A stretch of DNA of 64,000 bases, taken from contig NZ_CP006882.1 of assembly GCF_000161795.2 (NCBI RefSeq), positions 1,736,001 through 1,800,000 on the forward strand, written 5' to 3'. The position numbers and the translations under genes are program-made. This document shows, one piece after another, positions 1 through 64,000 of the stretch (positions within the stretch are counted from its first letter, which is position 1; each line of letters begins with the position of its first letter). The stretch comes from Synechococcus sp. WH 8109 (GTDB lineage Bacteria; Cyanobacteriota; Cyanobacteriia; PCC-6307; Cyanobiaceae). The notes below the pieces were generated by a model. The model saw only the letters and a program-made list of their open reading frames with translations. It did not search any database and had not been told where the DNA came from.

Positions 1-224
1 GTGCGCACCGCCACCCATTCGGCATGGACGGTGGATGAGTCTGGCGTGAACTGCACCACCTTCTGCTGCTGAGCATTCACGAGCAACACCTCGCCGCCAG
101 GTTTGACGGGACTGTCCTTGTAGCGGGGGCCTTCCTTAAACATGTCGACAACCCTACGGAAACGCCTCTCAGCCCCGCGGTAGAGGCTGCCGTAAGCCGA
201 CTTGCGCTGGCGATCATCGATTGC

Positions 225-467
225 TTGGTCGTCGAGGCTGAGCGATTCCACGCCAACACCGACGACTTAGAGGCTCAGGCGATTGCCAGGTTCAAAGAGC
301 TGGCCCCGGTCGAATGGGCCTGGGACAAGTTCAAGACCAAGTGCAAAGACCCCATCCGCAAAGAGGCTTCGAAGCTGTGGACGAACATCGTCACGACGAT
401 GCGTGATGCAGGCATCGGCGAGATAGCCGAGTCGAAACCGCTCACACCACAGACATACGGACGTTGA
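225..467 (+). CDS. Hypothetical island protein, possibly 5' truncated
   Basis: This is an 80-codon frame with a TTG start that ends with the motif TPQTYGR. It is rich in Ala, Glu, Lys and Trp and looks like a soluble helical protein; no family is recognised. The same frame stays open upstream to about position 39 with no ATG, GTG or TTG start there. The gene may therefore be the 3' part of a longer gene whose beginning is damaged or uses another start. It is followed at once by a palindrome (468-487). Function unknown; reality of the gene is moderate. Confidence 0.4.
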   Translation: MVVEAERFHANTDDLEAQAIARFKELAPVEWAWDKFKTKCKDPIRKEASKLWTNIVTTMRDAGIGEIAESKPLTPQTYGR

Positions 468-805
468 CGGACATCGCGAGATGTCCGCCTAGAGCCCAGT
501 CAGGCACTGCTATCGCGGTGCCACGGACACACAGACACCACTCGCCGCGTGCTCGAAAACGCCTTGTTTCGCGCATGCGGTGTTTTTCTGACCGCCGTCA
601 GTAGACGCACTGTGCTGCAACGGGTTTGTCCAGACATAGCGGGATGTCCGCGCCTGTCCGCGTGTGAGTCGCAGCGGAAGATCAACACGACTGCGGCACA
701 GCCGATGTGCCCGTCACCAGCGGGGACAACCGTAGACACGTGTCACAACAAACAACTCAATCGCTCTAGTGGAGCTACAAAACAACTAAGTCCGGCTCCC
801 CTCTC
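468..805. other. Non-coding stretch with two related palindromes
   Basis: No convincing gene is seen in these 338 bases. Two similar inverted repeats occur: CGGACATC-GCGA-GATGTCCG at 468-487, directly after a stop codon, and a degenerate copy at 631-650 (CAGACATAGCGGGATGTCCG). The first could act as a weak hairpin terminator without a T-run, or both could be protein-binding or repeat remnants. Reading frames across the region have no homology I recognise. Confidence 0.4.
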
Positions 806-1219
806 GTGGATAAAGACAAATTCGATAAAGCCATTGCCTACGCAATTTCAAAGGGCTACTTCCGAGATCCCAGTACACCGGACATCGACCAATCCACCGA
901 TGAAGGCGGTTTGATCACCCTTAGGACTCCAAGAGGGGCGAAGGTCGCCGAATTTCAAACGGATGGAGACACCTTCGATGGCATAGGCAATCTCAGCACG
1001 AAGACCGCAGGAACGAAGTCCTCCTATACGTGTCCAAAGTGCGGGAGCACTAGCTATGAGATAGGTCAGATCAGAGTCTCTGGTGATTTCTGGTCCAGCG
1101 CCTTTGATATAGAAAATAAGCGGTATGACTCTGTTTCATGCACAAAGTGCGGTTACACGGAGTTCTACAAAAAAACTGTCAGCAGGACCGAAAAGATACT
1201 TGACTTCCTTGCAGACTGA
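806..1219 (+). CDS. Zinc-ribbon nucleic-acid-binding-like protein (YpzJ type)
   Basis: A 137-residue protein with a GTG start. Residues 1-70 are unlike any family I recognise. The C-terminal half is a zinc ribbon with Cys76 and Cys79 (CPKCG) and Cys112 and Cys115 (CTKCGYTEFY), ending in the hydrophobic ILDFLAD. This spacing and the sequence between the cysteine pairs match the small YpzJ-like predicted nucleic-acid-binding Zn-ribbon family, normally about 65 residues, so here the domain carries an extra N-terminal extension. It sits alone in the island on the plus strand. The domain call is good; the biological role is unknown. Confidence 0.7.
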   Translation: MDKDKFDKAIAYAISKGYFRDPSTPDIDQSTDEGGLITLRTPRGAKVAEFQTDGDTFDGIGNLSTKTAGTKSSYTCPKCGSTSYEIGQIRVSGDFWSSAFDIENKRYDSVSCTKCGYTEFYKKTVSRTEKILDFLAD

Positions 1220-1313
1220 AACAGAGCTAGATAGAAATTTGAGACAGCTAATGCGTTATCCCGCTACTCATAGTTGTTAAACATGATATGCTCTAGACAT
1301 TACATATCTTTTT

Positions 1314-1658
1314 ATGAGAAAGCTCGTCTCTACTATTTCTGCGAGCCTGTTTTTCGCATCGGGTGCTTTAGCACACGGTGTTCCTGATATGCGGTTGGTC
1401 GTTGGATCTCTCGACGGGCAAAGCCTGCGTGAATGTGAGCGATCTTCGCTTCGAGCCTTGCACAGTCATGGCCTTGAAACTTCAGTAACAAGACAGGATT
1501 CAACCGTCGTAAAAGTATGGGGTACTAGCATCTCAAAGCTCTACAGCCTTCAAGTAGAATGCGACACTTCTATGCAGACAAAAGCAGTCGCATTTTCTCA
1601 TCCTGTCGCACATAATTCGAGAGAAGTTCGTGACATTTTTGATTCTCTATTTAGATAA
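1314..1658 (+). CDS. Small secreted hypothetical protein
   Basis: A 114-residue protein beginning with an apparent Sec signal peptide: MRKL, a hydrophobic stretch to about residue 18, and a likely cleavage after ALA (GALAHG). The mature part is about 95 residues with two cysteines (ECERS and VECDTS), which could form a disulfide in the periplasm. An ATG start is clear, and the upstream 90 bases are AT-rich with possible promoter sequence (TATGCT). No family is recognised. Codon use is AT-richer than the core genes to the right, as expected of island cargo. Confidence 0.55.
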   Translation: MRKLVSTISASLFFASGALAHGVPDMRLVVGSLDGQSLRECERSSLRALHSHGLETSVTRQDSTVVKVWGTSISKLYSLQVECDTSMQTKAVAFSHPVAHNSREVRDIFDSLFR

Positions 1659-1866
1659 TCGCACCGACATTCCCAGTCATACCAAGCCTCCTCAATTGCT
1701 TGAATTTGTGTTCCTGTGTTCCAGTCACTGATTGCTTTTGAGCGAATCCTTTGACTGCCTTTCTGGATCTTAATATCTATACCAACGGATGGAATGAGGG
1801 TCCTGACCGTCTCCCAATACAGGAGATGGCCTAGCCCCCACAAAGCCAGTCTAGATTTGAACTTCT

Positions 1867-1882
1867 CGGAACAAGTGTTCCG
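1867..1882. repeat. Short palindrome
   Basis: CGGAACA-AG-TGTTCCG is a perfect 7-bp inverted repeat with a 2-base spacer, 43 bases beyond the end of the overlapping ORF at 1925. It resembles an operator more than a terminator because there is no T-run. No regulator can be assigned. Confidence 0.35.
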
Positions 1883-1924
1883 CGACGTGCTCGTGTTGCC
1901 GCCCCAGAGGACTTCTAATACCCA

Positions 1925-2101
1925 TCAACCAACAGGCGGCACGGCGTCGATTACGGCAGGGCAGTGACTAGCCAAGCCAAAGAGAAGAACTGTCCCGAGG
2001 ATTACTAGGGACGTAATGACCAGTCGTCGCGCTCGACGAGTGACCGAGGTTGGCTTGAAGCGTGAATACCTCCACGCCCCTCTGCACAGCATGTGTGGCA
2101 T
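1925..2101 (-). CDS. Overlapping +1-frame small membrane ORF in integrase fragment (copy A)
   Basis: This ORF of 58 codons starts at an ATG inside the integrase HSHATH motif, in the +1 frame, and runs past the integrase stop. It has a basic first half (many Arg, Lys), then a hydrophobic segment (VILGTVLLFGLA) that could span a membrane, then the tail PAVIDAVPPVG. The same layout occurs in copy C (8099-8275). Between A and C, differences beyond the integrase stop fall at 8 third and 2 first codon positions of this frame and at no second positions. That suggests coding constraint. Function unknown; it could still be a by-product of integrase codon composition. Confidence 0.35.
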   Translation of the reverse strand: MPHMLCRGAWRYSRFKPTSVTRRARRLVITSLVILGTVLLFGLASHCPAVIDAVPPVG

Positions 2102-2210
2102 GGCTGTGCCTTAGCTGGTGTGGATGAACGTGAAAACCGGCGGCTCGTCCCCACTTTCGGCAAACATCTCCAATCGCTTGTCGAGTGAGATGTCCCTTGC
2201 CGCGGGGGCT
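1968..2210 (-). pseudogene. Tyrosine recombinase C-terminal fragment (copy A)
   Basis: The frame matches residues from about 239 to the end of the complete integrase at 8142-9098. It retains the HxLR box (HPHQLRHSHATH), the LGHSSS box and the nucleophile region GHYV, but lacks the N-terminal core-binding domain, the first catalytic Arg and the beta-hairpin Lys. Homology begins abruptly at SPRG; the sequence upstream is unrelated. It is a decayed copy left by an earlier integration event. It cannot be an active recombinase alone. Similarity to copy C continues about 40 bases past the stop codon. Confidence 0.85.
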
Positions 2211-2254
2211 TTCTTTCAATATGGCTACAACCTAAGAACTGAGACCCCGCCGCC

Positions 2255-2434
2255 ATGGATGAGCCCACGTTTTGGGAACCGACCGACGAATTTCTGAACC
2301 AAGCCGACTACGACCTGAAGCTCTTGGTGAAGACCTGGAAAGATGAATACGGGGCAGATGACGCCGCCTGCTCAATGGTGCTGCGAGCCATCGCCGACGC
2401 CACTTATCTGCCTGAGGGCCAACCGCTCGTCTAG
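2255..2434 (+). CDS. Small acidic hypothetical protein, 59 aa
   Basis: ATG at 2255 opens a 59-codon frame, MDEPTFWEPTDEF to EGQPLV, rich in Asp and Glu with aromatic residues. It has the codon bias and composition of a real protein. The stop codon lies two bases before the ATG of the next gene (2437), so the two are probably co-transcribed and translationally linked. No family is recognised. Such acidic small proteins are common on phage-derived islands, but no function can be given. Confidence 0.55.
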   Translation: MDEPTFWEPTDEFLNQADYDLKLLVKTWKDEYGADDAACSMVLRAIADATYLPEGQPLV

Positions 2435-2436
2435 CC

Positions 2437-2664
2437 ATGTTCTTGGACGTAATAGGCGTTCTTCTGCTCGTTGCCCTTCTGGTGTTTGGTGCCGGGGCTT
2501 TGTGGAAACCCTTAAGAGCACTCTGGGGATTTATTTCCCGGCGTCAGGCACTGGATTGGTGGACAAAGAAGCCCATCCTTCCAATCGTTCGTGGCAAGAG
2601 CGGTGGCCGCTTTAAGCGCATTTACCGCAAGAGAACACGCCGCTCCTTCAATGGACGCTTGTAA
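2437..2664 (+). CDS. Small membrane protein with basic tail
   Basis: A 75-residue protein with one N-terminal transmembrane helix (about residues 3-22, VIGVLLLVALLVFGAGAL). A Trp-rich linker follows, then a strongly basic C-terminal tail (KRIYRKRTRRSFNGRL). The tail should lie in the cytoplasm and could touch nucleic acid or phospholipid head groups. It follows the acidic ORF at 2255-2434 with a two-base gap, forming a likely two-gene operon. Family unknown. Confidence 0.5.
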   Translation: MFLDVIGVLLLVALLVFGAGALWKPLRALWGFISRRQALDWWTKKPILPIVRGKSGGRFKRIYRKRTRRSFNGRL

Positions 2665-2977
2665 GTAGCCATAAGGGGCGTTGAGAGAGCCAGCGCCTCA
2701 CTGACGGCTGCCGGAATTGGAAGCCCGTGCATCACGTGGAGACCGGTCCAGCCGTCACCGCCTAACTACAGCCCTGGGTATTAATTCTCATCGTGTGCAC
2801 TGAATCCACAGTCTTGCCAACGAGTTTCCTACATTTTGATGGCTTGAGAATTGCGTTCTCCAGTTTGCTCGACTGGAGAATTAGATAAGGCGGGTAATGC
2901 ACGACCCGCCTTTTTTATTCGCTTTTTGGATACCAAGGCCAATGCCGCTTGCCAAAAGGGCCTTGAGACGGTCAGAG
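2665..2977. other. Intergenic region with hairpin and terminator; possible small RNA
   Basis: No protein gene is supported here. Near its end are a perfect 9-bp inverted repeat (TTCTCCAGT at 2856-2864 and ACTGGAGAA at 2872-2880) and then a strong intrinsic terminator (2889-2917). Two adjacent hairpins, the second followed by a T-run, more than 200 bases after the last stop codon, fit either a long 3' untranslated region or an independent small RNA read on the plus strand. I do not recognise a known cyanobacterial Yfr RNA. Confidence 0.35.
2889..2917 (+). terminator. Rho-independent terminator
   Basis: The stem GGCGGGT/ACCCGCC encloses an 8-base loop and is followed by six T residues on the plus strand. 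It would end transcription of the 2255-2664 gene pair or of a small RNA just upstream. Confidence 0.75.
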
Positions 2978-3148
2978 CTATGCAGCAAATCCGTTCTGAC
3001 GCAGATACCTGATGCCGCGGTATCTCAGAGAAGGGATTGCGTCCGCAGCCTTGAACGCTGTCTCTAGACGCAAAACAACTGCTTCTTTTTTTGCAGCTGT
3101 CTTATTCACGGGTGTAAATGCTGAACCGTTCCAATACAACGAAGTCAT
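2978..3148 (-). CDS. Small hypothetical protein with YRGxxY motif
   Basis: An ATG at 3148 gives 56 residues ending SLRYRGIRYLRQNGFAA. The LRYRGIRY string resembles the L-x-YRG-x-x-Y motif of cyanobacterial DUF4278-type small proteins, also seen at 7885-7995 and 29335-29508. A plus-strand frame over the same bases (3012-3230) has a signal-peptide-like stretch, so the strand is not certain. I prefer the minus strand because of the motif. Function unknown. Confidence 0.35.
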   Translation of the reverse strand: MTSLYWNGSAFTPVNKTAAKKEAVVLRLETAFKAADAIPSLRYRGIRYLRQNGFAA

Positions 3149-3296
3149 CACAGCTCCTGCAGAGCCCAAGCCCCCGTTCCATGGCTTAGATCGAGCTGCG
3201 CCCCGCAAAAGCGAGGTGAACGTTTGGTAGCAGTGGCTACATATTCTTTGTACCTCCGCCTAAGAACGCCGCGCAATATCGACTAGGGAATCCACA

Positions 3297-3677
3297 TCAA
3301 TTGCGAGAAGGATGCGCCCTGTGACCGCGGAAGCCACGGGTGTCAGCACCCAGGCTGAGCATCCTGTTCATCTGCGCGACGGCACCAATCACACAGGCGT
3401 AGCTGCATGCCTCCTCCGCCTTTCGCGCCGTGCGCTCCAGGCGAGCGATGCACTGGAACAACAAGTCACGTTGATCAACGTTGTCGTCGCCGAAGGCAAT
3501 ATCCATCCACTCTTTGTGGGCTTCAGTCACGACACGACGGGCTTGTCGACGTGAGCACCCCCATGTTTGGGCCACAAGGGACGCAAGCTCAGAGAAGCCG
3601 ACGCCTTTGTCGATCTGCTTCATCGCCCACTCGTGGCGCTGTTGCTTCTCTTGCTTAATGACTCGTCTGGGGACCAT
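3297..3677 (-). CDS. HTH protein resembling phage terminase small subunit
   Basis: A 126-residue protein. Residues 1-20 are basic (KQEKQQRHEWAMKQID). Residues 28-50 form a helix-turn-helix-like segment (FSELASLVAQTWGCSRRQAR). Two long helices follow (about 55-115), then a basic tail. HTH plus helical oligomerisation region is the layout of small terminase subunits, which recognise the packaging site of phages and of phage satellites. No large terminase, portal or capsid gene is visible here, so the protein would serve a satellite that borrows a helper phage, or act as a plain DNA-binding regulator. The resemblance is by layout and general sequence character, not by a decisive motif. Confidence 0.5.
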   Translation of the reverse strand: MVPRRVIKQEKQQRHEWAMKQIDKGVGFSELASLVAQTWGCSRRQARRVVTEAHKEWMDIAFGDDNVDQRDLLFQCIARLERTARKAEEACSYACVIGAVAQMNRMLSLGADTRGFRGHRAHPSRN

Positions 3678-3709
3678 GGCTAAAAGAGGTGGGTAGATAT
3701 CAACGCGAC

Positions 3710-4024
3710 ATGGGTCTGCTCCTGTTCTTCTGGCTCGTAACTTCTGCCGCTTGTGCCCTCTTCACAGCGGCCGCCGCACGAGGCAAGGGATACAACGATT
3801 CCTCTTGGAGCGTTATCGGATTTGTTTTCGGCCCTCTCGGCTTGCTGGCAATCGCCGCCTGCCCTGACCTCCGGAGTCGTCGACTCTTGCGAATGATCGC
3901 GGAAGGCCAAAGCGGCGCGGGCGACAAGCTCCAAGCCTTTGACTCCCCGACTCCCAAGTATTCCGGCGAAGGAGGAATGCTTGGGGAGATGGTCGAGTCC
4001 CTGCTGAAAACCAATCGCGACTGA
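3710..4024 (+). CDS. Small two-helix membrane protein
   Basis: The ATG at 3710 gives about 104 residues; a GTG at 3689 in the same frame would add seven. Two hydrophobic segments are clear: GLLLFFWLVTSAACALFTAA near the N-terminus and VIGFVFGPLGLLAIAACP about 25 residues later, separated by a short loop (RGKGYNDSSW). A soluble tail of about 55 residues follows. This looks like a conserved type of small cyanobacterial inner-membrane protein of unknown function. It lies head to head with the terminase-like gene, whose ATG is 32 bases away, so the two may share a promoter region. Confidence 0.55.
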   Translation: MGLLLFFWLVTSAACALFTAAAARGKGYNDSSWSVIGFVFGPLGLLAIAACPDLRSRRLLRMIAEGQSGAGDKLQAFDSPTPKYSGEGGMLGEMVESLLKTNRD

Positions 4025-4087
4025 AGTCACAGCAGGCCAACTCCAATGAACGCCTCCTCGACATGAGCCAACTCATAAGGGGGGGTT

Positions 4088-4101
4088 GGGGGGGGGGGGG
4101 G
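4088..4101. repeat. G14 homopolymer tract
   Basis: Fourteen consecutive G residues follow a further run of seven Gs and TT (4079-4087). It lies between the end of the membrane gene at 4024 and the small minus-strand gene at 4111-4239. Long G tracts slip during replication and can form quadruplexes. Because it is intergenic, it could vary expression of a neighbour, but it could also be a miscounted homopolymer in the assembly. Confidence 0.8.
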
Positions 4102-4110
4102 CAAGTCCAT

Positions 4111-4239
4111 CTAGGCGATGGTGCTGGCAACCAGCTCTCGGGTCAGCTCGCAATAGTGCTGCCGCGTTTCTGTGACGGGCCAATCATCGACGCCATCAAG
4201 GATTAATCCGCCAGGGATGCCGTCGAGGATGTTTGCCAT
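4111..4239 (-). CDS. Small hypothetical protein, 42 aa
   Basis: ATG at 4239 begins MANILDGIPGG; the protein ends ELVASTIA. Composition is balanced with amphipathic character and no membrane segment. Its ATG shares one base with the stop of an upstream short ORF (TGATG), which suggests translational coupling. A purine-rich GAGAGG lies about 20 bases upstream. No family recognised; the reading frame looks protein-like but is too short to be certain. Confidence 0.4.
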   Translation of the reverse strand: MANILDGIPGGLILDGVDDWPVTETRQHYCELTRELVASTIA

Positions 4240-4331
4240 CAGTTCGGCTCAACCTCTCTTGCCACAAGTTCCCGCTGCAGGCGATCACGGAGATCAGCAG
4301 CAGCAAGGGGAAGCGGATGTTTCGGCACCAA
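4239..4331 (-). CDS. Possible tiny ORF coupled to the 42-aa gene
   Basis: A TTG (4331) or GTG (4328) start gives about 30 codons, VPKHPLPLAAADLRDRL to REVEPN, ending in a TGATG overlap with the next gene. The helical, charged second half looks protein-like. The frame is closed by TAG shortly upstream, so it cannot be longer. It may encode a leader peptide controlling the downstream gene or a real small protein; the evidence is only the overlap and composition. Confidence 0.25.
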   Translation of the reverse strand: MVPKHPLPLAAADLRDRLQRELVAREVEPN

Positions 4332-4541
4332 AGGGAACCGCTTGATTCTCTACAAGCATAGGTGTATTAGTTATACTGAAAAGTTCAGTTCTACGGTGAA
4401 ATAGTGGCTCATCGTAGCAAGAATTTCCCTCATTTATTGAGGACCTTCCTTTGCTGTCTAGAACTGTCGGCAACACTATGTATGCCGATTTTTCACGATT
4501 CCAACGATCTCGGCGAGTCCCTAAGCAGAGATTGCTAATTT

Positions 4542-4796
4542 TTATTTACCGCTCCTTCCACCATTGCACCATGATGTGAGCCTTGATTTCGTATGCGGAC
4601 CAGGCCTCTTGTCATTTTGCATCCAATAAGTTGTTCTTTCTTCAACGCATTGATTTATATCTGCCGCACGCTCGGATACTGGGGCCAGCAAAAAGCCAAT
4701 CTGCACCATTGAAGCTGCCATGGCTACTGCGCAAATAATAAGCACGCTCTCGACGGCATGATTTTCTTTACCATTGTTTTCCATTTCGCGATTCAT
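4542..4796 (-). CDS. Single-span membrane protein of unknown function
   Basis: 84 residues, starting at ATG 4796 or at the internal ATG 4784 (MENNGKENHAVE). One transmembrane helix (about residues 16-38, VESVLIICAVAMAASMVQIG) is followed by a region with a conserved-looking cysteine (NQCVEERTTYW). The shape, short polar N-terminus then VL-IC-VA-AS-VQIGF, resembles a small membrane protein type common on marine picocyanobacterial islands. The last ~20 residues are basic and atypical, so the 3' end may be altered. Confidence 0.5.
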   Translation of the reverse strand: MNREMENNGKENHAVESVLIICAVAMAASMVQIGFLLAPVSERAADINQCVEERTTYWMQNDKRPGPHTKSRLTSWCNGGRSGK

Positions 4797-4880
4797 CTGG
4801 ATTCATTTCTCAAACTAGCCACGCCAACCGAAGCCGATAATTGTTATTAGCAATTGTGTGCATATCGGTGTGGTGCCACT

Positions 4881-4915
4881 AAAAAAGCTCCCGCGTGATG
4901 CCCGGGAGCTTTTTC
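4881..4915. terminator. Bidirectional intrinsic terminator
   Basis: AGCTCCCG (4886-4893) pairs with CGGGAGCT (4903-4910), with an A-run on the left and a T-run on the right. It therefore works on both strands: for the minus-strand gene ending at 4931 and for anything read rightward. Confidence 0.8.
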
Positions 4916-4930
4916 TTGCCGTAAGGATGT

Positions 4931-5113
4931 TTACGACGAATGTGCCCGAGTCCAGCGATCTCGGCGGCTCTCTAAACAGCGGTCGCACATGCAGGTGAAG
5001 TCATCGTCGGCACCGATGCCAGAACCAGGCACACCTGAGACGCCCCAATTCGTGTGGAGTGTCCATCGATAGAGCTTCGCCAGCTCTTCGTCAGTAGGCA
5101 GATATGACCGCAT
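4931..5113 (-). CDS. Small hypothetical protein with CxCxxC motif
   Basis: ATG at 5113 gives 60 residues: MRSYLPTDEELAKLYRW, a Gly-rich middle, then FTCMCDRCLESRRDRW. The C-x-C-x-x-C cluster near the C-terminus could bind a metal. The ATG overlaps, by one base (TGATG), the stop of a short integrase remnant, so this gene once followed an integrase directly. It ends just before the bidirectional terminator at 4881-4915. Function unknown. Confidence 0.5.
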   Translation of the reverse strand: MRSYLPTDEELAKLYRWTLHTNWGVSGVPGSGIGADDDFTCMCDRCLESRRDRWTRAHSS

Positions 5114-5162
5114 CAACCAAGACGCAGAGAACTGCTGTCCTGGGGGTTACTAGCGACGTAAC
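5113..5162 (-). pseudogene. Integrase 3'-tail remnant (copy T)
   Basis: The minus strand here encodes YVASN-like residues and then DSSSLRLG followed by TGA, the last 16 or so residues of the integrases at 5467 and 8142. The cysteine-motif gene starts in its stop codon. No more of the integrase is present: upstream sequence belongs to the ORF at 5150-5401. Bases 5115-5140 are identical to 5469-5494 in copy B. The remnant marks either a deletion product or a recombination junction. Confidence 0.75.
5115..5140. repeat. 26-bp direct repeat, left copy
   Basis: The 26 bases are identical to 5469-5494, 354 bases to the right in the same orientation. Both lie at the 3' end of integrase coding sequence. 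A direct repeat at this place could be an attachment-site core or the trace of an unequal crossover. Confidence 0.8.
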
Positions 5163-5401
5163 GAACGAATCTTCTGCTCAAGCTTGATCAGCATCAAAGC
5201 CCAATTACCTGACAGGACAAGCCAACAGGCAACTCCGGTAACTGCGAATGTTGCGACCACCCAAAGCATTAATCCAGCCCCCTCCATAAGGAGGTCACGT
5301 CGGCATGCTTCAAATTCCGGGCCTGGCTCACACCGTGGAACGATTTCTCTGAATCCCTGACCTCCCTGCTTTCCTGACACTGCCCCGCCTCCATAAGCCA
5401 T
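5150..5401 (-). CDS. Single-span membrane protein within a repeat-flanked cassette
   Basis: An 83-residue frame from ATG 5401. The N-terminal half is Gly-rich and contains REIVPRCEPGPEFEACRRD. One transmembrane helix follows (about residues 43-66, GLMLWVVATFAVTGVACWLV), with a basic end (KLEQKIRSLRR) that reads into the integrase-tail remnant. An internal ATG (MEGAGLMLW) could be the true start of a short membrane protein. The gene lies between the two 26-bp repeats. Function unknown. Confidence 0.45.
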   Translation of the reverse strand: MAYGGGAVSGKQGGQGFREIVPRCEPGPEFEACRRDLLMEGAGLMLWVVATFAVTGVACWLVLSGNWALMLIKLEQKIRSLRR

Positions 5402-5453
5402 CAGCTGAGCCTCAGTGAGCTTTTGCCAGCAGAGATGACAGCCGGATTACACA

Positions 5454-5600
5454 TCAGCGAAATGCACTAACCAAGACGCAGAGAACTGCTGTCCAGAGGA
5501 TTTGCAACCACGTAATGCCCAGTAGTCGCACTCGACGAGTGACCGAGGGTGGCTTGAAGCGTGAATACGTCCACGCCCCTCTGCACAGCGTGTGTGGCAT
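5454..5600 (-). CDS. Overlapping +1-frame hydrophobic ORF in integrase (copy B)
   Basis: As in copies A and C, an ATG within the integrase HSHATH codons opens a +1 frame, here 48 codons. It runs past the integrase TAG and ends VLVSAFR. The first half is basic (SRFKPPSVTRRVR); the second is a hydrophobic helix (ILWTAVLCVLVSAF). The tail differs from A and C because B's downstream sequence is unrelated. Three out of three copies keep the frame open, but the overlap region alone is not proof of expression. Confidence 0.3.
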   Translation of the reverse strand: MPHTLCRGAWTYSRFKPPSVTRRVRLLGITWLQILWTAVLCVLVSAFR

Positions 5601-6183
5601 GGCTGTGCCTCAGCTGGTGTGGATGAACGTGGAACCCTGCGGCTCTGCCCCACTTCCGGCAGACATCTCCGATGGCTTGCCGTGTGAGGTGTCCCCTTCC
5701 GCGGGGACTAGGGAATACATAAGCCTCAGCTTCGCCGCGGCCCAAGCCCTCGAATAAAGCCAGCGTGTCGCTTGAAACGCGGACCACTCGGCGCTTGGAT
5801 CCTTTGCCGAAAAGGTGGATTTGGCCTCCGTCATCGAGAACCTCAATGTCCTCCCAACTAATAGTTGCGATCTCAGAGACCCTGCAACCAAAAAGGTATG
5901 AACATCTGATTAAGGCGTAATCACGCTTGGCATTGCGATCGAGATGAGCTGCCCTGGCGATGGTTGCCATCAACAACCCGAACTGCTCTTCACTGAGCGG
6001 CCTAGTGCTCTTCTCAGCGTGGAGAAGCGATCGAGGCGGCATCGGGTTACGCGGTACCCCCGTAACCGCTGAGCGGCTTGGTTCTGATGCCCAGCGGTAG
6101 AGCGAGCTAATGGCAGCGATGCGCCTGTTGAAGGTTCGAGGCTTCATGTGTCCTGCCTCGACTTGTTCCCGCAGTTGGGACAC
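5467..6183 (-). pseudogene. N-terminally truncated tyrosine recombinase (copy B)
   Basis: This 238-codon frame with a GTG start corresponds to residues 81-318 of the complete integrase. It keeps every catalytic element: GCRVSE (Arg), GKGSKRR (Lys), HPHQLRH (His-x-x-Arg), LGHSS (His) and GHYV (Tyr nucleophile). It lacks the N-terminal core-binding domain (first ~80 residues), which grips the arm or core DNA. Homology stops exactly at the GTG valine codon, and the frame is closed by TAG not far upstream. It may be inactive, or a catalytic-domain-only protein that interferes with the full-length enzyme. Confidence 0.75.
5469..5494. repeat. 26-bp direct repeat, right copy
   Basis: Identical to 5115-5140; it covers the last integrase codons of copy B, ending within the stop region. 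The 354-base unit between the two repeats carries the membrane gene at 5150-5401. Confidence 0.8.
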
Positions 6184-6240
6184 CTGCTTTCTCGAGCTAT
6201 ACCCAGTCGTAGCAATGGATTTAGACTAATTCAAGTTTTT

Positions 6241-6858
6241 GTGAGTCACTTGATAAAAAGAACCGCTCTTTTGCTACTCGCATTTTGGTCTTTACCTGCA
6301 TATGGCTCAACAATCATTTCTGTAGGAGATGGCGACACAATTCGAATCCGTGACGGATCGGAAAAACTTACAGTGCGTTTAGCATGCATTGATGCACCAG
6401 AAATATCTCAAGATCCTTATGGAGAAAGATCAAGAGCTTTTCTCAAAAAGATGCTTCCACTTGGAACAGAAGTCACGCTTCGCATTCAAACCATAGATCG
6501 ATACGGAAGATCTGTAGCCGAAGTATTCACCAAAAACGGAAATATAAATGAGTCAATAATTGAGCAAGGGCACGGGTTTGTTTACCGGCGTTATCTGAGT
6601 AAGTGCAATGGATCTCGCTACCTTTCTCTTGAACGTCAGGCTCAAAAACTTGGCCTAGGAGTCTGGTCAACTAGCCCTACAGGCATCCAACGACCGTGGG
6701 ATTATCGAAAAAACAAACGTTCAGCAAATAGTAATTCTAGAAGTAAGTATCGATGCAAGGAAATTGTTTCCTGGAGTAAGGCTCAGCAGCTTTTGAAAGA
6801 AGGCCACACTTATCTTGATCGTGACAGAGACGGTGAAGCCTGCGAAAGCCTGAGATAA
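6241..6858 (+). CDS. Secreted thermonuclease (SNase-like) with Excalibur domain
   Basis: A GTG at 6241 gives about 205 residues. A signal peptide (IKRTALLLLAFWSLPAYGS) is followed by a staphylococcal-nuclease OB fold: VGDGDTIRIRDG, then VRLACIDAPE, YGERSRAFL and DRYGRSVAEVF, which carry the calcium ligands and catalytic Arg and Glu. The last ~38 residues are an Excalibur calcium-binding domain (YRCKEI, then DRDRDGEACE). The product should be exported and cleave DNA or RNA outside the cytoplasm, for nutrient scavenging, biofilm or prey/competitor DNA. AT content is visibly higher than in the core genes. It is encoded opposite to the flanking integrase copy B. Confidence 0.85.
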   Translation: MSHLIKRTALLLLAFWSLPAYGSTIISVGDGDTIRIRDGSEKLTVRLACIDAPEISQDPYGERSRAFLKKMLPLGTEVTLRIQTIDRYGRSVAEVFTKNGNINESIIEQGHGFVYRRYLSKCNGSRYLSLERQAQKLGLGVWSTSPTGIQRPWDYRKNKRSANSNSRSKYRCKEIVSWSKAQQLLKEGHTYLDRDRDGEACESLR

Positions 6859-6953
6859 GTGAACTCTCTTGAATTACATAACTGCGATTGAGACGGCGAG
6901 TTGTTCCTCCTATTTGAGGAAGGACGCGGAGGCCTCTACGGAACGCCATCGGA

Positions 6954-7100
6954 TTAACTCTCAGAGCAATCCGCGATCTTGTCGCGCCAATCAGGCCCCA
7001 GCTCAGCTGCCAGCTCCTTCTCTAACGATCTCAGGTACCGCTTCCGCTGCCCTGACTCTCCGCCGAGCCAGACCGGAATCTTTTTTGTGTTTTGACTCAT
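6954..7100 (-). CDS. Small basic hypothetical protein, 48 aa
   Basis: ATG at 7100 gives MSQNTKKIPVWLGGESG, then a charged amphipathic helix (RKRYLRSLEKELAAELG) and the end DWRDKIADCSES. The frame extends upstream (to 7184), but that part is less protein-like. It looks like a genuine small soluble protein; no family is recognised. It lies downstream of the minus-strand pair at 7242-7658 and may belong to the same transcript. Confidence 0.45.
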   Translation of the reverse strand: MSQNTKKIPVWLGGESGQRKRYLRSLEKELAAELGPDWRDKIADCSES

Positions 7101-7241
7101 GTTCAGAACCTTCCCACATCGAGAGGTCAGCTTGTAGTTCACCATCGATTTCGCTTTACACAGTAGAGGCTGACCACACACCAACCAGCGCGGATTATTT
7201 TTTCTCCCTCAATATCTTGGAAAGCAACCCTTTCTCTAAAA

Positions 7242-7406
7242 CTAAGCAGACATTTGATCTTCATAAGCAGCTAGCTCTTTTTCTAACTCCACTATCTTGC
7301 TCATGACATTGTCATTATGTGAGCAAATAGAATCTGAATGCAGGCACTCTACGCGGTAAAGCATCAATCGAAGAATCATGATCTCTTCTCTCAGGTGCCA
7401 GCTCAT
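7242..7406 (-). CDS. Small coiled protein, 54 aa (SWHLREE type)
   Basis: ATG at 7406 begins MSWHLREEIMILRLMLYRVE and ends in a charged coiled-coil-like helix (SKIVELEKELAAYEDQ). It shares the L-M-L-Y-R string with the neighbouring upstream gene (EIIQLMLYREAF), so the two may be distant paralogues. The gap between them is 12 bases, consistent with an operon. Two cysteines in the middle (ECLHSDSICSH) could bind metal. Function unknown. Confidence 0.5.
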   Translation of the reverse strand: MSWHLREEIMILRLMLYRVECLHSDSICSHNDNVMSKIVELEKELAAYEDQMSA

Positions 7407-7418
7407 GCCAAACAAGAA

Positions 7419-7658
7419 TTAAGTGCAGAGATCATGACTAGCGCCTTGGGAATCCGCATCCTCAGAATCTTCAAATGTCCGCGAATGAGCATCAGCAAGC
7501 CTCCGATCCAATGCCTCTATTTTGTGCAAAAGAGGTCCATAGAGCTCTCGAGCACTGGGGCCTGGGGGAAGAAATGCTTCTCGGTAAAGCATCAGCTGAA
7601 TTATCTCGTTCTCGGCCGATCGAGAATCATTCAAAACAAATACAGGCTCGTTGTACAA
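7419..7658 (-). CDS. Hypothetical helical protein upstream of the SWHLREE gene
   Basis: 79 codons with a TTG start; the true start could be further in. The core, ENEIIQLMLYREAFLPPG then ELYGPLLHKIEALDRRLADA, is strongly helical and protein-like, with a Pro-Pro-Gly turn between two helices. The tail is acidic (EDSEDADSQ). A plus-strand frame over the same bases was judged less likely because its composition is irregular. Unknown family; probable partner of the 54-aa gene 12 bases downstream. Confidence 0.45.
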   Translation of the reverse strand: MYNEPVFVLNDSRSAENEIIQLMLYREAFLPPGPSARELYGPLLHKIEALDRRLADAHSRTFEDSEDADSQGASHDLCT

Positions 7659-7884
7659 ATGAACAGTGCACGAATTTCAAAAAATCATCTGTACCAGCAG
7701 AACAATGTGCTGAACTCAACAACACAAACCGTGGCGGTAGTTACAAGTCAAAGGCTGAGGCCTCGTCCTCCGCCTCCGTCAGTCCTTCCACTCAGCTACA
7801 GATTTCATCGGGCGAATCAGTGCTTTCATCCCGTTTTCTTGGTGGTGAGCATTGGTTGCTGAAAGTTCTGAGCGAAACCACCTC

Positions 7885-7995
7885 ATGCAATACAGGAGGG
7901 GGGAGTACATCCTGAACCGACTGCAAGCTCAAATGGCGATCAACAAGGTTGTGAGCCTCACCTACAGAGGCATTACCTACGAGAAACGGCTCTAG
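7885..7995 (+). CDS. Very small protein with YRGxxYE motif (DUF4278-like)
   Basis: ATG at 7885 opens 36 codons, with a second in-frame ATG at 7933, ending VVSLTYRGITYEKRL. The L-T-YRG-x-x-YE string is the hallmark of short cyanobacterial DUF4278-type proteins, and similar strings occur at 2978-3148 and 29335-29508. An AGGAGG-like purine stretch lies inside the frame, 33 bases before the second ATG. Function of this family is unknown. Confidence 0.45.
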   Translation: MQYRRGEYILNRLQAQMAINKVVSLTYRGITYEKRL

Positions 7996-8020
7996 CCCCT
8001 TGCCTTGAAAGGGCAAGCTC

Positions 8021-8050
8021 GACACAGGCTTACCTGGCCGCGCCTGTGTC
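8021..8050. repeat. Perfect 9-bp inverted repeat
   Basis: GACACAGGC (8021-8029) and GCCTGTGTC (8042-8050) flank a 12-base spacer. A second, overlapping pairing (CCTGGCC with nearby CCAGGCC) is also possible. It lies between the 36-aa ORF and the 3' end of the integrase region. There is no T-run, so it may be a binding site or a structured RNA element rather than a terminator. Confidence 0.5.
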
Positions 8051-8098
8051 TCCCGTGCCAGGCCAACGCCATTTACGAGTTCGACTTAAGCCATCAGC

Positions 8099-8275
8099 TC
8101 AACCAACAGGCGGGATGGCATCAATCACAGCCGGGCCATGGCTAGCCAAGCCGAAGAGAAGAACTGTCCCGAGGGTTGCTAGCGACGTAATGACCAGTTG
8201 TCGCGCTCGACGAATGTCCGAGGGTCGCCTGAAGCGTGAATACGTCGACTCCCCTCTGTACCGCGTGCGTGGCAT
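8099..8275 (-). CDS. Overlapping +1-frame small membrane ORF in integrase (copy C)
   Basis: 58 codons from ATG 8275, inside the integrase codons for His275-Ala276, to TGA 8099, 43 bases beyond the integrase stop. The N-terminal half is Arg-rich (MPRTRYRGES, RRPSDIRRARQ). Then comes a hydrophobic helix (LVITSLATLGTVLLFGLA) and the tail SHGPAVIDAIPPVG. Beyond the integrase stop, copy A differs at ten bases: eight third positions, two first, none second. Both keep PAVIDA(I/V)PPVG and the same stop. This pattern suggests a translated protein, perhaps a small membrane protein co-produced with the integrase. It is not proven. Confidence 0.4.
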   Translation of the reverse strand: MPRTRYRGESTYSRFRRPSDIRRARQLVITSLATLGTVLLFGLASHGPAVIDAIPPVG

Positions 8276-9098
8276 GGCTGTGCCTTAGCTGGTGTGGGTG
8301 GACGTGGAATCCAGCAGCACGTCCCCATTTGCGGCAAACATCTCCAATTGCTTGGCGTGTGAGGTGTCCTTCACCGCGGGGACTAGGGAAGACGAAAGCC
8401 TCCGCATCGCCGCGGCCCAGCTCTTGAAAAAGGTCGAGCGTTGCTGCCGATACGCGGACAGTGCGTCTCTTAGACCCTTTGCCGAAGAGGTGAATCTGGC
8501 CTCCGTCATCGAGTGCCTCGATGTCTTTCCAACGGATAACCGCGATCTCAGAGACCCTGCAACCCAGTAGGTAACTCCCCTTAATCAAGGCGTAATCACG
8601 CCTTGAATTTCGATCAGTAGAAAACGCCTGCCTGATTACGGCCAGCAGTGTCGCTACAGCCTCTTCTGAGATCCCCCTTGTGGTCTTGGGTGCTTGCAGC
8701 AGGGATCGTGTGGGGACCGGGTTTCGTGGCACTCCAGTTACAGGAGAACGGCTTGCTTCCGATGCCCATCGATAAAGGCTTGAGATCGCAGCAATCCGCC
8801 GATTGAAGGTTCGAGGCTTCATGAGTCCGGCATCGACTTGTTCCCGCAGTTGGGACACCCAGTCCTGGCAGAAGGCAGCGTTGATCTCGCGTAGATGCAG
8901 ATGCGGGTGATTGCGATCCCGCCAACGCGTGAACTCGCGGATCTCGCGCTTGTAGCCACGAACGGTCTCACTGCTGCCAGAGCGACTGCACTGCGTGAGG
9001 AAGCGTTTGATCAGCAGCGCGTCGCCCCAAAGAACGGCTCCGGCTGCTGCTGTGTCGAACATGCGGCTGACAAAGGCCAGCGCCTCTGCCTTGTCCAT
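8142..9098 (-). CDS. Tyrosine recombinase / integrase, complete (copy C)
   Basis: A 318-residue XerC/D-type site-specific recombinase. The N-terminal core-binding domain is about residues 25-115 and the catalytic domain about 140-310. Catalytic residues are all visible: Arg181 (GCRVSE), Lys207 (GKGSK), His269-x-x-Arg272 (HQLR), His295 (LGHSS) and Tyr304 (GHYV). ATG 9098 is the only standard start, although the frame stays open upstream into ssrA. It lies beside the 3' end of the ssrA coding piece, the usual place for an integrase that targets that gene. It is the only intact copy among four and presumably drives mobility of the newest element. Confidence 0.9.
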   Translation of the reverse strand: MDKAEALAFVSRMFDTAAAGAVLWGDALLIKRFLTQCSRSGSSETVRGYKREIREFTRWRDRNHPHLHLREINAAFCQDWVSQLREQVDAGLMKPRTFNRRIAAISSLYRWASEASRSPVTGVPRNPVPTRSLLQAPKTTRGISEEAVATLLAVIRQAFSTDRNSRRDYALIKGSYLLGCRVSEIAVIRWKDIEALDDGGQIHLFGKGSKRRTVRVSAATLDLFQELGRGDAEAFVFPSPRGEGHLTRQAIGDVCRKWGRAAGFHVHPHQLRHSHATHAVQRGVDVFTLQATLGHSSSATTGHYVASNPRDSSSLRLG

Positions 9099-9199
9099 GC
9101 CGACAAGAACAGGCGGCAGAGACTTGTTCGCAGAAATGTTCGCACCGTGTTTTGGTGCTTCCGTCGTAACTAAACCTGCTCCGCTGGGATCACTTCCAG

Positions 9200-9525
9200 C
9201 AGAGTCGGTTTGGTGATTGTTGAAGGCCCCTTCCAGGGCCCATGAGTCATTTGGGTGATAAGGCTGACTTCACCCCATCTCCCTTAAAGGGTCAGGCAGC
9301 AACAGGGGCTGCTTGACGGGAGAAACGAACGATGTTGTTCGCAGTTACGGGTTTGCTCTCACCGAGCAGGCTTCAGTCACCCTCCTCATGCCCCGTCGAA
9401 ACCATTGCAGCCCCAAAAGGGAGAATGGAGCTGAGCGGAATCGAACCGCTGTCCGAAACACTGGTGTGGATCACCTAGTCCGACGAAGCCGAACCCTGTC
9501 ATTCTGACAGGAGTGGTGACCTGGA
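9200..9525 (-). ncRNA. ssrA: tmRNA, circularly permuted two-piece form
   Basis: On the minus strand the acceptor piece comes first: a hairpin at 9495-9511, then the T-arm (GCGGTTCGATTCCGC), ending CAGCTCCA at 9426. An 11-base spacer (9415-9425) leads to the coding piece, which starts GGGGCTGCAATGG at 9414. GGGGCTG pairs with CAGCTCC to form the acceptor stem, which proves the permutation. CCA is not encoded. The coding piece holds the tag frame (9292-9342) and a hairpin around its stop. tmRNA with SmpB rescues stalled ribosomes and tags proteins for proteolysis. Outer ends are approximate. The promoter must lie within the N-terminal region of the divergent methyltransferase gene. Confidence 0.92.
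9292..9342 (-). CDS. ssrA: tmRNA proteolysis tag reading frame
   Basis: From the resume codon GCG at 9342 to TGA at 9292, the frame encodes ANNIVRFSRQAAPVAA. With the Ala charged on tmRNA this gives the degradation tag, whose AA end is recognised by ClpXP-type proteases. The sequence is of the marine Synechococcus type. The stop codon lies beside a hairpin (GCAGC/GCTGC), as in other tmRNAs. Confidence 0.93.
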   Translation of the reverse strand, partial: ANNIVRFSRQAAPVAA

Positions 9526-10679
9526 GCACAACGCCCTTGGGTCGAACAAACCGGCTATCCGCCGTGGCAGTTGTGCCACAAGGCCTGGAAGCAGCCGCTG
9601 GCGATGAACTCAGCGCCCTTGGTGCCCATGCCGTGAGGCCCGGCAAGCGGGCCGTCAGCTTCCAAGCGGACATGGCCTGCCTCTACCGGTTGCACCTCCA
9701 GTCTCGACTGCCCTTCCGGCTGTTGCGCCAGGTAGCGCGCTTCCCCTGCCAGGGCCGAGACGACCTCTACAACGGCATCCGCCAGGCGCTCGACTGGGAG
9801 CGCTGGCTCCATCCCTCGATGAGCTTCCGGGTGGATGTGACCGGAATGGCACCGGGGCTGAACCACAGCCACTTCACGGCGTTACAGGTCAAAAACGCCC
9901 TTGTGGACGCACAACGGGATCTCTGGGGGGAGCGTTCCTCCATCGATCTCGACGACCCCGATCTCTCCCTGCACCTGCACCTCGGCCGCGGGGAAGCACA
10001 GCTGAGCCTGGATGGCAGTGGCGGCAGCCTGCACCGTCGTGGCTACAGGGCCGCCATGGGAGCGGCACCGTTGAAGGAAAATCTGGCGGCCGGGCTGATC
10101 CGCCTGACGGGCTGGGATGGAAACCAACCCCTCGTGGACCCCTGCTGCGGTTCAGGAGTGCTCCTGATCGAAGCGGCCCTGGCCGCCTTGCAGCAGGCCC
10201 CGGGGTTGGAGCGCCGCTTTGCCCTCGAGGGTTGGGCCGATTTCCAGCCGGAGCTTTGGGACAGAGAAGCTGATCGTGCCCGGCAACGGCGCAGGGGAGA
10301 CCTCACCCTTCCGCCGCTACTGGGGATTGAGGCGGATCCCGCCATTGCCGATCAGGCCCGAGCCAATGTGGAAGCCGCTGGGCTGAGTGGAGTCATCCGC
10401 ATCTGCACGGGCGTTTTTAGCGATCAACCCCTGCCGGAGGGGCCGGGGGTGTTGGTCTGCAATCCCCCTTACGGCCAAAGGATCGGCGATGAAGCGGAAT
10501 TGGAGGCGCTGTATCGAGAGCTTGGCAACTACGCCAAAGGCCAGGCCAAGGGTTGGACGCTCTGGTTGCTCAGCGGAAATCGCAACCTGACGGGAGCCCT
10601 GCGTCTGAAGGCAGAAGAACGGATTCCCGTGAGCAACGGCGGCATTGACTGCCGCTGGCTGCACTACGACATTCGCTGA
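9513..10679 (+). CDS. THUMP-domain class I rRNA guanine/adenine methyltransferase-like (RlmL/UPF0020)
   Basis: 388 codons from GTG 9513; TTG 9537 or GTG 9561 are possible later starts, and the divergent tmRNA promoter argues for a later one. Residues about 20-160 form a ferredoxin-like plus THUMP RNA-binding region. The methyltransferase domain has DPCCGSG at about residue 208 (SAM binding) and the catalytic VCNPPYG at about 315. This is the family of RlmL, which makes m2G2445 in 23S rRNA in E. coli, and of similar enzymes often mis-annotated as DNA methylases. Cytoplasmic, acting on ribosomal RNA; the exact base is not inferable here. Confidence 0.85.
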   Translation: MVTWSTTPLGRTNRLSAVAVVPQGLEAAAGDELSALGAHAVRPGKRAVSFQADMACLYRLHLQSRLPFRLLRQVARFPCQGRDDLYNGIRQALDWERWLHPSMSFRVDVTGMAPGLNHSHFTALQVKNALVDAQRDLWGERSSIDLDDPDLSLHLHLGRGEAQLSLDGSGGSLHRRGYRAAMGAAPLKENLAAGLIRLTGWDGNQPLVDPCCGSGVLLIEAALAALQQAPGLERRFALEGWADFQPELWDREADRARQRRRGDLTLPPLLGIEADPAIADQARANVEAAGLSGVIRICTGVFSDQPLPEGPGVLVCNPPYGQRIGDEAELEALYRELGNYAKGQAKGWTLWLLSGNRNLTGALRLKAEERIPVSNGGIDCRWLHYDIR

Positions 10680-11066
10680 TCAGACCCGTCCGATCACTGC
10701 CCGTACGGTTTTCATCAGTCCCTCCAACGTCTGAGGCAGGAACGGGCCCTTCAGCACCTGGCCGCCAATTCGCAAGCTAATGCCCGCCAGCACCAGATTC
10801 GCCACGGCGAGGCTCAACAGTGCGCGCATCCAATCCAGATCCCACTGGGCCTGAATCCAAAGCAGCAACGACGCTTCGCCCGCCAGCAATGCCAGGAACA
10901 TGGCCGTGCCTCCAATGGCGAGGAACAAGCCACCGCTGATCAGTCGGCGTTTTTCCCGATCCACTTCCTGCAGGGCAATCCGCACGTGCAGATCCATCAC
11001 TGAAGCTGCCAGAGCGGTCACCCGAGCTGCCGCTCCAAATCCGCGGGGAGAGTTCTGATCGGCCAT
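10680..11066 (-). CDS. Phage-holin-family membrane protein (DUF1469 type)
   Basis: 128 residues. An amphipathic N-terminus (residues 10-40, AARVTALAASVMDLHVRIAL) leads to two membrane helices, GLFLAIGGTAMFLALLAG and ALLSLAVANLVLAGISLRIG, with a basic C-terminus. This matches the cyanobacterial and actinobacterial phage-holin-superfamily III proteins, which are chromosomal envelope proteins despite the name. Its ATG overlaps the stop of the upstream DUF883-like gene by one base (TGATG), so the two are a unit; paired genes of these two families are common. Confidence 0.75.
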   Translation of the reverse strand: MADQNSPRGFGAAARVTALAASVMDLHVRIALQEVDREKRRLISGGLFLAIGGTAMFLALLAGEASLLLWIQAQWDLDWMRALLSLAVANLVLAGISLRIGGQVLKGPFLPQTLEGLMKTVRAVIGRV

Positions 11067-11488
11067 CAGGAACGCCGCCCCCCGCGAAGCATGCTGCCCA
11101 ACAGCAACCCAACACCAAGGGCAACACCCACAGCCAGCAGTGGTCGCTGGCGCACAGGCGCCTCGATCTTCGGCCGCAGCGTGCTGTTCAACTCATCCAG
11201 CAACTGTTCCAGTTGCTCTTCCAGGGGATCCAGGCTGTCGGCCCAGTCGCGGCTGCGATCACCGGCGCTGTGGAGAAGTTCCTCCAGTTGCTCCCGAACC
11301 CCTTGGGGCGTCAGGCCTGTGTTCTGTTCGATCAAACGAACCAACTCATCCACACTGCCCCGGGTGGCTTCAAGGGTGTGCTCAGCAAGATCCGGCCAGC
11401 GCTCCTGGATCGTCGGCAGCAGGCTTTCAAAGCGCTCACGGAAGTGGTGCTCGAATCTGCCGTTGGACTGCGGCGATGGCGAGGCCAT
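11066..11488 (-). CDS. DUF883-like protein with C-terminal membrane anchor
   Basis: 140 residues. Residues 10-105 are long charged helices (RFEHHFRERFESLLPTIQE, then EEQLEQLLDELNSTL), probably coiled coil. A glycine-rich hydrophobic helix near the C-terminus (PLLAVGVALGVGLLLGSML) ends RGGRRS. This is the ElaB/YqjD/DUF883 layout; in E. coli members sit in the inner membrane and can bind ribosomes in stationary phase. Coupled to the holin-family gene downstream. The role here is inferred from family only. Confidence 0.7.
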   Translation of the reverse strand: MASPSPQSNGRFEHHFRERFESLLPTIQERWPDLAEHTLEATRGSVDELVRLIEQNTGLTPQGVREQLEELLHSAGDRSRDWADSLDPLEEQLEQLLDELNSTLRPKIEAPVRQRPLLAVGVALGVGLLLGSMLRGGRRS

Positions 11489-11547
11489 AAAGACCGTTGG
11501 CAGGACGCTTTAGAAGGGTAGGGAGACTGAAGGCTGAGGGAAAGTTT

Positions 11548-11904
11548 TTGCCGCGATACGCCCTCCTCCGTCACACCGGGGCTCCGGACGACCCCAGCGG
11601 ATGTCATTTCGATCTGCTGCTGGAGGACGGGGACAGTTGCCGAACATGGCGGCTATCCACAGTGCCGCGACTCAACGAAGAGGTCCAACCGGCGGTTCCC
11701 CTGCCAGCGCATCGAAAGGTCTGGCTGGAACCCCGCAGTGCTGCCGTTTCGGGCAATCGGGGCTGGGCCGAACTCATCCTTGCCGGCAGCTACTGCGGGG
11801 TGCTCCCGAAAGACGCGAATGCAGATATCACCTTGCAGCTCGAGGGCGACCTTCAGGGCTGCCTGCGCGTCGCGTCTGGGTACTGCTCATTATCGAACCC
11901 TTGA
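11548..11904 (+). CDS. LigD-phosphoesterase-like domain protein
   Basis: About 118 residues from a TTG at 11548; an upstream TTG at 11497 would add 17. It starts PRYALLRHTGAPDDPSGCHF and continues DLLLEDGDSCRTWRL. The H-x-x...H-F-D-L-x-L-E arrangement with a following T-W-R/A-L resembles the 3'-phosphoesterase domain of bacterial DNA ligase D (HYDLRLE...W) and free-standing relatives in planctomycetes and cyanobacteria. A later GNRG...AGSY resembles the end of that fold. It may repair DNA 3' ends, but this is by resemblance only. It lies just before smc. Confidence 0.5.
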   Translation: MPRYALLRHTGAPDDPSGCHFDLLLEDGDSCRTWRLSTVPRLNEEVQPAVPLPAHRKVWLEPRSAAVSGNRGWAELILAGSYCGVLPKDANADITLQLEGDLQGCLRVASGYCSLSNP

Positions 11905-11954
11905 GCTTTTCGTGGGTTCCGCTAGTTTCGGCCTGCTGACAGCTCCAGATCCTG

Positions 11955-14900
11955 TTGGTTCATATCAATCAGGTTGGGCTAACGCACTTCAAGTCGTTCG
12001 GTGGAGCGATGACGATCCCTCTTGAAGAGGGATTCACTGTCGTGACCGGACCCAATGGCTCCGGCAAGAGCAACATCCTTGATGGAGTTCTGTTTTGCCT
12101 GGGCCTGGCCACCAGTCGTGGCATGCGGGCTGAACGCCTGCCGGACCTGGTCAACAGCGGCATGCTCAAGGCCGGCAAGGCCGCTGAAACAACCGTCAGC
12201 GTCCGCTTTGATCTAAGCGACTGGACACCCGATGCCGCCGAGGAAGGCTTGGAAGCACCGGCGGAGGGGCCCTGGATTCAGCCTGGACAAACGGAATGGA
12301 CGGTGACCCGCAAGCTGCGGGTGATGCCGGGGGGCTCCTACAGCTCCAGCTACAGCGCCGACGGGGTTCCCTGCAACCTGCAGCAGCTGCAGACCCAGCT
12401 GCGCCGCCTTCGAATTGATCCCGAGGGCAGCAACGTGGTGATGCAGGGAGACGTCACCCGTATCGTCTCGATGAGCAATCGCGACCGCCGCGGCCTGATC
12501 GATGAACTGGCCGGTGTTGCCCTTTTCGACACCCGGATTGAACAGACCCGCCGCAAGCTCGATGACGTGCAGGAGCGTCAGGAGCGCTGCCGGATCATCG
12601 AGCAGGAATTGCTGGCCAGTCGCCAAAGGCTGGAGAAGGACTGCGCCAAGGCCCGGCAATACCAGGACTTGCGGGAACGGCTGCAACTGGGACGCCGCCA
12701 GGAAATGGTGCTGGCCTACGAGGCCGCCCAGCAGGCCCTCAAGGATCTAGCCACACGCCAACAGGCGCTGGAAGCCCAGGAACAGAAAGACGCCGCGGCC
12801 ATCGCCAGCGGCCGGGAGCAGCTGAACAAAGCTGTTGCCGAACTGAACCTGCTCCAGGAGCAGGTGAAGGCCCTGGGGGAAGACCAGCTGCTGGCGGTTC
12901 AGGCGGAACTGGCTGGCCTCGACACCAGCAGCCGCGAACTGGAGCGCCAGGCCAGCCTCCACCAGGAGGAGGGCCAGAAACTGCAGGCGCAGCGCCAGAA
13001 CCTCGCCACCCGTCGCCAGCAGTGGCAGCTGCAATCACGGGAGCTGGAACGCGATCCCCATCAGGACGCCCTCAGCGCGGCAAACGACAACTGCAAGGCC
13101 GCTGAAGCGGCCGTGGAAATATCCCGCCGCCGGCTGGCGGATGTTGTGGGCCGCTCCGGCGCCTGGGTAGAGGAACAAAAGCGCCGCAGTGGTCGCCGTC
13201 AGGAGTTGCAAAGCAGCGTCACTCCCTTATTGGAGGAGCACCAACTGCTGCAGGAACGGCTTCGCCAGGAACGGGAACGGCTGGAAGAGCTCACCCAGGA
13301 GCAGCACCAGGACGGCACAGACGGCGACGCCGTGGAGCAACAGCTCGCAACCCTGGAGGCAACCTGGCAAAACCTGCTGCAAGCCATTGCCGACGGCAAA
13401 CAGGAGCTCCAGCAGACCGCCGAATCGCTGGCCATCCAACAGCGCACCCGCAGCCGGCTGGAGCAGGAGCAGACCCGCTTGGAACGGGAGATCGCTCGCC
13501 TGGAGAGCCGGCGGGATGCCCTTCAGGAAAGCCGTGGCACTGGAGCACTGCGCCTGCTGTTGGAGGCCGGCCTCGATGGCATCCACGGCCCTGTCGCCCA
13601 GCTGGGAGAGGTGGAGGATCACCATCGCCTCGCCGTGGAAGTGGCCGCGGGGGCCCGTCTCGGCCAGGTGGTGGTCGATGACGACCGCATCGCCGCCCGC
13701 GCCATCGAACTACTCAAGAGCCGCCGTGCTGGCCGGCTCACCTTCCTGCCCCTGAACAAGATCCGCGCGCCAGGGGGCGGGGGCTCTTCAGCCGCCTTTG
13801 CCCGGGGTGCACGCCCCGGTGGGGACAGCGGTGCCGGACTGATCGGCCGGGCCGTGGAACTGGTGCGGTTCGAACCGATCTATGACCAGGTGTTTGCTTA
13901 CGTCTTCGGCGACACCCTGGTGTTCTCCGACCTGGCCAGCGCCCGTCAACAACTGGGCCGTTCCAGGGCGGTGACCCTGGATGGGGAGCTGCTGGAAAAG
14001 AGCGGCGCCATGACCGGCGGCAGCTTCTCCCAGCGCAGCAGCAGCCTCAGCTTCGGTCGCAGCAGCGATCAGGACGAAGCCGAACCCCTGCGGCGGCGCC
14101 TGCTGGAACTGGGGGAATCCCTGGTGGCCTGCCGGCGGGAGGAGTCGAAGCTGGCCCAAGTGATCGAGCAGCAGAAACCCCAGCTGCGCGAACTGGAAAA
14201 GCAACAGGCGGCCTTGATCGCCGAGCGCAATGCCGCCCGGCGAAACCACGGCCCGCTGCTCGAGCGCAGCCGCCAGCGGGCCGAACGGCTCAGCAAATTG
14301 CAGCAGGACCAGACCGAGCAACAACAGCGGCTCGAAGCCATCAGCACTGCACTCACGCCACTCACCGCGGAACTGCAGGCCTTGGATGAGGCGGAACGCA
14401 ACAGCGGCAACAACGACGATGCCTCCGCCTGGGCCCAACTTCAGACAGAACAGGAAGCCGCCGACCAAAGGCTGGAGGCGGCCCGCCGCGAGCGCGACCA
14501 GCTGCTGAATGCCCGGCGCGAGCGGCAGCTGGCGATTGAACGCCTGGGGGACCAGGAGAATGCTCTGGCCGCCGAAGAAACCCGCTTGCAGGAGGCGGTG
14601 AAGGCCCTCGCCAGTGCCCATGGGGCCTGGCGCCAGCAGCAGAGCGACCTCCAGGAGAAGCGCAAAGAGCTCGAGCAACAGCAGACCGACCTGCAGGAGC
14701 GCTTCGGCAGCCAGCGCCGGGCCCGGGACGCCGCGGAAGCCGAGGTGGGCCGCCAGCGTCAGGCCCTGCAGCAGGCCGAATGGAATCTGGAGCGGCTCAA
14801 GGAAGACCGCGAAGGATTGATCGAAGAACAGCGCAGCGGTGCGGTACGCCTGCAGGAGATGGAACAGGCCCTGCCGGACCCGAGGCCGGAGATCCCGGAA

Positions 14901-15563
14901 GCCCTTCAGCTGGCGGGATTGGAAGCCTTGCAGACCGATCTGCAGGCCATCCAGCAACGCATGGAAGCGCTGGAGCCCGTGAACATGCTGGCGCTGGAGG
15001 AACTCGAGGCCCTCGAAGAGCGGCTCAACGAACTCAACGAACGCCTCGACGTGCTCAACAACGAGCGGGAAGAATTGCTGCTGCGGATCGAAACCGTGGC
15101 CACCCTGCGCCAGGACGCCTTCATGGAAGCCTTCACCGCCGTGGATGGCCATTTCCGCGAGATCTTTGCCTCGCTCTCCGATGGTGATGGCCACCTGCAA
15201 CTGGAGAACCCAGAGGAGCCTTTGGAAGGTGGCCTCACCCTGGTGGCCCATCCCAAGGGCAAAACCGTGCGGCGCCTGGCCTCGATGTCGGGGGGAGAGA
15301 AATCACTCACCGCCTTGAGCTTTCTGTTCGCCCTCCAGCGCTTCCGGCCGTCGCCGTTCTATGCCCTCGACGAGGTGGACAGCTTCCTCGACGGTGTCAA
15401 TGTGGAGCGCCTGGCGGCTCTGATCGCCCGTCAAGCCGAGGCAGCCCAGTTCATGGTGGTCAGCCACCGCCGCCCGATGATCGGCGCAGCCCAGCGCACG
15501 ATCGGAGTGACCCAGGCCCGCGGCGCCCATACCCAGGTGGTGGGTTTACCAGATGCCGCCTGA
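11955..15563 (+). CDS. smc: Chromosome segregation SMC protein
   Basis: 1202 residues from a TTG start, typical length for bacterial SMC. Walker A GPNGSGKS is at 32-39. A long coiled coil follows, rich in Gln, Glu, Leu and Arg. The hinge spans about 530-690, including GTGALRLLLEAGLDG and the SGAMTGGS element. A second coiled coil leads to the ABC signature MSGGEKSL (about 1110) and Walker B FYALDEVD (about 1134). With ScpA and ScpB it forms the SMC condensin complex, which organises and separates sister chromosomes. No scpA or scpB is nearby. Confidence 0.97.
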   Translation: MVHINQVGLTHFKSFGGAMTIPLEEGFTVVTGPNGSGKSNILDGVLFCLGLATSRGMRAERLPDLVNSGMLKAGKAAETTVSVRFDLSDWTPDAAEEGLEAPAEGPWIQPGQTEWTVTRKLRVMPGGSYSSSYSADGVPCNLQQLQTQLRRLRIDPEGSNVVMQGDVTRIVSMSNRDRRGLIDELAGVALFDTRIEQTRRKLDDVQERQERCRIIEQELLASRQRLEKDCAKARQYQDLRERLQLGRRQEMVLAYEAAQQALKDLATRQQALEAQEQKDAAAIASGREQLNKAVAELNLLQEQVKALGEDQLLAVQAELAGLDTSSRELERQASLHQEEGQKLQAQRQNLATRRQQWQLQSRELERDPHQDALSAANDNCKAAEAAVEISRRRLADVVGRSGAWVEEQKRRSGRRQELQSSVTPLLEEHQLLQERLRQERERLEELTQEQHQDGTDGDAVEQQLATLEATWQNLLQAIADGKQELQQTAESLAIQQRTRSRLEQEQTRLEREIARLESRRDALQESRGTGALRLLLEAGLDGIHGPVAQLGEVEDHHRLAVEVAAGARLGQVVVDDDRIAARAIELLKSRRAGRLTFLPLNKIRAPGGGGSSAAFARGARPGGDSGAGLIGRAVELVRFEPIYDQVFAYVFGDTLVFSDLASARQQLGRSRAVTLDGELLEKSGAMTGGSFSQRSSSLSFGRSSDQDEAEPLRRRLLELGESLVACRREESKLAQVIEQQKPQLRELEKQQAALIAERNAARRNHGPLLERSRQRAERLSKLQQDQTEQQQRLEAISTALTPLTAELQALDEAERNSGNNDDASAWAQLQTEQEAADQRLEAARRERDQLLNARRERQLAIERLGDQENALAAEETRLQEAVKALASAHGAWRQQQSDLQEKRKELEQQQTDLQERFGSQRRARDAAEAEVGRQRQALQQAEWNLERLKEDREGLIEEQRSGAVRLQEMEQALPDPRPEIPEALQLAGLEALQTDLQAIQQRMEALEPVNMLALEELEALEERLNELNERLDVLNNEREELLLRIETVATLRQDAFMEAFTAVDGHFREIFASLSDGDGHLQLENPEEPLEGGLTLVAHPKGKTVRRLASMSGGEKSLTALSFLFALQRFRPSPFYALDEVDSFLDGVNVERLAALIARQAEAAQFMVVSHRRPMIGAAQRTIGVTQARGAHTQVVGLPDAA

Positions 15564-15635
15564 ACGATCGGAGTTTTCGCTGTGCAATCTGAACGTGACA
15601 GGCGGAACCCCTGCGCCACAATGGTCTGAGTGTCC

Positions 15636-16703
15636 ATGGCCGAGGGCCCACGCTTGACCCCGACCCCTACCCCAAATGACGCCATTACCAATGGCGTACC
15701 CAGCGATCGCCTCTGGTTGCGCTCCGAACTGATGGGCACCCAGGTGATCACCCGTGACACTGGCCGCCGTCTTGGGGTGGTGGGTGAAGTGATCGTCGAT
15801 ATCGACCGCCGTGAAGTGGTGGCTGTGGGGCTGCGGGACAACCCCCTGACCCGTTTCCTACCCGGCCTGCCGCGCTGGATGCCGCTGGACCGGATCCGTC
15901 AGGTGGGCGACGTGATCCTGGTGGATTCGGCCGACTCACTAAGCGAAAACTTCAACCCTGAGCGCTACAGCCGGGTGATCAACTGCCAGGTGATCACCGA
16001 GTCCGGTGAACAGCTGGGGCGGGTGCTCGGCTTCGCCTTCGACATCGAAACCGGCGAGCTCACCACCCTAGTGATGGGCGCCCTTGGCGTACCCCTGCTG
16101 GGGGAAGGGGTGCTGAGCACCTGGGAAATGCCAGTAGAGGAGATTGTCAGCAGCGGCCCAGACCGGATCATTGTTTACGAGGGAGCCGAAGACAAGCTCA
16201 AACAGCTGAACAGCGGTGTTCTGGAAAAACTGGGAGTCGGTGGCCCCAGCTGGGAAGAGCAGGAGCGGGAGCGGTACCGCGTCAACCTGGTGCCCGTGGA
16301 AAATCAGCTCACCTCCGGACAACCCCTGGAGCAGGGGCAACGACGTCTCCAGGCTGCAGAAACCGAGCGGTTTGAGGCTGATGCAGAACTGGAATATGTG
16401 GAGCTGGAGGACCGGCGGCAGGAGTCCATGCAGCAACGCCGCTACCTCGATGAACCCCAGCGGTACGACGAGCCGCGCTACGACGAACCTGCCCGCTACG
16501 ACGAGCGGCCGGCTGAGCGAGCCCAGACCTACAACGAGCCTGCACCCGTAGAGCAGCAGCCTGCATACGAGCAACAGCCCCCTCGGCGGGCCATGCCAGC
16601 CTCCCGTCGCGCGGTTCAGCAGCCGGGCGAACCCATGGATGTGGAACCGATAGAGGATGCAGCGCCCCAGCGCCGGAGCCAGGATCTCGACGATCCCTGG
16701 TGA
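15636..16703 (+). CDS. PRC-barrel domain protein with YDEP-rich tail
   Basis: 355 residues. Two tandem PRC barrels are seen: LMGTQVITRDTGRRLGVVGE (about 30-105) and INCQVITESGEQLGRVLGF (about 115-195). The rest is disordered, charged and Gln/Arg-rich, with short imperfect repeats of RYDEP (about residues 265-290). PRC barrels in photosynthetic bacteria bind RNA-processing, cell-division or photosystem partners; this cyanobacterial type is uncharacterised. It follows smc by 70 bases in the same direction, so joint transcription is possible. A GTG two codons upstream (15630) is an alternative start. Confidence 0.8.
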   Translation: MAEGPRLTPTPTPNDAITNGVPSDRLWLRSELMGTQVITRDTGRRLGVVGEVIVDIDRREVVAVGLRDNPLTRFLPGLPRWMPLDRIRQVGDVILVDSADSLSENFNPERYSRVINCQVITESGEQLGRVLGFAFDIETGELTTLVMGALGVPLLGEGVLSTWEMPVEEIVSSGPDRIIVYEGAEDKLKQLNSGVLEKLGVGGPSWEEQERERYRVNLVPVENQLTSGQPLEQGQRRLQAAETERFEADAELEYVELEDRRQESMQQRRYLDEPQRYDEPRYDEPARYDERPAERAQTYNEPAPVEQQPAYEQQPPRRAMPASRRAVQQPGEPMDVEPIEDAAPQRRSQDLDDPW

Positions 16704-16728
16704 ACGGGCCTGAGGCTCCGACAGGTGT

Positions 16729-17130
16729 TCAGGACGCCTTGAAGTTCAATGATGCGCTGTTGACGCAGTAGCGCTGGCCCGTGGGAGCGGGACCATCGGG
16801 GAAGACGTGCCCGAGGTGGGCATCACATTGAGCGCAGTTGATTTCGGTGCGCACCATCCCGTGGGTCAAATCCTCTTTGGTGGTGATCGCCTCGGCACTT
16901 ACACCATCCCAGAAGCTGGGCCAACCCGTGCCCGAATCGAACTTGGTCTCAGAGCTAAACAGCGGCGCACCGCAGCAGACGCAGTGGTACTTCCCCGTGG
17001 CTTTGTTGTTCCAGTACGCCCCGGTGAAAGCCCGCTCCGTGCCGCCGCAGCGAGCCACCTGGAACTGCTCCGGCGTCAGGGATTGCTTCCACTCCTCGGC
17101 GCTGCGTTCGACCGGATTGGGCGGAGTCAT
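16729..17130 (-). CDS. msrB: Peptide-methionine (R)-S-oxide reductase
   Basis: 133 residues, normal for MsrB. Zinc ligands are Cys50 and Cys53 (HCVCCG) and Cys99 and Cys102 (CAQC). The substrate-binding stretch GTGWPSFW is at 67-74, [10 protein letters not shown] at 105-114, and the catalytic Cys122 in RYCVNSASL. It reduces the R epimer of methionine sulfoxide in oxidised proteins, with electrons from thioredoxin. The gene converges on the PRC-barrel gene and is followed upstream by the glycosyltransferase-like gene on the same strand. Confidence 0.95.
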
Positions 17131-17158
17131 GGTCGTCGAAACCAGAGTGGATCGCAGC

Positions 17159-18442
17159 CTAGGAAGCGTTGAGCTCTCGGGGAAGCAACCCCCTCACCTC
17201 GGCGGCCAATGCGGCCACCGCCCCTGGTTCTCCCCGCAACGCCTGGAGGTCCTGGCGCTGGCCCTCAAGCCGCTCGGGGGCGTTCAGCCAATCGCAGGCC
17301 TCCTTCGCAATCTCCTCCGGAGTGATCGCCCCCACCCGCTCCGGCACCACAGCACGGCCTGCACTGATGTTGGGCCAGGCCATCAATCCGTTGTTGCGCA
17401 AACGCCAGAGGGTCAACAGAACCCCGATCAGACGCCGCAGACCCGGCAGACGCGCCAGCAGGCCCAGCCCGCCGTCCCAGGCCTGCATCACCTCCAGGTG
17501 CTGGGTGGGAACAATCACGATCATCGGCACCGCAAGGGCGCCGAGTTCGGCTGTGTTGGCGCCGACCGTGGTCAGGGCCAGGGCGCACTGGCTCAGGGGG
17601 CCATGGGCCGGATGCTGCTCCAGCAGAAGAATCCTTGTCCCCGCACCCGTCAGCAACTCCGTCACCGACTCCCCCTGCTCCACCGAAGCAACGGAGGCGC
17701 TGTAGCGGGCAGCAATTGGGTTGGAGGCGCCGGCAAAACGCAGCAGTTCATCAACGCTGGTGGTGGGAGCCAGCGGCAGCAAAAAACGGCATCCTGTTTG
17801 CAATCGGGCCAAACGATCGGCGGTGTCGAGCAGAAACGGCATGCCGACGCTCAACTTGGCCGGCTTCGATCCCGGCAACAGGGCAACCCACTGGCCCTCA
17901 GGGAGAGGCTCCTCGGAACGAGCGAAGGACGACAGATCCGCCATCAGATCGCCAACAACGCGGCACCGGGGCTGGTAACGGATCGGCAGCTGGCGCCGCA
18001 CCGCGTCAGACATCGCCGCAATCCGATCGTTCCAGCCCGGCCAACGCGCCACCCACTCGGCATAGGTGATGTGGCGGTAGCCGAGACGAGCCGAAAGCAG
18101 AACGGTCCAGAACTGGTCACCGCCCAGGAACACCACCACACCCTTCTGCGGCCATGGGCCGTAGCGCTGGGGACGCAACAGCAGCGACCAGAAGCGTCCT
18201 GCCGGCACGATGCGCTCGAACAAGCCCCAGGGCTCCGCGGCCGCACGCTCCTGGCCCGTGGCATTGGGGCAGGGCACCAACACCAGATGCAACGACGCTG
18301 GCGCGCTCCGAGACCGGGGACGCAGACGAAGGCTGGCGTGCAGCCGTTCCGCCAAGGGGCGAACCCAGGTGGTCAGCTCACCGGGACCGTTCGAAACAAG
18401 AACAACGGCTGGTCCTGGTTCTGCAGCGCTGGGACGGGCCAA
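17159..18442 (-). CDS. Lipid-A-disaccharide-synthase-related glycosyltransferase-like protein
   Basis: About 427 residues from TTG 18442. A GTG at 18490 would lie inside the tRNA-Leu gene, so the later start is preferred. The N-terminus [19 protein letters not shown] and the central [11 protein letters not shown] and [18 protein letters not shown] belong to the cyanobacterial LpxB-related family (TIGR03492 type). It has a GT-B-like layout with an N-terminal Rossmann half and a C-terminal nucleotide-sugar half ([20 protein letters not shown]). It probably works in envelope glycolipid or polysaccharide synthesis; the substrate is unknown. True LpxB is shorter, so I do not call it lpxB. Confidence 0.75.
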
Positions 18443-18451
18443 AGAAAAAAA

Positions 18452-18533
18452 TGCGGATGGCGAGACTTGAACTCGCAAGGCCGAAGCCACACGCCCCTCA
18501 AACGTGCGTGTCTACCAATTCCACCACATCCGC
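18452..18533 (-). tRNA. trnL: tRNA-Leu (anticodon GAG)
   Basis: The minus strand gives GCGGATG...CATCCGC plus discriminator A, an acceptor stem of seven pairs. The D-loop contains TTGGTAGAC. The anticodon arm is CACGT-TTGAGGG-GCGTG with anticodon GAG (18497-18499), for CUC and CUU codons. A long variable arm (TGGCTTCGGCC) and T-arm (GCGAGTTCAAGTCTCGC) follow, typical of class II tRNA-Leu. CCA is not encoded. It sits 9 bases before the TTG start of the next minus-strand gene, so the two may be co-transcribed. Confidence 0.95.
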
Positions 18534-18652
18534 GTGGTCGACTTCACCGCTCGGGTGCTGCCGAAGCCAGATCATACCGGGCGGGGTCTTCGCTCTCGGC
18601 AACTTCGGTCGGCGCTGATACGATCCGGCGTCAGGCCTGAACATGCTGCGGG

Positions 18653-19999
18653 ATGCCCATCGGCAAAGTGCTGATCGCCAACCGCGGCGAGATTGCCCTC
18701 CGGATCATTCGAAGCTGCCGCGAGCTCGGCATCGCCACTGTGGCGGTGTACAGCTCCGTTGATAAAGACGCTCTGCACGTGCAGCTCGCCGATGAAGCGG
18801 TCTGCGTAGGCGAAGCCCTGAGCAGCAAGAGCTACCTCAACATTCCCAACATCCTGGCGGCAGCCACCTCCCGCGGTGCTGACGCCATCCATCCCGGCTA
18901 CGGCTTCCTGGCGGAGAACGACAAGTTCGCCGAGATGTGCCGTGATCACGGCCTCACCTTCGTTGGGCCCTCCCCCCACGCGATTCGCTCGATGGGGGAC
19001 AAGTCGACCGCCAAATCGACCATGCAATCGGTGGGTGTTCCCACGGTGCCCGGCAGCGAGGGCCTGCTCAGCAGCACCAGCCAGGCGGCCGCCCTGGCCG
19101 AGGAGATGGGCTATCCCGTGATGATCAAGGCCACCGCCGGCGGCGGTGGTCGCGGCATGCGCCTGGTGCCGGACGCCAGCCAGCTTGAGAGCCTGTACAA
19201 AGCAGCCCAGGGAGAGGCGGAAGCTGCCTTCGGCAATCCCGGCCTCTACATGGAGAAATTCATCGATCGGCCCCGCCACGTGGAAGTGCAGGTGCTGGCC
19301 GACCGTCACGGCAACGTGGTTCACCTTGGTGAAAGGGACTGCTCGATCCAGCGCCGTCACCAGAAACTGCTGGAGGAAGCCCCAAGCCCAGCCCTAGATC
19401 CCGACCTACGCCGCCGCATGGGCGATGCCGCCGTTGCTGCCGCCCGAAGCATCAATTACGAGGGCGCCGGAACGGTGGAATTCCTGCTGGATCGCAGCGG
19501 TGGCTTCTACTTCATGGAAATGAACACCCGGATCCAGGTGGAGCATCCGGTGACTGAGATGGTCACGGGTGTGGATCTGATCGCTGAACAGTTACGCATC
19601 GCCGGTGGCGAACCCATCAGCGTGCAGCAGGAGGAGATCCAGCTCACCGGCCATGCGATCGAATGCCGCATTAACGCCGAGGATGCTCGGCACAACTTCC
19701 GTCCCGCCCCCGGACGCATCACGGGATGGCTGCCCCCCGGGGGGCCAGGTGTGCGCGTCGACAGCCACGTTTACACGGGCTACGACATCCCGCCCTTCTA
19801 CGACTCCCTGATCGGCAAGCTGATCGCTTGGGGAAAGGACCGCGACCACGCCATGACGCGGATGAAGCGGGCCCTGAATGAATGTGCCGTCACAGGGATC
19901 CCAACCACGGTGGAATTCCACCTGGAGATGCTGGATCGGCCGGAATTCATCAACGGCGACGTGCACACCAAGTTCGTGGAGCAAGAGATGCTCCCCTGA
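18653..19999 (+). CDS. accC: Biotin carboxylase subunit of acetyl-CoA carboxylase
   Basis: 448 residues, normal length. The N-terminal domain starts [30 protein letters not shown] is at about residue 80, the ATP-grasp glycine loop GGGGRGMR at about 162, and the active-site [13 protein letters not shown] at about 290. It carboxylates biotin on BCCP using ATP and bicarbonate, the first step of fatty-acid synthesis, with AccA, AccB and AccD encoded elsewhere. It stands alone on the plus strand and converges on yggT with a two-base gap. Confidence 0.97.
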
Positions 20000-20001
20000 G
20001 C

Positions 20002-20349
20002 TCAGGCAGCTGCCTGGGCGTGCATCAGGATCTGAGAGAGCAGCCCCTGCTGACCGACCAGCAACTCACGCACGAGGCTGATCAACCCCACCCAAATTAC
20101 TGGAGTGACGTCGACTCCACCAATCGGGGCGATCACGCGGCGGCTCAGCGAAAGCACAGGTTCCGTTGGCCATGCCACCAGGGGCCAGGCTCCCTGGTTC
20201 AGATCGACCTGGGGGTACCAGGTGAGCACGATGCGCAGCAGGAACGCCAGGGTCCAGGCCGCCAGCAGCAAGCCCAGTAGTAAATGGAGGACTGGCAGGG
20301 CCTGCAGCAGCAGCGGCGTCACAAAGCTCAAAGCAAATCGTCCCCTCAT
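20002..20349 (-). CDS. YggT-family membrane protein
   Basis: 115 residues. Two hydrophobic blocks are LPVLHLLLGLLLAAWTLAFL and VTPVIWVGLISLVRELLV, with RIVLTWYPQVDLN and TEPVLSLSRRVIAPIGG between. The WYP...N...P..P.R..IPP/IAPIGG-type pattern is the YggT signature. Family members help distribute nucleoids or photosynthetic complexes and relate to chloroplast Ycf19/CCB3; the exact role is not established. It ends against accC. Confidence 0.85.
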   Translation of the reverse strand: MRGRFALSFVTPLLLQALPVLHLLLGLLLAAWTLAFLLRIVLTWYPQVDLNQGAWPLVAWPTEPVLSLSRRVIAPIGGVDVTPVIWVGLISLVRELLVGQQGLLSQILMHAQAAA

Positions 20350-20411
20350 CGTAGAAAGACGACATCGCTTCTTAAGATCGGCGCGGCTTTGAAGCAGACG
20401 GCAGCAACCCC

Positions 20412-20534
20412 ATGACCCCCTCCCTCTCCAACTTCCTGAGCAGCCTCCTTTGGGGAGGTGTGATCGTCGTAATTCCTGCCTCCATCGCCCTATTCCTGCT
20501 GAGCCAGACCGACCAGGTCGACCGCAAGCTCTGA
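20412..20534 (+). CDS. psbX: Photosystem II protein PsbX
   Basis: A 40-residue protein, MTPSLSNFLSSLLWGGVIVV to TDQVDRKL, with one transmembrane helix (about 11-31) and a short stromal tail. The length, the L(W/F)-GG-x-IVVIP start of the helix and the Q-x-D end match cyanobacterial PsbX. It binds near cytochrome b559 and influences plastoquinone exchange at QB. Next to ycf66, as often in marine picocyanobacteria. Confidence 0.9.
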   Translation: MTPSLSNFLSSLLWGGVIVVIPASIALFLLSQTDQVDRKL

Positions 20535-20583
20535 CCCGCCACTGGCGCCCCTCTTAGACTGACTCCCAAGCGGAAGCAGAGCT

Positions 20584-21516
20584 TTGGTTAACGCCAGTCT
20601 CAATTGGGCCAGCATCGTCGGCATCGTTTTGGCCGTCGGCGGCGCTCTGCTCTATTTCATGCGGTCGTTCAAACCGGCCCTGGCGCGGGATTACGACGTG
20701 TTCTTTGCTGCCATCGGGCTGCTATGCGGCGGCATCCTGTTCTTCCAGGGTTGGCGCCTCGACCCAATTCTTCAGTTCGGCCAGTTCCTGTTGGCGGGAA
20801 CTACCGTGTTCTTTGCCTACGAAAGTGTGCGACTGCGCGGCGTGGCCACTGAGCAGGCACGGCGCTCCGCCTACTTCGATGACGAACCAGCACCGGCCCG
20901 GGGCGGAGGTCCAGGAGGCCTGCGGGGCGGTTGGGATGACGGCGTGTACGAACGTTTTGATGAACCCCAGCCGGTGCGGCGGCGCTTTTCAGGCCGCGAC
21001 GATGACACCGAAGAACGGCCTGAAGAGGAGTTCTACCGGCCGCGCCGGGCCAGCCGTGCAGCCATTCCTGAGGAAGCAGCCAGCCGTCGCTCAGCAGACC
21101 GTGATCATGGCGATTCCGGTTGGGAACAAAACGACGAGCGCTCCCGCCGCATGGCTCGCTTCCGCGCTGGCGAAGCCCGAGATGAACGACGTCCCGACTT
21201 TGGCTCCAGACGGACGGATCGAGACGACCAACGCCGCGGCAGCCGACCCGTGGGGCGACCTGAACGTCCTGCAGGCGAACGCGCTCCTTCAGGAGCAGAA
21301 GATGCCGCCTTCGCCCCCAGCCGCAGTTCAGCACCGAACAGTGCGGCCCCTAACCGAGGACGCCCCAGCGCCAACCCGAACGCCGTGAGCGACTCCAGGC
21401 AATCTGCCGAACCGCCCGTTGCGTCGAACCGACCCAGCAGCAACCGCCAACCCCCCCGCAGCTCACGGCCCTCGTCCGACAGACCGCGGGACAACAGCTC
21501 CCGCTTCGACGACTGA
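20584..21516 (+). CDS. ycf66: Ycf66-family protein
   Basis: 310 residues from a TTG start. The N-terminal ~95 residues hold three hydrophobic segments (WASIVGIVLAVGGALLYFM, VFFAAIGLLCGGILFF, ILQFGQFLLAGTTVFFAYES), the conserved Ycf66 core. The remaining ~215 residues are disordered, rich in Arg, Asp, Pro and Ser. Ycf66 is conserved in cyanobacteria and some plastids, probably thylakoid-associated, function unknown. Its ATG-less start and position 49 bases after psbX suggest co-transcription; the tail is longer than in plastid forms. Confidence 0.85.
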   Translation: MVNASLNWASIVGIVLAVGGALLYFMRSFKPALARDYDVFFAAIGLLCGGILFFQGWRLDPILQFGQFLLAGTTVFFAYESVRLRGVATEQARRSAYFDDEPAPARGGGPGGLRGGWDDGVYERFDEPQPVRRRFSGRDDDTEERPEEEFYRPRRASRAAIPEEAASRRSADRDHGDSGWEQNDERSRRMARFRAGEARDERRPDFGSRRTDRDDQRRGSRPVGRPERPAGERAPSGAEDAAFAPSRSSAPNSAAPNRGRPSANPNAVSDSRQSAEPPVASNRPSSNRQPPRSSRPSSDRPRDNSSRFDD

Positions 21517-21521
21517 ACCAG

Positions 21522-22052
21522 TTGCCTCGTCCGCTGCTGATCCTGCTCGCCAGCTTGATACTGGTTGGCTGCAACGGTCGCAGTGAACGGGCAGGTGCCG
21601 GCTTGCTTGCCACCAGTCAGCAGGCCCCAGCCCTGAGCGGCAGTGGTGAGTGGCTGGCCGTCGTCAGCGATCGCGGCGGCCGACCCACGGTGCAGCTGCG
21701 CCGCCTGAGCGACGGATTGGTTGTCTCCGTTCCCCAGCTGAGCCGACATCAGCCCCACAGCTCGCCCTCCCTGAGCTGGAACGGCCGTTACCTGGCAGCG
21801 ATCACACAGCGGGGGCGCCGCCGACTCGCGGTGGTGACCGACCGTCTGAACGGACGCATGTACCCCCTGCCGCTGCCGGGGGGGCGAGACCCGGTGCAGC
21901 TCAGCCTGGCGCCGGATGCCCAGCGGATCGCCCTGCAGGTGACGGATCAGGGGAGGTGGCGCGTGGAACTGCTGGATCTGAGTGATCTGCTCGAGCCTGA
22001 CCGTCCTCCGGGACAGAGCCTCTCCACACCGGCGCTGTCGTCAGAGCCATGA
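21522..22052 (+). CDS. TolB-like beta-propeller lipoprotein, first of a tandem pair
   Basis: 176 residues from TTG 21522. The signal peptide PRPLLILLASLILVGC carries a lipobox (LVGC), so it is a predicted lipoprotein. The rest repeats a WD40/TolB-like unit: SGSGEWLAVVSDRGGRPTVQ, LSWNGRYLAAITQRGRRR and LAPDAQRIALQVTDQGRWRV. Only three or so blades are present, fewer than a complete propeller. It starts five bases after ycf66 and overlaps the next gene by four bases. Role unknown; an envelope or periplasm-facing location is likely. Confidence 0.7.
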   Translation: MPRPLLILLASLILVGCNGRSERAGAGLLATSQQAPALSGSGEWLAVVSDRGGRPTVQLRRLSDGLVVSVPQLSRHQPHSSPSLSWNGRYLAAITQRGRRRLAVVTDRLNGRMYPLPLPGGRDPVQLSLAPDAQRIALQVTDQGRWRVELLDLSDLLEPDRPPGQSLSTPALSSEP

Positions 22053-22525
22053 TCCGCGTCGCTCTGCTTTTCAGCCTGGTGTTGGTGACCGGGTGCAGCA
22101 GCCCCAGACCCACTCCCCGGCCCGACCTCAACGGCCTGCTGCGTCAATCCGTGAACAGCCGGCGGGATCCATCCCTGGGGGGACGCTGGCTGGCCAGCCT
22201 GGGCCAACGCAATGGGAGGGAGCGGGTTGAACTGATCGACCTGCGCAACCGCAGCCCCGTCCCGTTGCCGGGCCTCAACCGTGCTGATGCCCAACCGATC
22301 AGCGTCAGCGTCAGTGGCGATGGGCAACGCTTGGCCGTGGTCCAGCAACGGGAAGACCGCACGGAATTGGTGCTCTACCGGCGCAAAATAGGGGCGACGC
22401 AACGGCTGCCCCTGGACCCGCCGGGCGTGCCCCGCAGCGTCAGCCTGGATGGCTCCGGCAGGCGACTGGCGGTGCAGGTGAGCCGGAATGGACGCTGGGA
22501 TGTGGATCTGATCCGCCTGCCCTGA
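22049..22525 (+). CDS. TolB-like beta-propeller lipoprotein, second of a tandem pair
   Basis: 158 residues with signal peptide and lipobox (LVLVTGC). The repeat pattern is the same as in the preceding gene: GGRWLASLGQRNGRERVEL, VSGDGQRLAVVQQREDRTEL and LDGSGRRLAVQVSRNGRWDV. The two genes probably arose by duplication and could pair to complete a propeller. The ATG overlaps the previous stop (ATGA). Confidence 0.7.
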   Translation: MIRVALLFSLVLVTGCSSPRPTPRPDLNGLLRQSVNSRRDPSLGGRWLASLGQRNGRERVELIDLRNRSPVPLPGLNRADAQPISVSVSGDGQRLAVVQQREDRTELVLYRRKIGATQRLPLDPPGVPRSVSLDGSGRRLAVQVSRNGRWDVDLIRLP

Positions 22526-22726
22526 TCAGGGCAGCAGCCCTGCCCAGTGGAGAAAGGTGTCGCCGCTGAGCACCTCGATCAGCAGCATCGCCACAAAACC
22601 CACCATGGCGAAGCGGCCATTCACCCGCTCGGCATAGCCACTCCAGCCGAAGGCAGGCACATCGTTGGTGGTAGCAGACGTCTCCGGAACGGACGTGGTG
22701 TCAGGGGTCTCGCTGGTGGAGGTCAT
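22526..22726 (-). CDS. hli: High-light-inducible protein (Hli/Scp)
   Basis: 66 residues. A Thr/Ser-rich N-terminus is followed by the single chlorophyll-binding helix with the motif ERVNGRFAMVGF, where E-x-x-N-G-R-x-A-M supplies chlorophyll ligands, then VAMLLIEVLSG. HLIPs bind chlorophyll and carotenoid and protect photosystem II assembly or dissipate energy under stress. It ends directly against the lipoprotein gene and follows the ABC transporter gene on the same strand by 9 bases, so the transporter and hli may be one transcript. Confidence 0.93.
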   Translation of the reverse strand: MTSTSETPDTTSVPETSATTNDVPAFGWSGYAERVNGRFAMVGFVAMLLIEVLSGDTFLHWAGLLP

Positions 22727-22735
22727 CCGGCCGGT

Positions 22736-24712
22736 TCAAGAACGCCCGAAGTCATAGCTGGTCGCAGGGATCAGCCGCCAGTCGTGATCACCGCTGAGCT
22801 CCAAAACGGTGTCATGGAAATCCTTCAGAGTTGGCCGGTGGCCCACGCTGATGAACGCCACCTCCCGATCCCGCAACAGGGAATAAAGGCGGGATTCGGT
22901 CTCAACATCCAGGGCACTGGTGGCTTCATCAAGCACCACGACCTTGGGCGAATTGAGCAACAGCCGCGCAAAGGCCAGTCGCTGCTGTTCACCCAGAGAG
23001 AGCAGCCGCGGCCAGTCCTGCTTGATGTCGAGGTCCGGATAACGCTGCAGAAGTTTGCCCAACATCACCTGATCCAAAACAGCCCGTAGCTGTTCATCGC
23101 TGAAACGGGCCTGATCAAGGGGATAACAGAGCTGTTCGCGCAGAGATCCCAGTGCCATGTAGGGCTTCTGGGGGATGAAAAGGAGATCGCCCTGCCCCGG
23201 GGAATAGACGGTGCCCGTCGGCGAGCCCCACAGTCCACTCACCACCCGCAGCAGTGAGGTCTTGCCACAGCCTGAGGGTCCCACCACCAACAGCCCCTCA
23301 GCGTTGCCCAGGGAAAAACTGAGGTCGCGCACTAGCACGTTGTCAGTGCGGGGTGTTTTGACCGTCACCCCCTGGAGCGCCAGGCGCTCAGAGGGCACGA
23401 TCCGCGGCACGTAATCACTGCACTCCTCGGAATCGAGGTTGGAGATATTGGATTGAAATCCTTCAAGCCGGTTGATCGATGCCGAGAACCGGGCCAGGGC
23501 TTCGATGTTGTAGACGATGAAAAATAGTGATCCCTCAACCAGGTTGTAGGCGACGTTCGCCTGGGCGAAGCCGCCGTAATCCATCTCCCCGGCAAGAATC
23601 GGAGCCGCAAGGATCAAATAGGGGATGAAATTGCTGGCGTAGATGCTGGAGCGCTGCAGTACCCGCAGCAGCACCTCCCAGACAATCAGCAGATTGAAGT
23701 TTTCAACGACGGTGGCCAGACGACGCGTCACCTCCTTGGCTTCCTGCTGCTCACCGGCATAGAACGCAATCGACTCGGCGTTGTCCCGCACCCGCACGAG
23801 GCCATAGCGATAATCCGCTTCAAAACGCAGCTGGAAGTTGTTCAGCCGCACCAACTTACGGCCGGCCACAATCATCAGGACAGACACCCCGGATGCATAG
23901 GCCAGAAGAGCAAAGGTGAGCCCATCACTCACCGAATACAGGATGAGGATGTTGAGAGAAAAGGTGAGGATCGAATCAAAAATATTCAGCGCAAAACCAA
24001 GGGCCTGTGCCGTGAAATCACGCACATCCTCGGAAATACGTTGATCGGGGTTATCAACATTGGTGGCCGCTTCATCATTGGGATTGAGCACGTAATAGGC
24101 CCGATCCCGCAGGTAATCGTCCACCAGACTCAGCGACAACCATTCCCGCCAGAACAGCCCCAGTTTCTGGGTGAAATAAAACTGCAGGCTGCGAATCGGC
24201 AGTGCCACCGCAAAACAGGCGCCGTAGATCCAGAGGTTGCGATACGACGCATCGCCGTCTTTGGAGATCAACGCATTGGTCAGATCCCTGGCAATAAATG
24301 TGATGCCGGCATTGATGCCGTTCACGCTCAACAGCATCAGGATGATCAGGCCGAGAAACAGCCAAGGCAGCCAGCGGCGATGCCTGAGTTGGCCCCGGAC
24401 GGAGGCGAACACAACAGCCCCCAGAACGAACATGGCACTAATCCCCGCTCCCCATCCACGGGACCAGAGCATGGCCAGGGAGGACTGGACGCCCCCGAGG
24501 TACTGGCCGGTCAGCTCCGGCAACAGCCACGACAGGCCGTTCATCAAGCCCGTGACCAGGAACAGCACGATCCCGGCCACACAGAAGAGCAGGCTCACCA
24601 GCAGTCCAAGGAACTGCCAGCCGTTGTCTTCGGTGTAGGGGAAGAAGTAGGGCTGCGAAAGCCGACGCAGCTTGGCGGCCTGATTGCGCAAGTTCTGAAG
24701 CTGGTGGGTCAT
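22736..24712 (-). CDS. ABC transporter, fused permease-ATPase of the ABCD/BacA-YddA type
   Basis: 658 residues. The membrane half (about 30-380) has helices such as GLLVSLLFCVAGIVLFLVTG and contains ALISKDGDASYRNLW and NPDQRISEDV, the latter being the ABC_membrane_2 (SbmA/BacA and peroxisomal ABCD) signature. The ATPase half has Walker A VVGPSGCGKTSLLR, signature LSLGEQQRLAFARL and Walker B VVVLDEATSALD. Relatives import cobalamin or peptides, or move very-long-chain acyl groups; the substrate here is not known. In the inner membrane it would act as a homodimer. Confidence 0.85.
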   Translation of the reverse strand: MTHQLQNLRNQAAKLRRLSQPYFFPYTEDNGWQFLGLLVSLLFCVAGIVLFLVTGLMNGLSWLLPELTGQYLGGVQSSLAMLWSRGWGAGISAMFVLGAVVFASVRGQLRHRRWLPWLFLGLIILMLLSVNGINAGITFIARDLTNALISKDGDASYRNLWIYGACFAVALPIRSLQFYFTQKLGLFWREWLSLSLVDDYLRDRAYYVLNPNDEAATNVDNPDQRISEDVRDFTAQALGFALNIFDSILTFSLNILILYSVSDGLTFALLAYASGVSVLMIVAGRKLVRLNNFQLRFEADYRYGLVRVRDNAESIAFYAGEQQEAKEVTRRLATVVENFNLLIVWEVLLRVLQRSSIYASNFIPYLILAAPILAGEMDYGGFAQANVAYNLVEGSLFFIVYNIEALARFSASINRLEGFQSNISNLDSEECSDYVPRIVPSERLALQGVTVKTPRTDNVLVRDLSFSLGNAEGLLVVGPSGCGKTSLLRVVSGLWGSPTGTVYSPGQGDLLFIPQKPYMALGSLREQLCYPLDQARFSDEQLRAVLDQVMLGKLLQRYPDLDIKQDWPRLLSLGEQQRLAFARLLLNSPKVVVLDEATSALDVETESRLYSLLRDREVAFISVGHRPTLKDFHDTVLELSGDHDWRLIPATSYDFGRS

Positions 24713-24767
24713 GCCACTGCTGAACTGTGCTCAGTCTGGCTGTCGCCGCGCCGCTTCGCCGCTGACC

Positions 24768-25109
24768 TCAACCGGGAGGCCATGCCAGAGGACGGCCACC
24801 GATCACGTGCACATGGAGGTGAAACACCGTCTGGCCAGCACCAGCGCCGCTGTTGATCACCGTGCGGAAATCATCCAGACCATCCTGTTTGGCCACGCGG
24901 GCAGCCACCAGCAACAGATGGCCCAGCAGGGCCCCATCCTCAGCAGCACCGGAGCGCAGACTCTCGATCGGCTTGCGCGGAATCACCAGCAGATGAACGG
25001 GTGCCTGGGGCGCGACATCGCGAAAGGCCAGGCACTGCTCATCGCTGTAGACCTCATCGCACGGGATCTCGCCACGAAGGATCTTCCCGAAGATCGTGTC
25101 GTCTGCCAT
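24768..25109 (-). CDS. HIT-family nucleotide hydrolase (HinT-like)
   Basis: 113 residues. It starts MADDTIFGKILRGEIPCDEV, has VHLLVIPRKPI and ends with the histidine triad HLHVHVIGGRPLAWPPG. HinT-type enzymes hydrolyse phosphoramidates of AMP or GMP. Length and the W-P-P-G end are typical of the cyanobacterial form. It stands between the ABC transporter gene and the comM remnant. Confidence 0.93.
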   Translation of the reverse strand: MADDTIFGKILRGEIPCDEVYSDEQCLAFRDVAPQAPVHLLVIPRKPIESLRSGAAEDGALLGHLLLVAARVAKQDGLDDFRTVINSGAGAGQTVFHLHVHVIGGRPLAWPPG

Positions 25110-25185
25110 GGGCCTTGAAAACGAAGGAACAGCCGGACCGGTGTGTCAGCAGGGGGCATGAATCTCCTGCGTCACCCTCCACAGA

Positions 25186-25536
25186 ATGCTGGCACGTTGT
25201 CTCAGTGCATCCCTACAAAGTCTGGAGGCCAGACCGGTGGTGGTGGATCTCGCCCCGGGCCTGCCGGGCGTCCAGCTGGTGGGTCTGCCGGACAAGGCCA
25301 TTCAGGAATCCCGGGAGCGGGTCCGATCCACCCTGCGCAACAGCGGCTTCAGCGGCCCCCTTGTGCGCGTGGTGATCAACCAGCGCGGCCTGAGCACGCG
25401 CAGCAGCCTTCAACTGTTGCGCGTGGCGCGCACCATTGCCGATCTCAACGACCGGAGCAGCGTCGATCGAAACGCCGTGGCGGAAGCAAGTTGCTTCCGC
25501 TGCACCGATCTACTCAAGCAACCTGGGGCTCAGTAG
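25186..25536 (+). pseudogene. comM: Remnant of comM/yifB (Mg-chelatase-like ATPase) with large internal deletion
   Basis: 116 codons. Residues 1-64 are the N-terminus of the YifB/ComM family (ARCLSASLQSLEARPVVVDL, GLPGVQLVGLPDKAIQESRE, RVRSTLRNSGF). Residues from about 66 match the far C-terminus (RSSLQLLRVARTIADLN, AEASCFRC). The whole Lon-like/AAA+ core with Walker motifs, normally some 380 residues, is absent, yet the two ends are joined in frame. ComM is a helicase that helps branch migration during uptake of foreign DNA. The product cannot hydrolyse ATP; the gene is most likely a deletion derivative. Confidence 0.8.
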
Positions 25537-25679
25537 TCTCGGGCGCGCTTGTCAGGGGTGTCCCGGTAGGGCTGGGTGCCGATCGGCGGGGGCTGGAGAT
25601 GGCGGTCGTTGAAGGAACCCAGCGCATGGGTCATCGCTTCACCGAACCACTGGAACCACTGAACAACCGTTGTTTTCAT
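25530..25679 (-). CDS. Small hypothetical protein, 49 aa
   Basis: ATG at 25679 begins MKTTVVQWFQWFGEAMTHAL and ends DTPDKRARDY. The Trp/Phe-rich N-terminal helix is followed by a Pro-rich polar tail (RHLQPPPIGTQPYRDTP). It converges on the comM remnant with a seven-base overlap. It is too short for membership of a known family to be judged, but the composition is clearly protein-like and it has its own upstream gap. Confidence 0.55.
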   Translation of the reverse strand: MKTTVVQWFQWFGEAMTHALGSFNDRHLQPPPIGTQPYRDTPDKRARDY

Positions 25680-25759
25680 CACGTCCTCCTGGGTCTGTCT
25701 TCAGTGTGAAATCACTGACAAAGGACGACAACAGGTGTTTTCACCTGTTCTGCGCCAGC

Positions 25760-26389
25760 TCAGTACGACGGAGCTACGGAACTCCCACTCTGTTCAGTCT
25801 CAGCAGGCTCGCTGGTTGGGCTGGAACCGGCCACTGGCGCACTGTCCCTGTAGACATAGAGATGGCCGAGGCTCTTCTTGCCGTAGGCCCGTCGCTTCAA
25901 GGTCCAGCCCGGCGCAAGCTTGAGCTGAACAAAGCCGCTGGCGGCACCACCGGCCCGAGCGACGAGCATGGTCGGTTGGGAGGGATTCTTGGTGGGCGTG
26001 GCCAGCAATTCAATATCCCGACCAGTGTTCACCACGCTGAGCCGGTAGCGGGTGCCGAGGTCGTCACCACCGATCCGAAGGGAATAGCCGTTGCCATCGA
26101 TGTAGCGGTTGCAGACCCCGCTGAAATCAAACGTGGACAACAAGGGATCGACCATGGCCGGTGATCCCGCATCCACAGCGAAACAGGGGCGTTTTGTGGT
26201 GCGCTGCTCGTAGATGTTCAACTGAGAACGCTCACCCTGCCCGATCGGGGCCGACACCAACACGAAGTTGCTCAACTCCACGGGCACCGCCGTGAAGAGC
26301 GAACCCTGGGCCAGGACCACCGATGCAGAGGTCGCTGCAAGAGCGAGACCGGCAGCGGCCACGGTTCGAAAGCGTGCCATCACGTCCAT
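25760..26389 (-). CDS. DUF3747 secreted protein
   Basis: 209 residues; ATG 26389 or ATG 26380 (MARFRTV). A signal peptide to about residue 28 (AAAGLALAATSASVVLAQG) precedes FTAVPVELSNFVLVSAPIG. The DUF3747 core follows (QLNIYEQRTTKRPCFAVD, FDFSGVCNRYIDGNGYSLR) with its two cysteines. The Ser/Thr/Glu-rich tail is disordered. DUF3747 is a cyanobacterial periplasmic or cell-wall family of unknown function. Confidence 0.8.
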   Translation of the reverse strand: MDVMARFRTVAAAGLALAATSASVVLAQGSLFTAVPVELSNFVLVSAPIGQGERSQLNIYEQRTTKRPCFAVDAGSPAMVDPLLSTFDFSGVCNRYIDGNGYSLRIGGDDLGTRYRLSVVNTGRDIELLATPTKNPSQPTMLVARAGGAASGFVQLKLAPGWTLKRRAYGKKSLGHLYVYRDSAPVAGSSPTSEPAETEQSGSSVAPSY

Positions 26390-26439
26390 GGAGGAACTGA
26401 GCGGATCGTAAAAGTGATGCCTGGATCGGTCGCCCCCGA

Positions 26440-26637
26440 TCAGGCCGGTTTGTTCAGGCGAATGGCGAACAGAAGGGTCCCAACCGTTCCAGGGGCCGCC
26501 AGGGCGAGGATCCAGCTGGTGGTTTTGACCCCGAGGTCGGGATCGCCGTAGGCCAGTTCAAACACACATCCGGTACTGGCGATACCCAGAACACAAGCGA
26601 GGGCCAGAAAAACGCCGGCCAAGGGTTTCATCGGCAT
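26440..26637 (-). CDS. Small two-helix membrane protein
   Basis: 65 residues; ATG 26637 or 26631 (MKPLAG). Two hydrophobic helices are LAGVFLALACVLGIASTGC and TTSWILALAAPGTVGTLLFAI, joined by a short acidic loop (ELAYGDPDLGVK). Basic or polar ends are short. The first helix ends in STGCVF, which is not a classical lipobox. A conserved cyanobacterial type of unknown function is likely. It follows def by three bases on the same strand. Confidence 0.6.
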   Translation of the reverse strand: MPMKPLAGVFLALACVLGIASTGCVFELAYGDPDLGVKTTSWILALAAPGTVGTLLFAIRLNKPA

Positions 26638-26640
26638 AAC

Positions 26641-27252
26641 TCAGGCGACGCTCCGCACATCTTGGCGCTCGAAGCCCTTCTCCTTGAGCTCCTTCTGCAG
26701 ACCGTCTTCATCCGTGACGCGATCGACAAACAACACGCCATTGAGATGATCCATCTCGTGCTGAATGCAACGGGCCATTAGGCCATCGGCCTTCATCTTC
26801 CGGGGCCGACCCATCTCGTCGCGGAAGCTCAGTTCAATCGCGGTGGGGCGCACCACGTCGAGATAAACCCCAGGGATGCTGAGACAGCCCTCTTCGTAGG
26901 TGTCGAGCCCGGCGCTGGCGGCCGTGATTTCCGGATTGATCAACACCAGGGGGGGCGTGGCTGCATTTTCAAGGTCGAGATCAATCACCAGGAGCTGCTG
27001 ATGAATCCCCACCTGAGGAGCCGCCAGGCCAATGCCCTTGGCGGTGTACATGCTGCGCAGCATGTCGCGGGCCAACTCCCGCACCTGCTCATTCACCTTG
27101 CCAATGCGACGCGCGGACTGCCGCAACACCTCATCGCCCAGGGTGTGAATCTCCAGCGGCGGTGTTTCCAGGGCCGTCTTGGGCACCAGCATCGTGTCCC
27201 GCGACTTATCGGCCTGACGGGCCAACTCTGCAAAGCTCCCTGCCAAGACCAA
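26641..27252 (-). CDS. def: Peptide deformylase
   Basis: 203 residues. All three PDF motifs are present: GLAAPQVG (75-82), EGCLSIPG (about 120) and QHEMDHLNG (about 163), giving the metal ligands Cys, His and His and the catalytic Glu. It removes the formyl group from new proteins at the ribosome. The ~30-residue N-terminal extension may partly reflect a later true start (such as the internal ATG at about 27192). It is divergent from the peptidase gene at 27296. Confidence 0.95.
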   Translation of the reverse strand: MVLAGSFAELARQADKSRDTMLVPKTALETPPLEIHTLGDEVLRQSARRIGKVNEQVRELARDMLRSMYTAKGIGLAAPQVGIHQQLLVIDLDLENAATPPLVLINPEITAASAGLDTYEEGCLSIPGVYLDVVRPTAIELSFRDEMGRPRKMKADGLMARCIQHEMDHLNGVLFVDRVTDEDGLQKELKEKGFERQDVRSVA

Positions 27253-27295
27253 CGCCGCGTTGATTCAGCATGGTAAGCGGCCTGAATCAGCCGTT

Positions 27296-29233
27296 ATGAG
27301 AGCCGCTCCGTTATCCGCGCAGCATGCCGTCGGCCGTTTGCCTGGTCTCAAGGAACCAGCCCTGGTCAGTGGCCCCGATGCAACGCTATGGCTGATCTGG
27401 CTGGAACAGCGCCCCCAGGAGCGCGGCCGCACCACTGCCTTGATCCGGCGTTTCAATGATTCCGAGGCTGAACCAAAGGAGCTGACGCCGGCCCCGAGCA
27501 ACCTGCGCAGTCGGGTGCATGACTACGGCGGCGGCGTACTCGCAACCGCGATGGAGCAGGACAGGCTGATCCTGGCCTGGATCGAGCGCGGCTGCCTCTG
27601 GCGTCAGGACTGGCGCCTGCCGCAGACCAGCCCCCAGCAACCCACCCCCCTGGCTGCACCCCAACGGCTCAGCCAGGAAGGGGACTGGGAGCTGGCGGAT
27701 GGCGTTCTCGATCTGCCCAGGCAACGCTGGATCGGAATCCGTGAAATCGAGGGCCGTGACGAGCTAGTGAGCCTGGCGCTGAACGCAACGGATCAGACGC
27801 CGCTGCTGCTTCACCAGCCGACGGACTTTGCCGGCTATGGCTGCTTGAGCCCCGATGGCCAGCGCTTCGCCTGGGTGGAGTGGCAGCAACCCGCCATGCC
27901 CTGGGACAGCAGCCGTCTCTGGTGCGCGGAGTTCAGCGACACGGGCGGGCTGGTCGAGCCCCGTCAGCTGGCCGGAGGCGATGGCATCTCGGTGTTTCAA
28001 CCCCAATGGCTGCCCGACGGGCAGTTGCTTGTGGCGGAGGACAGCTCAGGTTGGTGGAACCTGATGCTCCAGCCCAATGCCGACGCCGCCTGGGAGAGAC
28101 CTTGGCCGATGGCTGCCGAGACAGCCATGCCCCAGTGGATCTATGGGATGAGCACCACGGCCTGGGATGGCGAGCAGCTGGTCGCCGCCGTCTGCAGCCG
28201 CGGGGCCTGGTCGTTACAACGGCTCAGCCTGGAAGGAACGGTGCAGCCGTTGACGCAACCGTTTGATGACCTTGCAGGATTAAGCGCCTGCAACGGCCGC
28301 GCCGTGGCCGTGGCCAGCAACAGCACCAGCGTGGCCGGGCTGCTGGAAATCGATTTGCGGCCGACCACCCCGATCTGGAGCCATAGCCCCGCCATCACGT
28401 CACCGTTATCGGTTGAGGCGATCAGCGTGGCCGAACCGCTGTGGTTCAACGGTCACCAAGGCGAACGCACCCATGCCTGGTACTACCCCCCCCACGGCAA
28501 GTCACCAGGGCCTGCGCCACTGCTGGTGAAAAGCCACAGCGGACCAACGGCCATGGCTCGCCGCGGCCTCAGCCTGGCGATTCAGTACTGGACCTCACGG
28601 GGCTGGGGCGTGGTGGATGTGAATTACGGCGGCTCAACGGGGTTCGGCCGGGACTACCGGGAGCGCCTCATCGGGGGCTGGGGCCTGGTGGATGTGACCG
28701 ACTGCGCAGCCGCAGCGCAGGCCCTGATCGAGGCCGGTCGCGCCGATCCCGGCCAGATCGCCATCGAAGGGGGCAGCGCTGGCGGCTTCACCACCCTGGC
28801 GGCGCTGTGCTTCACCGAGGTGTTCAGGGCCGGCGCCTGCCGCTATGCGGTTTGTGACCTCACAGCCATGGCTGAAGACACGCACAGATTTGAAGCGCGC
28901 TATCTGGATGGACTGGTGGGGGAATGGCCCGCAGCACGTGCTTTGTACGAGCAGCGGTCGCCGCTGCTGCATGCCGATCAAATCCGCTGTCCGGTGCTGT
29001 TCTTCCAGGGTTTACAAGACAAAGTGGTACCTCCCAAACAAACCGAACGCATGGCGGAGGCGCTGCGCAGCAACGGCATTCCGGTGGAGGTGCGGCTATT
29101 CGAGGAGGAAGGCCACGGCTTCCGCAGCCAAGCCACCCAGATCGCGGTGCTCGAGCAAACCGAGGCCTTTTTCAGGCAGGAATTGGGCATAACAGAGGAT
29201 TACAAAGCGCACAACCCCGTTCAGCAGATGTGA
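27296..29233 (+). CDS. S9 family (prolyl oligopeptidase-type) serine peptidase
   Basis: 645 residues from ATG 27296; a longer frame to 27260 is less likely because it overlaps the def promoter region. The N-terminal ~390 residues form a beta-propeller (repeats such as LSPDGQRFAWVEWQQP, PQWLPDGQLLVAED). The C-terminal alpha/beta hydrolase has the nucleophile Ser in EGGSAGGFT (about 492), Asp in QDKVVPP (about 573) and His in EEGHGF (about 605). It cleaves peptides in the cytoplasm or acts as an acylaminoacyl peptidase; there is no signal peptide. Confidence 0.88.
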   Translation: MRAAPLSAQHAVGRLPGLKEPALVSGPDATLWLIWLEQRPQERGRTTALIRRFNDSEAEPKELTPAPSNLRSRVHDYGGGVLATAMEQDRLILAWIERGCLWRQDWRLPQTSPQQPTPLAAPQRLSQEGDWELADGVLDLPRQRWIGIREIEGRDELVSLALNATDQTPLLLHQPTDFAGYGCLSPDGQRFAWVEWQQPAMPWDSSRLWCAEFSDTGGLVEPRQLAGGDGISVFQPQWLPDGQLLVAEDSSGWWNLMLQPNADAAWERPWPMAAETAMPQWIYGMSTTAWDGEQLVAAVCSRGAWSLQRLSLEGTVQPLTQPFDDLAGLSACNGRAVAVASNSTSVAGLLEIDLRPTTPIWSHSPAITSPLSVEAISVAEPLWFNGHQGERTHAWYYPPHGKSPGPAPLLVKSHSGPTAMARRGLSLAIQYWTSRGWGVVDVNYGGSTGFGRDYRERLIGGWGLVDVTDCAAAAQALIEAGRADPGQIAIEGGSAGGFTTLAALCFTEVFRAGACRYAVCDLTAMAEDTHRFEARYLDGLVGEWPAARALYEQRSPLLHADQIRCPVLFFQGLQDKVVPPKQTERMAEALRSNGIPVEVRLFEEEGHGFRSQATQIAVLEQTEAFFRQELGITEDYKAHNPVQQM

Positions 29234-29334
29234 TCGGTTGAGCGAGCAACCAGCAGGAACCATCAACCTGTGCTCCACGGAACCCATGAAGAAGCGGTAA
29301 GCCTGAAAAACTGACGACTGTTTCGACAGCACCG

Positions 29335-29508
29335 ATGCGGATCCTGCGTTATCGCGGCAACAGCTACGCCAGCCCTGAACCGATCAACGCGGCTCCCCGT
29401 CCCGGCGCACGCTCCTACCGCTGGGTGAAGTACGCCATCGAGACCAACAAGGTCGTTCCCCTGCGTCAACGCGAGGCCGCAGCAAGCAACGATCAGCTGG
29501 CGGCCTGA
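29335..29508 (+). CDS. Small DUF4278-like protein, 57 aa
   Basis: ATG 29335 begins MRILRYRGNSYASPEP; then Arg-rich SYRWVKYAIE and the end SNDQLAA. The LRYRG-x-x-Y start is characteristic of DUF4278-type small cyanobacterial proteins. It converges on sufS with a six-base gap. Function unknown. Confidence 0.6.
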   Translation: MRILRYRGNSYASPEPINAAPRPGARSYRWVKYAIETNKVVPLRQREAAASNDQLAA

Positions 29509-29514
29509 GCCAGC

Positions 29515-30795
29515 TCAGCTGTGCTCGCGCAGGAAGGCGACCGTGGAAGCGAGCTCTTCGCTGAAGCGGTCGATCTCTTCAAAGGTGCTGGTGAAACTCA
29601 GGCTGGCCCGAGCTGAAGCCGTCACGTCATACATGCGGTGCAGGGGCTGACAGCAGTGGTGACCACTGCGGATGCAGATCCCGGACGCATCGATCAGAGC
29701 GGCAATATCGTTGGCATGCACGCCATCGACAAGGAATGTGGCGAGGGCACCTCGCTCGGGCTGTTGATCCGGCGTCGGACCCAGGACCCTCACACCATCA
29801 ATGGCCTGCAACCGAGTGAACAGATGCCGGGTGAGCTGAGCTTCCCAGGCCTGAATCGATTCCAGACCCACCGCCTGCAGGTAGCGAATCGCGGCGCCCA
29901 TGCCCACCGCCTCGCCAATGGCAGGTGTGCCCGCTTCGAACTTATGGGGCAACACCGCCCAGGTGCTGTGGTCCAGGTAAACGTCCTGAATCATCTCCCC
30001 GCCGCCCAAAAAGGGAGGCATCGCCTCCAGCAGCGACTCCCTAGCCCAGAGGAAACCCATGCCGGTGGGGCCGCAGAGTTTGTGGGAGGAGCCGACAAGA
30101 AAGTCGGCATCAATGGCCGCCACATCAATCGGCTTGTGAGCCAGGCTCTGGCAGGCATCCACGAGAACGCAGGCGCCAACGGCATGGGCTGCGGGGATGA
30201 CCTGATCCAGGGGATTGCAGCAACCGAGGGAATTGCTGATGTGCACCAGGCTCACCAACCGGGTGCGCTCGTTGAGCTGGGCCCGGAAATCCTCGAGATC
30301 CAGCTCACCGGATTCGGTGATGCCCACATGGCGCAACACACAGCCGGTGCGCTGAGCCAACAGCTGCCATGGCACCAGGTTGCTGTGGTGCTCCATCACC
30401 GTGAGGAGGATTTCGTCCCCCTTCTTGAGGTTGACATCCCCCCAGGTGCGCGCCACCAGATTGATGGCTTCGCTGGCATTGCGAGTGAAGACAATTTCGC
30501 GGGAGCTTGCCGCACCCACGAAGGCCGCCGTCGTGCTGCGGGCCGCCTCAAAGGCATCGGTGGCGCGGGCACTGAGCTGGTGAGCACCGCGATGCACGTT
30601 GGCGTTGTCGCAGCTGTAATACCGCTGCAGCGCCTCAAGCACCTGACGGGGCTTCTGGCTGGTGGCAGCATGATCGAGATAGATCAGCGGCCGGCCATCT
30701 GGAGCCAGCTGCTCGAAAATCGGAAAATCGGCACGATATCGAGACGATAAATCCACAAAATCAGCACTAGGTCGTACTTTGGCAGCGATCGTCAT
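29515..30795 (-). CDS. sufS: Cysteine desulfurase SufS
   Basis: 426 residues from ATG 30795. The PLP-binding Lys lies in GSSHKLCGPTG (about 235) and the catalytic Cys in IRSGHHCCQP (about 382), the group II (SufS) pattern. YLDHAATSQKP and NVHRGAHQLS are the conserved PLP-phosphate contacts. It takes sulfur from cysteine and passes it to the SufBCD scaffold for Fe-S cluster assembly. It is the last gene of the operon; its ATG overlaps the sufD stop (ATGA). Confidence 0.95.
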   Translation of the reverse strand: MTIAAKVRPSADFVDLSSRYRADFPIFEQLAPDGRPLIYLDHAATSQKPRQVLEALQRYYSCDNANVHRGAHQLSARATDAFEAARSTTAAFVGAASSREIVFTRNASEAINLVARTWGDVNLKKGDEILLTVMEHHSNLVPWQLLAQRTGCVLRHVGITESGELDLEDFRAQLNERTRLVSLVHISNSLGCCNPLDQVIPAAHAVGACVLVDACQSLAHKPIDVAAIDADFLVGSSHKLCGPTGMGFLWARESLLEAMPPFLGGGEMIQDVYLDHSTWAVLPHKFEAGTPAIGEAVGMGAAIRYLQAVGLESIQAWEAQLTRHLFTRLQAIDGVRVLGPTPDQQPERGALATFLVDGVHANDIAALIDASGICIRSGHHCCQPLHRMYDVTASARASLSFTSTFEEIDRFSEELASTVAFLREHS

Positions 30796-31970
30796 GGGGC
30801 GAGGCTCTCCATCACGCGCTCCAGGGGGAACCAAGCCTGCGCAGCAGCAGGAAGCTGGGCAATCACTTCCTGGCAGGCCCCGCGCAGCAGCAGCGCCGTT
30901 GCATCCTCCGCAGCGATGCCCCGGCTCTGGAGATAGAACAGCTCATCGGCCTGAAGCTGCGACACGGTGGCCCCATGGGCGCAGCGCACATCGTCGGCCA
31001 CGATCTCAAGCTCGGGCTTGGTGTCCACCCGGGCCCGATCAGACAGCAACAGGTTGCGGCTCAACTGCGCAGCGTTGGTGCGCTGAGCATCGCGGGGAAC
31101 ACTGATGGCGCCGTTAAAAATCGCGTGGGACTGGCCGCCGGCCAGGCATTTCTGCAACTGATCTAGCTCCCCCTCCGGCCCGTCGAAGCGCACCGCAGTG
31201 TGGGTAGCCAGCTGCTGCTCGGCACCGGTGACAGCCAGACCTTTGAGCACGGTCTCTGCCTGGCCATCCACCTGCACCACCCGGGGCTCGACCCGTCCCA
31301 GGTTCCAGCCTTGAACCACAGAAGTGAAGGCGTAGGAGCTGCGGGGCTCCTGCTCGACAGCGAAATGGGCCATCAGCGATGACGCGCCATCCGCCGTCGC
31401 CAGCAAGCCATGGCGCAGTTGGGCCTCCTGCCCCAGATGCACTTCCAGCACATGGCTGTGGGCCGACGCCCCCTCAGCCAGCAGCACCTGCATCAACTCA
31501 AGCTCAGCTTTTTCTTCCAATAGCAGCAACACCCGCGTGGCGTTCAACCCCGCACCCGCCGCCAGCACCAGCTCCAACGGGCCAACCCGTCCCCGCACCC
31601 TGAGGGCCAGGATCTGCTGGGCTTTGGCATGGTTGAACTCCACGGGCCAGACCTGGGCACAACCGCAGCGATCGAGGGTGTGGCCGAGGGCCTGCTCCAG
31701 CTCTTCAGCATTCAGCGCAGTGATTCCCTCCGGAAGAACCTGACCGGCCAGGGGATCATCAAAACCATTGAGCACCAGACGGGTCACCCCGTCCAGGCTG
31801 GCCGGCAGAGACGTGGACAGTGGCGAGGCACTGGCCGGCAATTCCGAGACAGTCGCAAGCCGTTTTAGGTCGGTGAGGCGCCAGGGCTCCTGGCGGCGGC
31901 TGGGCAGACCAAGCTGTTCAAGCGCGGCTCGACCGCGCTCCTGCACTGGCACCAGCACACTGCTTGCCAT
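30792..31970 (-). CDS. sufD: Fe-S assembly scaffold protein SufD
   Basis: 392 residues from ATG 31970. SufB/SufD-type right-handed beta-helix features are seen late in the protein: YAFTSVVQGWNLGRVEPRVV, LAVTGAEQQLATHTAV, and the end region RCAHGATVSQLQADELFYLQ, where the His in CAHGAT is a SufD functional residue. With SufB and SufC it builds [4Fe-4S] clusters. It starts two bases after the sufC stop. Confidence 0.93.
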   Translation of the reverse strand: MASSVLVPVQERGRAALEQLGLPSRRQEPWRLTDLKRLATVSELPASASPLSTSLPASLDGVTRLVLNGFDDPLAGQVLPEGITALNAEELEQALGHTLDRCGCAQVWPVEFNHAKAQQILALRVRGRVGPLELVLAAGAGLNATRVLLLLEEKAELELMQVLLAEGASAHSHVLEVHLGQEAQLRHGLLATADGASSLMAHFAVEQEPRSSYAFTSVVQGWNLGRVEPRVVQVDGQAETVLKGLAVTGAEQQLATHTAVRFDGPEGELDQLQKCLAGGQSHAIFNGAISVPRDAQRTNAAQLSRNLLLSDRARVDTKPELEIVADDVRCAHGATVSQLQADELFYLQSRGIAAEDATALLLRGACQEVIAQLPAAAQAWFPLERVMESLAP

Positions 31971-31972
31971 GG

Positions 31973-32761
31973 TCAAGCGGCTCCTTGAGCGGCCAGTTCC
32001 TGATCCACCCAGTCGTATCCGGTCTGCTCCAGCTCAAGGGCCAGCTCCCGGCCTCCGGTACGCAGAATCCGGCCTGCCGCCATCACATGCACATAGTCCG
32101 GGGTGATCTCATCGAGAAGACGCTGGTAGTGGGTGATGAGCAGCGTGGCGTTATCTTCCGTCGCCAGCTGGTTCACACCACCGGCCACGATGCGCAGGGC
32201 ATCGATATCCAGGCCGGAATCGGTTTCATCCAGGATCGCCACCACGGGCTCCAGCAACGCCATCTGCAGAATCTCGTTGCGCTTTTTCTCGCCCCCCGAG
32301 AAGCCTTCGTTAACACTGCGCTCAAGGAAGGCAGGGTCCATTTGCACCACCTTGAGCTTGTCGTGCACATGATCCTCGAAGGCAAAGGTGTCGAGCTCCT
32401 CTTCCCCCTGTTTTTCGCGTCGGGCATTGGTGGACACCCGCAAGAATTCCAGGTTGCTGACGCCAGGGATTTCAACGGGGTACTGAAATCCGAGGAACAC
32501 CCCCAGACGGGCCCGCTCTTCAGGCTCCAGCTCAAACAGATCCTGGCCGCGATAACGAACTGTGCCGCCCGTGACCCGGTAGGCCGGATGCCCGGCCAAC
32601 ACCTTGGAAAGCGTGCTCTTGCCACTGCCGTTGCGACCCATCACTGCATGGACTTCACCAGCTCTCACCTGCAGATTCACTCCCTTGAGGATGGGCTTGT
32701 CCTCGACGGAGGCATGCAGGTCTTGGATGTCGAGCAGCAGCTCAGCGTCAGGGCGAATCAC
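31973..32761 (-). CDS. sufC: Fe-S assembly ATPase SufC
   Basis: 262 residues from a GTG start. Walker [11 protein letters not shown] at 41-50, signature [12 protein letters not shown] at about 155, and Walker [14 protein letters not shown]. It is a soluble ABC-type ATPase that drives the SufBCD scaffold. It lies between sufB (42-base gap) and sufD in the minus-strand operon. Confidence 0.96.
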
Positions 32762-32803
32762 GGAAGGCTTCGTTAAAAAACAGAGACAAGGTGGGAGAGG
32801 GAA

Positions 32804-34243
32804 TCAGCCCACGGACCCCTCAAGTTTGAGGGCCAGCAATTTGTCGGCCTCAGCGGCAAACTCCATCGGCAGCTGATTGAAGACGTCGCGGCAGAAGCCG
32901 CTGACCATCATCGAGACGGCCTCTTCAAACCCGATGCCACGGCTCTGCAGGTAGAAGAGCTGGTCTTCGGAGATGCGACATGTGCTGGCCTCGTGCTCGA
33001 TGGCCGCCTGGGGCTGCTGTGAACGGATGTAGGGATAGGTATTCGCAGCGGCTTGATCGCCGATCAGCATCGAATCGCACTGGCTGTAATTGCGGGCGCC
33101 CTTGGCATTGGGTCCCATCTGAACAAGACCGCGATAGCTGTTGCTGGAGCGGCCTGCACTGATGCCCTTGCTCACAATCGTGGAGCGGGTGCGCGGTCCG
33201 ACATGAACCATCTTGGTACCGGTGTCGGCCTGCTGGCAGTTGTTGGTGAGGGCCACGGAATAGAACTCACCCACCGAATCAGCACCCTGGAGCACGCAAC
33301 TGGGGTATTTCCAGGTGATGGCTGAACCGGTCTCTACCTGGGTCCAGCTGATGCGGCTGCGATGACCGCGGCACTGGCCTCGTTTGGTCACGAAGTTGTA
33401 GATCCCGCCGACGCCATTTTCATCACCGGCGTACCAGTTCTGAACCGTGGAATATTTGATCGAAGCGTCGTCGAGGGCCACCAGTTCCACCACCGCCGCA
33501 TGCAGCTGGCTGGTGTCGAACATTGGTGCCGTGCAGCCCTCGAGATAACTGACCGAAGCACCCTCTTCCGCCACGATCAAGGTGCGCTCGAACTGTCCGG
33601 TGTCGCCGGAATTGATCCGGAAGTACGTGGAGAGCTCCATCGGGCACTCAACACCCTTCGGAATGAAAACGAAGGATCCGTCGCTGAACACGGCTGAGTT
33701 CAGGGCGGCGAAATAGTTGTCGTTGCTGGAGACAACCGTGCCGAGGTAGCGCTCGATCAGCTCGGGATGCTCTTTGACCGCCTCACTGAAGGAGCAGAAC
33801 ACCACCCCGTGTTCCGCCAGCTTCTCCTTGTAAGTGGTGGCAATCGAAACGCTGTCAAAAACAGCGTCCACGGCCACGTTGCTGAGGCGCTTCTGCTCGC
33901 TCAGCGGGATGCCGAGTTTGTCGAAGGTTTCCAACAGCTTCGGATCCACCTCATCGAGGCTGGCCTTCTTCTCCAGCTGCTTGGGAGCCGCGTAGTAGAC
34001 GATGTCTTGATAATCAATCTCTGTATAACCCAAGGCAGCCCAGTCGGGCTCCTCAAGGGTGAGCCAGTGGCGAAACGCCTTGAGCCGGAACTGCAGCAGG
34101 AAATCAGGCTCCTCCTTCTTGGCCGAGATCAGGCGAACGACCTCTTCACTGAGACCCTTGGCGATCTTGTCAGTCTCGATCTCGGTGACGAAGCCGTACT
34201 TGTACGGCTGGCTGACGAGATCCCGTGTGGAGGTACTGGTCAT
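32804..34243 (-). CDS. sufB: Fe-S assembly scaffold protein SufB
   Basis: 479 residues, normal for cyanobacterial SufB. It contains [39 protein letters not shown] and the conserved [15 protein letters not shown] and [17 protein letters not shown]. It receives persulfide sulfur from SufS and hosts the nascent cluster. It starts five bases after the FTR catalytic subunit gene, so the two are co-transcribed and probably jointly controlled by SufR. Confidence 0.96.
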
Positions 34244-34248
34244 TCAGC

Positions 34249-34605
34249 TCAGCCGGCGGTGGCGTTGATCGTTTCGGTGGTGATGGTCTGCGTCTTCTCA
34301 GGGCAAGCGAAGGGGTTGTCCTCAGTGAGGAAGAGCATGCAATGGCATTCCTTGCGCTCGCGCATTGGAACACAGGGACAGTTCCAGAAGGCCTGTGAGA
34401 CCTCGGCGTCTTTGTCTTCGTAATGGCGGCAAGGGCACAGCGCTCCCCCCAGATCGTCCTTGTGACGTGCCAGACCCTTCAGAACAACAGCGGTGACACT
34501 GGGGTCGGCACAGAAATACGTGCCGGTGCGCTGCGCATAAGTTTCAGCGAACTTACGGATGACCTCCAGGCTTTCTGCTGTCGGCTCTTGGGGGGCGTCG
34601 GACAT
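34249..34605 (-). CDS. ftrC: Ferredoxin-thioredoxin reductase catalytic (beta) chain
   Basis: 118 residues. The seven conserved Cys pattern is visible: Cys57 and Cys59 (CPCRHYEDK), Cys76 and Cys78 (CPCVPMRER), Cys87 and Cys89 (CHCMLF). These carry the redox disulfide and the [4Fe-4S] cluster. Light-reduced ferredoxin gives electrons to this enzyme, which reduces thioredoxin and so activates carbon-fixation enzymes. It is the first gene of the suf operon in this genome, upstream of sufB by five bases. The N-terminal Pro/Glu-rich leader is short. Confidence 0.95.
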   Translation of the reverse strand: MSDAPQEPTAESLEVIRKFAETYAQRTGTYFCADPSVTAVVLKGLARHKDDLGGALCPCRHYEDKDAEVSQAFWNCPCVPMRERKECHCMLFLTEDNPFACPEKTQTITTETINATAG

Positions 34606-34630
34606 GGAAGTGGAGGGAGCGGCGAATTAC

Positions 34631-34646
34631 GAAACCCCGCGGTTTC
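34631..34646. promoter_or_regulatory. Palindrome in the sufR/ftrC-suf divergent region (candidate operator)
   Basis: GAAACC-CCGC-GGTTTC is a perfect 6-bp inverted repeat 25 bases upstream of the ftrC ATG and 118 bases from the sufR ATG. The position suits a repressor site controlling the operon. It does not match the CAAC-N6-GTTG pattern reported for SufR in Synechocystis, so assignment to SufR is only by position. Confidence 0.35.
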
Positions 34647-34763
34647 CTTACTGGAAGCCTAGGCCAACAGGGCTCCGGTCAGCGGGCTCCCCATTGTGAC
34701 CCTCAACACGGCCGACATGCCGAGGCAATTCGGTGGCATCGTGTGGGGAGGTTTCGCCTCCTC

Positions 34764-35408
34764 ATGAGCGCCTCGGCCCCCGCCAGCACCCGCGACGCCG
34801 TGCTCTCCCTGCTGCTTGAGCGCGGGGAGGTGGACGCTGGCACCCTTGCCGATGCCGTGGGCATTTCCGTTCAGGCCATGCGGCGGCACCTGCGCGCCCT
34901 CGCCGACAGCGGCTTGGTCTGCGCCAGCAGCAATGCCAGCGGCCCGGGGCGTCCCAGCAACCGCTGGTGCCTCACCGACGAAGGACGGGCCCAGTTCCCC
35001 GATGGCAGCGGCCGCTTCGCCCTTGGCCTGCTGGATTCGATGCGCAGCCATCTCCCCGAAGCGACCGTGCGCCAGCTGCTCAATCAGCAGGCGGAGTCGA
35101 AGGCCAGCCAATACCGACAAAGCCTTGGCGAAGCCTCCCTGGAGGCTCGCCTCGAACACCTGGCACGGCTTCGGCGCGATGAGGGCTATGTGACCGTCTG
35201 CAGCCGGGACGACGACGGCGTGAGCTGGCGGCTCGAGGAGGCCCACTGTTCCGTGCAGCGCATTGCTGAAGAATTTCCCGCGGTCTGCGACCAGGAATTG
35301 CTGCTGATTAGGCGCACCGTGCCGGACTGCCGGGTGGAACGGGTGCATTGGCGGCTCGAGGGCGGCCACGCCTGCGGCTTCCGCATCACTCCGTTACCGC
35401 AGGGCTGA
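34764..35408 (+). CDS. sufR: Fe-S biogenesis transcriptional repressor SufR
   Basis: 214 residues from ATG 34764. A winged-helix domain (residues about 8-65: STRDAVLSLLLERGEVDAG, GISVQAMRRHLRALADSG) is followed by a dimer/sensor domain with Cys residues around EAHCSVQRIAEEFPAVCDQE and VPDCRVERVHW that can bind an Fe-S cluster. In cyanobacteria SufR represses suf genes when clusters are sufficient. It is divergent from the operon, the usual arrangement. Its stop overlaps the start of the next gene (TGATG). Confidence 0.93.
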   Translation: MSASAPASTRDAVLSLLLERGEVDAGTLADAVGISVQAMRRHLRALADSGLVCASSNASGPGRPSNRWCLTDEGRAQFPDGSGRFALGLLDSMRSHLPEATVRQLLNQQAESKASQYRQSLGEASLEARLEHLARLRRDEGYVTVCSRDDDGVSWRLEEAHCSVQRIAEEFPAVCDQELLLIRRTVPDCRVERVHWRLEGGHACGFRITPLPQG

Positions 35409-35746
35409 TGGGCATCGACCGAGCCGCGATTGAACGCATCGACTCCACCCTGCTGCCCCAGCTCGATCGCCATCACCTGCGGGTGCTGAGCCACTGCCTG
35501 GACAGCTTTCAATCCATGGCCGCTCCAGGGAGCACTGGCGCGATCCCCGACAAAAATCAACGGCGCCGCTGGTGCCAACAGCAACCCGTGGTCGCTGACG
35601 ATCCAGCATTCCTCGACACCTTGCTGCTGCAGCTCAACGCTGCCGCCGATCAGCTGGATCAACTGGCGCTTGAGCTGGGCAAGCCTCCATTGGCACTGAC
35701 CCTCGACGATCTGATCAGCGCCGCCGAAGCCCGCTGCCGTGGCTGA
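35408..35746 (+). CDS. Conserved hypothetical protein coupled to sufR
   Basis: 112 residues from ATG 35408, whose A is the last base of the sufR stop. It is helical throughout (AAIERIDSTLLPQLDRHHLR, DTLLLQLNAAADQLDQLALE) with WCQQQPVVADDPAF in the middle and no membrane segment. The tight coupling suggests it is made with SufR. No family is recognised; small helical proteins downstream of sufR are frequent in picocyanobacteria, but the function is unknown. Confidence 0.7.
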   Translation: MGIDRAAIERIDSTLLPQLDRHHLRVLSHCLDSFQSMAAPGSTGAIPDKNQRRRWCQQQPVVADDPAFLDTLLLQLNAAADQLDQLALELGKPPLALTLDDLISAAEARCRG

Positions 35747-35826
35747 CATGGCTTTCGTGGGTGGCTGGGCTGTCGTGGCTGACTTGGTCGGGCTGCCATC
35801 ATCAACTCACTTCCTCAAAGCCGGTG

Positions 35827-36420
35827 ATGCTTGAGATCTCAGACGCCCTCAGCTTCTTTCGTCTGAGCTGTGGCCGCTGGACCTCACAGCGCAGCCAGCA
35901 CCACCTGCTGCATCGCCGCGCCGAAGCCGGCGCCTCCTTCATCGTTGTAGAGGAACTGCTCAAGGGCGACGAACGCCTTGCGGAGATCGCCGAACGCAAC
36001 AACGCCAGTGTTGAGCAGATCGTGGGGGGCTGCTGGGTGCGCTGGAGCGGATCGATGGCCTGGGATCGGGCCGGTGAATCCCATGAAGACCAGACCATGT
36101 TCGGACTGATCCCCGAAGACGAAACGGGGAGACGGGGACTGCTGCTGCGGGATCGCGGTTATGCCGAGAAAGCGCCGGTGGCAGGCCAGTTCCGCATGGA
36201 CGACGAAAACGGCCTGATCCTCACCACTGACTACGAAATGATGAGCTCCCTGGAGCGCTTCTGGTTCGCCAGCGAGAACGTGCGGCTGCGCACCAGCACG
36301 GTGCAAGGACTCTCCAACAACGCCTCCTTCTGCATCGAGACCCGGCAGCTGGACGATATTGATCAGCGCAGCCCTGCAATGGCTTCGAACGGGGCCGCCC
36401 TCGCCCCATTCGGCTGGTAA
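35827..36420 (+). CDS. Phycobiliprotein bilin lyase, CpeS/CpcS type
   Basis: 197 residues from ATG 35827. The start SFFRLSCGRWTSQRSQHHLL is the CpeS/CpcS family hallmark (F-x-x-S-x-G-x-W-x-S-Q-R-S-x-H), followed by GCWVRWSGSMAWD and LLLRDRGYAE, typical of this ten-stranded lipocalin-like fold. These lyases attach phycocyanobilin or phycoerythrobilin to the Cys82-type site of phycobiliproteins. Placement two genes before cpcG supports a phycobilisome role; which phycobiliprotein it serves cannot be told. Confidence 0.88.
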   Translation: MLEISDALSFFRLSCGRWTSQRSQHHLLHRRAEAGASFIVVEELLKGDERLAEIAERNNASVEQIVGGCWVRWSGSMAWDRAGESHEDQTMFGLIPEDETGRRGLLLRDRGYAEKAPVAGQFRMDDENGLILTTDYEMMSSLERFWFASENVRLRTSTVQGLSNNASFCIETRQLDDIDQRSPAMASNGAALAPFGW

Positions 36421-36523
36421 GCAGAAGTACCTAGAAGAAGTATTACGGCATGTAATCGCTGCAACAGCAGCTGAAGGGGGCAAGACCCAGCACTTCTACG
36501 ATCGCCAGCAGTGGATGCTGTAG
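36359..36523 (+). CDS. Unrecognised 54-codon ORF between lyase and cpcG
   Basis: TTG at 36359 opens a frame that overlaps the lyase 3' end by 62 bases in another frame and ends five bases before the cpcG start. The sequence begins ISAALQWLRTG and after a Pro-rich turn reads KYLEEVLRHVIAATAAEGGK and HFYDRQQWML. It is strongly protein-like: an amphipathic helix, balanced charge and a Trp/Tyr-rich end. It fills the otherwise empty gap exactly. An alternative is a 3' extension of the lyase reached by a frameshift. No family is recognised. Confidence 0.45.
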   Translation: MISAALQWLRTGPPSPHSAGKQKYLEEVLRHVIAATAAEGGKTQHFYDRQQWML

Positions 36524-36528
36524 CTCGC

Positions 36529-37299
36529 GTGGCCATTCCTCTTCTGGAGTACGCACCAATCACTCAGAACTCTCTGAGATCAGGTGTTCCGAACCTTCGA
36601 GTCGGCTCCGATGAGGGATCCCGGGCTTACTCCCTGGAAATCGCAGACGATCGCGACAACTTCGACACCGTCGTGGAAGCCGGCTATCGGCAAATCTTCT
36701 TCCACGCCTTCAAAACCGATCGGGACGTCAACCTTGAGTCCCAGCTGAAGGATGGACAGATCACCGTTCGCGATTTCATTCGCGGCCTCCTCCTTTCGGA
36801 CACCTTTAAGCGCACCTTCTACGGATTCAACAGCAATTACAAAGTGGTCCGTCACCTTTGCGAGAGGATTCTCGGCCGCAAAGTGAACGGCAAGGGCGAA
36901 GAGCTCTCCTGGTCCATCGTGATTGCGACCAAAGGCCTGGAAGGCCTAGTGGATGTTTTGCTCGACAGCACCGAGTACCTCGACGCCTTCGGTTACGACA
37001 CGGTTCCTTACCAGCGGAACCGCGTTCTTCCCGGCCGTGAGCTCGGCGACACTCCCTTCAACATCACCACCCCCCGCTACGACGAGTACTACCGGAACAT
37101 TCTTGGCTTCCCCCAACTTGTTTTCACTGGCGGGCCTGCCAAGCGACTTCCGGAGCGCGCGAAGATCAAGAAGGGTGGGTCTCCGCAGGACTACATGGCA
37201 TGGGTGAGCGAAATCGGCAATCCTCGCCGAGTCGGCCCAAGCACCAGCGCCGATATGGACTATTTGACCAAGGTGCCTTACCGGACCATCGGCGGCTGA
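36529..37299 (+). CDS. cpcG: Phycobilisome rod-core linker CpcG
   Basis: 256 residues from GTG 36529, giving the family start MAIPLLEYAPITQN. The linker (pfam00427) domain spans about 20-160: SLEIADDRDNFDTVVEAGY, RQIFFHAFKTDRDVNLE, SQLKDGQITVRDFIRGLLLS, VRHLCERILGRKVNGKGEE. The C-terminal part (RYDEYYRNILGFPQLVF and after) differs between paralogues. CpcG connects phycocyanin rods to the allophycocyanin core. A terminator follows at 37321-37349. Confidence 0.93.
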   Translation: MAIPLLEYAPITQNSLRSGVPNLRVGSDEGSRAYSLEIADDRDNFDTVVEAGYRQIFFHAFKTDRDVNLESQLKDGQITVRDFIRGLLLSDTFKRTFYGFNSNYKVVRHLCERILGRKVNGKGEELSWSIVIATKGLEGLVDVLLDSTEYLDAFGYDTVPYQRNRVLPGRELGDTPFNITTPRYDEYYRNILGFPQLVFTGGPAKRLPERAKIKKGGSPQDYMAWVSEIGNPRRVGPSTSADMDYLTKVPYRTIGG

Positions 37300-37320
37300 T
37301 CCGGTACCAAACTTGTTCAC

Positions 37321-37349
37321 AAAAGCGGGGCTTCGGCTCCGCTTTTTTT
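37321..37349 (+). terminator. Rho-independent terminator after cpcG
   Basis: AAAAGCGGGGC-TTCG-GCTCCGCTTTTTTT: a ten-base stem with one G-T pair, a stable TTCG tetraloop and seven T residues. Confidence 0.88.
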
Positions 37350-37476
37350 GTGTCTCTGACTGTGATCCCCGGGATCGACGTTCATCCAGTGGTCAGCATC
37401 CACTGACCCTTGGCCCCTTCATGCTTCGAAAAGGAATTTTTCAGATCACAATGATCCCAAACGAAACCTGGAGTTT

Positions 37477-38556
37477 TTGGACGTGTCCCAAACCCTGTCA
37501 TCCCTGGCACGTCTCACCCTTCGTCAACTGCGTCAGATCGCCAGCGACCTAGGGGTGCCGCTCTACAGCCGCAAAAGCAAAGAGACCCTGGTCGACGAGG
37601 TTGCCCAGCGTCAGCAAAAGCGTGGTGGAGACCTGAAGGCCATCGAGGCGGAACTCAACGCACCTGTCATCGGCGGTAGCGACACCCGCGTAGTGTTCCT
37701 GCCACGGGACCCCCAGTGGGCCTACGTGTTCTGGGAAATCTCCGAGGCCGATCGCAAGGTTGCCCAAAAAGATGGAGCAAGTCGACTTTGCCTGCGCCTG
37801 GCTGACGTGACGGGCATGCAAGACGGCAATGCTCATCCGCACACCCTTCAAGAAGTGCCAGTCGACAGTCACAGCACTGAGTGGTACTTGCCTGTGCCCC
37901 TCTGCGACCGCGATTACCGGGTGGAGTTGGGCTATCGCATTGGCGCCAGCTGGATGTCCCTGGCCTTCTCCTCCGTGGCCCGCGTGCCCGCTCTTCACCC
38001 GAGCGAGCAGATCCTGGATCAGTTTGTGCCCTTCAGCCTCGATGCTGCACCCGCCGAATCCGCTCCAGTCCCCGTCACCCCGATCGAGTCGAGCAACAGT
38101 GGCCTGCACGAGCGGCTTTACCAAAGCGCCACGGTTCAGTTCCGCCGCCGTCGGGTTGGCTCTGAAGAATTCCAGGAGGGCTTTGACGTTTCCGGCGACA
38201 GCAGTGGTTTGAACGACTCTGGGGCTGGCCTCTGGGCCAGCGGCCGCAACGAGTCTGGCCTTGGTGGCGTGGCTCCTCGCCAACGCTCCTTCTGGCTGGT
38301 GGCTGACGCCGAACTGATCGTCTACGGCGCCACCGATCCTTCTGCTCGCCTCACCATCGGTGGCGAAGAAGTGCCTCTCTCCACCGACGGTACCTTTCGG
38401 ATTCAGGTGCCCTTCCGCGACGGAGAGCAGATGTATGCGATCGAAGCCACTGCCTCCGATGGAGAACAGAAGCGCAACATCACGCTCAACTTCAATCGTG
38501 AGACCCCTGAAGACAACAGCAACCCTGCAAGCGAAGCCCGGGCCGAGTGGTTCTGA
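37477..38556 (+). CDS. DUF4912 protein with Rho-N-like N-terminus
   Basis: 359 residues from TTG 37477; GTG 37483 is possible. Residues 5-45 form a SAP/Rho-N-like helix pair (SSLARLTLRQLRQIASDLGV, SRKSKETLVDEVAQ). The DUF4912 core is about 65-185 (TRVVFLPRDPQWAYVFWEIS, STEWYLPVPLCDRDYRVELG, SVARVP). A disordered Ser/Gly-rich middle precedes a second beta domain (SFWLVADAELIVYGATDPSA). The pair of domains occurs across cyanobacteria; function unknown, possibly nucleic-acid or cell-envelope linked. Confidence 0.8.
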   Translation: MDVSQTLSSLARLTLRQLRQIASDLGVPLYSRKSKETLVDEVAQRQQKRGGDLKAIEAELNAPVIGGSDTRVVFLPRDPQWAYVFWEISEADRKVAQKDGASRLCLRLADVTGMQDGNAHPHTLQEVPVDSHSTEWYLPVPLCDRDYRVELGYRIGASWMSLAFSSVARVPALHPSEQILDQFVPFSLDAAPAESAPVPVTPIESSNSGLHERLYQSATVQFRRRRVGSEEFQEGFDVSGDSSGLNDSGAGLWASGRNESGLGGVAPRQRSFWLVADAELIVYGATDPSARLTIGGEEVPLSTDGTFRIQVPFRDGEQMYAIEATASDGEQKRNITLNFNRETPEDNSNPASEARAEWF

Positions 38557-38753
38557 ACCCTTCCGATTCCAAAGCACCAGCATCCCTGCGCTGGTTCGTG
38601 GCCATCACTCCCCTGGCGGGGGCGATGGTCTTTCCATTGGTGGTGCCTTTGGTGATGGCCCGGGTCGGCATCGGCGCCGGTGTGGGCGTCGCCCTCGTTT
38701 TGAGCGGACTCTGGTTTGTAGCGATGCTGAAGACATCGGAGATGCCCCACTGA
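38547..38753 (+). CDS. Small two-helix membrane protein
   Basis: 68 residues, GTG start, overlapping the DUF4912 gene by ten bases. A polar N-terminus (SDSKAPASLRW) precedes two hydrophobic helices (FVAITPLAGAMVFPLVVPLV and GIGAGVGVALVLSGLWFVAM) and a short end LKTSEMPH. Translational coupling with the upstream gene is likely. Conserved hypothetical type; no function known. Confidence 0.7.
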   Translation: MVLNPSDSKAPASLRWFVAITPLAGAMVFPLVVPLVMARVGIGAGVGVALVLSGLWFVAMLKTSEMPH

Positions 38754-38756
38754 AGA

Positions 38757-40151
38757 TTGGGGAACTCTGATCAAGACAAGGTCTTGGTCTCGATACTGAA
38801 GAACCCTCCGGGGTGGATGGCAGCGACTCTTGTCTTCGGTGGCTGCAGCCAGGCGGGATCGGTCTTTGGCACAGCGTCGGCAGAGCTGGCAATGCCCAAG
38901 CAGATCGATGTGGTCTTCAACCACAACACCAGATCGCGTTACCTCTCACCCCTCACAGGAGAGTGGCGCCATGATGACGAGTTGAAGACATGGCTGATTG
39001 AAGCCATTGATGGCGCCAACGAGGAGGTGCTGGTGGCCGTTCAAGAGCTCAGTCTTCCGAGGATTGCCCAAGCGCTGATCGCTGCACAACAGCGAGGCAT
39101 TCGCGTTGCCGTGGTGCTGGAACACAACTACCACCAGGCATGGAGTGAGCAACGGCCCAGCCGGTTGAACCCACGAGAACGACAGCGCTGGCATCAGTTG
39201 AACCGCCTGGCCGACAGCAATCGCGACGGCACCACCACTGCGGACGAAGCATTCCACGGTGATGCCGTGGCACAACTGCAAACGGCGAACGTTCCACTGA
39301 TTGACGACACCGAAGACGGCAGCAGCGGCAGTGGCCTGATGCACCACAAGTTTCTGGTGATCGACCAGACAATAGTGATTACAGGCAGCGCCAATCTCAT
39401 CAGTTCTGGCCTTCACGGTGATGCGGGTCAACAGCTCTGAGCTGGCCTTGGCTTGCCTCCAGGAATTCGCCACACATCTGGGCGAATTCCTGGAGGCAAG
39501 CAGGACCGTCGCTTTGGCCAACAGAAAGCAAAAGGGAGCGTGCAAGCCGTGCAGGTGGGCGACATCCGCGTGGAGTTGCTGTTTTCACCCCATCCCAGGA
39601 AGGATCGGAATCACGGGCTACATCTATTGGAGAAGCAATTAAGAGCAGCCAAAGAAAGCGTTGATATGGCCCTGTTTGTGTTCTCCGCACAGCAACTCAC
39701 CAACGTGCTGCGTGAACAGATCAAGCGAGGCATTGAAATCAGGCTGGTCGCCGATCCTGGTTTTGCGAGCCGACCCTTCTCGGAAGTGCTCGATCTGCTG
39801 GGGGTCAGCCTTCCTGATCACACCTGCAAGGTAGAAGCGGGTAATCAGCCGTTGGATCAAGCTCTCAAAGACGTTGGCAGCTCTCGCCTTGCGCGGGGTG
39901 ACAAGCACCATCACAAATTCGCCGTAATCGACAATCGCAAAGTGATCACGAGATCCTTCAATTGGTCGCCCTCTACTGTCCACACCAACGACAAAACCCT
40001 GCTGATGATCCACTCACCCCAACTCGCCCAACACTTCACCCAAGAAATGGATCGACTCCGAGATGGAGCAGAACTCGGGATCACACCGCAGCTCCAGGGG
40101 AAACTCAACCGTCAAAAAATTCGATGCGGAGATGGAGTAACAAGAGGCTGA
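38757..40151 (+). pseudogene. Broken phospholipase D-family protein
   Basis: Two frames make up one PLD-type protein. 38757-39440 has the first HKD motif (MHHKFLVIDQTIVITGSANL) and 39453-40151 the second (HHHKFAVIDNRKVITRSFNW). A bridging piece (SSELALACLQEFA) lies in a third frame. The gene thus carries at least two frameshifts, and some residues that normally follow HGDAGQQ are missing. The intact protein would be an exported PLD-like nuclease or phosphodiesterase; FGGC near the N-terminus may be a lipobox. The break coincides with the perfect palindrome at 39451-39501. Confidence 0.75.
39451..39501. repeat. Perfect 20-bp palindrome in the broken PLD gene
   Basis: GCTTGCCTCCAGGAATTCGC at 39451-39470 is the exact reverse complement of 39482-39501, with an 11-base spacer. 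The arms hold GAATTC sites. It lies where the PLD reading frame changes. A perfect palindrome of this size inside former coding sequence fits a template-switch mutation that corrected a quasipalindrome. Confidence 0.92.
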
Positions 40152-40182
40152 AATCCTCGCCATACAGGAGACAATGGTGACC

Positions 40183-40557
40183 ATGAAATGTTCTCGTCTG
40201 ATTCCCGTCGGCTTGGTGTTGGCTATGGCTGCTCCATGCATGGCCGCCGAGCCATACGAGCCCTGGCCCAGCAGGGATCAACTGCGCGGCATCGAACAGG
40301 CCGCGTACGCCTGCTCCCGCAACAACTCAACGGAAGCCTGCGAGCAGCTTCGTCAGCTCGCCGATCCTTTGATGGATCACTACCGGTTGCCGGGGCTCTG
40401 CAAAGACGTGCTGTGGTCCCTGATGGATGAAGCGAAGGTTGCCAGCACCAATGACTTTCGCCGTAAGGACGCCATTACGACTACGGCCCGGCGGATCCCA
40501 AGGGTCTGCGCCGAGCCGGTGATGAAAAAGGAAAAGCCCAAATCGCGTCAGGCCTGA
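40183..40557 (+). CDS. Secreted hypothetical protein
   Basis: About 124 residues from ATG 40183 (MKCSRLIPVGLVLAMAAPCM, cleavage after MAA). The mature part has AYACSRNNSTEACEQL, HYRLPGLCKDVLWSLMDEAK and ARRIPRVCAEPVMKKEKP, with four cysteines likely paired in the periplasm. It resembles a conserved cyanobacterial periplasmic family of unknown function. Confidence 0.7.
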   Translation: MKCSRLIPVGLVLAMAAPCMAAEPYEPWPSRDQLRGIEQAAYACSRNNSTEACEQLRQLADPLMDHYRLPGLCKDVLWSLMDEAKVASTNDFRRKDAITTTARRIPRVCAEPVMKKEKPKSRQA

Positions 40558-40570
40558 GCCTGACTGGACG

Positions 40571-40810
40571 TCAATCAAAGTCGAAACTGAAGCGCTGGCC
40601 CTGCATCAGGGTGGCCACCTCTCCGCGAACGGCATCCAGGAGAGCCATGCTGACGTCGGGATGCCTCTTGATTTCGTCCAAAAACATCTGCACGTCGGCG
40701 GCCGTCAGTCCGTGGTTAGTGATTCTGGAATCCACCTTGCCGCGAAACGTCTCCAAGAAACTGAGTTGATCAGCATCGAGTGGCTTGGAGCCGGGATGGG
40801 TGACGTCCAT
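40571..40810 (-). CDS. Conserved hypothetical small protein
   Basis: 79 residues with ATG 40810: MDVTHPGSKPLDADQLSFLE, then FRGKVDSRITNHGLTAADVQ, a helical region (MFLDEIKRHPDVSMALLDAV) and a short end RFSFDFD. It is soluble with no cysteines. It converges on the secreted gene at 40183. Function unknown. Confidence 0.65.
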   Translation of the reverse strand: MDVTHPGSKPLDADQLSFLETFRGKVDSRITNHGLTAADVQMFLDEIKRHPDVSMALLDAVRGEVATLMQGQRFSFDFD

Positions 40811-40827
40811 CGAAGAAACAGCGGCGA

Positions 40828-40982
40828 TCAGTGGGTTTTCTCCAAATCGCCAAGCAGATCGATCAGAGTCTCGATATCACGATCATGCCACCAATGCTGA
40901 GTTGGCTCTCATGACTAGCGATTTCGGAGGCCAACTCACACGCCGTGGAGGAGTGGCCTGAGACATCACAACTGTTGGACAA
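40828..40982 (-). pseudogene. Small gene with an apparent single-base frameshift
   Basis: From TTG 40982 one frame reads SNSCDVSGHSSTACELASEI and SHESQLSIGG; a second frame then reads HDRDIETLIDLLGDLEKTH and a stop at 40828. Both halves look protein-like and join at GGTGGCATGATC with one base missing: 155 bases instead of 156. This suggests a ~51-residue gene disabled by a 1-base deletion, or a sequencing error. It sits between two intact small minus-strand genes. Confidence 0.4.
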
Positions 40983-40984
40983 TT

Positions 40985-41177
40985 TCAAGATGGCATTGGA
41001 AAACTTGCCGCGCGGGCATTTTTCGAAACTGACTTATTGATTACAGCATTGGCAGCAGTCACGGCCTCCTGTGAGGCCTCCGGCAGTGGAAGGGCCCCTT
41101 TCCAGCTCTGTGATGCAACCACAGAAGATGTCGTGCAGGCCATTCCGACGCACAACAGCAGCAGATAGCGATGCATG
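40985..41177 (-). CDS. Small secreted hypothetical protein
   Basis: ATG 41177 gives 63 residues: MHRYLLLLCVGMACTTSSVV, with cleavage likely after VVA, then SQSWKGALPLPEASQEAVTA and a basic end. The export signal is clear; the mature part is only about 40 residues. The stop lies two bases before the TTG of the frameshifted gene. Unknown family. Confidence 0.5.
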
Positions 41178-41227
41178 CTCGTCGGAATTGATGCGGGCCG
41201 AAGGGTAGCGGCGTCAACTGGTCGTGA

Positions 41228-42946
<1,719 letters not shown>

Positions 42947-42972
42947 TCAGGGTCCATCACTCCTGACATGCC

Positions 42973-42999
42973 AAAGCCACCCCAAGGGGTGGCTTTTTT
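42973..42999. terminator. Intrinsic terminator between pgm and the membrane gene
   Basis: AAGCCACCCC (42974-42983) pairs with GGGGTGGCTT (42986-42995) around a two-base loop, followed by a T-run; the plus direction is best, and a short A-run on the left gives weaker minus-strand function. Confidence 0.85.
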
Positions 43000-43018
43000 G
43001 ACGGCTCTTGTTATTCCC

Positions 43019-43312
43019 TCAGCGACGAAGACCACGGTGGGACTTGCTGTGCCGATAGGCAGGATCAGTGGCCTCCTCCTGCAGCTGACGCATCGTCTCA
43101 ATCGCAAAGCCTCCAAGACCACTTGAGCTGATCACCATCAGATAAAAGAGGCGTAAACGGCCCAGCGCAATCTCGGCAGGGCTGTTATCGATCAGCACCT
43201 TAAGGAAATAGGCCACCGCCAGACCAAGGCCGGCACCAATGGCCACTGCAATCAACACACGCATGCCACTGAAGGGCTTGCGCTGATTCACCTCGGAATT
43301 CAACTCAACCAT
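43019..43312 (-). CDS. Membrane protein coupled to the RND pump gene
   Basis: 97 residues: a polar start (MVELNSEVNQRKPFSGM), two hydrophobic helices (RVLIAVAIGAGLGLAVAYFL and LRLFYLMVISSSGLGGF) and a basic tail (RHSKSHRGLRR). The ATG overlaps the stop of the RND gene (TGATG), so it is made from the same mRNA. It may be an accessory small protein of the pump, by position only. Confidence 0.65.
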   Translation of the reverse strand: MVELNSEVNQRKPFSGMRVLIAVAIGAGLGLAVAYFLKVLIDNSPAEIALGRLRLFYLMVISSSGLGGFAIETMRQLQEEATDPAYRHSKSHRGLRR

Positions 43313-46300
43313 CAGCTCGGTTGTGGGGTGGGGGTAGGACCGTCCTCAGGTGGCTTGGCATCGGCAGCTCCCAGCAACGTCTTCATCACCACGTAGAAGA
43401 CAGGCACCACAAGGGTGGAGAGGAAGGTGGCCACCAACAGACCACCGAAAACCACAAGACCAAGGGACGACTGGCTCTGGGCACCAGCACCGCTAGCGAG
43501 CATCAACGGCAGGAATCCCGTGAGGGAAGACATCGCTGTCATCAGGATGGGACGCAAACGTGACTGGGCCGAAAATTTGGCGGCTTCCAATGCCGATTCG
43601 CCCTCGCTCATCTTCTGGTTGGCCAGGTCGACAATCAGGATGGCGTTACCACCAGCCAGACCGATCAACATCACCAAACCCACCTGGGCATAGATGTTGA
43701 GCACCTGACCCGCCGATCCAAGAAAGACCAAGGCCCCCAGCAACGCCGTTGGTACGGTTAACAAAATAATGATCGGATCTGTATAGCTCTCGTACTGAGC
43801 CGAAAGCACCAGGAATACCGCAAGGATGCCCAGGGCGAAAATCACCACCGCAAGTGAACCTGCTTTGACCTCCTCGCGAGAGATACCTGTCCAGTCGTAA
43901 CCGAGTCCGGGGAAGCTCCCCTGGCTGAACACTTGCTTCATCGCTGAAATGGCCTGGCCGGAACTGTTGCCCTCTTTAGGAGTGCCCTCAATCTTGATCG
44001 AGCGGTAGAGGTTGAAGTGGGGTATGACGCTGGGGCCAACGGTTTGTTTGAGCGTGAAGAACTCCGAGAGGGGAATCTGCTCGCCCTTGGCATTGGCGAC
44101 GTAGTAAGCCGAAAGTTTCTGCGGTGTGGCACGACTGACGTCGTCAGCCTGCACATAAACCCGACGCACCTTGCCTTCCTGGAAGGTGTCGTTCACGTAG
44201 GCCCCACCGAAGTTGATGCTAAAAACCGACATTGCCGACCCGAAGTCGACCCCAAGTGAGGCCATCTGCTCACGGTCCACATTGATCTTGTACTGCGGAG
44301 CCTGGGGAGAGAAAAACGAATAAACGCGGTTCAAGATCGGGTTGGCATTTGCAGCCTGCATGATTTGCCGCGCGGAACCAAAGAACTCGTTCAACGCGTA
44401 TACACCACTGCTTTTATCCAGCAACTGGAACTCAAAACCACCACCGTTGCCATAGCCGGGGATCGACGGGGGCTCCACCACGAACACCCGAGCACCATCG
44501 ATGAGGCCATACATCTTGGCGTTGAGTCGCTTCACCACGGCACCAACGGTGTGTTCTGGGCCGGGCCGCTCATCCCAGTGCTTCGTACCAAAAAAGAAAA
44601 AGCCTTTATTGGGTGCGTTTCCATCAAGGCTGGCGCCACTGAAAAGGGCTGCTGAGGAGATGTCCTCCTCGGAGCGCAATACAGCTGCTACCTGACGGCT
44701 AATCCCCTGCGTTTTCGCATTGGAAGCACCATCAGGTGCTTGGATGAAACCGATCGCATAGCCCTGATCTTCAATTGGAACAAAGCCTCCGGGAATTCGG
44801 GTGAAGGCAAAGCCCGTCAGCAGAATTCCCGCTGCCAAAACCGCCATCACAATCGGACGGGCTTTCAGCACTGCATCCAGGATCAATTCATAACGCTGCT
44901 CGAAACTGCTGTAGAAACGGTTGAAGTTGGCAAAGATTACTGGGATGAAATAGCCGACTCCCAGACCGATCGAGGTGAAAAGAAGAACCGGAAGTGGATT
45001 GGAGAAGAGCACACCAGTAATCACCAAACCCACCACCGCTCCACCGACTGCAAAGGGAAGCCGTAAGAGCATGCCGTTGATCTTGGAAGCGATGAAGCCA
45101 ATCAGGCCACCAGACACCGTGGAAACGATGACGGCTGCGGAGCCATTGCCAGCACTCAGCAGGCCGTATACGAAACCCAGCGCCACACCGGCCGTGGCGT
45201 ACTGCTGACGGCTGAGTTCTTTTGTCTTCTTAGACAGCAACAGCGCCGAAAGCATCGGCGAAAACGTCAGTGCGTTGAAGGTGGAGATGCCGATCGAGAA
45301 AAGAATCGTGGCGGCGAACTGTTTGTAGATCGTGCCGGTGGCACCCGGAAAAAACAGCACCGGCAGGAACACCGCCATCTTCACCAGGGAGGTAGCGATG
45401 ACGGCCCCGAACAGCTCATCCATGGTTTCCATGGCGGCCTGCACCGAGGTCATCCCTTCCGCCTTTTTGGCGGAGGTGTCTTCCACCACGGTGATGGCGT
45501 CATCCACAACAAGCCCGGTTGCCAGCACAAGACCAAACAGGGTGAGCTGGTTGAGCGAAAACCCGAATGCAAGCACAAAAGCAAAAGTGCCGATTAGCGC
45601 CACTGGAATCGCGATAGCCGGCACGAGGGTGGCCTTCCAGTTCTGCAAGAAGAGGAACAGGATCAGCACCACCAGAATCACTGCGTCCCGGAGGGAGTTG
45701 GTCACACCTTTGATCGACTGGTTGATGAAGTCTGTGGTGTCGTAGATCTTCTGCACCCCGAGACCAACCGGAAGGGTCTGTTCAAACTCAGCCAGTACAT
45801 CCTTGACGCCATTGGATACGTCAATGGCATTACTGCCAGAAAGCTGATATATGGCGAGGCCGACAGAAGAAGCACCTTTCAGATCGATGGCATCGATTCC
45901 ATAGGCCTCACCACCCAGCTCAACGCGACCCACATCCTTGAGCCGAACCAAACCACCTGCCTCAGTACTGCGCAGGATGATGTTTTCGAATTCCTGGGTG
46001 CTAGTGAGACGCCCTTGAAGCTGCACCGTGAAGGTGTATTCCTGACCTTCCGGGGCGGGAGACCCGCCAATCTTTCCGGCAGGAACAAGGCGGTTCTGGC
46101 TGCGTAATTGGTTGACGACATCGGTGGCCAAAAGGTTGTTGGCGCTTAACTTCTCGGGATCAAGCCAAAGGCGAAAAGCGATCTTGCGGTTACCGAAATA
46201 AGTAATGTCTCCGACACCCTTCACCCGTTTGATGTTGTTAGTGAGGTTCTTGTCGAGATACCCACTAATCGTCTCCACAGAATATTCATTTGTGGAGGGG

Positions 46301-46743
46301 TCTTCATTGACGAAGTTATAAACAAGCAGAATTGAGTTGGAGGCCTTGTTAACCGTGACACCGGACTTGCGCACTTCCTCTGGAAGCTGTGGTTCAGCTA
46401 GGGAAACGCGGTTCTGAACGTTCACCTGGTTGATATTGCCGTCTGTGCCACTGTCGAAGGAAACCGAGATGGAACTCACACCATCCGATGAGCTGTTGGA
46501 GGTGATGAAGTCCATGTTCTCCACCCCATTGATCTGCTGCTCAAGCACGGAGGTAACCCCCTGCTCAATGGCAACCGCATCGGCGCCCACATAGGTGGCC
46601 TGCACCTTCACCGTTGGAGGAGCAATGTCGGGGAGGTTCTCGATCGGAAGGATCGGGATCGCGATCAAGCCGACAATCACGATCAAAAGACTGCAAACCG
46701 TGCTGAGAACCGGTTTGGTGATGAAGTTATTAGACGCAGACAT
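43312..46743 (-). CDS. RND multidrug efflux permease (HAE1/AcrB type)
   Basis: 1143 residues, slightly longer than AcrB. The N-terminus NNFITKPVLSTVCSLLIVIV and LPIENLPDIAPPTVKVQATY, the porter region, and the TM4 proton-relay stretch GLVLATGLVVDDAITVVEDT (two Asp) are typical of HAE1 pumps, as is the inner repeat GLVMLIGLAGGNAILIVDLA. It is a proton-driven exporter of toxic or signalling compounds, working with the adaptor encoded just upstream and an outer-membrane TolC-type channel elsewhere. Extra residues (about 540-600) form two more hydrophobic segments than AcrB in the central loop. Confidence 0.92.
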   Translation of the reverse strand: MSASNNFITKPVLSTVCSLLIVIVGLIAIPILPIENLPDIAPPTVKVQATYVGADAVAIEQGVTSVLEQQINGVENMDFITSNSSSDGVSSISVSFDSGTDGNINQVNVQNRVSLAEPQLPEEVRKSGVTVNKASNSILLVYNFVNEDPSTNEYSVETISGYLDKNLTNNIKRVKGVGDITYFGNRKIAFRLWLDPEKLSANNLLATDVVNQLRSQNRLVPAGKIGGSPAPEGQEYTFTVQLQGRLTSTQEFENIILRSTEAGGLVRLKDVGRVELGGEAYGIDAIDLKGASSVGLAIYQLSGSNAIDVSNGVKDVLAEFEQTLPVGLGVQKIYDTTDFINQSIKGVTNSLRDAVILVVLILFLFLQNWKATLVPAIAIPVALIGTFAFVLAFGFSLNQLTLFGLVLATGLVVDDAITVVEDTSAKKAEGMTSVQAAMETMDELFGAVIATSLVKMAVFLPVLFFPGATGTIYKQFAATILFSIGISTFNALTFSPMLSALLLSKKTKELSRQQYATAGVALGFVYGLLSAGNGSAAVIVSTVSGGLIGFIASKINGMLLRLPFAVGGAVVGLVITGVLFSNPLPVLLFTSIGLGVGYFIPVIFANFNRFYSSFEQRYELILDAVLKARPIVMAVLAAGILLTGFAFTRIPGGFVPIEDQGYAIGFIQAPDGASNAKTQGISRQVAAVLRSEEDISSAALFSGASLDGNAPNKGFFFFGTKHWDERPGPEHTVGAVVKRLNAKMYGLIDGARVFVVEPPSIPGYGNGGGFEFQLLDKSSGVYALNEFFGSARQIMQAANANPILNRVYSFFSPQAPQYKINVDREQMASLGVDFGSAMSVFSINFGGAYVNDTFQEGKVRRVYVQADDVSRATPQKLSAYYVANAKGEQIPLSEFFTLKQTVGPSVIPHFNLYRSIKIEGTPKEGNSSGQAISAMKQVFSQGSFPGLGYDWTGISREEVKAGSLAVVIFALGILAVFLVLSAQYESYTDPIIILLTVPTALLGALVFLGSAGQVLNIYAQVGLVMLIGLAGGNAILIVDLANQKMSEGESALEAAKFSAQSRLRPILMTAMSSLTGFLPLMLASGAGAQSQSSLGLVVFGGLLVATFLSTLVVPVFYVVMKTLLGAADAKPPEDGPTPTPQPS

Positions 46744-46752
46744 CGATCAACC

Positions 46753-47826
46753 TCAGTTCCCCTTGGCGGGTTGCACCTGCACAGGCATCCCGTGTCTGAG
46801 GTTCAAAAGGTTGGTGGTGGCCACCTTCTGATTCAGTTTCAGGCCCTTGGTGATGGGGTACAGGTTGTTCTCCAGTTCGCCCACAGTGACTGGAGTCTGC
46901 AAGGCAAATTGCATGTTTGAGGGAAGCTTGCCGGCCTTAATTCCCAGCTCCAGCTTCCTTAAATCCGCCTTACCAGGGTTCTCCCTTAGCTCATCGAAAC
47001 TTCCGAGCCGGAAGACAAAGCTCTGACCAGAGGTCTGGATGACAGCGGCAAAAGGAACAGCCAACTGTTCCTCAGCTTTGATCTGCACACGCGTATGCAG
47101 TCGCAAACCATCTCGCAGGATTCCGTCGGTATTAAGGAACGCCGCTATCAACAGCAGTCCTTGGGTGTTGGGGTTGATGCGTGGATCAATTGATTCCACT
47201 ACACCTGTGGCAATTATTTCTTCACTACCAGGAGCCATCAGCACAACGGGCTGGCCCTCCTGCAGCCGGGCCGAGAAGATTGCAGGCACTTCCACCTTTG
47301 CTTCCAGCTCATTGTTCTGAACCAGGCTGGTGAACACCTCGCCCTGCCGAATCACATCGCCCACCTTCACTTTCACGTCAGCAACCGTGCCGGCGGAGGG
47401 AGAACGCAGATTGGTGTAATCGAGCTTGGCCTTCGCTTCGATGTACTGAGTCCGGTAGCGATCCAACTCCTCCTGCGACGTTGCTCCCACCTCAGCCAGG
47501 TAGGCGTAACGCTCGTAATTGGCTTTGGCAGTGTCTGCGTTGGCCTTTTCCTCGTCTTGATCAAGCACAAGCAGAAGCTGACCAGCCTCAACCTCATCAC
47601 CTTGGCGAATCTTCAGCTGCTCAATTCGTCCACCCGATTGGGCGGCCAACTCCACAATGTTGCTGGACTCGAGCGTGCTGACGGTGTCGATCCCCTCGGT
47701 GAACTCAGCCAACTGGGTGGAGACAGCCTGCACCTTCGGCGGCGGCGGCTTCGGTGCTTCGCTCTTGCAGGAACTGACTGTGATCAGAGCCGCGAGGGTG
47801 AGCAGGAGTCGCTGCGGATGACGCAC
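46753..47826 (-). CDS. RND efflux periplasmic adaptor (HlyD/AcrA family)
   Basis: 357 residues from GTG 47826. A lipoprotein-type signal (LLLTLAALITVSSC) is followed by the barrel-sandwich/lipoyl domain (ELAAQSGGRIEQLKIRQGDE, SPSAGTVADVKVKVGDVIRQ), an alpha-hairpin, and a beta-barrel domain (GVVESIDPRINPNTQGLLLI). It links the pump to the outer membrane channel. A 9-base gap precedes the pump gene, so they form an operon with the 97-residue gene. Confidence 0.9.
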   Translation of the reverse strand: MRHPQRLLLTLAALITVSSCKSEAPKPPPPKVQAVSTQLAEFTEGIDTVSTLESSNIVELAAQSGGRIEQLKIRQGDEVEAGQLLLVLDQDEEKANADTAKANYERYAYLAEVGATSQEELDRYRTQYIEAKAKLDYTNLRSPSAGTVADVKVKVGDVIRQGEVFTSLVQNNELEAKVEVPAIFSARLQEGQPVVLMAPGSEEIIATGVVESIDPRINPNTQGLLLIAAFLNTDGILRDGLRLHTRVQIKAEEQLAVPFAAVIQTSGQSFVFRLGSFDELRENPGKADLRKLELGIKAGKLPSNMQFALQTPVTVGELENNLYPITKGLKLNQKVATTNLLNLRHGMPVQVQPAKGN

Positions 47827-47978
47827 GGTTAAAGGGCTTTTGAGGATTATGGGGAGCTCGTGAGAGCTTGTCCGCCAAGGTTTCGACGTGTCGAAACAGG
47901 CATCCCAAAAAATGTTTGATTCGGCCCAGCTCAAGAGCTGAGTGCGAAGGTCAGGGACACTGGGGCATCGCCTGTTGT

Positions 47979-50147
47979 TTGTTGGCTCAGGACCTCTTCG
48001 CTTTTCACGGTGAGCAACAACGACGGCGGCTGGCCCCCCTGGCCGATCGCATGCGTCCGCGCACGCTGGAGGAATTTGAAGGTCAGAGCGGAATCCTGGC
48101 TGACGGACGGCTCCTCCGCCGTGCCATCAAGGCCGACCGGGTCGGCAACCTGATCCTGCATGGCCCGCCCGGGGTCGGCAAAACCACCCTGGCGCGGATC
48201 ATTGCCAACCACACCCGCGCCCACTTCAGCAGCCTCAACGCCGTGCTGGCCGGCATCAAAGACTTACGAATCGAGGTGGATGCTGCACGCCAACGCCTTG
48301 AACGGCATGGCCTGCGCACGATCCTTTTCATCGACGAAGTGCACCGGTTTAACAGTGCCCAGCAGGATGCGCTGTTGCCATGGGTGGAGAACGGCACCGT
48401 CATCCTGATCGGGGCCACCACAGAAAACCCCTATTTCGAAGTCAACAAGGCGCTGGTCAGCCGCTCGCGGCTGTTTCGTTTACTGCCTCTGGAACCAGAA
48501 GATTTGCAGAGGCTTCTGCAACGCGCCCTGGCGGACGACGAACGGGGCTACGGCTACCGCTCCATCGACATCAGCAGCGATGCCGCTAACCACCTCGTTG
48601 ATGTGGCAGGCGGAGACGCCCGCAGCTTGCTCAATGCCCTTGAACTGGCGGTGGAGAGCTCCGAGCCCGATGGCGACGGCGTAATTCAGATCAACCTGGC
48701 CATCGCAGAGGAATCGATTCAGCAGCGGGCTGTGCTCTACGACAAGCACGGCGATGCCCACTACGACACGATCAGTGCCTTCATTAAATCGCTGCGGGGC
48801 TCCGATGCCGATGCGGCGCTGTTCTGGCTGGCACGCATGGTGGAAGCCGGTGAAAACCCCCGGTTCATCTTCCGGCGGATGCTGATTGCAGCGGGGGAAG
48901 ACATCGGCCTGGCCGACCCTCAGGCCATGGTTGTGGTGGAAGCCTGTGCCGCAGCCTTCGAACGGGTAGGGCTACCAGAGGGCTTGTATCCCTTAGCCCA
49001 GGCCGCGTTGTACCTGGCGGGCACCGAAAAGAGCAACAGCGTTCTGGGCTTCTTTGATGCCCTCAAAACCGTGCGCAATACGCAAAAGCAGGACGTGCCC
49101 GGGCATTTGCGCGATGCCAACCGGGATGGAGCCGCCTTCGGCGATGGTGTGGGCTACCGCTACCCCCATGCCTACGCCGAACACTGGGTGGAGCAGCAAT
49201 ACCTCCCCACACCCCTGCAAGGGGAGGTGTTCTGGCAGCCTGGCCAGCTCGGTTGGGAGGGGGAACGGCGCGAGCGGATGGCTGAACGCCGGGCGGCCCA
49301 ACTCGCCGCAGCCGCGGAGTTGGCGGCCGACCAGCCCTTGCTGCTAAGCAGCGGGCCCAATCGTCCCGGCGTGGACCGCTGGGTGCAGCGCCAACTGGGG
49401 CAGGAGGGAGAACGGCTGCAGCGCCTGCGCGAGCGGCTCTGGCGGGACATCCCCTGGACCCGTCGAGATCGGGTGCTGCTGCTGGGGATGCGCTCGCTGA
49501 TCTGGGCCCTCGATCCATTGAGGGCCGTCCCGGAAGGTGGCGTGACCATGCTCTGCGAGAACGAAGCCGACCGCAGCCGGCTGGAAGCGCAGATGGATCT
49601 GCTCGAGCCGGAGCATCGGCCAGAGCTGCTGACCGGCAACCTCGACGCTCTGCCCGCACGCCAAGCCTTCGATTGGATCGGGGGAAGGCTCGCCGCTGCC
49701 GACCTGCAAGGGCAGCACTGGACGGCGCTGCTGAAAACAATCAACCAACATGCCGAGCCGACAACAGGCTTACGGCTGCTGATCAGCCGCGCCGAACTGG
49801 GGCCCGCCGGTGCATTGCTGCAAGACGGCGAGCCAACAAAGCTGTTCAGCGATCTGGTGGCTCAAGAACAGCAGTGGCTTGAGCTGCAGCAGCGTCCGGA
49901 AAAGTTGTTAACGAAGGCTGGCTGGCAGCTCCGTAGTGAGGAGTGGCTTGAACATCTCATGCTTCCAGGGGGCACGGAACTGGCTGAGCGATGGCTAGCC
50001 GAAGGATCGCCCTACCGGCAGGCCATGGGGGAGATCAGCACGGAAGTGATGAAGGAATTACGCCGGTCACTGAACAGCCTGGGAGAGGGTGGTTTACGAC
50101 TACCAATGCGCCATCAATTGATCACTGGCGAGCAAAACACGCCATAA
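47979..50147 (+). CDS. rarA: RarA/MgsA recombination ATPase fused to a C-terminal unknown region
   Basis: About 722 residues; TTG 47979 or 47982. Residues 1-430 are RarA: RMRPRTLEEFEGQ, Walker A GPPGVGKTTLARII (about 63), Walker B ILFIDEVHRFN, and IGATTENPYFEVNKALVSR. The MgsA C-terminal part includes GSDADAALFWLARMVEAGE. The final ~290 residues (WVQRQLGQEGERLQRLRERL onward) contain a Rossmann-like stretch (RDRVLLLGMRSLIWALDPL, FDWIGGRLAA) absent from E. coli RarA. RarA rescues stalled replication forks. Similar fusions occur in cyanobacteria; the extra part may resemble a methyltransferase without an obvious SAM motif. Confidence 0.85.
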   Translation: MLAQDLFAFHGEQQRRRLAPLADRMRPRTLEEFEGQSGILADGRLLRRAIKADRVGNLILHGPPGVGKTTLARIIANHTRAHFSSLNAVLAGIKDLRIEVDAARQRLERHGLRTILFIDEVHRFNSAQQDALLPWVENGTVILIGATTENPYFEVNKALVSRSRLFRLLPLEPEDLQRLLQRALADDERGYGYRSIDISSDAANHLVDVAGGDARSLLNALELAVESSEPDGDGVIQINLAIAEESIQQRAVLYDKHGDAHYDTISAFIKSLRGSDADAALFWLARMVEAGENPRFIFRRMLIAAGEDIGLADPQAMVVVEACAAAFERVGLPEGLYPLAQAALYLAGTEKSNSVLGFFDALKTVRNTQKQDVPGHLRDANRDGAAFGDGVGYRYPHAYAEHWVEQQYLPTPLQGEVFWQPGQLGWEGERRERMAERRAAQLAAAAELAADQPLLLSSGPNRPGVDRWVQRQLGQEGERLQRLRERLWRDIPWTRRDRVLLLGMRSLIWALDPLRAVPEGGVTMLCENEADRSRLEAQMDLLEPEHRPELLTGNLDALPARQAFDWIGGRLAAADLQGQHWTALLKTINQHAEPTTGLRLLISRAELGPAGALLQDGEPTKLFSDLVAQEQQWLELQQRPEKLLTKAGWQLRSEEWLEHLMLPGGTELAERWLAEGSPYRQAMGEISTEVMKELRRSLNSLGEGGLRLPMRHQLITGEQNTP

Positions 50148-50172
50148 AAAAGCCCCGGCCGTAGCCGGGGCT
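50145..50172 (-). terminator. Intrinsic terminator for the DUF1400-like gene
   Basis: AGCCCCGGC/GCCGGGGCT with a four-base loop. On the minus strand a T-run follows (T6), so it ends the gene finishing at 50185. The A-rich start also permits some use by rarA. Confidence 0.85.
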
Positions 50173-50184
50173 GAAATCATGGGA

Positions 50185-50772
50185 TCAGCGCTCAGAGTTG
50201 GCTTTGATGCAAGCCGGCAGAAAGACGTACCAAGACAACAACGAGGTGGCTTGGGCTCCACTCACTTTGTCAGGAGCACAAACGTTCTGCCTGCCGTCAG
50301 TCGGTCCGTTACCGGATAAACGGAAGGAGACGGGCAGCTGTTTCATGATGCCGATAGAGCTAATGAGCCCATCTTTGGCATCCGCGATGATGGCGGCCCG
50401 CAGAGCCATGGCCGCCGTCGTCTTTTGGCTCCAATAAGGGACATAAGAACTTGTTTGATCCTTCAAAAAGGCTTCACCGGCGCCGGAATCAAGAAACCGG
50501 GACACACCGGCGAGGTCAACTGCATAGGACTTATTCAAACCAAAACGAAGCTCTTCGGTGGTCCAGCCGGACATCTGAATGGCGTCCTGAAGAGCACGGT
50601 CTGTGACCGCGCCGTCAACAAGAAAAGATTCGAGCTCGCTGTATGTAGTGGTACTAACTGAACCACCATTTTGCCAGCGCACCGGTTGCTGGGTGTTGGC
50701 TTTTGAAAAAGGGCCAGGAATGACCGCAAGGGATATACCAAGGAGAAGTAAGGCCACTACACGGTTCATCAA
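50185..50772 (-). CDS. DUF1400-like secreted protein
   Basis: 195 residues; signal peptide MNRVVALLLLGISLAVIPGP. The middle part, SELESFLVDGAVTDRALQDA, then FGLNKSYAVDLAGVSRFLDS and GAGEAFLKDQTSSYVPYWSQ, matches the N-terminal DUF1400 helical domain that precedes alpha/beta hydrolases in cyanobacteria. The hydrolase itself is absent, so this is a stand-alone version. AT content is somewhat higher than neighbours. Periplasmic, function unknown. Confidence 0.7.
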   Translation of the reverse strand: MMNRVVALLLLGISLAVIPGPFSKANTQQPVRWQNGGSVSTTTYSELESFLVDGAVTDRALQDAIQMSGWTTEELRFGLNKSYAVDLAGVSRFLDSGAGEAFLKDQTSSYVPYWSQKTTAAMALRAAIIADAKDGLISSIGIMKQLPVSFRLSGNGPTDGRQNVCAPDKVSGAQATSLLSWYVFLPACIKANSER

Positions 50773-50937
50773 AAGCTTCGGGGCAGTAGTTCAGTAAAAT
50801 AGCCCCAGAAGAAAAGCAGCTCACAAGGGTCTTGTGCGATTCGCAGTCACAGGTTCTCTCTTAAATCAAGTGAATTCTGTCTGAAGAATATTTTGGCTGA
50901 ATAGGTCTTTGCCAACCCCCAAAAAAGAAACAGCCAA

Positions 50938-51435
50938 TCAATCCAATTGAATCCCTTGCCAACCATCCGGACAGTGCCCCGCCGCGGCCTGGCCTGCTCC
51001 TTTCCGATCACCGCGGCAGTGGTGCATCCGCAGTCGACCGCCCGAGCGCTCCACCTCCGCCAGATAGGCCTCCGTGCCGAGATGGGGCTTAAGCCACAGT
51101 CGGGTCCGAAGAGGATCGCGATCCACCGTTGCCTGGAACTGCGGCCCCGACGACAGACCTAAATCCTGAAGCGAACCTGCGAATTCACCCCAGTAATGGC
51201 GCGTCATCTGAGCAAGGGTGAACTCTTTCAACAGAGTTTCGGCTTCGCTGCGTTGATACAGGGTGACCTCGCGCTGCATCAGCAGCCGGCTGAGATTCGC
51301 CTGCGATGACCAAGAAACAGCGTGATCCAACGAGAAACCATGTCGCGGCGCAACAAGTGCGCTCAAGCCCATGGCCAAAAGGCTTAGAGCCGCAAGGGAG
51401 CGTGCGATTTGCTCGGCCCGGATCCGCGACGCCAT
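50938..51435 (-). CDS. Hypothetical exported or membrane-anchored protein
   Basis: About 165 residues from ATG 51435 (MASRIRAEQIARSLAALSLL); an ATG at 51474 adds 13. One hydrophobic N-terminal segment (SLAALSLLAMGLSALVAP) may be a signal anchor. The rest includes LSRLLMQREVTLYQRSEAET, FTLAQMTRHYWGEFAGSLQD and a Cys-containing end (HHCRGDRKGAG, HCPDGWQG). The shape, one helix then a globular part with two C-terminal cysteines, recalls minor pilins or picocyanobacterial exported proteins, but no motif decides. Confidence 0.55.
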   Translation of the reverse strand: MASRIRAEQIARSLAALSLLAMGLSALVAPRHGFSLDHAVSWSSQANLSRLLMQREVTLYQRSEAETLLKEFTLAQMTRHYWGEFAGSLQDLGLSSGPQFQATVDRDPLRTRLWLKPHLGTEAYLAEVERSGGRLRMHHCRGDRKGAGQAAAGHCPDGWQGIQLD

Positions 51436-51533
51436 TCCCCAACAGCTGCAGGTTGATTGCAACGTAGGCAGCACGGACAGTCTTGTCCTGAGGGCCGTAC
51501 GCTGCCGCCACTGACCAAGCCCATTCCGTGAGT

Positions 51534-51995
51534 ATGCAAATCGGCGACGCCGCCCCCGACTTCACACTTCCCGATCAAAACGGTGATTCCATCAGGCTCG
51601 CGTCACTTCGCGGGAAGAAGGTTGTTCTGTACTTCTATCCCAAAGACGACACTCCAGGCTGCACCAAAGAAGCCTGCAACTTCCGCGATCGCTGGGAGCA
51701 ACTGAAAGCCAACAACATCACTGTTCTGGGTATCAGCAAGGACGGAGCCACCTCCCACAACAAATTCATCAACAAGCACGAACTTCCCTTCACCCTGCTC
51801 ACCGATGAGGAGCCCTGTGCCGTGGCCAGCCTCTATGAGAGCTATGGGCTGAAGAAGTTCATGGGGCGCGAATACATGGGCATGATGCGCCACACCTTCC
51901 TGATCGATGAAGAGGGAAAACTCGAGCGTATTTATCTCAAGGTGAAAGCAGCCACCATGGCCGACACGCTGATCAGCGATCTCGGGCTGAGCTGA
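51534..51995 (+). CDS. bcp: Peroxiredoxin, BCP/PrxQ type
   Basis: 153 residues from ATG 51534; GTG 51528 is an alternative. Peroxidatic Cys43 in DDTPGCTKEAC and resolving Cys48 five residues later are the PrxQ pattern. MQIGDAAPDFTLPDQNG starts the fold. It reduces hydrogen peroxide and organic peroxides with thioredoxin. The 3' end overlaps the convergent coaX gene by 23 bases. Confidence 0.95.
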   Translation: MQIGDAAPDFTLPDQNGDSIRLASLRGKKVVLYFYPKDDTPGCTKEACNFRDRWEQLKANNITVLGISKDGATSHNKFINKHELPFTLLTDEEPCAVASLYESYGLKKFMGREYMGMMRHTFLIDEEGKLERIYLKVKAATMADTLISDLGLS

Positions 51996-52698
51996 GCCCA
52001 TCCCCCAGGCTCAGCAGTGCTTGCAACTGAAGATCGCCCTCCAGCTGCAACAACTCCGTTGAACCGGACCAACGGCTCTTCAACAAGGCAGCATCCCCAC
52101 CGCAGATCCACAGCAAACCTTGGGCATGCTGCTGAGCCACTGCAATGGAAGCCAACATCGCCTCCAGCACACCGCGCTGCATGGCAGCCACGGTTTGTTG
52201 TGGGAAGACCTCTTGCAGAGCGTCGTTGTCGAGATCCTCAGGGGTTGATGGCAAGCCGAGGGTTCCCCTGGCCATGGCCTGGAGCTGGAGCCGATAGCCC
52301 GGGATCAGCTGTCCGCCTCCAAAACACCCGTCCGCCGTCACCCGGGTGAGGCTCAACACGGTGCCGGCATCCACCAGAAGCAACCCCCTGGAACAGTCGA
52401 GCTGTTGCTCTTGGCTACAGCGCCAGGCCATCCAAGACCCGAGTGCCCGGTCCACCCCCAACCAAGGAGGAGCCTTGGGTAAGGGCACATCCTCAAGGCG
52501 AATGCGCAGATCCTGGTGGGCCATGAGCGACTCAGGCACCGGCCCCACCGCCGCCCAGACCGGAGGGTTGGTCCCGATACGACCAGGATCTGGAGGCCCA
52601 TGATCCACACAAACAACGTGGTGTTCCCGCTGGGCCCAATGCCAACGGCTGTTACCAATCAGCAGAACGCGGTCACCGCCCCGTGTAGCCCCTGTCAC
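51973..52698 (-). CDS. coaX: Type III pantothenate kinase
   Basis: 241 residues, GTG start directly after the cysH stop (TGAGTG). Motifs: VLLIGNSRWHWA (phosphate 1 motif in the picocyanobacterial variant), GVDRALGSWMAW (substrate site) and LLVDAGTVLSLTRV (phosphate 2), GGGQLIPGYRL. It makes 4'-phosphopantothenate, the first step of coenzyme A synthesis, needs a monovalent cation and is not feedback-inhibited by CoA. Co-transcribed with cysH. Confidence 0.88.
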   Translation of the reverse strand: MTGATRGGDRVLLIGNSRWHWAQREHHVVCVDHGPPDPGRIGTNPPVWAAVGPVPESLMAHQDLRIRLEDVPLPKAPPWLGVDRALGSWMAWRCSQEQQLDCSRGLLLVDAGTVLSLTRVTADGCFGGGQLIPGYRLQLQAMARGTLGLPSTPEDLDNDALQEVFPQQTVAAMQRGVLEAMLASIAVAQQHAQGLLWICGGDAALLKSRWSGSTELLQLEGDLQLQALLSLGDGLSSARDR

Positions 52699-53535
52699 TC
52701 AGATGCCTTCACCCATCAGCCCTTCATTCACCTCCTGGGGCAGATGAATTCCACACTCCTGCTTCAAGCCACCAAAGCGGGTGTCACGGCCACTCAGATC
52801 GCCCACATCCGGGCCACTGGAATGCCAGTCGCCGACCGTGGAATAACCCTGTTCAAACAACGGATGCTGGGGAAGATTGTTCTCCTGCATGTAGTAGTAC
52901 ACATCGCGCTTCGTCCACTCGAGCAGGGGGCGCAATGACCAACGCTCCCGAATCGGATCCAACGCGGTCATCGAACGGCGGTGATCGGTCTGGCCACGCC
53001 GCACGCCACTGGCCCAGCAGCGCGTGTTCAGGTCGTTGAGCGCTCGCTCCAGAGGTTCAACCTTGCGGATCCGGTGATAAGTCTCTAGGTCTTCCACGCG
53101 ACCGGACTCCCAAAGCCGCCCGTGCAGGGCTTCCATCCGAGCCGGGGACATCTCGCTCTGACTCACCACCAGACGAATCCTGAGCTGTTGGGTGAGTTGA
53201 GCGGCATAGCTGTAAGTCTCCGGTGGCAGATAACCGGTATCGATCCAGATCACCCGCACAGCATCACCCCCGGGGAGGGTGCTCAGCATGTGCAGAAGCA
53301 CAGCTGATTGGATCCCGAAACTCGTGGTGAGAGCGAAATTCTCACCGAACTGCTCCAATCCCCAGGCCAGACGCTGCTGCGGTTCCATCGCCTCCAGGAG
53401 CTTGCGCCCTTCGAGTAACTCGTTTTGCACCGCCATGGGCACCATGACCTCAGGAGCCTCCGTCATCTCGCCATCTTCCCCTGTCGTGGGACCGGGTGTG
53501 GTTCCTATCGTTTCAGAACTGGCTGCACTCTTCAT
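52699..53535 (-). CDS. cysH: Phosphoadenylylsulfate (PAPS) reductase
   Basis: About 278 residues from ATG 53535; a start at the internal ATG near 53467 (MTEAPEV) is possible, since the first ~45 residues are low-complexity. It has ALTTSFGIQSAVLLHML, VIWIDTGYLPPETY, CWASGVRRGQTDHR and the catalytic ECGIH near the C-terminus. The extra CC...CxxC Fe-S cysteines of APS reductases are absent, so it should use PAPS with thioredoxin. It reduces activated sulfate to sulfite. The start overlaps the divergent NDH-2 start. Confidence 0.93.
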   Translation of the reverse strand: MKSAASSETIGTTPGPTTGEDGEMTEAPEVMVPMAVQNELLEGRKLLEAMEPQQRLAWGLEQFGENFALTTSFGIQSAVLLHMLSTLPGGDAVRVIWIDTGYLPPETYSYAAQLTQQLRIRLVVSQSEMSPARMEALHGRLWESGRVEDLETYHRIRKVEPLERALNDLNTRCWASGVRRGQTDHRRSMTALDPIRERWSLRPLLEWTKRDVYYYMQENNLPQHPLFEQGYSTVGDWHSSGPDVGDLSGRDTRFGGLKQECGIHLPQEVNEGLMGEGI

Positions 53536-54679
53536 GCGTTCACCCTCGTCCCCATCGGATGCCGTGGTGATCGTCGGCGGTGGATTCGGAGGACTATTCA
53601 CAGCACTTGCTCTTCAGCGACGGCAGCCCAACTGCCCCATCGTTCTGATCGAACCGCGGGATCGCTTTCTGTTTCAACCGTTGCTGTACGAACTGCTCAG
53701 CGATGAACTTCAAAGCTGGGAGGTGGCCCCCCGCTACGACCAACTGCTGAACAACGGCATCTGCTGGATCAAGGACAGCGTTGTTGGCATCGATCAAACC
53801 AGCCAAAGCATCGAACTGGCCTCCGGAGACCACTTGGGCTGGTCACAACTGGTGCTGGCGACGGGCTCGAAAGCCAATGATTTCGGCATTCCAGGCGTCA
53901 AGGAACACAGCTCCGGCTTCCGCGACCTCAACGATGTGAGCCGCCTCAAGCAATGGCTCAACAGCCTGCACCACCAACGGGATGGAGAGGCCGGGCTGAT
54001 CATTGTTGGCGCGGGACCCACCGGCGTGGAGCTGGCCTGCAAGCTGGCGGATCTGATCGACGGTGCTGCCAGCATTCGACTCGTGGAGATGGGAGATGAA
54101 ATCCTCCCCGGCAGCTCAGCATTCAATCGCGAGCGGGCCCAGGCCGCGCTGGAACGCAAAGGGGTGGTGGTCCAGCTCAACACCAGCGTGAGCGAAGTGA
54201 AGTCCAGCACTGCTGTCCTTGCCGATGGTGCTGTTTTGCGTCACGTAGGCCTGATCTGGACCGCAGGAAGCCGCCCCTCCATCCCCGCCATCTCACCCAC
54301 ACCTGTGCTGGAACGGGGGCGTCTGGCCGTTGACGATGACCTGCGCCTGGTGGGCTGTGCCAACACGTTCGCCCTCGGGGATCTCTCAGCCCGACCAGGC
54401 AGCCCATGGCCCGCCAGCGCCCAGGTGGCGATGCAGCAAGGCGATGCCACTGCCGCAGCCATCGCAAAGCTACGGGTGGAGGAAGAGCCGCAACCCTTTC
54501 AGTTCGAGGACCGAGGCGAAATGCTCAGCCTCGGTGTCGGTGAGGCCACCCTCACCGGCATGGGGCTCACCCTGGCTGGCCCATTGGCCTTCCAGTTGCG
54601 ACGGGCCACCTATCTCACGCGCCTGCCAGGGCTCTCTCTGGGTCTGCGCTCGGCAGGCGCCTGGTTGCTGAACCGTTGA
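53534..54679 (+). CDS. Type II NADH dehydrogenase-like flavoprotein
   Basis: 381 residues from ATG 53534. FAD-binding VVIVGGGFGGLFTALAL (about 11-27) and NAD-binding LIIVGAGPTGVELACKL (about 155) are the two dinucleotide folds; FALGDLSARPG contacts FAD. It is the NDH-2 family, which passes electrons from NAD(P)H to quinone without pumping protons; in cyanobacteria some members act as redox sensors. Divergent from cysH with a two-base overlap of start codons. Confidence 0.88.
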   Translation: MRSPSSPSDAVVIVGGGFGGLFTALALQRRQPNCPIVLIEPRDRFLFQPLLYELLSDELQSWEVAPRYDQLLNNGICWIKDSVVGIDQTSQSIELASGDHLGWSQLVLATGSKANDFGIPGVKEHSSGFRDLNDVSRLKQWLNSLHHQRDGEAGLIIVGAGPTGVELACKLADLIDGAASIRLVEMGDEILPGSSAFNRERAQAALERKGVVVQLNTSVSEVKSSTAVLADGAVLRHVGLIWTAGSRPSIPAISPTPVLERGRLAVDDDLRLVGCANTFALGDLSARPGSPWPASAQVAMQQGDATAAAIAKLRVEEEPQPFQFEDRGEMLSLGVGEATLTGMGLTLAGPLAFQLRRATYLTRLPGLSLGLRSAGAWLLNR

Positions 54680-56352
54680 AGCAATCCCACCTTGGCGGGC
54701 GTTGCCGTGGTCTGCGCCCCAGCCAGCAACGCCAGCTGGAGCGGTTGAGCCATCGCCGTCATCCCGAAGACTGCGGTGCCGATCTACTGAGCCTCGAACG
54801 CTTGGCCGACCTGGTGCTGGATCTGGAGATGGCATTGCATCTGGTGCTGGACGGCCGCGGCCTCTGCCGCCTGCTCTGGCTCGGGCCTCTCACCGGTAGG
54901 GATTCTCTGCTGCAGCATCTGCCGGCGACGCCGCGGCGGAGCAGCGGGGGATGGCGACTGATCAGCTGCCCTTTCGCTCGCAAAGGGCTGCACTCAGATC
55001 CCCGCGACGCCGTGGTCGCCCTTGATATCGCTCCTCGGCACTGGCTGCGCTTTGCACCCTGCCCGGGGGCCGATGGAGCTCGCCCGGCCGAACTCTTGAT
55101 CCCTGACCCGTCTCAAGCCGATGGCTGGAGACCGTTTGAAAAGGGCAACCTGAGGGATCTTTGCGTCCTCACACCCGACGAACCCCATCCCCAAAGCATC
55201 AGTGCCGCAACAGGAGACGAGCGGGTTCTTCTGCTCACGCTCACCAGTGGCGATGAACAGCGCGACCAGCGGGATCTGGCTGAGCTGGAAGGCCTGGTGC
55301 GAAGTGCCGGCGCCGAACCGGTGGCCAGGACCAGCCAGCGCCGGGGCCAAACCAATCCCCAAACGCTATGGGGCTCCGGAAAACTTCAGGAAGCCGCCCT
55401 AGAGATCCGCCGCTGGCAGGCCTCCCTGGTGATCACCGACCGGGAGCTCACCCCCGTGCAGGCCCGCAATCTCGAACGGCTGCTCAGCTGCCCGGTCTCC
55501 GACCGCAGCGAATTGATCCTCGACATCTTTGCCCAGCGGGCTGGCAGCGCTGCAGGGCGGCTTCAAGTGGAACTGGCTCAGCTGCGCTACCGGTTGCCGC
55601 GCCTGTTGGGACGGGGCAGCAGCCTGTCGCGGCAGGGCGGCGGCATCGGCACGCGCGGCCCAGGGGAAACACAGTTGGAAAAAGACCGAAGGGCCATCAG
55701 CCGACGCATCGAACGACTGCTTCGGGATCAACGCCAACTTCAATCCCACCGCAGCCGCTTACGGGATCAGCGGCGTGATCTGCCGCGGGTAGCGCTTGTG
55801 GGCTACACCAATGCGGGCAAATCCAGCCTTCTCAATGCCTTGTGCGGCAAACGGGCCAGTGATCGCGTTCTAGCGGAGAACAAGTTGTTCGCGACCCTTG
55901 ACCCCACCACCCGCAAACTCGACCTTCCCTGCCCTGGGGCACGCCCCGAACGGTTACTGATCACCGACACGGTGGGCTTCATCCGCGATCTCCCCGCCCC
56001 ACTGGTGGAAGCCTTCCGCGCCACGCTGGAGGAGGCGCTGGATGCCGATGTGCTCCTGCTGGTGATCGACCTTGCTGACCCCGACTGGCAGGGCCACCTG
56101 GACACTGTGCATCGGCTGCTCGATGAGCTTGGCAGCACTGCCCTGCGACGGGTGATCGCCAATCAGATCGACCGCTGTGAAGCAACTGAGATCGAGATGA
56201 TTCATCAGCGGGAACCCGACGCCCTGTTTCTCTCGGCGGTGCGGGGGGATGGGCTCCAGGGCCTAAAACAGTGGCTGCGGGAGCAATTTTTTGATCCCGG
56301 GGCAGAATCGCCACAATTCACGACCGGCGACTCGCCGCCATGGCCGAGCTGA
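54676..56352 (+). CDS. hflX: GTPase HflX
   Basis: 558 residues from a TTG overlapping the NDH-2 stop. The N-terminal region (1-190) is the extended cyanobacterial form. The HflX N-domain is about 190-365 (NPQTLWGSGKLQE, DRELTPVQARNLE, GTRGPGETQLEKDRR). The G domain carries G1 GYTNAGKSS (about 375), G3 DTVGF (about 431) and G4 NQID (about 495). HflX splits stalled or hibernating 70S ribosomes under stress. It overlaps the next gene by 13 bases. Confidence 0.93.
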   Translation: MKQSHLGGRCRGLRPSQQRQLERLSHRRHPEDCGADLLSLERLADLVLDLEMALHLVLDGRGLCRLLWLGPLTGRDSLLQHLPATPRRSSGGWRLISCPFARKGLHSDPRDAVVALDIAPRHWLRFAPCPGADGARPAELLIPDPSQADGWRPFEKGNLRDLCVLTPDEPHPQSISAATGDERVLLLTLTSGDEQRDQRDLAELEGLVRSAGAEPVARTSQRRGQTNPQTLWGSGKLQEAALEIRRWQASLVITDRELTPVQARNLERLLSCPVSDRSELILDIFAQRAGSAAGRLQVELAQLRYRLPRLLGRGSSLSRQGGGIGTRGPGETQLEKDRRAISRRIERLLRDQRQLQSHRSRLRDQRRDLPRVALVGYTNAGKSSLLNALCGKRASDRVLAENKLFATLDPTTRKLDLPCPGARPERLLITDTVGFIRDLPAPLVEAFRATLEEALDADVLLLVIDLADPDWQGHLDTVHRLLDELGSTALRRVIANQIDRCEATEIEMIHQREPDALFLSAVRGDGLQGLKQWLREQFFDPGAESPQFTTGDSPPWPS

Positions 56353-58157
56353 GCAACGCTCTTCAGAACCCTCAGGCGTTGATCACCCTGGGCGTGTTGG
56401 CTCTGGCAGTGGTGCTGTTCATCACCGGGTTGATTGCACCGGAGCTCACCGGGTTGCTGAGTTTGAGCCTGTTGATCGCCACCGGGGTGCTCAATCCCCA
56501 GGAGGCTCTGGCGGGCTTCGGAAGTCCTGCACTGATCACCCTGTTGGGCCTTTTCCCGGTCTCCGCGGCACTGTTCAAGAGCGGTGCCCTGGATCGACTC
56601 AGAGATCTGATCGCCACAGAACGGATCCGGTCTTCGCGGCGTCTGATCGCACTAATGGCTTTCGTGATCGCCCCGGTGTCAGGGATTGTTCCCAACACCC
56701 CCGTGGTGGCCTCGCTTCTGCCCGTGGTGGAGGGCTGGTGCCAACGGCGCGGCATTTCGCCATCCCGGGTGCTCTTGCCCTTGTCGTTTTCCACCGTGCT
56801 GGGGGGCACCCTCACCCTGCTGGGCAGCTCGGTGAACCTGTTGGTGAGCGACATCAGCGAGCAACTGGGTTACGGCTCCCTCGATCTGTTCAGCTTCACG
56901 CTGATCAGCTTGCCGGTCTGGCTGGCCGGGGCCATCTACCTGGTGATGGCTCCGAGGGTGCTGCTGCCGGACCGTGGTGCCACAACGGATGATCTGGGCA
57001 ACACCAGCAAAACGAGCAGCTACTGCACAGAAGTGCGCATCCCCCCCGACTCGGAGCTGGTGGGTCGCTCACTGCTGAACAGTCGGCTGCAACGCCGTTT
57101 CGACGTGGACGTTCTGGAGCTGCAGCGCGGTGGAGAGCGGCTGCTGCCCCCCCTGGCGGACCGTCGTCTTGAAGCCGGCGATCGTCTGCTTCTGCGGGTC
57201 ACCCGCCCCGATCTGCTGCGTCTCCAGCAGGATCACACGGTTCAGCTCACAACTCAGAGGCAGAACACCGGGTTCAGCGTCAACACCGAAGAGTCAAGCG
57301 GTCAGAAGACCGTGGAAGTTTTGCTGCCGGCTGGTTCCACCCTGGCCGGCGCCAGCCTGCGGGAATTGCGGTTCCGGCAACGCCACAACGCTACGGTACT
57401 CGCCCTTCGCCGCGGCCAGGAGACCGTTCAGGAACGTCTCGGCCAAGTAATCCTGCGGGAGGGCGATGTGCTGCTGTTGCAGGCACCGATCGACTCCATC
57501 CGCGGCCTGCAGGCCAGCAACGACCTGTTGGTGCTGGATCGACTGGAGGATGACCTGCCCACAGTGCGGCGCAAGCCCGTGGCCGTCAGCATCGCCCTGG
57601 CGATGCTTCTCCTGCCGACGCTCACCCCCATTCCCCTGGTAGCGGCGGTGCTGTTGGCCATGGTGAGCGTGGTAGCCACCGGCTGTCTGCGCCTCGGCGA
57701 ATTGCAGCGCTCAATTAGGCTGGACGTGATCCTGTTACTGGGATCCCTCACCAGTTTCAGCGTTGCCATGCAGAGCACGGGCCTCGCAGATGCCCTCGCC
57801 CTGGTACTCCAGCAGGGGCTGGCGGGCTGGCCGAGCTATGCCGCTTTGATGGTGGTCTTCATCGGCACCACGCTGTTGACCCAGGTGATGAGCAATGCCG
57901 CCTCGGTGGCCCTGCTGGCGCCTGTCGCGGTGCAACTGGCCCCATCCCTGCAGTTGTCTCCCACCGCATTGCTGATCACAGTGTTGTTCGGTGCGAGTCA
58001 ATCCTTTCTCACCCCCGTCGGGTACCAGACCAATTTGATGGTGTTCGGTCCAGGCCGTTATCGCTTTCTCGACGTCACCCGCTACGGAATTGGCCTGACG
58101 CTGATCATGACCATCATCGTGCCGGCCCTGATCCTCTGGCATTACGGCGGATCCTGA
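56340..58157 (+). CDS. SLC13/DASS-type anion transporter with two RCK-C domains
   Basis: 605 residues. N-terminal helices (about 15-215) include LAVVLFITGLIAPELTGLLS and the family hairpin FGSPALITLLGLFPVSAALF. Two TrkA-C/RCK-C-like soluble domains lie between the halves (about 230-300, EVRIPPDSELVGRSLLNSRL; about 325-395, VEVLLPAGSTLAGASLRELR). C-terminal helices end with the hairpin MSNAASVALLAPVAVQL. This is the sodium/sulfate or dicarboxylate symporter layout found in cyanobacterial sulfate permeases. It is followed by the Ktr genes. Confidence 0.88.
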   Translation: MAELSNALQNPQALITLGVLALAVVLFITGLIAPELTGLLSLSLLIATGVLNPQEALAGFGSPALITLLGLFPVSAALFKSGALDRLRDLIATERIRSSRRLIALMAFVIAPVSGIVPNTPVVASLLPVVEGWCQRRGISPSRVLLPLSFSTVLGGTLTLLGSSVNLLVSDISEQLGYGSLDLFSFTLISLPVWLAGAIYLVMAPRVLLPDRGATTDDLGNTSKTSSYCTEVRIPPDSELVGRSLLNSRLQRRFDVDVLELQRGGERLLPPLADRRLEAGDRLLLRVTRPDLLRLQQDHTVQLTTQRQNTGFSVNTEESSGQKTVEVLLPAGSTLAGASLRELRFRQRHNATVLALRRGQETVQERLGQVILREGDVLLLQAPIDSIRGLQASNDLLVLDRLEDDLPTVRRKPVAVSIALAMLLLPTLTPIPLVAAVLLAMVSVVATGCLRLGELQRSIRLDVILLLGSLTSFSVAMQSTGLADALALVLQQGLAGWPSYAALMVVFIGTTLLTQVMSNAASVALLAPVAVQLAPSLQLSPTALLITVLFGASQSFLTPVGYQTNLMVFGPGRYRFLDVTRYGIGLTLIMTIIVPALILWHYGGS

Positions 58158-58186
58158 ACAACACTGGTCAGATCTCGCATGCTCCT

Positions 58187-59602
58187 GTGCCGATCGGAAG
58201 GGCCATCGAACGCAGCCAGGGCTGGCATCGTCGGCTCACGGTTCCACAGTTCACCGTGGTGACTGGATTGCTAGTGGTGCTGACCGGCACGTTGTTGCTG
58301 GCCACTCCGCTGTGCTCCTCAAGCCGCGTGGGGCTATGGGAAGCTCTGTTCACGGCTACATCAGCCATCACCGTGACGGGCCTGTCGATCATCGACATCG
58401 GCACCGATCTCACGACCTTCGGCCAGGCGGTGCTAGCCCTAATGATCCTGGCGGGGGGCCTTGGCCTGATGGCCATCACCACGTTTCTTCAGGGCTTTGT
58501 GGTGCAGGGAACAGCCCTGCGCCGCCGCCTGGATCGGGGGCAGGCCCTGGATGAATTCGGCGTTGGGGGCGTTGGGCGCACGTTTCGTGGCATTGCCCTG
58601 ACGGCGACGCTGGTGATCCTGTTGGGGGGTGTGATCCTGTATCACTTCGGCTTCGATGACATCCCCAACCGTGGCGAACGCCTCTGGGCTGCGGTGTTCC
58701 ACAGCATCTCGGCTTACAACAACGCGGGATTCGGACTCTGGAACGACAGCCTCGAGCGCTACCGCAGCAATGGGGTTGTGAATGCAGTGGTGATGCTGCT
58801 GATCGTGGCCGGCGGCCTGGGGTGGCGGGTCACCAGCGATCTGACCACGCAGCTATTGCGCAGACGGCGAAGCCGGCGGCGTCTGAGTCTGCACTCCCGC
58901 CTGGTGCTGCGCACCACCCTGCTGTTGATCGTCTTCGGGGCAGGGGGGCTGGCCCTGACGGAATGGTTAAACCAGGGTGAGATCTTCGCGGGCATGCCCT
59001 GGTCTGAGCGGTGGCTCACAGCCCTGTTCAAATCCGTCACGGCACGCACAGCCGGCTTCAGCACCGTTCCGCTCTCGCTCGACACCGTCACCGAATCGAG
59101 CCTGCTGTTGCTGATGGTGCTGATGTTCATCGGAGCCAGCCCCGGCGGTACCGGTGGTGGGATCAAGACCACCACCGTGGCCGCCTTGATGGCGGCCACC
59201 CGTTCCACCCTGCGAGGCCGGGAGGTGGTGGTGATTCGAAACAGAAGCATCAGCGACAAGGTGGTGCTTAGGGCCGTCGGCATCACGGTGGGTTCCCTGC
59301 TGTTCGTGATGGCCATGGCGATGCTGATCAGCATCGCCAGCAATGTGAACGGCAAGGATTCATTCACCTTTATGGAAATGCTGTTCACCTGCATCTCCGC
59401 TTTTGCCACTGTGGGCCTAGATCTGGGAGTCACCGTTGAACTCCCCCGTTTCGGCCAGGCCGTGCTGATGGTGGGAATGTTTGTGGGACGGTTGGGAATC
59501 CTGTTGCTGGTGAGTGCGATCTGGGAAGCGATGACGCAAGAACAACTCCAGATGAATCGCCAGAATCGAGTCGGTTACCCCAGCGAGGATCTGTATGTCT
59601 GA
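58187..59602 (+). CDS. ktrB: Potassium transporter, TrkH/KtrB subunit
   Basis: 471 residues from GTG 58187. The four selectivity loops are visible: SAITVTGLSII, SAYNNAGFGLW, TARTAGFSTVP and SAFATVGLDLG, each with the central Gly. The gate region in the third repeat (GASPGGTGGGIKTTT) is typical of KtrB. It forms the sodium-dependent potassium channel of the Ktr system, important in osmotic and high-salt adaptation; it pairs with KtrA encoded 24 bases later. Confidence 0.93.
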   Translation: MPIGRAIERSQGWHRRLTVPQFTVVTGLLVVLTGTLLLATPLCSSSRVGLWEALFTATSAITVTGLSIIDIGTDLTTFGQAVLALMILAGGLGLMAITTFLQGFVVQGTALRRRLDRGQALDEFGVGGVGRTFRGIALTATLVILLGGVILYHFGFDDIPNRGERLWAAVFHSISAYNNAGFGLWNDSLERYRSNGVVNAVVMLLIVAGGLGWRVTSDLTTQLLRRRRSRRRLSLHSRLVLRTTLLLIVFGAGGLALTEWLNQGEIFAGMPWSERWLTALFKSVTARTAGFSTVPLSLDTVTESSLLLLMVLMFIGASPGGTGGGIKTTTVAALMAATRSTLRGREVVVIRNRSISDKVVLRAVGITVGSLLFVMAMAMLISIASNVNGKDSFTFMEMLFTCISAFATVGLDLGVTVELPRFGQAVLMVGMFVGRLGILLLVSAIWEAMTQEQLQMNRQNRVGYPSEDLYV

Positions 59603-59626
59603 GCGTGATCAGCGGGGGAGGCAGCG

Positions 59627-60331
59627 ATGAAGGAGTGGTGGCAATGGAGCCCGGCCCAGGGCAGCGAAAGACTCGGCTTCGCGATCATCGGAGTGGGCCG
59701 TTTCGGCATCGCCGTTTGCCGAGAACTGCTTCAGAACGGAGCTGATGTGCTGGCCGTGGACCGCTCAGAGCGGGCGGTGGATGAACTGCGTCAGTTGGAG
59801 CCCAGCGTGGAGGCCCGCGTCGTTGACTGCACCGACGAAGAGGCCCTGCGGGAAGCCGGCGTGCTCGACATGGGCACCGTGGTGGTGGCGATCAGTGAAC
59901 CGATCGAAGCCAGCATCACCGCCACCTTGATCGCCAAAGACAGCGAGGGCAGCCGCGTGCGCCAGGTGATCGCGAGGGCAACGAGCGACCTCCACGAAAA
60001 AATGCTGAAGCGGGTAGGGGCCGACCGGGTGATCTTTCCCTCGCGCATGCAGGGGGAGCGCCTAGGCCTTGAGCTGGTGCGCCCGAACCTGATGGAACGG
60101 CTGGCCCTGGATGAACAGCACTGCATCGAGGAGATCAAGGTTCCGGAACCGTTTGTGGGGCGCTCGCTGCGGGATCTGAATCTGCGCAAGAACTTCAGGG
60201 TGAACGTGCTGGCGGCAGGACCGCAAAGCAGCCTGATGGTGAACCCACCGGCATCCCACGTGCTGGAGGAGGGGCACCTGCTGGTGGTGATGGGACTGGT
60301 GGACGACCTGCAACGGCTCCCAAAAAACTGA
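59627..60331 (+). CDS. ktrA: Potassium transport regulatory subunit KtrA
   Basis: 234 residues from ATG. The RCK-N Rossmann domain starts GFAIIGVGRFGIAVCREL (GxGxxG) with the acidic DRSERAVDEL at the end of the second strand, which binds ATP, ADP or NADH. The RCK-C domain is about 150-232 (VPEPFVGRSLRDLNLRKNFR). It forms the octameric ring that gates KtrB. Five bases separate it from anmK. Confidence 0.93.
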   Translation: MKEWWQWSPAQGSERLGFAIIGVGRFGIAVCRELLQNGADVLAVDRSERAVDELRQLEPSVEARVVDCTDEEALREAGVLDMGTVVVAISEPIEASITATLIAKDSEGSRVRQVIARATSDLHEKMLKRVGADRVIFPSRMQGERLGLELVRPNLMERLALDEQHCIEEIKVPEPFVGRSLRDLNLRKNFRVNVLAAGPQSSLMVNPPASHVLEEGHLLVVMGLVDDLQRLPKN

Positions 60332-60335
60332 GCCG

Positions 60336-61475
60336 ATGCACTGCCTCGGGCTGATGAGCGGAACCAGCGCTGACGGTGTTGATGCCGTGCTGGCGAGCTT
60401 CGACGGTCCACCCCAGCGTCCTCAGTGGTCACTGCTTCGCCACCACCATCAGCCCTATCCGCTCGAACTGCAGCAGCAGGTGGTGGCTGCCAGCCAGAGC
60501 GCACCGATGCCGGCAGCCCTCTGGCTGGAGCTGGCGGAAGCCATCACGGAGGTGCAAGCCGAGGCGGCCCTAGCCTGCGACCCCGATGCCAAAGCTGAGC
60601 TGATCGGCTGCCATGGCCAGACCGTCTGGCACCGACCCCCGGCCGAAGGGGCACGAGGGGCCAGCTGGCAGATACTGCAGGCCCCACTGCTGGCCCATCG
60701 ACTGCAAAAGTCCGTGGTCCATGACTTCCGCGCTGCTGATATGGCGTTAGGGGGGCAGGGAGCACCGCTCGTGCCTCGGGCCGATGCGGCCCTGCTGGGG
60801 AGCACGCAGGGCTGGCGGGCACTGCTGAACCTGGGCGGCATTGCCAACCTCACCCTGATCCCCCCCTGCAGTGGAGTGGATCGCCATGCCGCGATCTTGG
60901 GCTGGGACTGCGGACCCGCCAACAGCCTGATTGACCTGGGCATGCGCCATTTCACCAATGGCGCCCAAAGCTTCGACAAGGGTGGAGCGATGGCAGCGCA
61001 GGGCCATACGGATGAGGGCTGGATCCAGCGCTGGCTCCAGGAGGAGTACTTCCAGCTGGTACCACCGAAATCCACAGGACGGGAGTGTTTCGGGCAGGAG
61101 GACCTCAACCGGCGGCTTCATCAGCTCGGTGGAGCCTCAGCGGCAGATGCCGTCGCCACTCTGACGGCTTTTTCCGCCGCTGTCGTTGCCCAGGATCTGG
61201 CACGTCTGCGCCAGAGCGTTGGAATCGCACCGATCGAACTGATCACAGCCGGAGGTGGCAGCCAAAACACGGTGTTGATCGATGAGCTGCGGCGGCGCTG
61301 CCGAGGCGCACAGATCGATGCAAGCAGCAGCCTGGGGGTGCCGACGGAAGCCCGAGAAGCGCTGGTCTTCGCGTTGCTGGCCTGGTGGCACCACAGTGGG
61401 CATCCCGGCAATGTGCCAGCTGTCACCGGAGCCTGTAGGGAGGCCGTGCTCGGCACGCGGGTGAATCCGGCCTAA
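60336..61475 (+). CDS. anmK: Anhydro-N-acetylmuramic acid kinase
   Basis: 379 residues. LMSGTSADGVDAVLASFDG is the ATP/substrate P-loop; IGCHGQTVWHRP and VHDFRAADMALGGQGAPLVP, the latter with the catalytic Asp, are AnmK signatures. It phosphorylates and opens anhydroMurNAc released during cell-wall turnover, feeding peptidoglycan recycling. Tightly linked to ktrA, its stop overlaps the convergent small regulator gene. Confidence 0.95.
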   Translation: MHCLGLMSGTSADGVDAVLASFDGPPQRPQWSLLRHHHQPYPLELQQQVVAASQSAPMPAALWLELAEAITEVQAEAALACDPDAKAELIGCHGQTVWHRPPAEGARGASWQILQAPLLAHRLQKSVVHDFRAADMALGGQGAPLVPRADAALLGSTQGWRALLNLGGIANLTLIPPCSGVDRHAAILGWDCGPANSLIDLGMRHFTNGAQSFDKGGAMAAQGHTDEGWIQRWLQEEYFQLVPPKSTGRECFGQEDLNRRLHQLGGASAADAVATLTAFSAAVVAQDLARLRQSVGIAPIELITAGGGSQNTVLIDELRRRCRGAQIDASSSLGVPTEAREALVFALLAWWHHSGHPGNVPAVTGACREAVLGTRVNPA

Positions 61476-61765
61476 CCAGGCCGGTGCAGGCGCAGGCGCC
61501 GGGGGGCGCCCCGCAGACGGCGGGGCTGCTGTGATTCCAGGGCGGACCGCAGGCGCTCCTCATGGGTCGGCGCCGGCGCGGACGCCTCCAGCTCCTGCTC
61601 ATGGCGTTGCACGCCTTGCTGGATCAGCACACGCGCCATGTTGCTCACCGTGCGGGATTCCAGCTTCGCCATCGCCGTGAGACGCGCGCAGAGATCCTCA
61701 GGCAGAACAACCTGAATTCTCGGGGACTTGGGCTTCCCGCTGGATGAGGTCTGACGGGTGGGCAC
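61472..61765 (-). CDS. Ribbon-helix-helix DNA-binding protein
   Basis: About 97 residues from GTG 61765. Residues 15-55 form an RHH fold: PRIQVVLPEDLCARLTAMAK then ESRTVSNMARVLIQQGVQRH (strand-helix-turn-helix). An Arg/Pro-rich tail follows. Such proteins bind DNA as dimers and act as repressors or antitoxins; no toxin gene adjoins. The short upstream region contains a TGTACA palindrome (61802-61807), a possible site. It is convergent with anmK, with overlapping stops. Confidence 0.75.
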   Translation of the reverse strand: MPTRQTSSSGKPKSPRIQVVLPEDLCARLTAMAKLESRTVSNMARVLIQQGVQRHEQELEASAPAPTHEERLRSALESQQPRRLRGAPRRLRLHRPG

Positions 61766-61870
61766 GACCGGATCCCCAGGAAGGGGCTCTGCTACTAAAA
61801 AGTGTACAGAGATGGTCAAGGGTAGTATCCATGACTATGGTGGGGGCATTGGTCCTCCTCGGAGTACCCC

Positions 61871-62170
61871 ATGACCCAAGCCACACCTCGCTCCCGTCGT
61901 AGTCCAGCCGGCACCCGCGCTCGGTCCCGACGCCCCCGTCGCAGCGCTGAAAACAGCGACGTGCTGGTGTCAGCAGTGATCAGCACCTACCTGCTGACCC
62001 ACCTGCACCACGTGTTGCAACGGGCCGAATACGGCGCCTCCCAGGAAGGGCGCAGCACCCAGGCCGCCAACTATGCCCAACTGCGCAAGGTGCTCTGCAT
62101 GGACGCCCGCAGCATGAAGGACGCCTCAGCCCTGGGGCAGCACGATGACGTCATCGAACAAGCTGCCTGA
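61871..62170 (+). CDS. Hypothetical protein with basic N-terminus
   Basis: 99 residues. The first 27 are Arg/Ser/Pro-rich (RSRRSPAGTRARSRRPRRSA) and suited to binding nucleic acid. A helical part follows (DVLVSAVISTYLLTHLHHVL and TQAANYAQLRKVLCMDARSM). The gene lies head to head with the RHH gene and is closely followed by the gene at 62218. Unknown family. Confidence 0.6.
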   Translation: MTQATPRSRRSPAGTRARSRRPRRSAENSDVLVSAVISTYLLTHLHHVLQRAEYGASQEGRSTQAANYAQLRKVLCMDARSMKDASALGQHDDVIEQAA

Positions 62171-62217
62171 CAAGGCTCTCGGTGCTGAATAGCGTTTTAG
62201 CAGTTGCTCAGATCGCG

Positions 62218-62448
62218 ATGGCTTCCAACGCCGCATCGCTGTACGCCCGAATCAGCTGCAATCCGGAGCAGACCCAGGCCCTTTTCCGTCAGGCACTGCA
62301 GGATCCCAACGGCGCCATGGCCAGCATCTGCAGCCTGGGCGACCAGCTGGGGCTACCCGTCACGACCCAGGAAGTGCGCGACCATCTGGCCAGCCTTGAC
62401 GACGACGAAAGCAAGCGCTGGCTGATCAAGGCGAGAGGCGGTCTTTGA
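62218..62448 (+). CDS. Small protein resembling a Nif11-type leader domain
   Basis: 76 residues from ATG 62218 (MASNAASLYARISCNPEQTQ). The helical ALFRQALQDPNGAMASICSL, GDQLGLPVTTQEVRDHLASL has the shape of Nif11-like domains (helix, GF/GLP-type turn, helix). Nif11 domains occur alone or as leaders of ribosomally made peptides; here no peptide core follows. A TTG/GTG 36 bases upstream (62182) is an alternative start. Probably co-transcribed with 61871-62170. Confidence 0.5.
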   Translation: MASNAASLYARISCNPEQTQALFRQALQDPNGAMASICSLGDQLGLPVTTQEVRDHLASLDDDESKRWLIKARGGL

Positions 62449-62602
62449 GCGCGGAGGCTTCTGGCGTCAGAAGGGCCTGGGGCTCAGCGCGCTGACGGCG
62501 TTCGTAGCCGCCACCTCCGGCCCAACTGAAGAAGAGCATGTAACTCACAATCGCCAATCCTGCGGCCACCACGAGAGCGGCCAGCTGCTCCACTTTCAGC
62601 AT
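62426..62602 (-). CDS. Small single-span membrane protein
   Basis: ATG 62602 gives 58 residues: MLKVEQLAALVVAAGLAIVS and YMLFFSWAGGGGYE form one transmembrane helix, then a charged tail (RRQRAEPQALLTPEASALKD). The Gly4 stretch before an Arg-rich tail resembles other small picocyanobacterial membrane proteins. It overlaps the 3' end of the convergent Nif11-like gene by 23 bases. Confidence 0.6.
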   Translation of the reverse strand: MLKVEQLAALVVAAGLAIVSYMLFFSWAGGGGYERRQRAEPQALLTPEASALKDRLSP

Positions 62603-62672
62603 GGCGACCAGCCTCCGGGAACCTTCAACAGTTTGCCGACAGGGATGATGGGGGGCATCACGCCTTCCGCCG

Positions 62673-64000
62673 GTGCTGCGACTCGAAAACGTCAGCAAGA
62701 TCTACCCCACGGGGGAAGTGCTCCGGGCCGTGACCTGGGAGGTGAAACCTGGAGACAGGATCGGCCTGGTGGGCGTGAACGGCGCCGGCAAGTCCACCCA
62801 GATGCGTCTGATCGCCGGACACGAAGAGCCCACCAGCGGCCAGGTGGTTCGGCAGGGGGAACCCCGCATCGCTTATCTCCAGCAGGAATTCGACGTAGAC
62901 CTGGAGCGCACCGTGCGCCAGGAACTATTTCAAGCCTTCGGCGAAGCGGCCGAAGTAATGAACCAGCAGAAGCAGGTGGAAGAGGCGATGGGCTCCGAAC
63001 GGGCCGCGGAGGATCCCGACCATCTGGACCAGCTGATCCAAGAACTGGGAAAGCTGCAAAGCCGTTTCGAAGCACTGCATGGCTACGAACTCGATGCCCG
63101 CATCGACAAGCTCCTGCCCACGATCGGCTTCACCCCGGAGGGCGCTGAGCTGCAGGTGAAGGACTATTCCGGCGGATGGCAGATGCGGATCGCCCTGGGG
63201 AAAATCCTGCTGCAGGAACCGGATCTTCTGCTGCTCGACGAACCCACCAACCATCTGGATGTCGGAACCATCCAGTGGCTGGAGAACTACCTGCTGGAGC
63301 AGAGCGCAGCCCTTGTGGTGATCAGCCACGACCGCACCTTCCTCGACCGGGTCTGCAATCAGATCGTTTCCACCGAACGGGGGGTGTCCCGCAGCTACCT
63401 CGGCAACTACACCGCCCACCTGGAGCAGAAACAACTGGAGCGGGAGGCCACACAGGCGGCCTTCGAACGGCAGCAGAAGGAGATCGCCACGCAACAGGCC
63501 TACATCGATCGCTTCCGCGCCAGTGCCACCCGCAGCACCCAGGCCAAAAGCCGTGAGAAGCAGCTGGACAAGGTGGAACGGGTGGAGGCACCAATCGAAT
63601 CAGTGGCCGGGCCAAGTTTTCAGTTCCCGCCTGCCCCGCGCTCTGGCGCCCAGGTTGCCCTGATCGACAACGTCACCCACAGCTATGGAGACAAAATCCT
63701 TTTCCTGGGGGCTGAACTGGAAGTGGAGCGGGGTGACCGAATCGCCTTCGTAGGCCCCAATGGTGCGGGTAAGTCCACCCTGCTGCGTCTGGTGATGGGG
63801 GTTGAAACCCCCGATGAAGGTAGTGCCCGGCTTGGGGAGCACAACGTGATTGCGGGGTACTTCGAACAAAACCAGGCCGAAGCCCTGGATCTGTCCAAGA
63901 CCGTGATCGACACGATGTACGAAGCGGTTCCCGACTGGACCCAGACCCAGGTTCGTTCGCTGCTGGGCAGTTTCTGCTTCAGCAACGAAACGGTGTTCAA
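62673..64000 (+). CDS. ABC-F family ATPase (partial at window end)
   Basis: At least 442 residues from GTG 62673; the gene runs off the window. Two ABC domains are joined by a linker. The first has Walker A VGVNGAGKSTQ (about 35), signature YSGGWQMRIALGK and Walker B LLLLDEPTNHLD. The linker is charged (QAKSREKQLDKVERV). The second starts with VGPNGAGKSTLLRL. There is no membrane part: ABC-F proteins act on the ribosome E site as translation factors, and some give antibiotic resistance. The cyanobacterial subgroup is not assigned. Confidence 0.92.
   Translation, partial: MLRLENVSKIYPTGEVLRAVTWEVKPGDRIGLVGVNGAGKSTQMRLIAGHEEPTSGQVVRQGEPRIAYLQQEFDVDLERTVRQELFQAFGEAAEVMNQQKQVEEAMGSERAAEDPDHLDQLIQELGKLQSRFEALHGYELDARIDKLLPTIGFTPEGAELQVKDYSGGWQMRIALGKILLQEPDLLLLDEPTNHLDVGTIQWLENYLLEQSAALVVISHDRTFLDRVCNQIVSTERGVSRSYLGNYTAHLEQKQLEREATQAAFERQQKEIATQQAYIDRFRASATRSTQAKSREKQLDKVERVEAPIESVAGPSFQFPPAPRSGAQVALIDNVTHSYGDKILFLGAELEVERGDRIAFVGPNGAGKSTLLRLVMGVETPDEGSARLGEHNVIAGYFEQNQAEALDLSKTVIDTMYEAVPDWTQTQVRSLLGSFCFSNETVF

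Follow-up and report, generated by a model that had tools for sequence, protein, structure and literature searches.

A probable small membrane-protein gene read in +1 across the 3' end of Synechococcus island integrases

At the 3' end of an integrase gene in Synechococcus sp. WH 8109, a second open reading frame (the nested ORF) begins in the +1 register, runs beneath the last integrase codons and continues past the integrase stop. Does this frame encode a protein, or is it a by-product of the integrase sequence? The window, by which we mean the whole stretch of DNA analysed, covers 64 kb of a 2.11 Mb genome that forms a single contig. The integrase copies and two neighbouring genes lie in it as follows.

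8142..9098, minus strand: integrase copy C, a full-length tyrosine recombinase of 318 aa (Pfam matches PF00589, E 1.9e-27, and PF02899)
1968..2219, minus strand: integrase copy A, a C-terminal remnant of 83-85 aa
5467..6183, minus strand: integrase copy B, N-terminally truncated, 238 aa
5091..5164 (approximate), minus strand: copy D, a small remnant of the last integrase codons (RYVASNPQDSSSLRLG and a stop) with the same +1 frame (VTSLVTPRTAVLCVLVDAVISAY and a stop)
9225..9510, minus strand: tmRNA (ssrA) gene, cyanobacterial, beside integrase C
4931..5116, minus strand: small gene after integrase D, 60-61 aa, CMCxxC, its ATG overlapping the integrase-D stop (TGATG)

The host gene is a tyrosine recombinase: the Phage_integrase domain of copy C scores 96.6 bits against a PF00589 cut-off of 27.1, and in a named collection the integrase is most closely related to those of Synechococcus and Vulcanococcus. 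Because integrase C adjoins the tmRNA gene and the tmRNA end (9220-9267) is repeated 22 kb away (83% over 48 nt, window -12989 to -12942), the region is probably an ssrA island, with the repeated tmRNA end as its likely target; A, B and D are remnants of the same integrase inside the island. Similar genes of 57-61 aa, CMCxxC or alike, are placed likewise after the L008, L012 and L137 integrases. The CMCxxC-type gene of the window has no Pfam match and only NCBIfam matches far under the cut-off; it may be a coupled partner of the integrase, for example an excision factor, which is a guess.

Other features of the region and its relatives were recorded in passing. A Glutamine-II riboswitch aptamer (RF01704, 66.3 bits) lies among the integrase remnants at 3165-3225 on the minus strand. 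In L134 and L132 (G279 and G242), integrase ends are fused to the C-terminal end of the 126-aa ORF at 3297-3677 (minus strand), with L045 as a further related locus; the ORF has only a weak PHROG match, to a family of unknown function, and that it is terminase-small-subunit-like is no more than a guess. At 1392-1820 of L045 (G297:C86), an integrase stub is followed by a hydrophobic ORF, whose ATG overlaps the stop of the nested ORF (ATGA), and then by a second nested-ORF remnant. L039, a contig from a Crocinitomicaceae MAG (PBXW01000080.1), carries an integrase 84% identical to that of the window in a Bacteroidota bin, and is likely a mis-binned cyanobacterial contig. Within the integrase itself, codons 77-90 (copy C ~8829-8870, minus strand) have the lowest synonymous variability in the clade of C, falling to 0.07 of the expected value at codons 78-82. 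Copy B starts at codons 79-81, and so do L133 and L039, the last being cut there by its contig end. These codons might mark a break or recombination site.

The nested ORFs of the window, with the parts of the one in copy C, are as follows.

8099..8275, minus strand: nested ORF of copy C, 58 aa, with a basic N part, a predicted hydrophobic helix and a tail past the integrase stop
1925..2101, minus strand: nested ORF of copy A, 58 aa
5454..5600, minus strand: nested ORF of copy B, 48 aa, tail VSAFR
8144..8191, minus strand: hydrophobic stretch of nested ORF C, residues 29-44 (ITSLATLGTVLLFGLA), under the last 16 integrase codons
8099..8143, minus strand: tail of nested ORF C beyond the integrase coding end (SHGPAVIDAIPPVG and a stop), codon-constrained in the +1 frame
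8283..8286, minus strand: Shine-Dalgarno-like AAGG in integrase codons Leu271-Arg272, 7 nt ahead of the nested ATG

Copy D, the fourth and smallest of these integrase ends, also has the +1 frame. The first-pass annotation had listed three ORFs, of 58, 58 and 48 codons, at 8099-8275, 1925-2101 and 5454-5600, and these held exactly, all on the minus strand. When C and A are aligned over 177 nt, 17 differences fall in the 134-nt overlap and 10 in the tail. Fourteen of the 17 affect second codon positions when read in the new frame, corresponding to integrase third positions, and the 10 in the tail are eight third and two first positions of the +1 frame, a count already made in that annotation and upheld on recounting. 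The two tails read ASHGPAVIDAIPPVG and ASHCPAVIDAVPPVG, each followed by a stop.

An open +1 frame at this place is unremarkable by itself, since synonymous re-codings of four integrase peptides leave the frame open to the integrase stop in 57-82% of cases, and yield an ATG plus an open frame in 26-37%. The nested ATG is likewise expected because the His(CAT)-Ala(GCN) codons supply it. Some integrase match was present in 134 of 400 genomes, from which 45 distinct 3' ends were collected (five hits too short at the 3' end were skipped, identical ends merged, and those with <45% identity excluded). The integrase frame is intact in 35 of the 45, and among these the ATG is present in 26, a +1 frame reaching past the integrase stop in 27, and both in 21. 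Early +1 stops are present in some copies, such as L136, L013, L022, L025 and L030.

Beyond the integrase stop, and hence outside the overlap, purifying selection acts in the +1 frame in three sets of copies with different tails, with p values that are optimistic for related copies. The 62-nt element made of the integrase end and the tail occurs in five of 34 genomes of the genus, as eight strong and two partial copies. In the tail of seven copies, each codon position of the +1 frame is represented by 13 sites; variation affects 12 of these at the third position, eight at the first and three at the second. For the group 1 tail (eight copies from five genomes; ANHGPAVIDAVPPVG and a stop), the +1 frame gives 125 synonymous to 79 nonsynonymous codon pairs, and none of 3000 column shuffles reached its score (p 0.0003). 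In this test L134 was cut after 27 nt, as it runs on into another gene, and the tails of G297a (VNHGLVVIGTFV and a stop) and G261 (ADHAEIVIDTLSPRA and a stop) were excluded. Differences from copy C fall mostly at integrase position 3 before the integrase stop and at +1-frame position 3 after it. The +1 stop is retained in group 1 as TGA, TAA or TAG, and homology stops there; one member, G131, has a TAG inside the tail.

The second set, group 2 (integrases L012, L018, L021, L029, L137, L149 and L256), ends in VDGPF or VNGPF before the stop, and its seven copies give 45 synonymous to 6 nonsynonymous pairs (p 0.0005), against 0 to 41 in the +2 frame. The third consists of L257, L258 and L239, with the tails VNGRF, ANGRF and VNHRF, and gives 7 to 4 (p 0.006). 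Single pairs of tails gave 2 to 1 (L008/D) and 1 to 0 (L147/L151), and the pair L039b/L238, at 2 to 3, offers no support for constraint. In contrast, three pairs with at least one helix-less copy gave 1 synonymous to 11 nonsynonymous; one of these pairs is identical, and one partner, L243, passes the helix cut described below.

Several other origins for the tail were considered and rejected. A copy of the tmRNA tag (ANNIVRFSRQAAPVAA) matched four tail peptides no better than shuffles (p 0.10-0.74). A fragment of the ORF at 3297-3677 is not supported by a match of only 17 of 20 nt to the C tail (E 7.9), and a dead fragment of it would give no codon constraint. An attachment-site duplication of a host gene was discarded, the tail's own genome having the element only at A and C, and a DNA recombination element is disfavoured by the codon pattern. 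The tail was not found in viral contigs, where exact degenerate patterns only were searched; in phage records the tail peptide had one chance-level match (E 7) and the L257 peptide none.

A second line of evidence comes from the helix. As a null, each integrase was re-coded synonymously and its +1-frame hydropathy compared, in the 40 copies, out of 55 alignments, in which the last 16 codons are covered (L269, L270, L271 and L280 are not included). Under those 16 codons the +1 hydropathy is above the null at p<0.05 in 25 of the 40 copies and at p<0.01 in 15, whereas the other 18 +1 windows reach at most 6/32, the +2 windows at most 5/26, and the +2 frame under those same codons 1/40. Among distant integrases, 2 of 81 usable are above the null (Fisher 2e-13). 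Integrase codon choice favours a +1 helix, and does so only in this window and this frame, the copies again being related. The nested ORFs of C, A and B reach a KD 17-residue maximum of 2.0-2.6. AlphaFold2, given nine aligned copies, returns a single helix over residues 18-52 (mean pLDDT 67.4, pTM 0.36) that is confident only in its core, with mean pLDDT of 82 for residues 21-30 and 88 for residues 31-40. These computations predict for the nested protein a single hydrophobic helix of membrane-spanning length.

With a hydropathy cut of 0.85, which is our own (L007 at 0.95 passes, L246 at 0.83 fails), 27 of the 40 copies bear the helix, and all 27 have an in-frame ATG upstream of it. The remaining 13 lack it; some of these have +1 stops, and six have an ATG plus an open frame. 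The helix is present in 18 of 21 partial integrase alignments and in 9 of 19 full-length ones (Fisher p 0.012), so that 10 of 19 full-length integrases are without it. Some of the partial copies are frame-shifted and not truncated, and island stacking at the target could likewise favour C-terminal stubs. On a weakly supported integrase tree the helix label changes eight times and clusters weakly (47 of 500 shuffles were as low). Either the gene has often been lost or it arose more than once.

The strongest evidence of the analysis comes from copies in which the integrase is dead. L257 (G156), L258 (G169), L269 (G291) and L270 (G234) retain integrase similarity only from residue 233 or later and have lost the integrase stop codon, and L269 and L270 have upstream stops too. 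In +1, sequences such as MYSHSDHTLDTVHLGRQVMTMLISLSTVLLCGWLNGRF and MHSRSSRSSATAQPGRQAITLLLTLATVIFCGWVNGRF are still encoded, each ending in a stop. Counted over 25 codons plus the stop, the codon pairs of the four copies are 46 synonymous against 49 nonsynonymous when read in +1 (p 0.0003). Read in the integrase frame they are 17 against 84 (p 0.62), with no purifying selection seen; the outcome is the same with five or six copies. The third position of the +1 frame is the integrase first position, where a living integrase would mostly resist change. The +1 frame is under purifying selection after integrase decay, with two reservations: the copies are related, and their choice was biased. L257, L258, L269, L270 and L271 are within the integrase match lists and L280 came from the nested-peptide search alone, and the +1 frame of L269-L271 was examined only after the nested peptide had matched them, which biases the sample towards frame-bearing copies.

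Where translation would start is less clear. AAGG or GAGG lies 7 nt upstream of the nested ATG in copies C, A and B. In the clade of C, Arg272 is AGG in 18 of the 19 copies having Arg, Ser274 is AGC in 17 of 18 and His275 is CAT in 18 of 19, whereas outside the clade these codons vary freely. AGG is kept 7 bases before the nested ATG because codons 272, 274 and 275 hardly vary within the clade. The stretch from the Shine-Dalgarno-like match to the ATG is the 12th most constrained of 254 five-codon windows, so codon conservation here is possibly a sign of internal initiation and is suggestive only. Copies without the ATG of the HSHATH box mostly have one three or ten codons later, some after GAGAGG. 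L005/L221 (G061), a full-length integrase, reads QSNATH in place of HSHATH, and retains the nested ATG and an SD-like GAGG.

Some results speak against a simple reading. The N part of the nested ORF follows the integrase frame only and is not conserved in +1. Synonymous variability is not lowered at the 3' end of the 19 full-length integrases (0.62-0.73 versus about 0.58), and in the helix region of group 2 neither frame is clearly favoured (p 0.09-0.43). All tests use related copies, so the p values overstate independence. No family exceeded its curated cut-off for the nested ORF in Pfam or NCBIfam, no PHROG was found for nested ORF C, and the nested peptides had no convincing match in phage records.

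The first-pass annotation had inferred selection on a small nested membrane protein, which the tail, helix and dead-integrase evidence supports, translation not being shown. Its start at the HSHATH ATG needs amending for the several copies that lack this ATG and have one three or ten codons later. Between that ATG and the helix, moreover, the new frame shows no conservation. Nor is the protein universal, 13 of 40 copies being without the helix. Stop codons in the +1 frame of further copies, which it had named as a refutation, occur in a minority only. It had proposed measuring codon constraint beyond the integrase stop and within the overlap: constraint past the stop was found in three sets of copies, and within the overlap the picture is mixed, with constraint on the helix in dead integrases and in codon choice, none on the N part, and no family-wide fall in synonymous variability.

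Because of the codon constraint in the tail, the helix-favouring codon choice and the persistence of the frame after integrase death, we consider it likely that this +1 frame is a genuine small gene, carried by these islands at the 3' end of the integrase and encoding a single-pass membrane protein of 38-58 aa. This is inferred from sequence alone, and translation and function are themselves inferences. Ribosomes would start inside the integrase mRNA, at the HSHATH ATG in C, A and B or at an ATG three or ten codons later. The product would comprise a short basic N-terminal part, one hydrophobic helix, which the conserved integrase end supplies when read in +1 (HYVASNPRDSSSLRLG in copy C), and lastly a tail running past the integrase stop to its own stop. 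It is inferred to sit N-in as a single-pass protein of the inner membrane, and it would be expressed with the integrase and be useful enough to outlast integrase decay. Since it is kept without the integrase, the protein can be expected to serve the island or the host in its own right. As a weak first guess, it may be a membrane-acting island effector, either growth-arresting and toxin-like or of the superinfection-exclusion type; a role as integrase regulator seems less likely than that of a toxin-like or infection-blocking membrane protein.

The principal rival is chance: the ORF would merely follow from the integrase sequence, and common ancestry would have produced the helix and tail patterns by accident. 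In its favour are the ATG given by His-Ala (CAT GCN), the frequency with which re-codings keep the frame open (57-82%, or 26-37% with an ATG), the unconserved N part and the 13 of 40 copies that are helix-less. However, chance does not account for tail constraint in three sets, for constraint in dead integrases, or for a hydrophobic excess in a single window and frame that only 2 of 81 distant integrases show, and we regard it as unlikely. Still less likely is that the tail lengthens the integrase at its C-terminus through a +1 ribosomal frameshift or a hop at the stop. The constraint of group 1 does change frame at the integrase stop, and a Gly codon precedes that stop; a Gly codon before the stop is also found at the bypassing site of phage T4 gene 60. 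Yet the +1 frame is constrained or hydrophobic upstream of the stop as well, it persists with its own ATG in copies with little integrase left, no slippery site is seen by eye, and Gly-stop-Gly is not general.

It is equally hard to credit that only a short peptide of ~16 codons is made, by translational coupling from a TTG start overlapping the integrase stop. Apart from G297a, group 1 copies do contain TTG GCT or TTG GTT, and coupled genes follow other integrases of the family, but no such start exists in group 2 or in L241/L231, and the upstream helix signal would be left unexplained. Finally, the pattern could stem from an antisense gene in the mirror frame, whose third positions coincide with those of +1, and the mirror frame also beats column shuffles. 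Such a gene is very unlikely: the synonymous fraction of the mirror frame is 0.59 versus 0.61 for +1 in one set and 0.31 versus 0.44 in another (group 2 not being among the two), one copy of each of two sets has a stop, and homology ends at the +1 stop codon, so that there is no shared antisense start.

Beyond the nested gene as such, there is a bolder reading, in which the integrase 3' end is a birthplace of membrane-protein genes by overprinting: the +1 helix comes ready-made, tails are recruited from whatever follows the stop, gains and losses occur several times, and the gene stands alone after integrase death. For this scheme as a whole, with all its parts, we lean slightly towards disbelief. 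If the nested gene is real, an unannotated small membrane protein is carried in islands of very abundant ocean phototrophs, hidden under the annotation 'integrase', and it could account for the persistence of C-terminal integrase stubs. The copies also form a natural series, with both frames alive, one dead, or different tails, for tracing the birth and survival of overlapping genes.

Several known systems offer points of comparison. Overprinted same-strand genes of bacteria likewise comprise a +1 reading frame that lies within another gene and extends beyond its 3' end, encoding a second protein from an internal start with a Shine-Dalgarno-like match; unlike them, the host here is a tyrosine recombinase, and in several genomes the nested gene has outlived it. 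Overlapping small genes are a known kind; of one nested in an integrase and outliving its host, no described case was found in the literature searched (titles and abstract starts), and to our knowledge no overlapping gene inside an integrase has been described. Type I toxins of the Hok, TisB and Fst/Ldr types are very small hydrophobic membrane proteins. The nested protein resembles them in its length (<60 aa), basic end, single predicted helix and mobile-element context, and differs in having no family match above cut-off and a toxicity that is only conjectured; a scan for the sigma-70 consensus, which covers that consensus only, found no promoter for an antitoxin RNA. Integrase-coupled genes with stop-start overlaps also sit at the integrase 3' end, although those of the CMCxxC type are in the +2 frame and start at the stop, whereas the nested ORF is in +1 and starts inside the integrase. 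The islands borne by ssrA and tRNA genes in picocyanobacteria are named tycheposons, and the probable island here is like them in having a tyrosine recombinase next to the tmRNA gene, a direct repeat 22 kb away and several integrase remnants.
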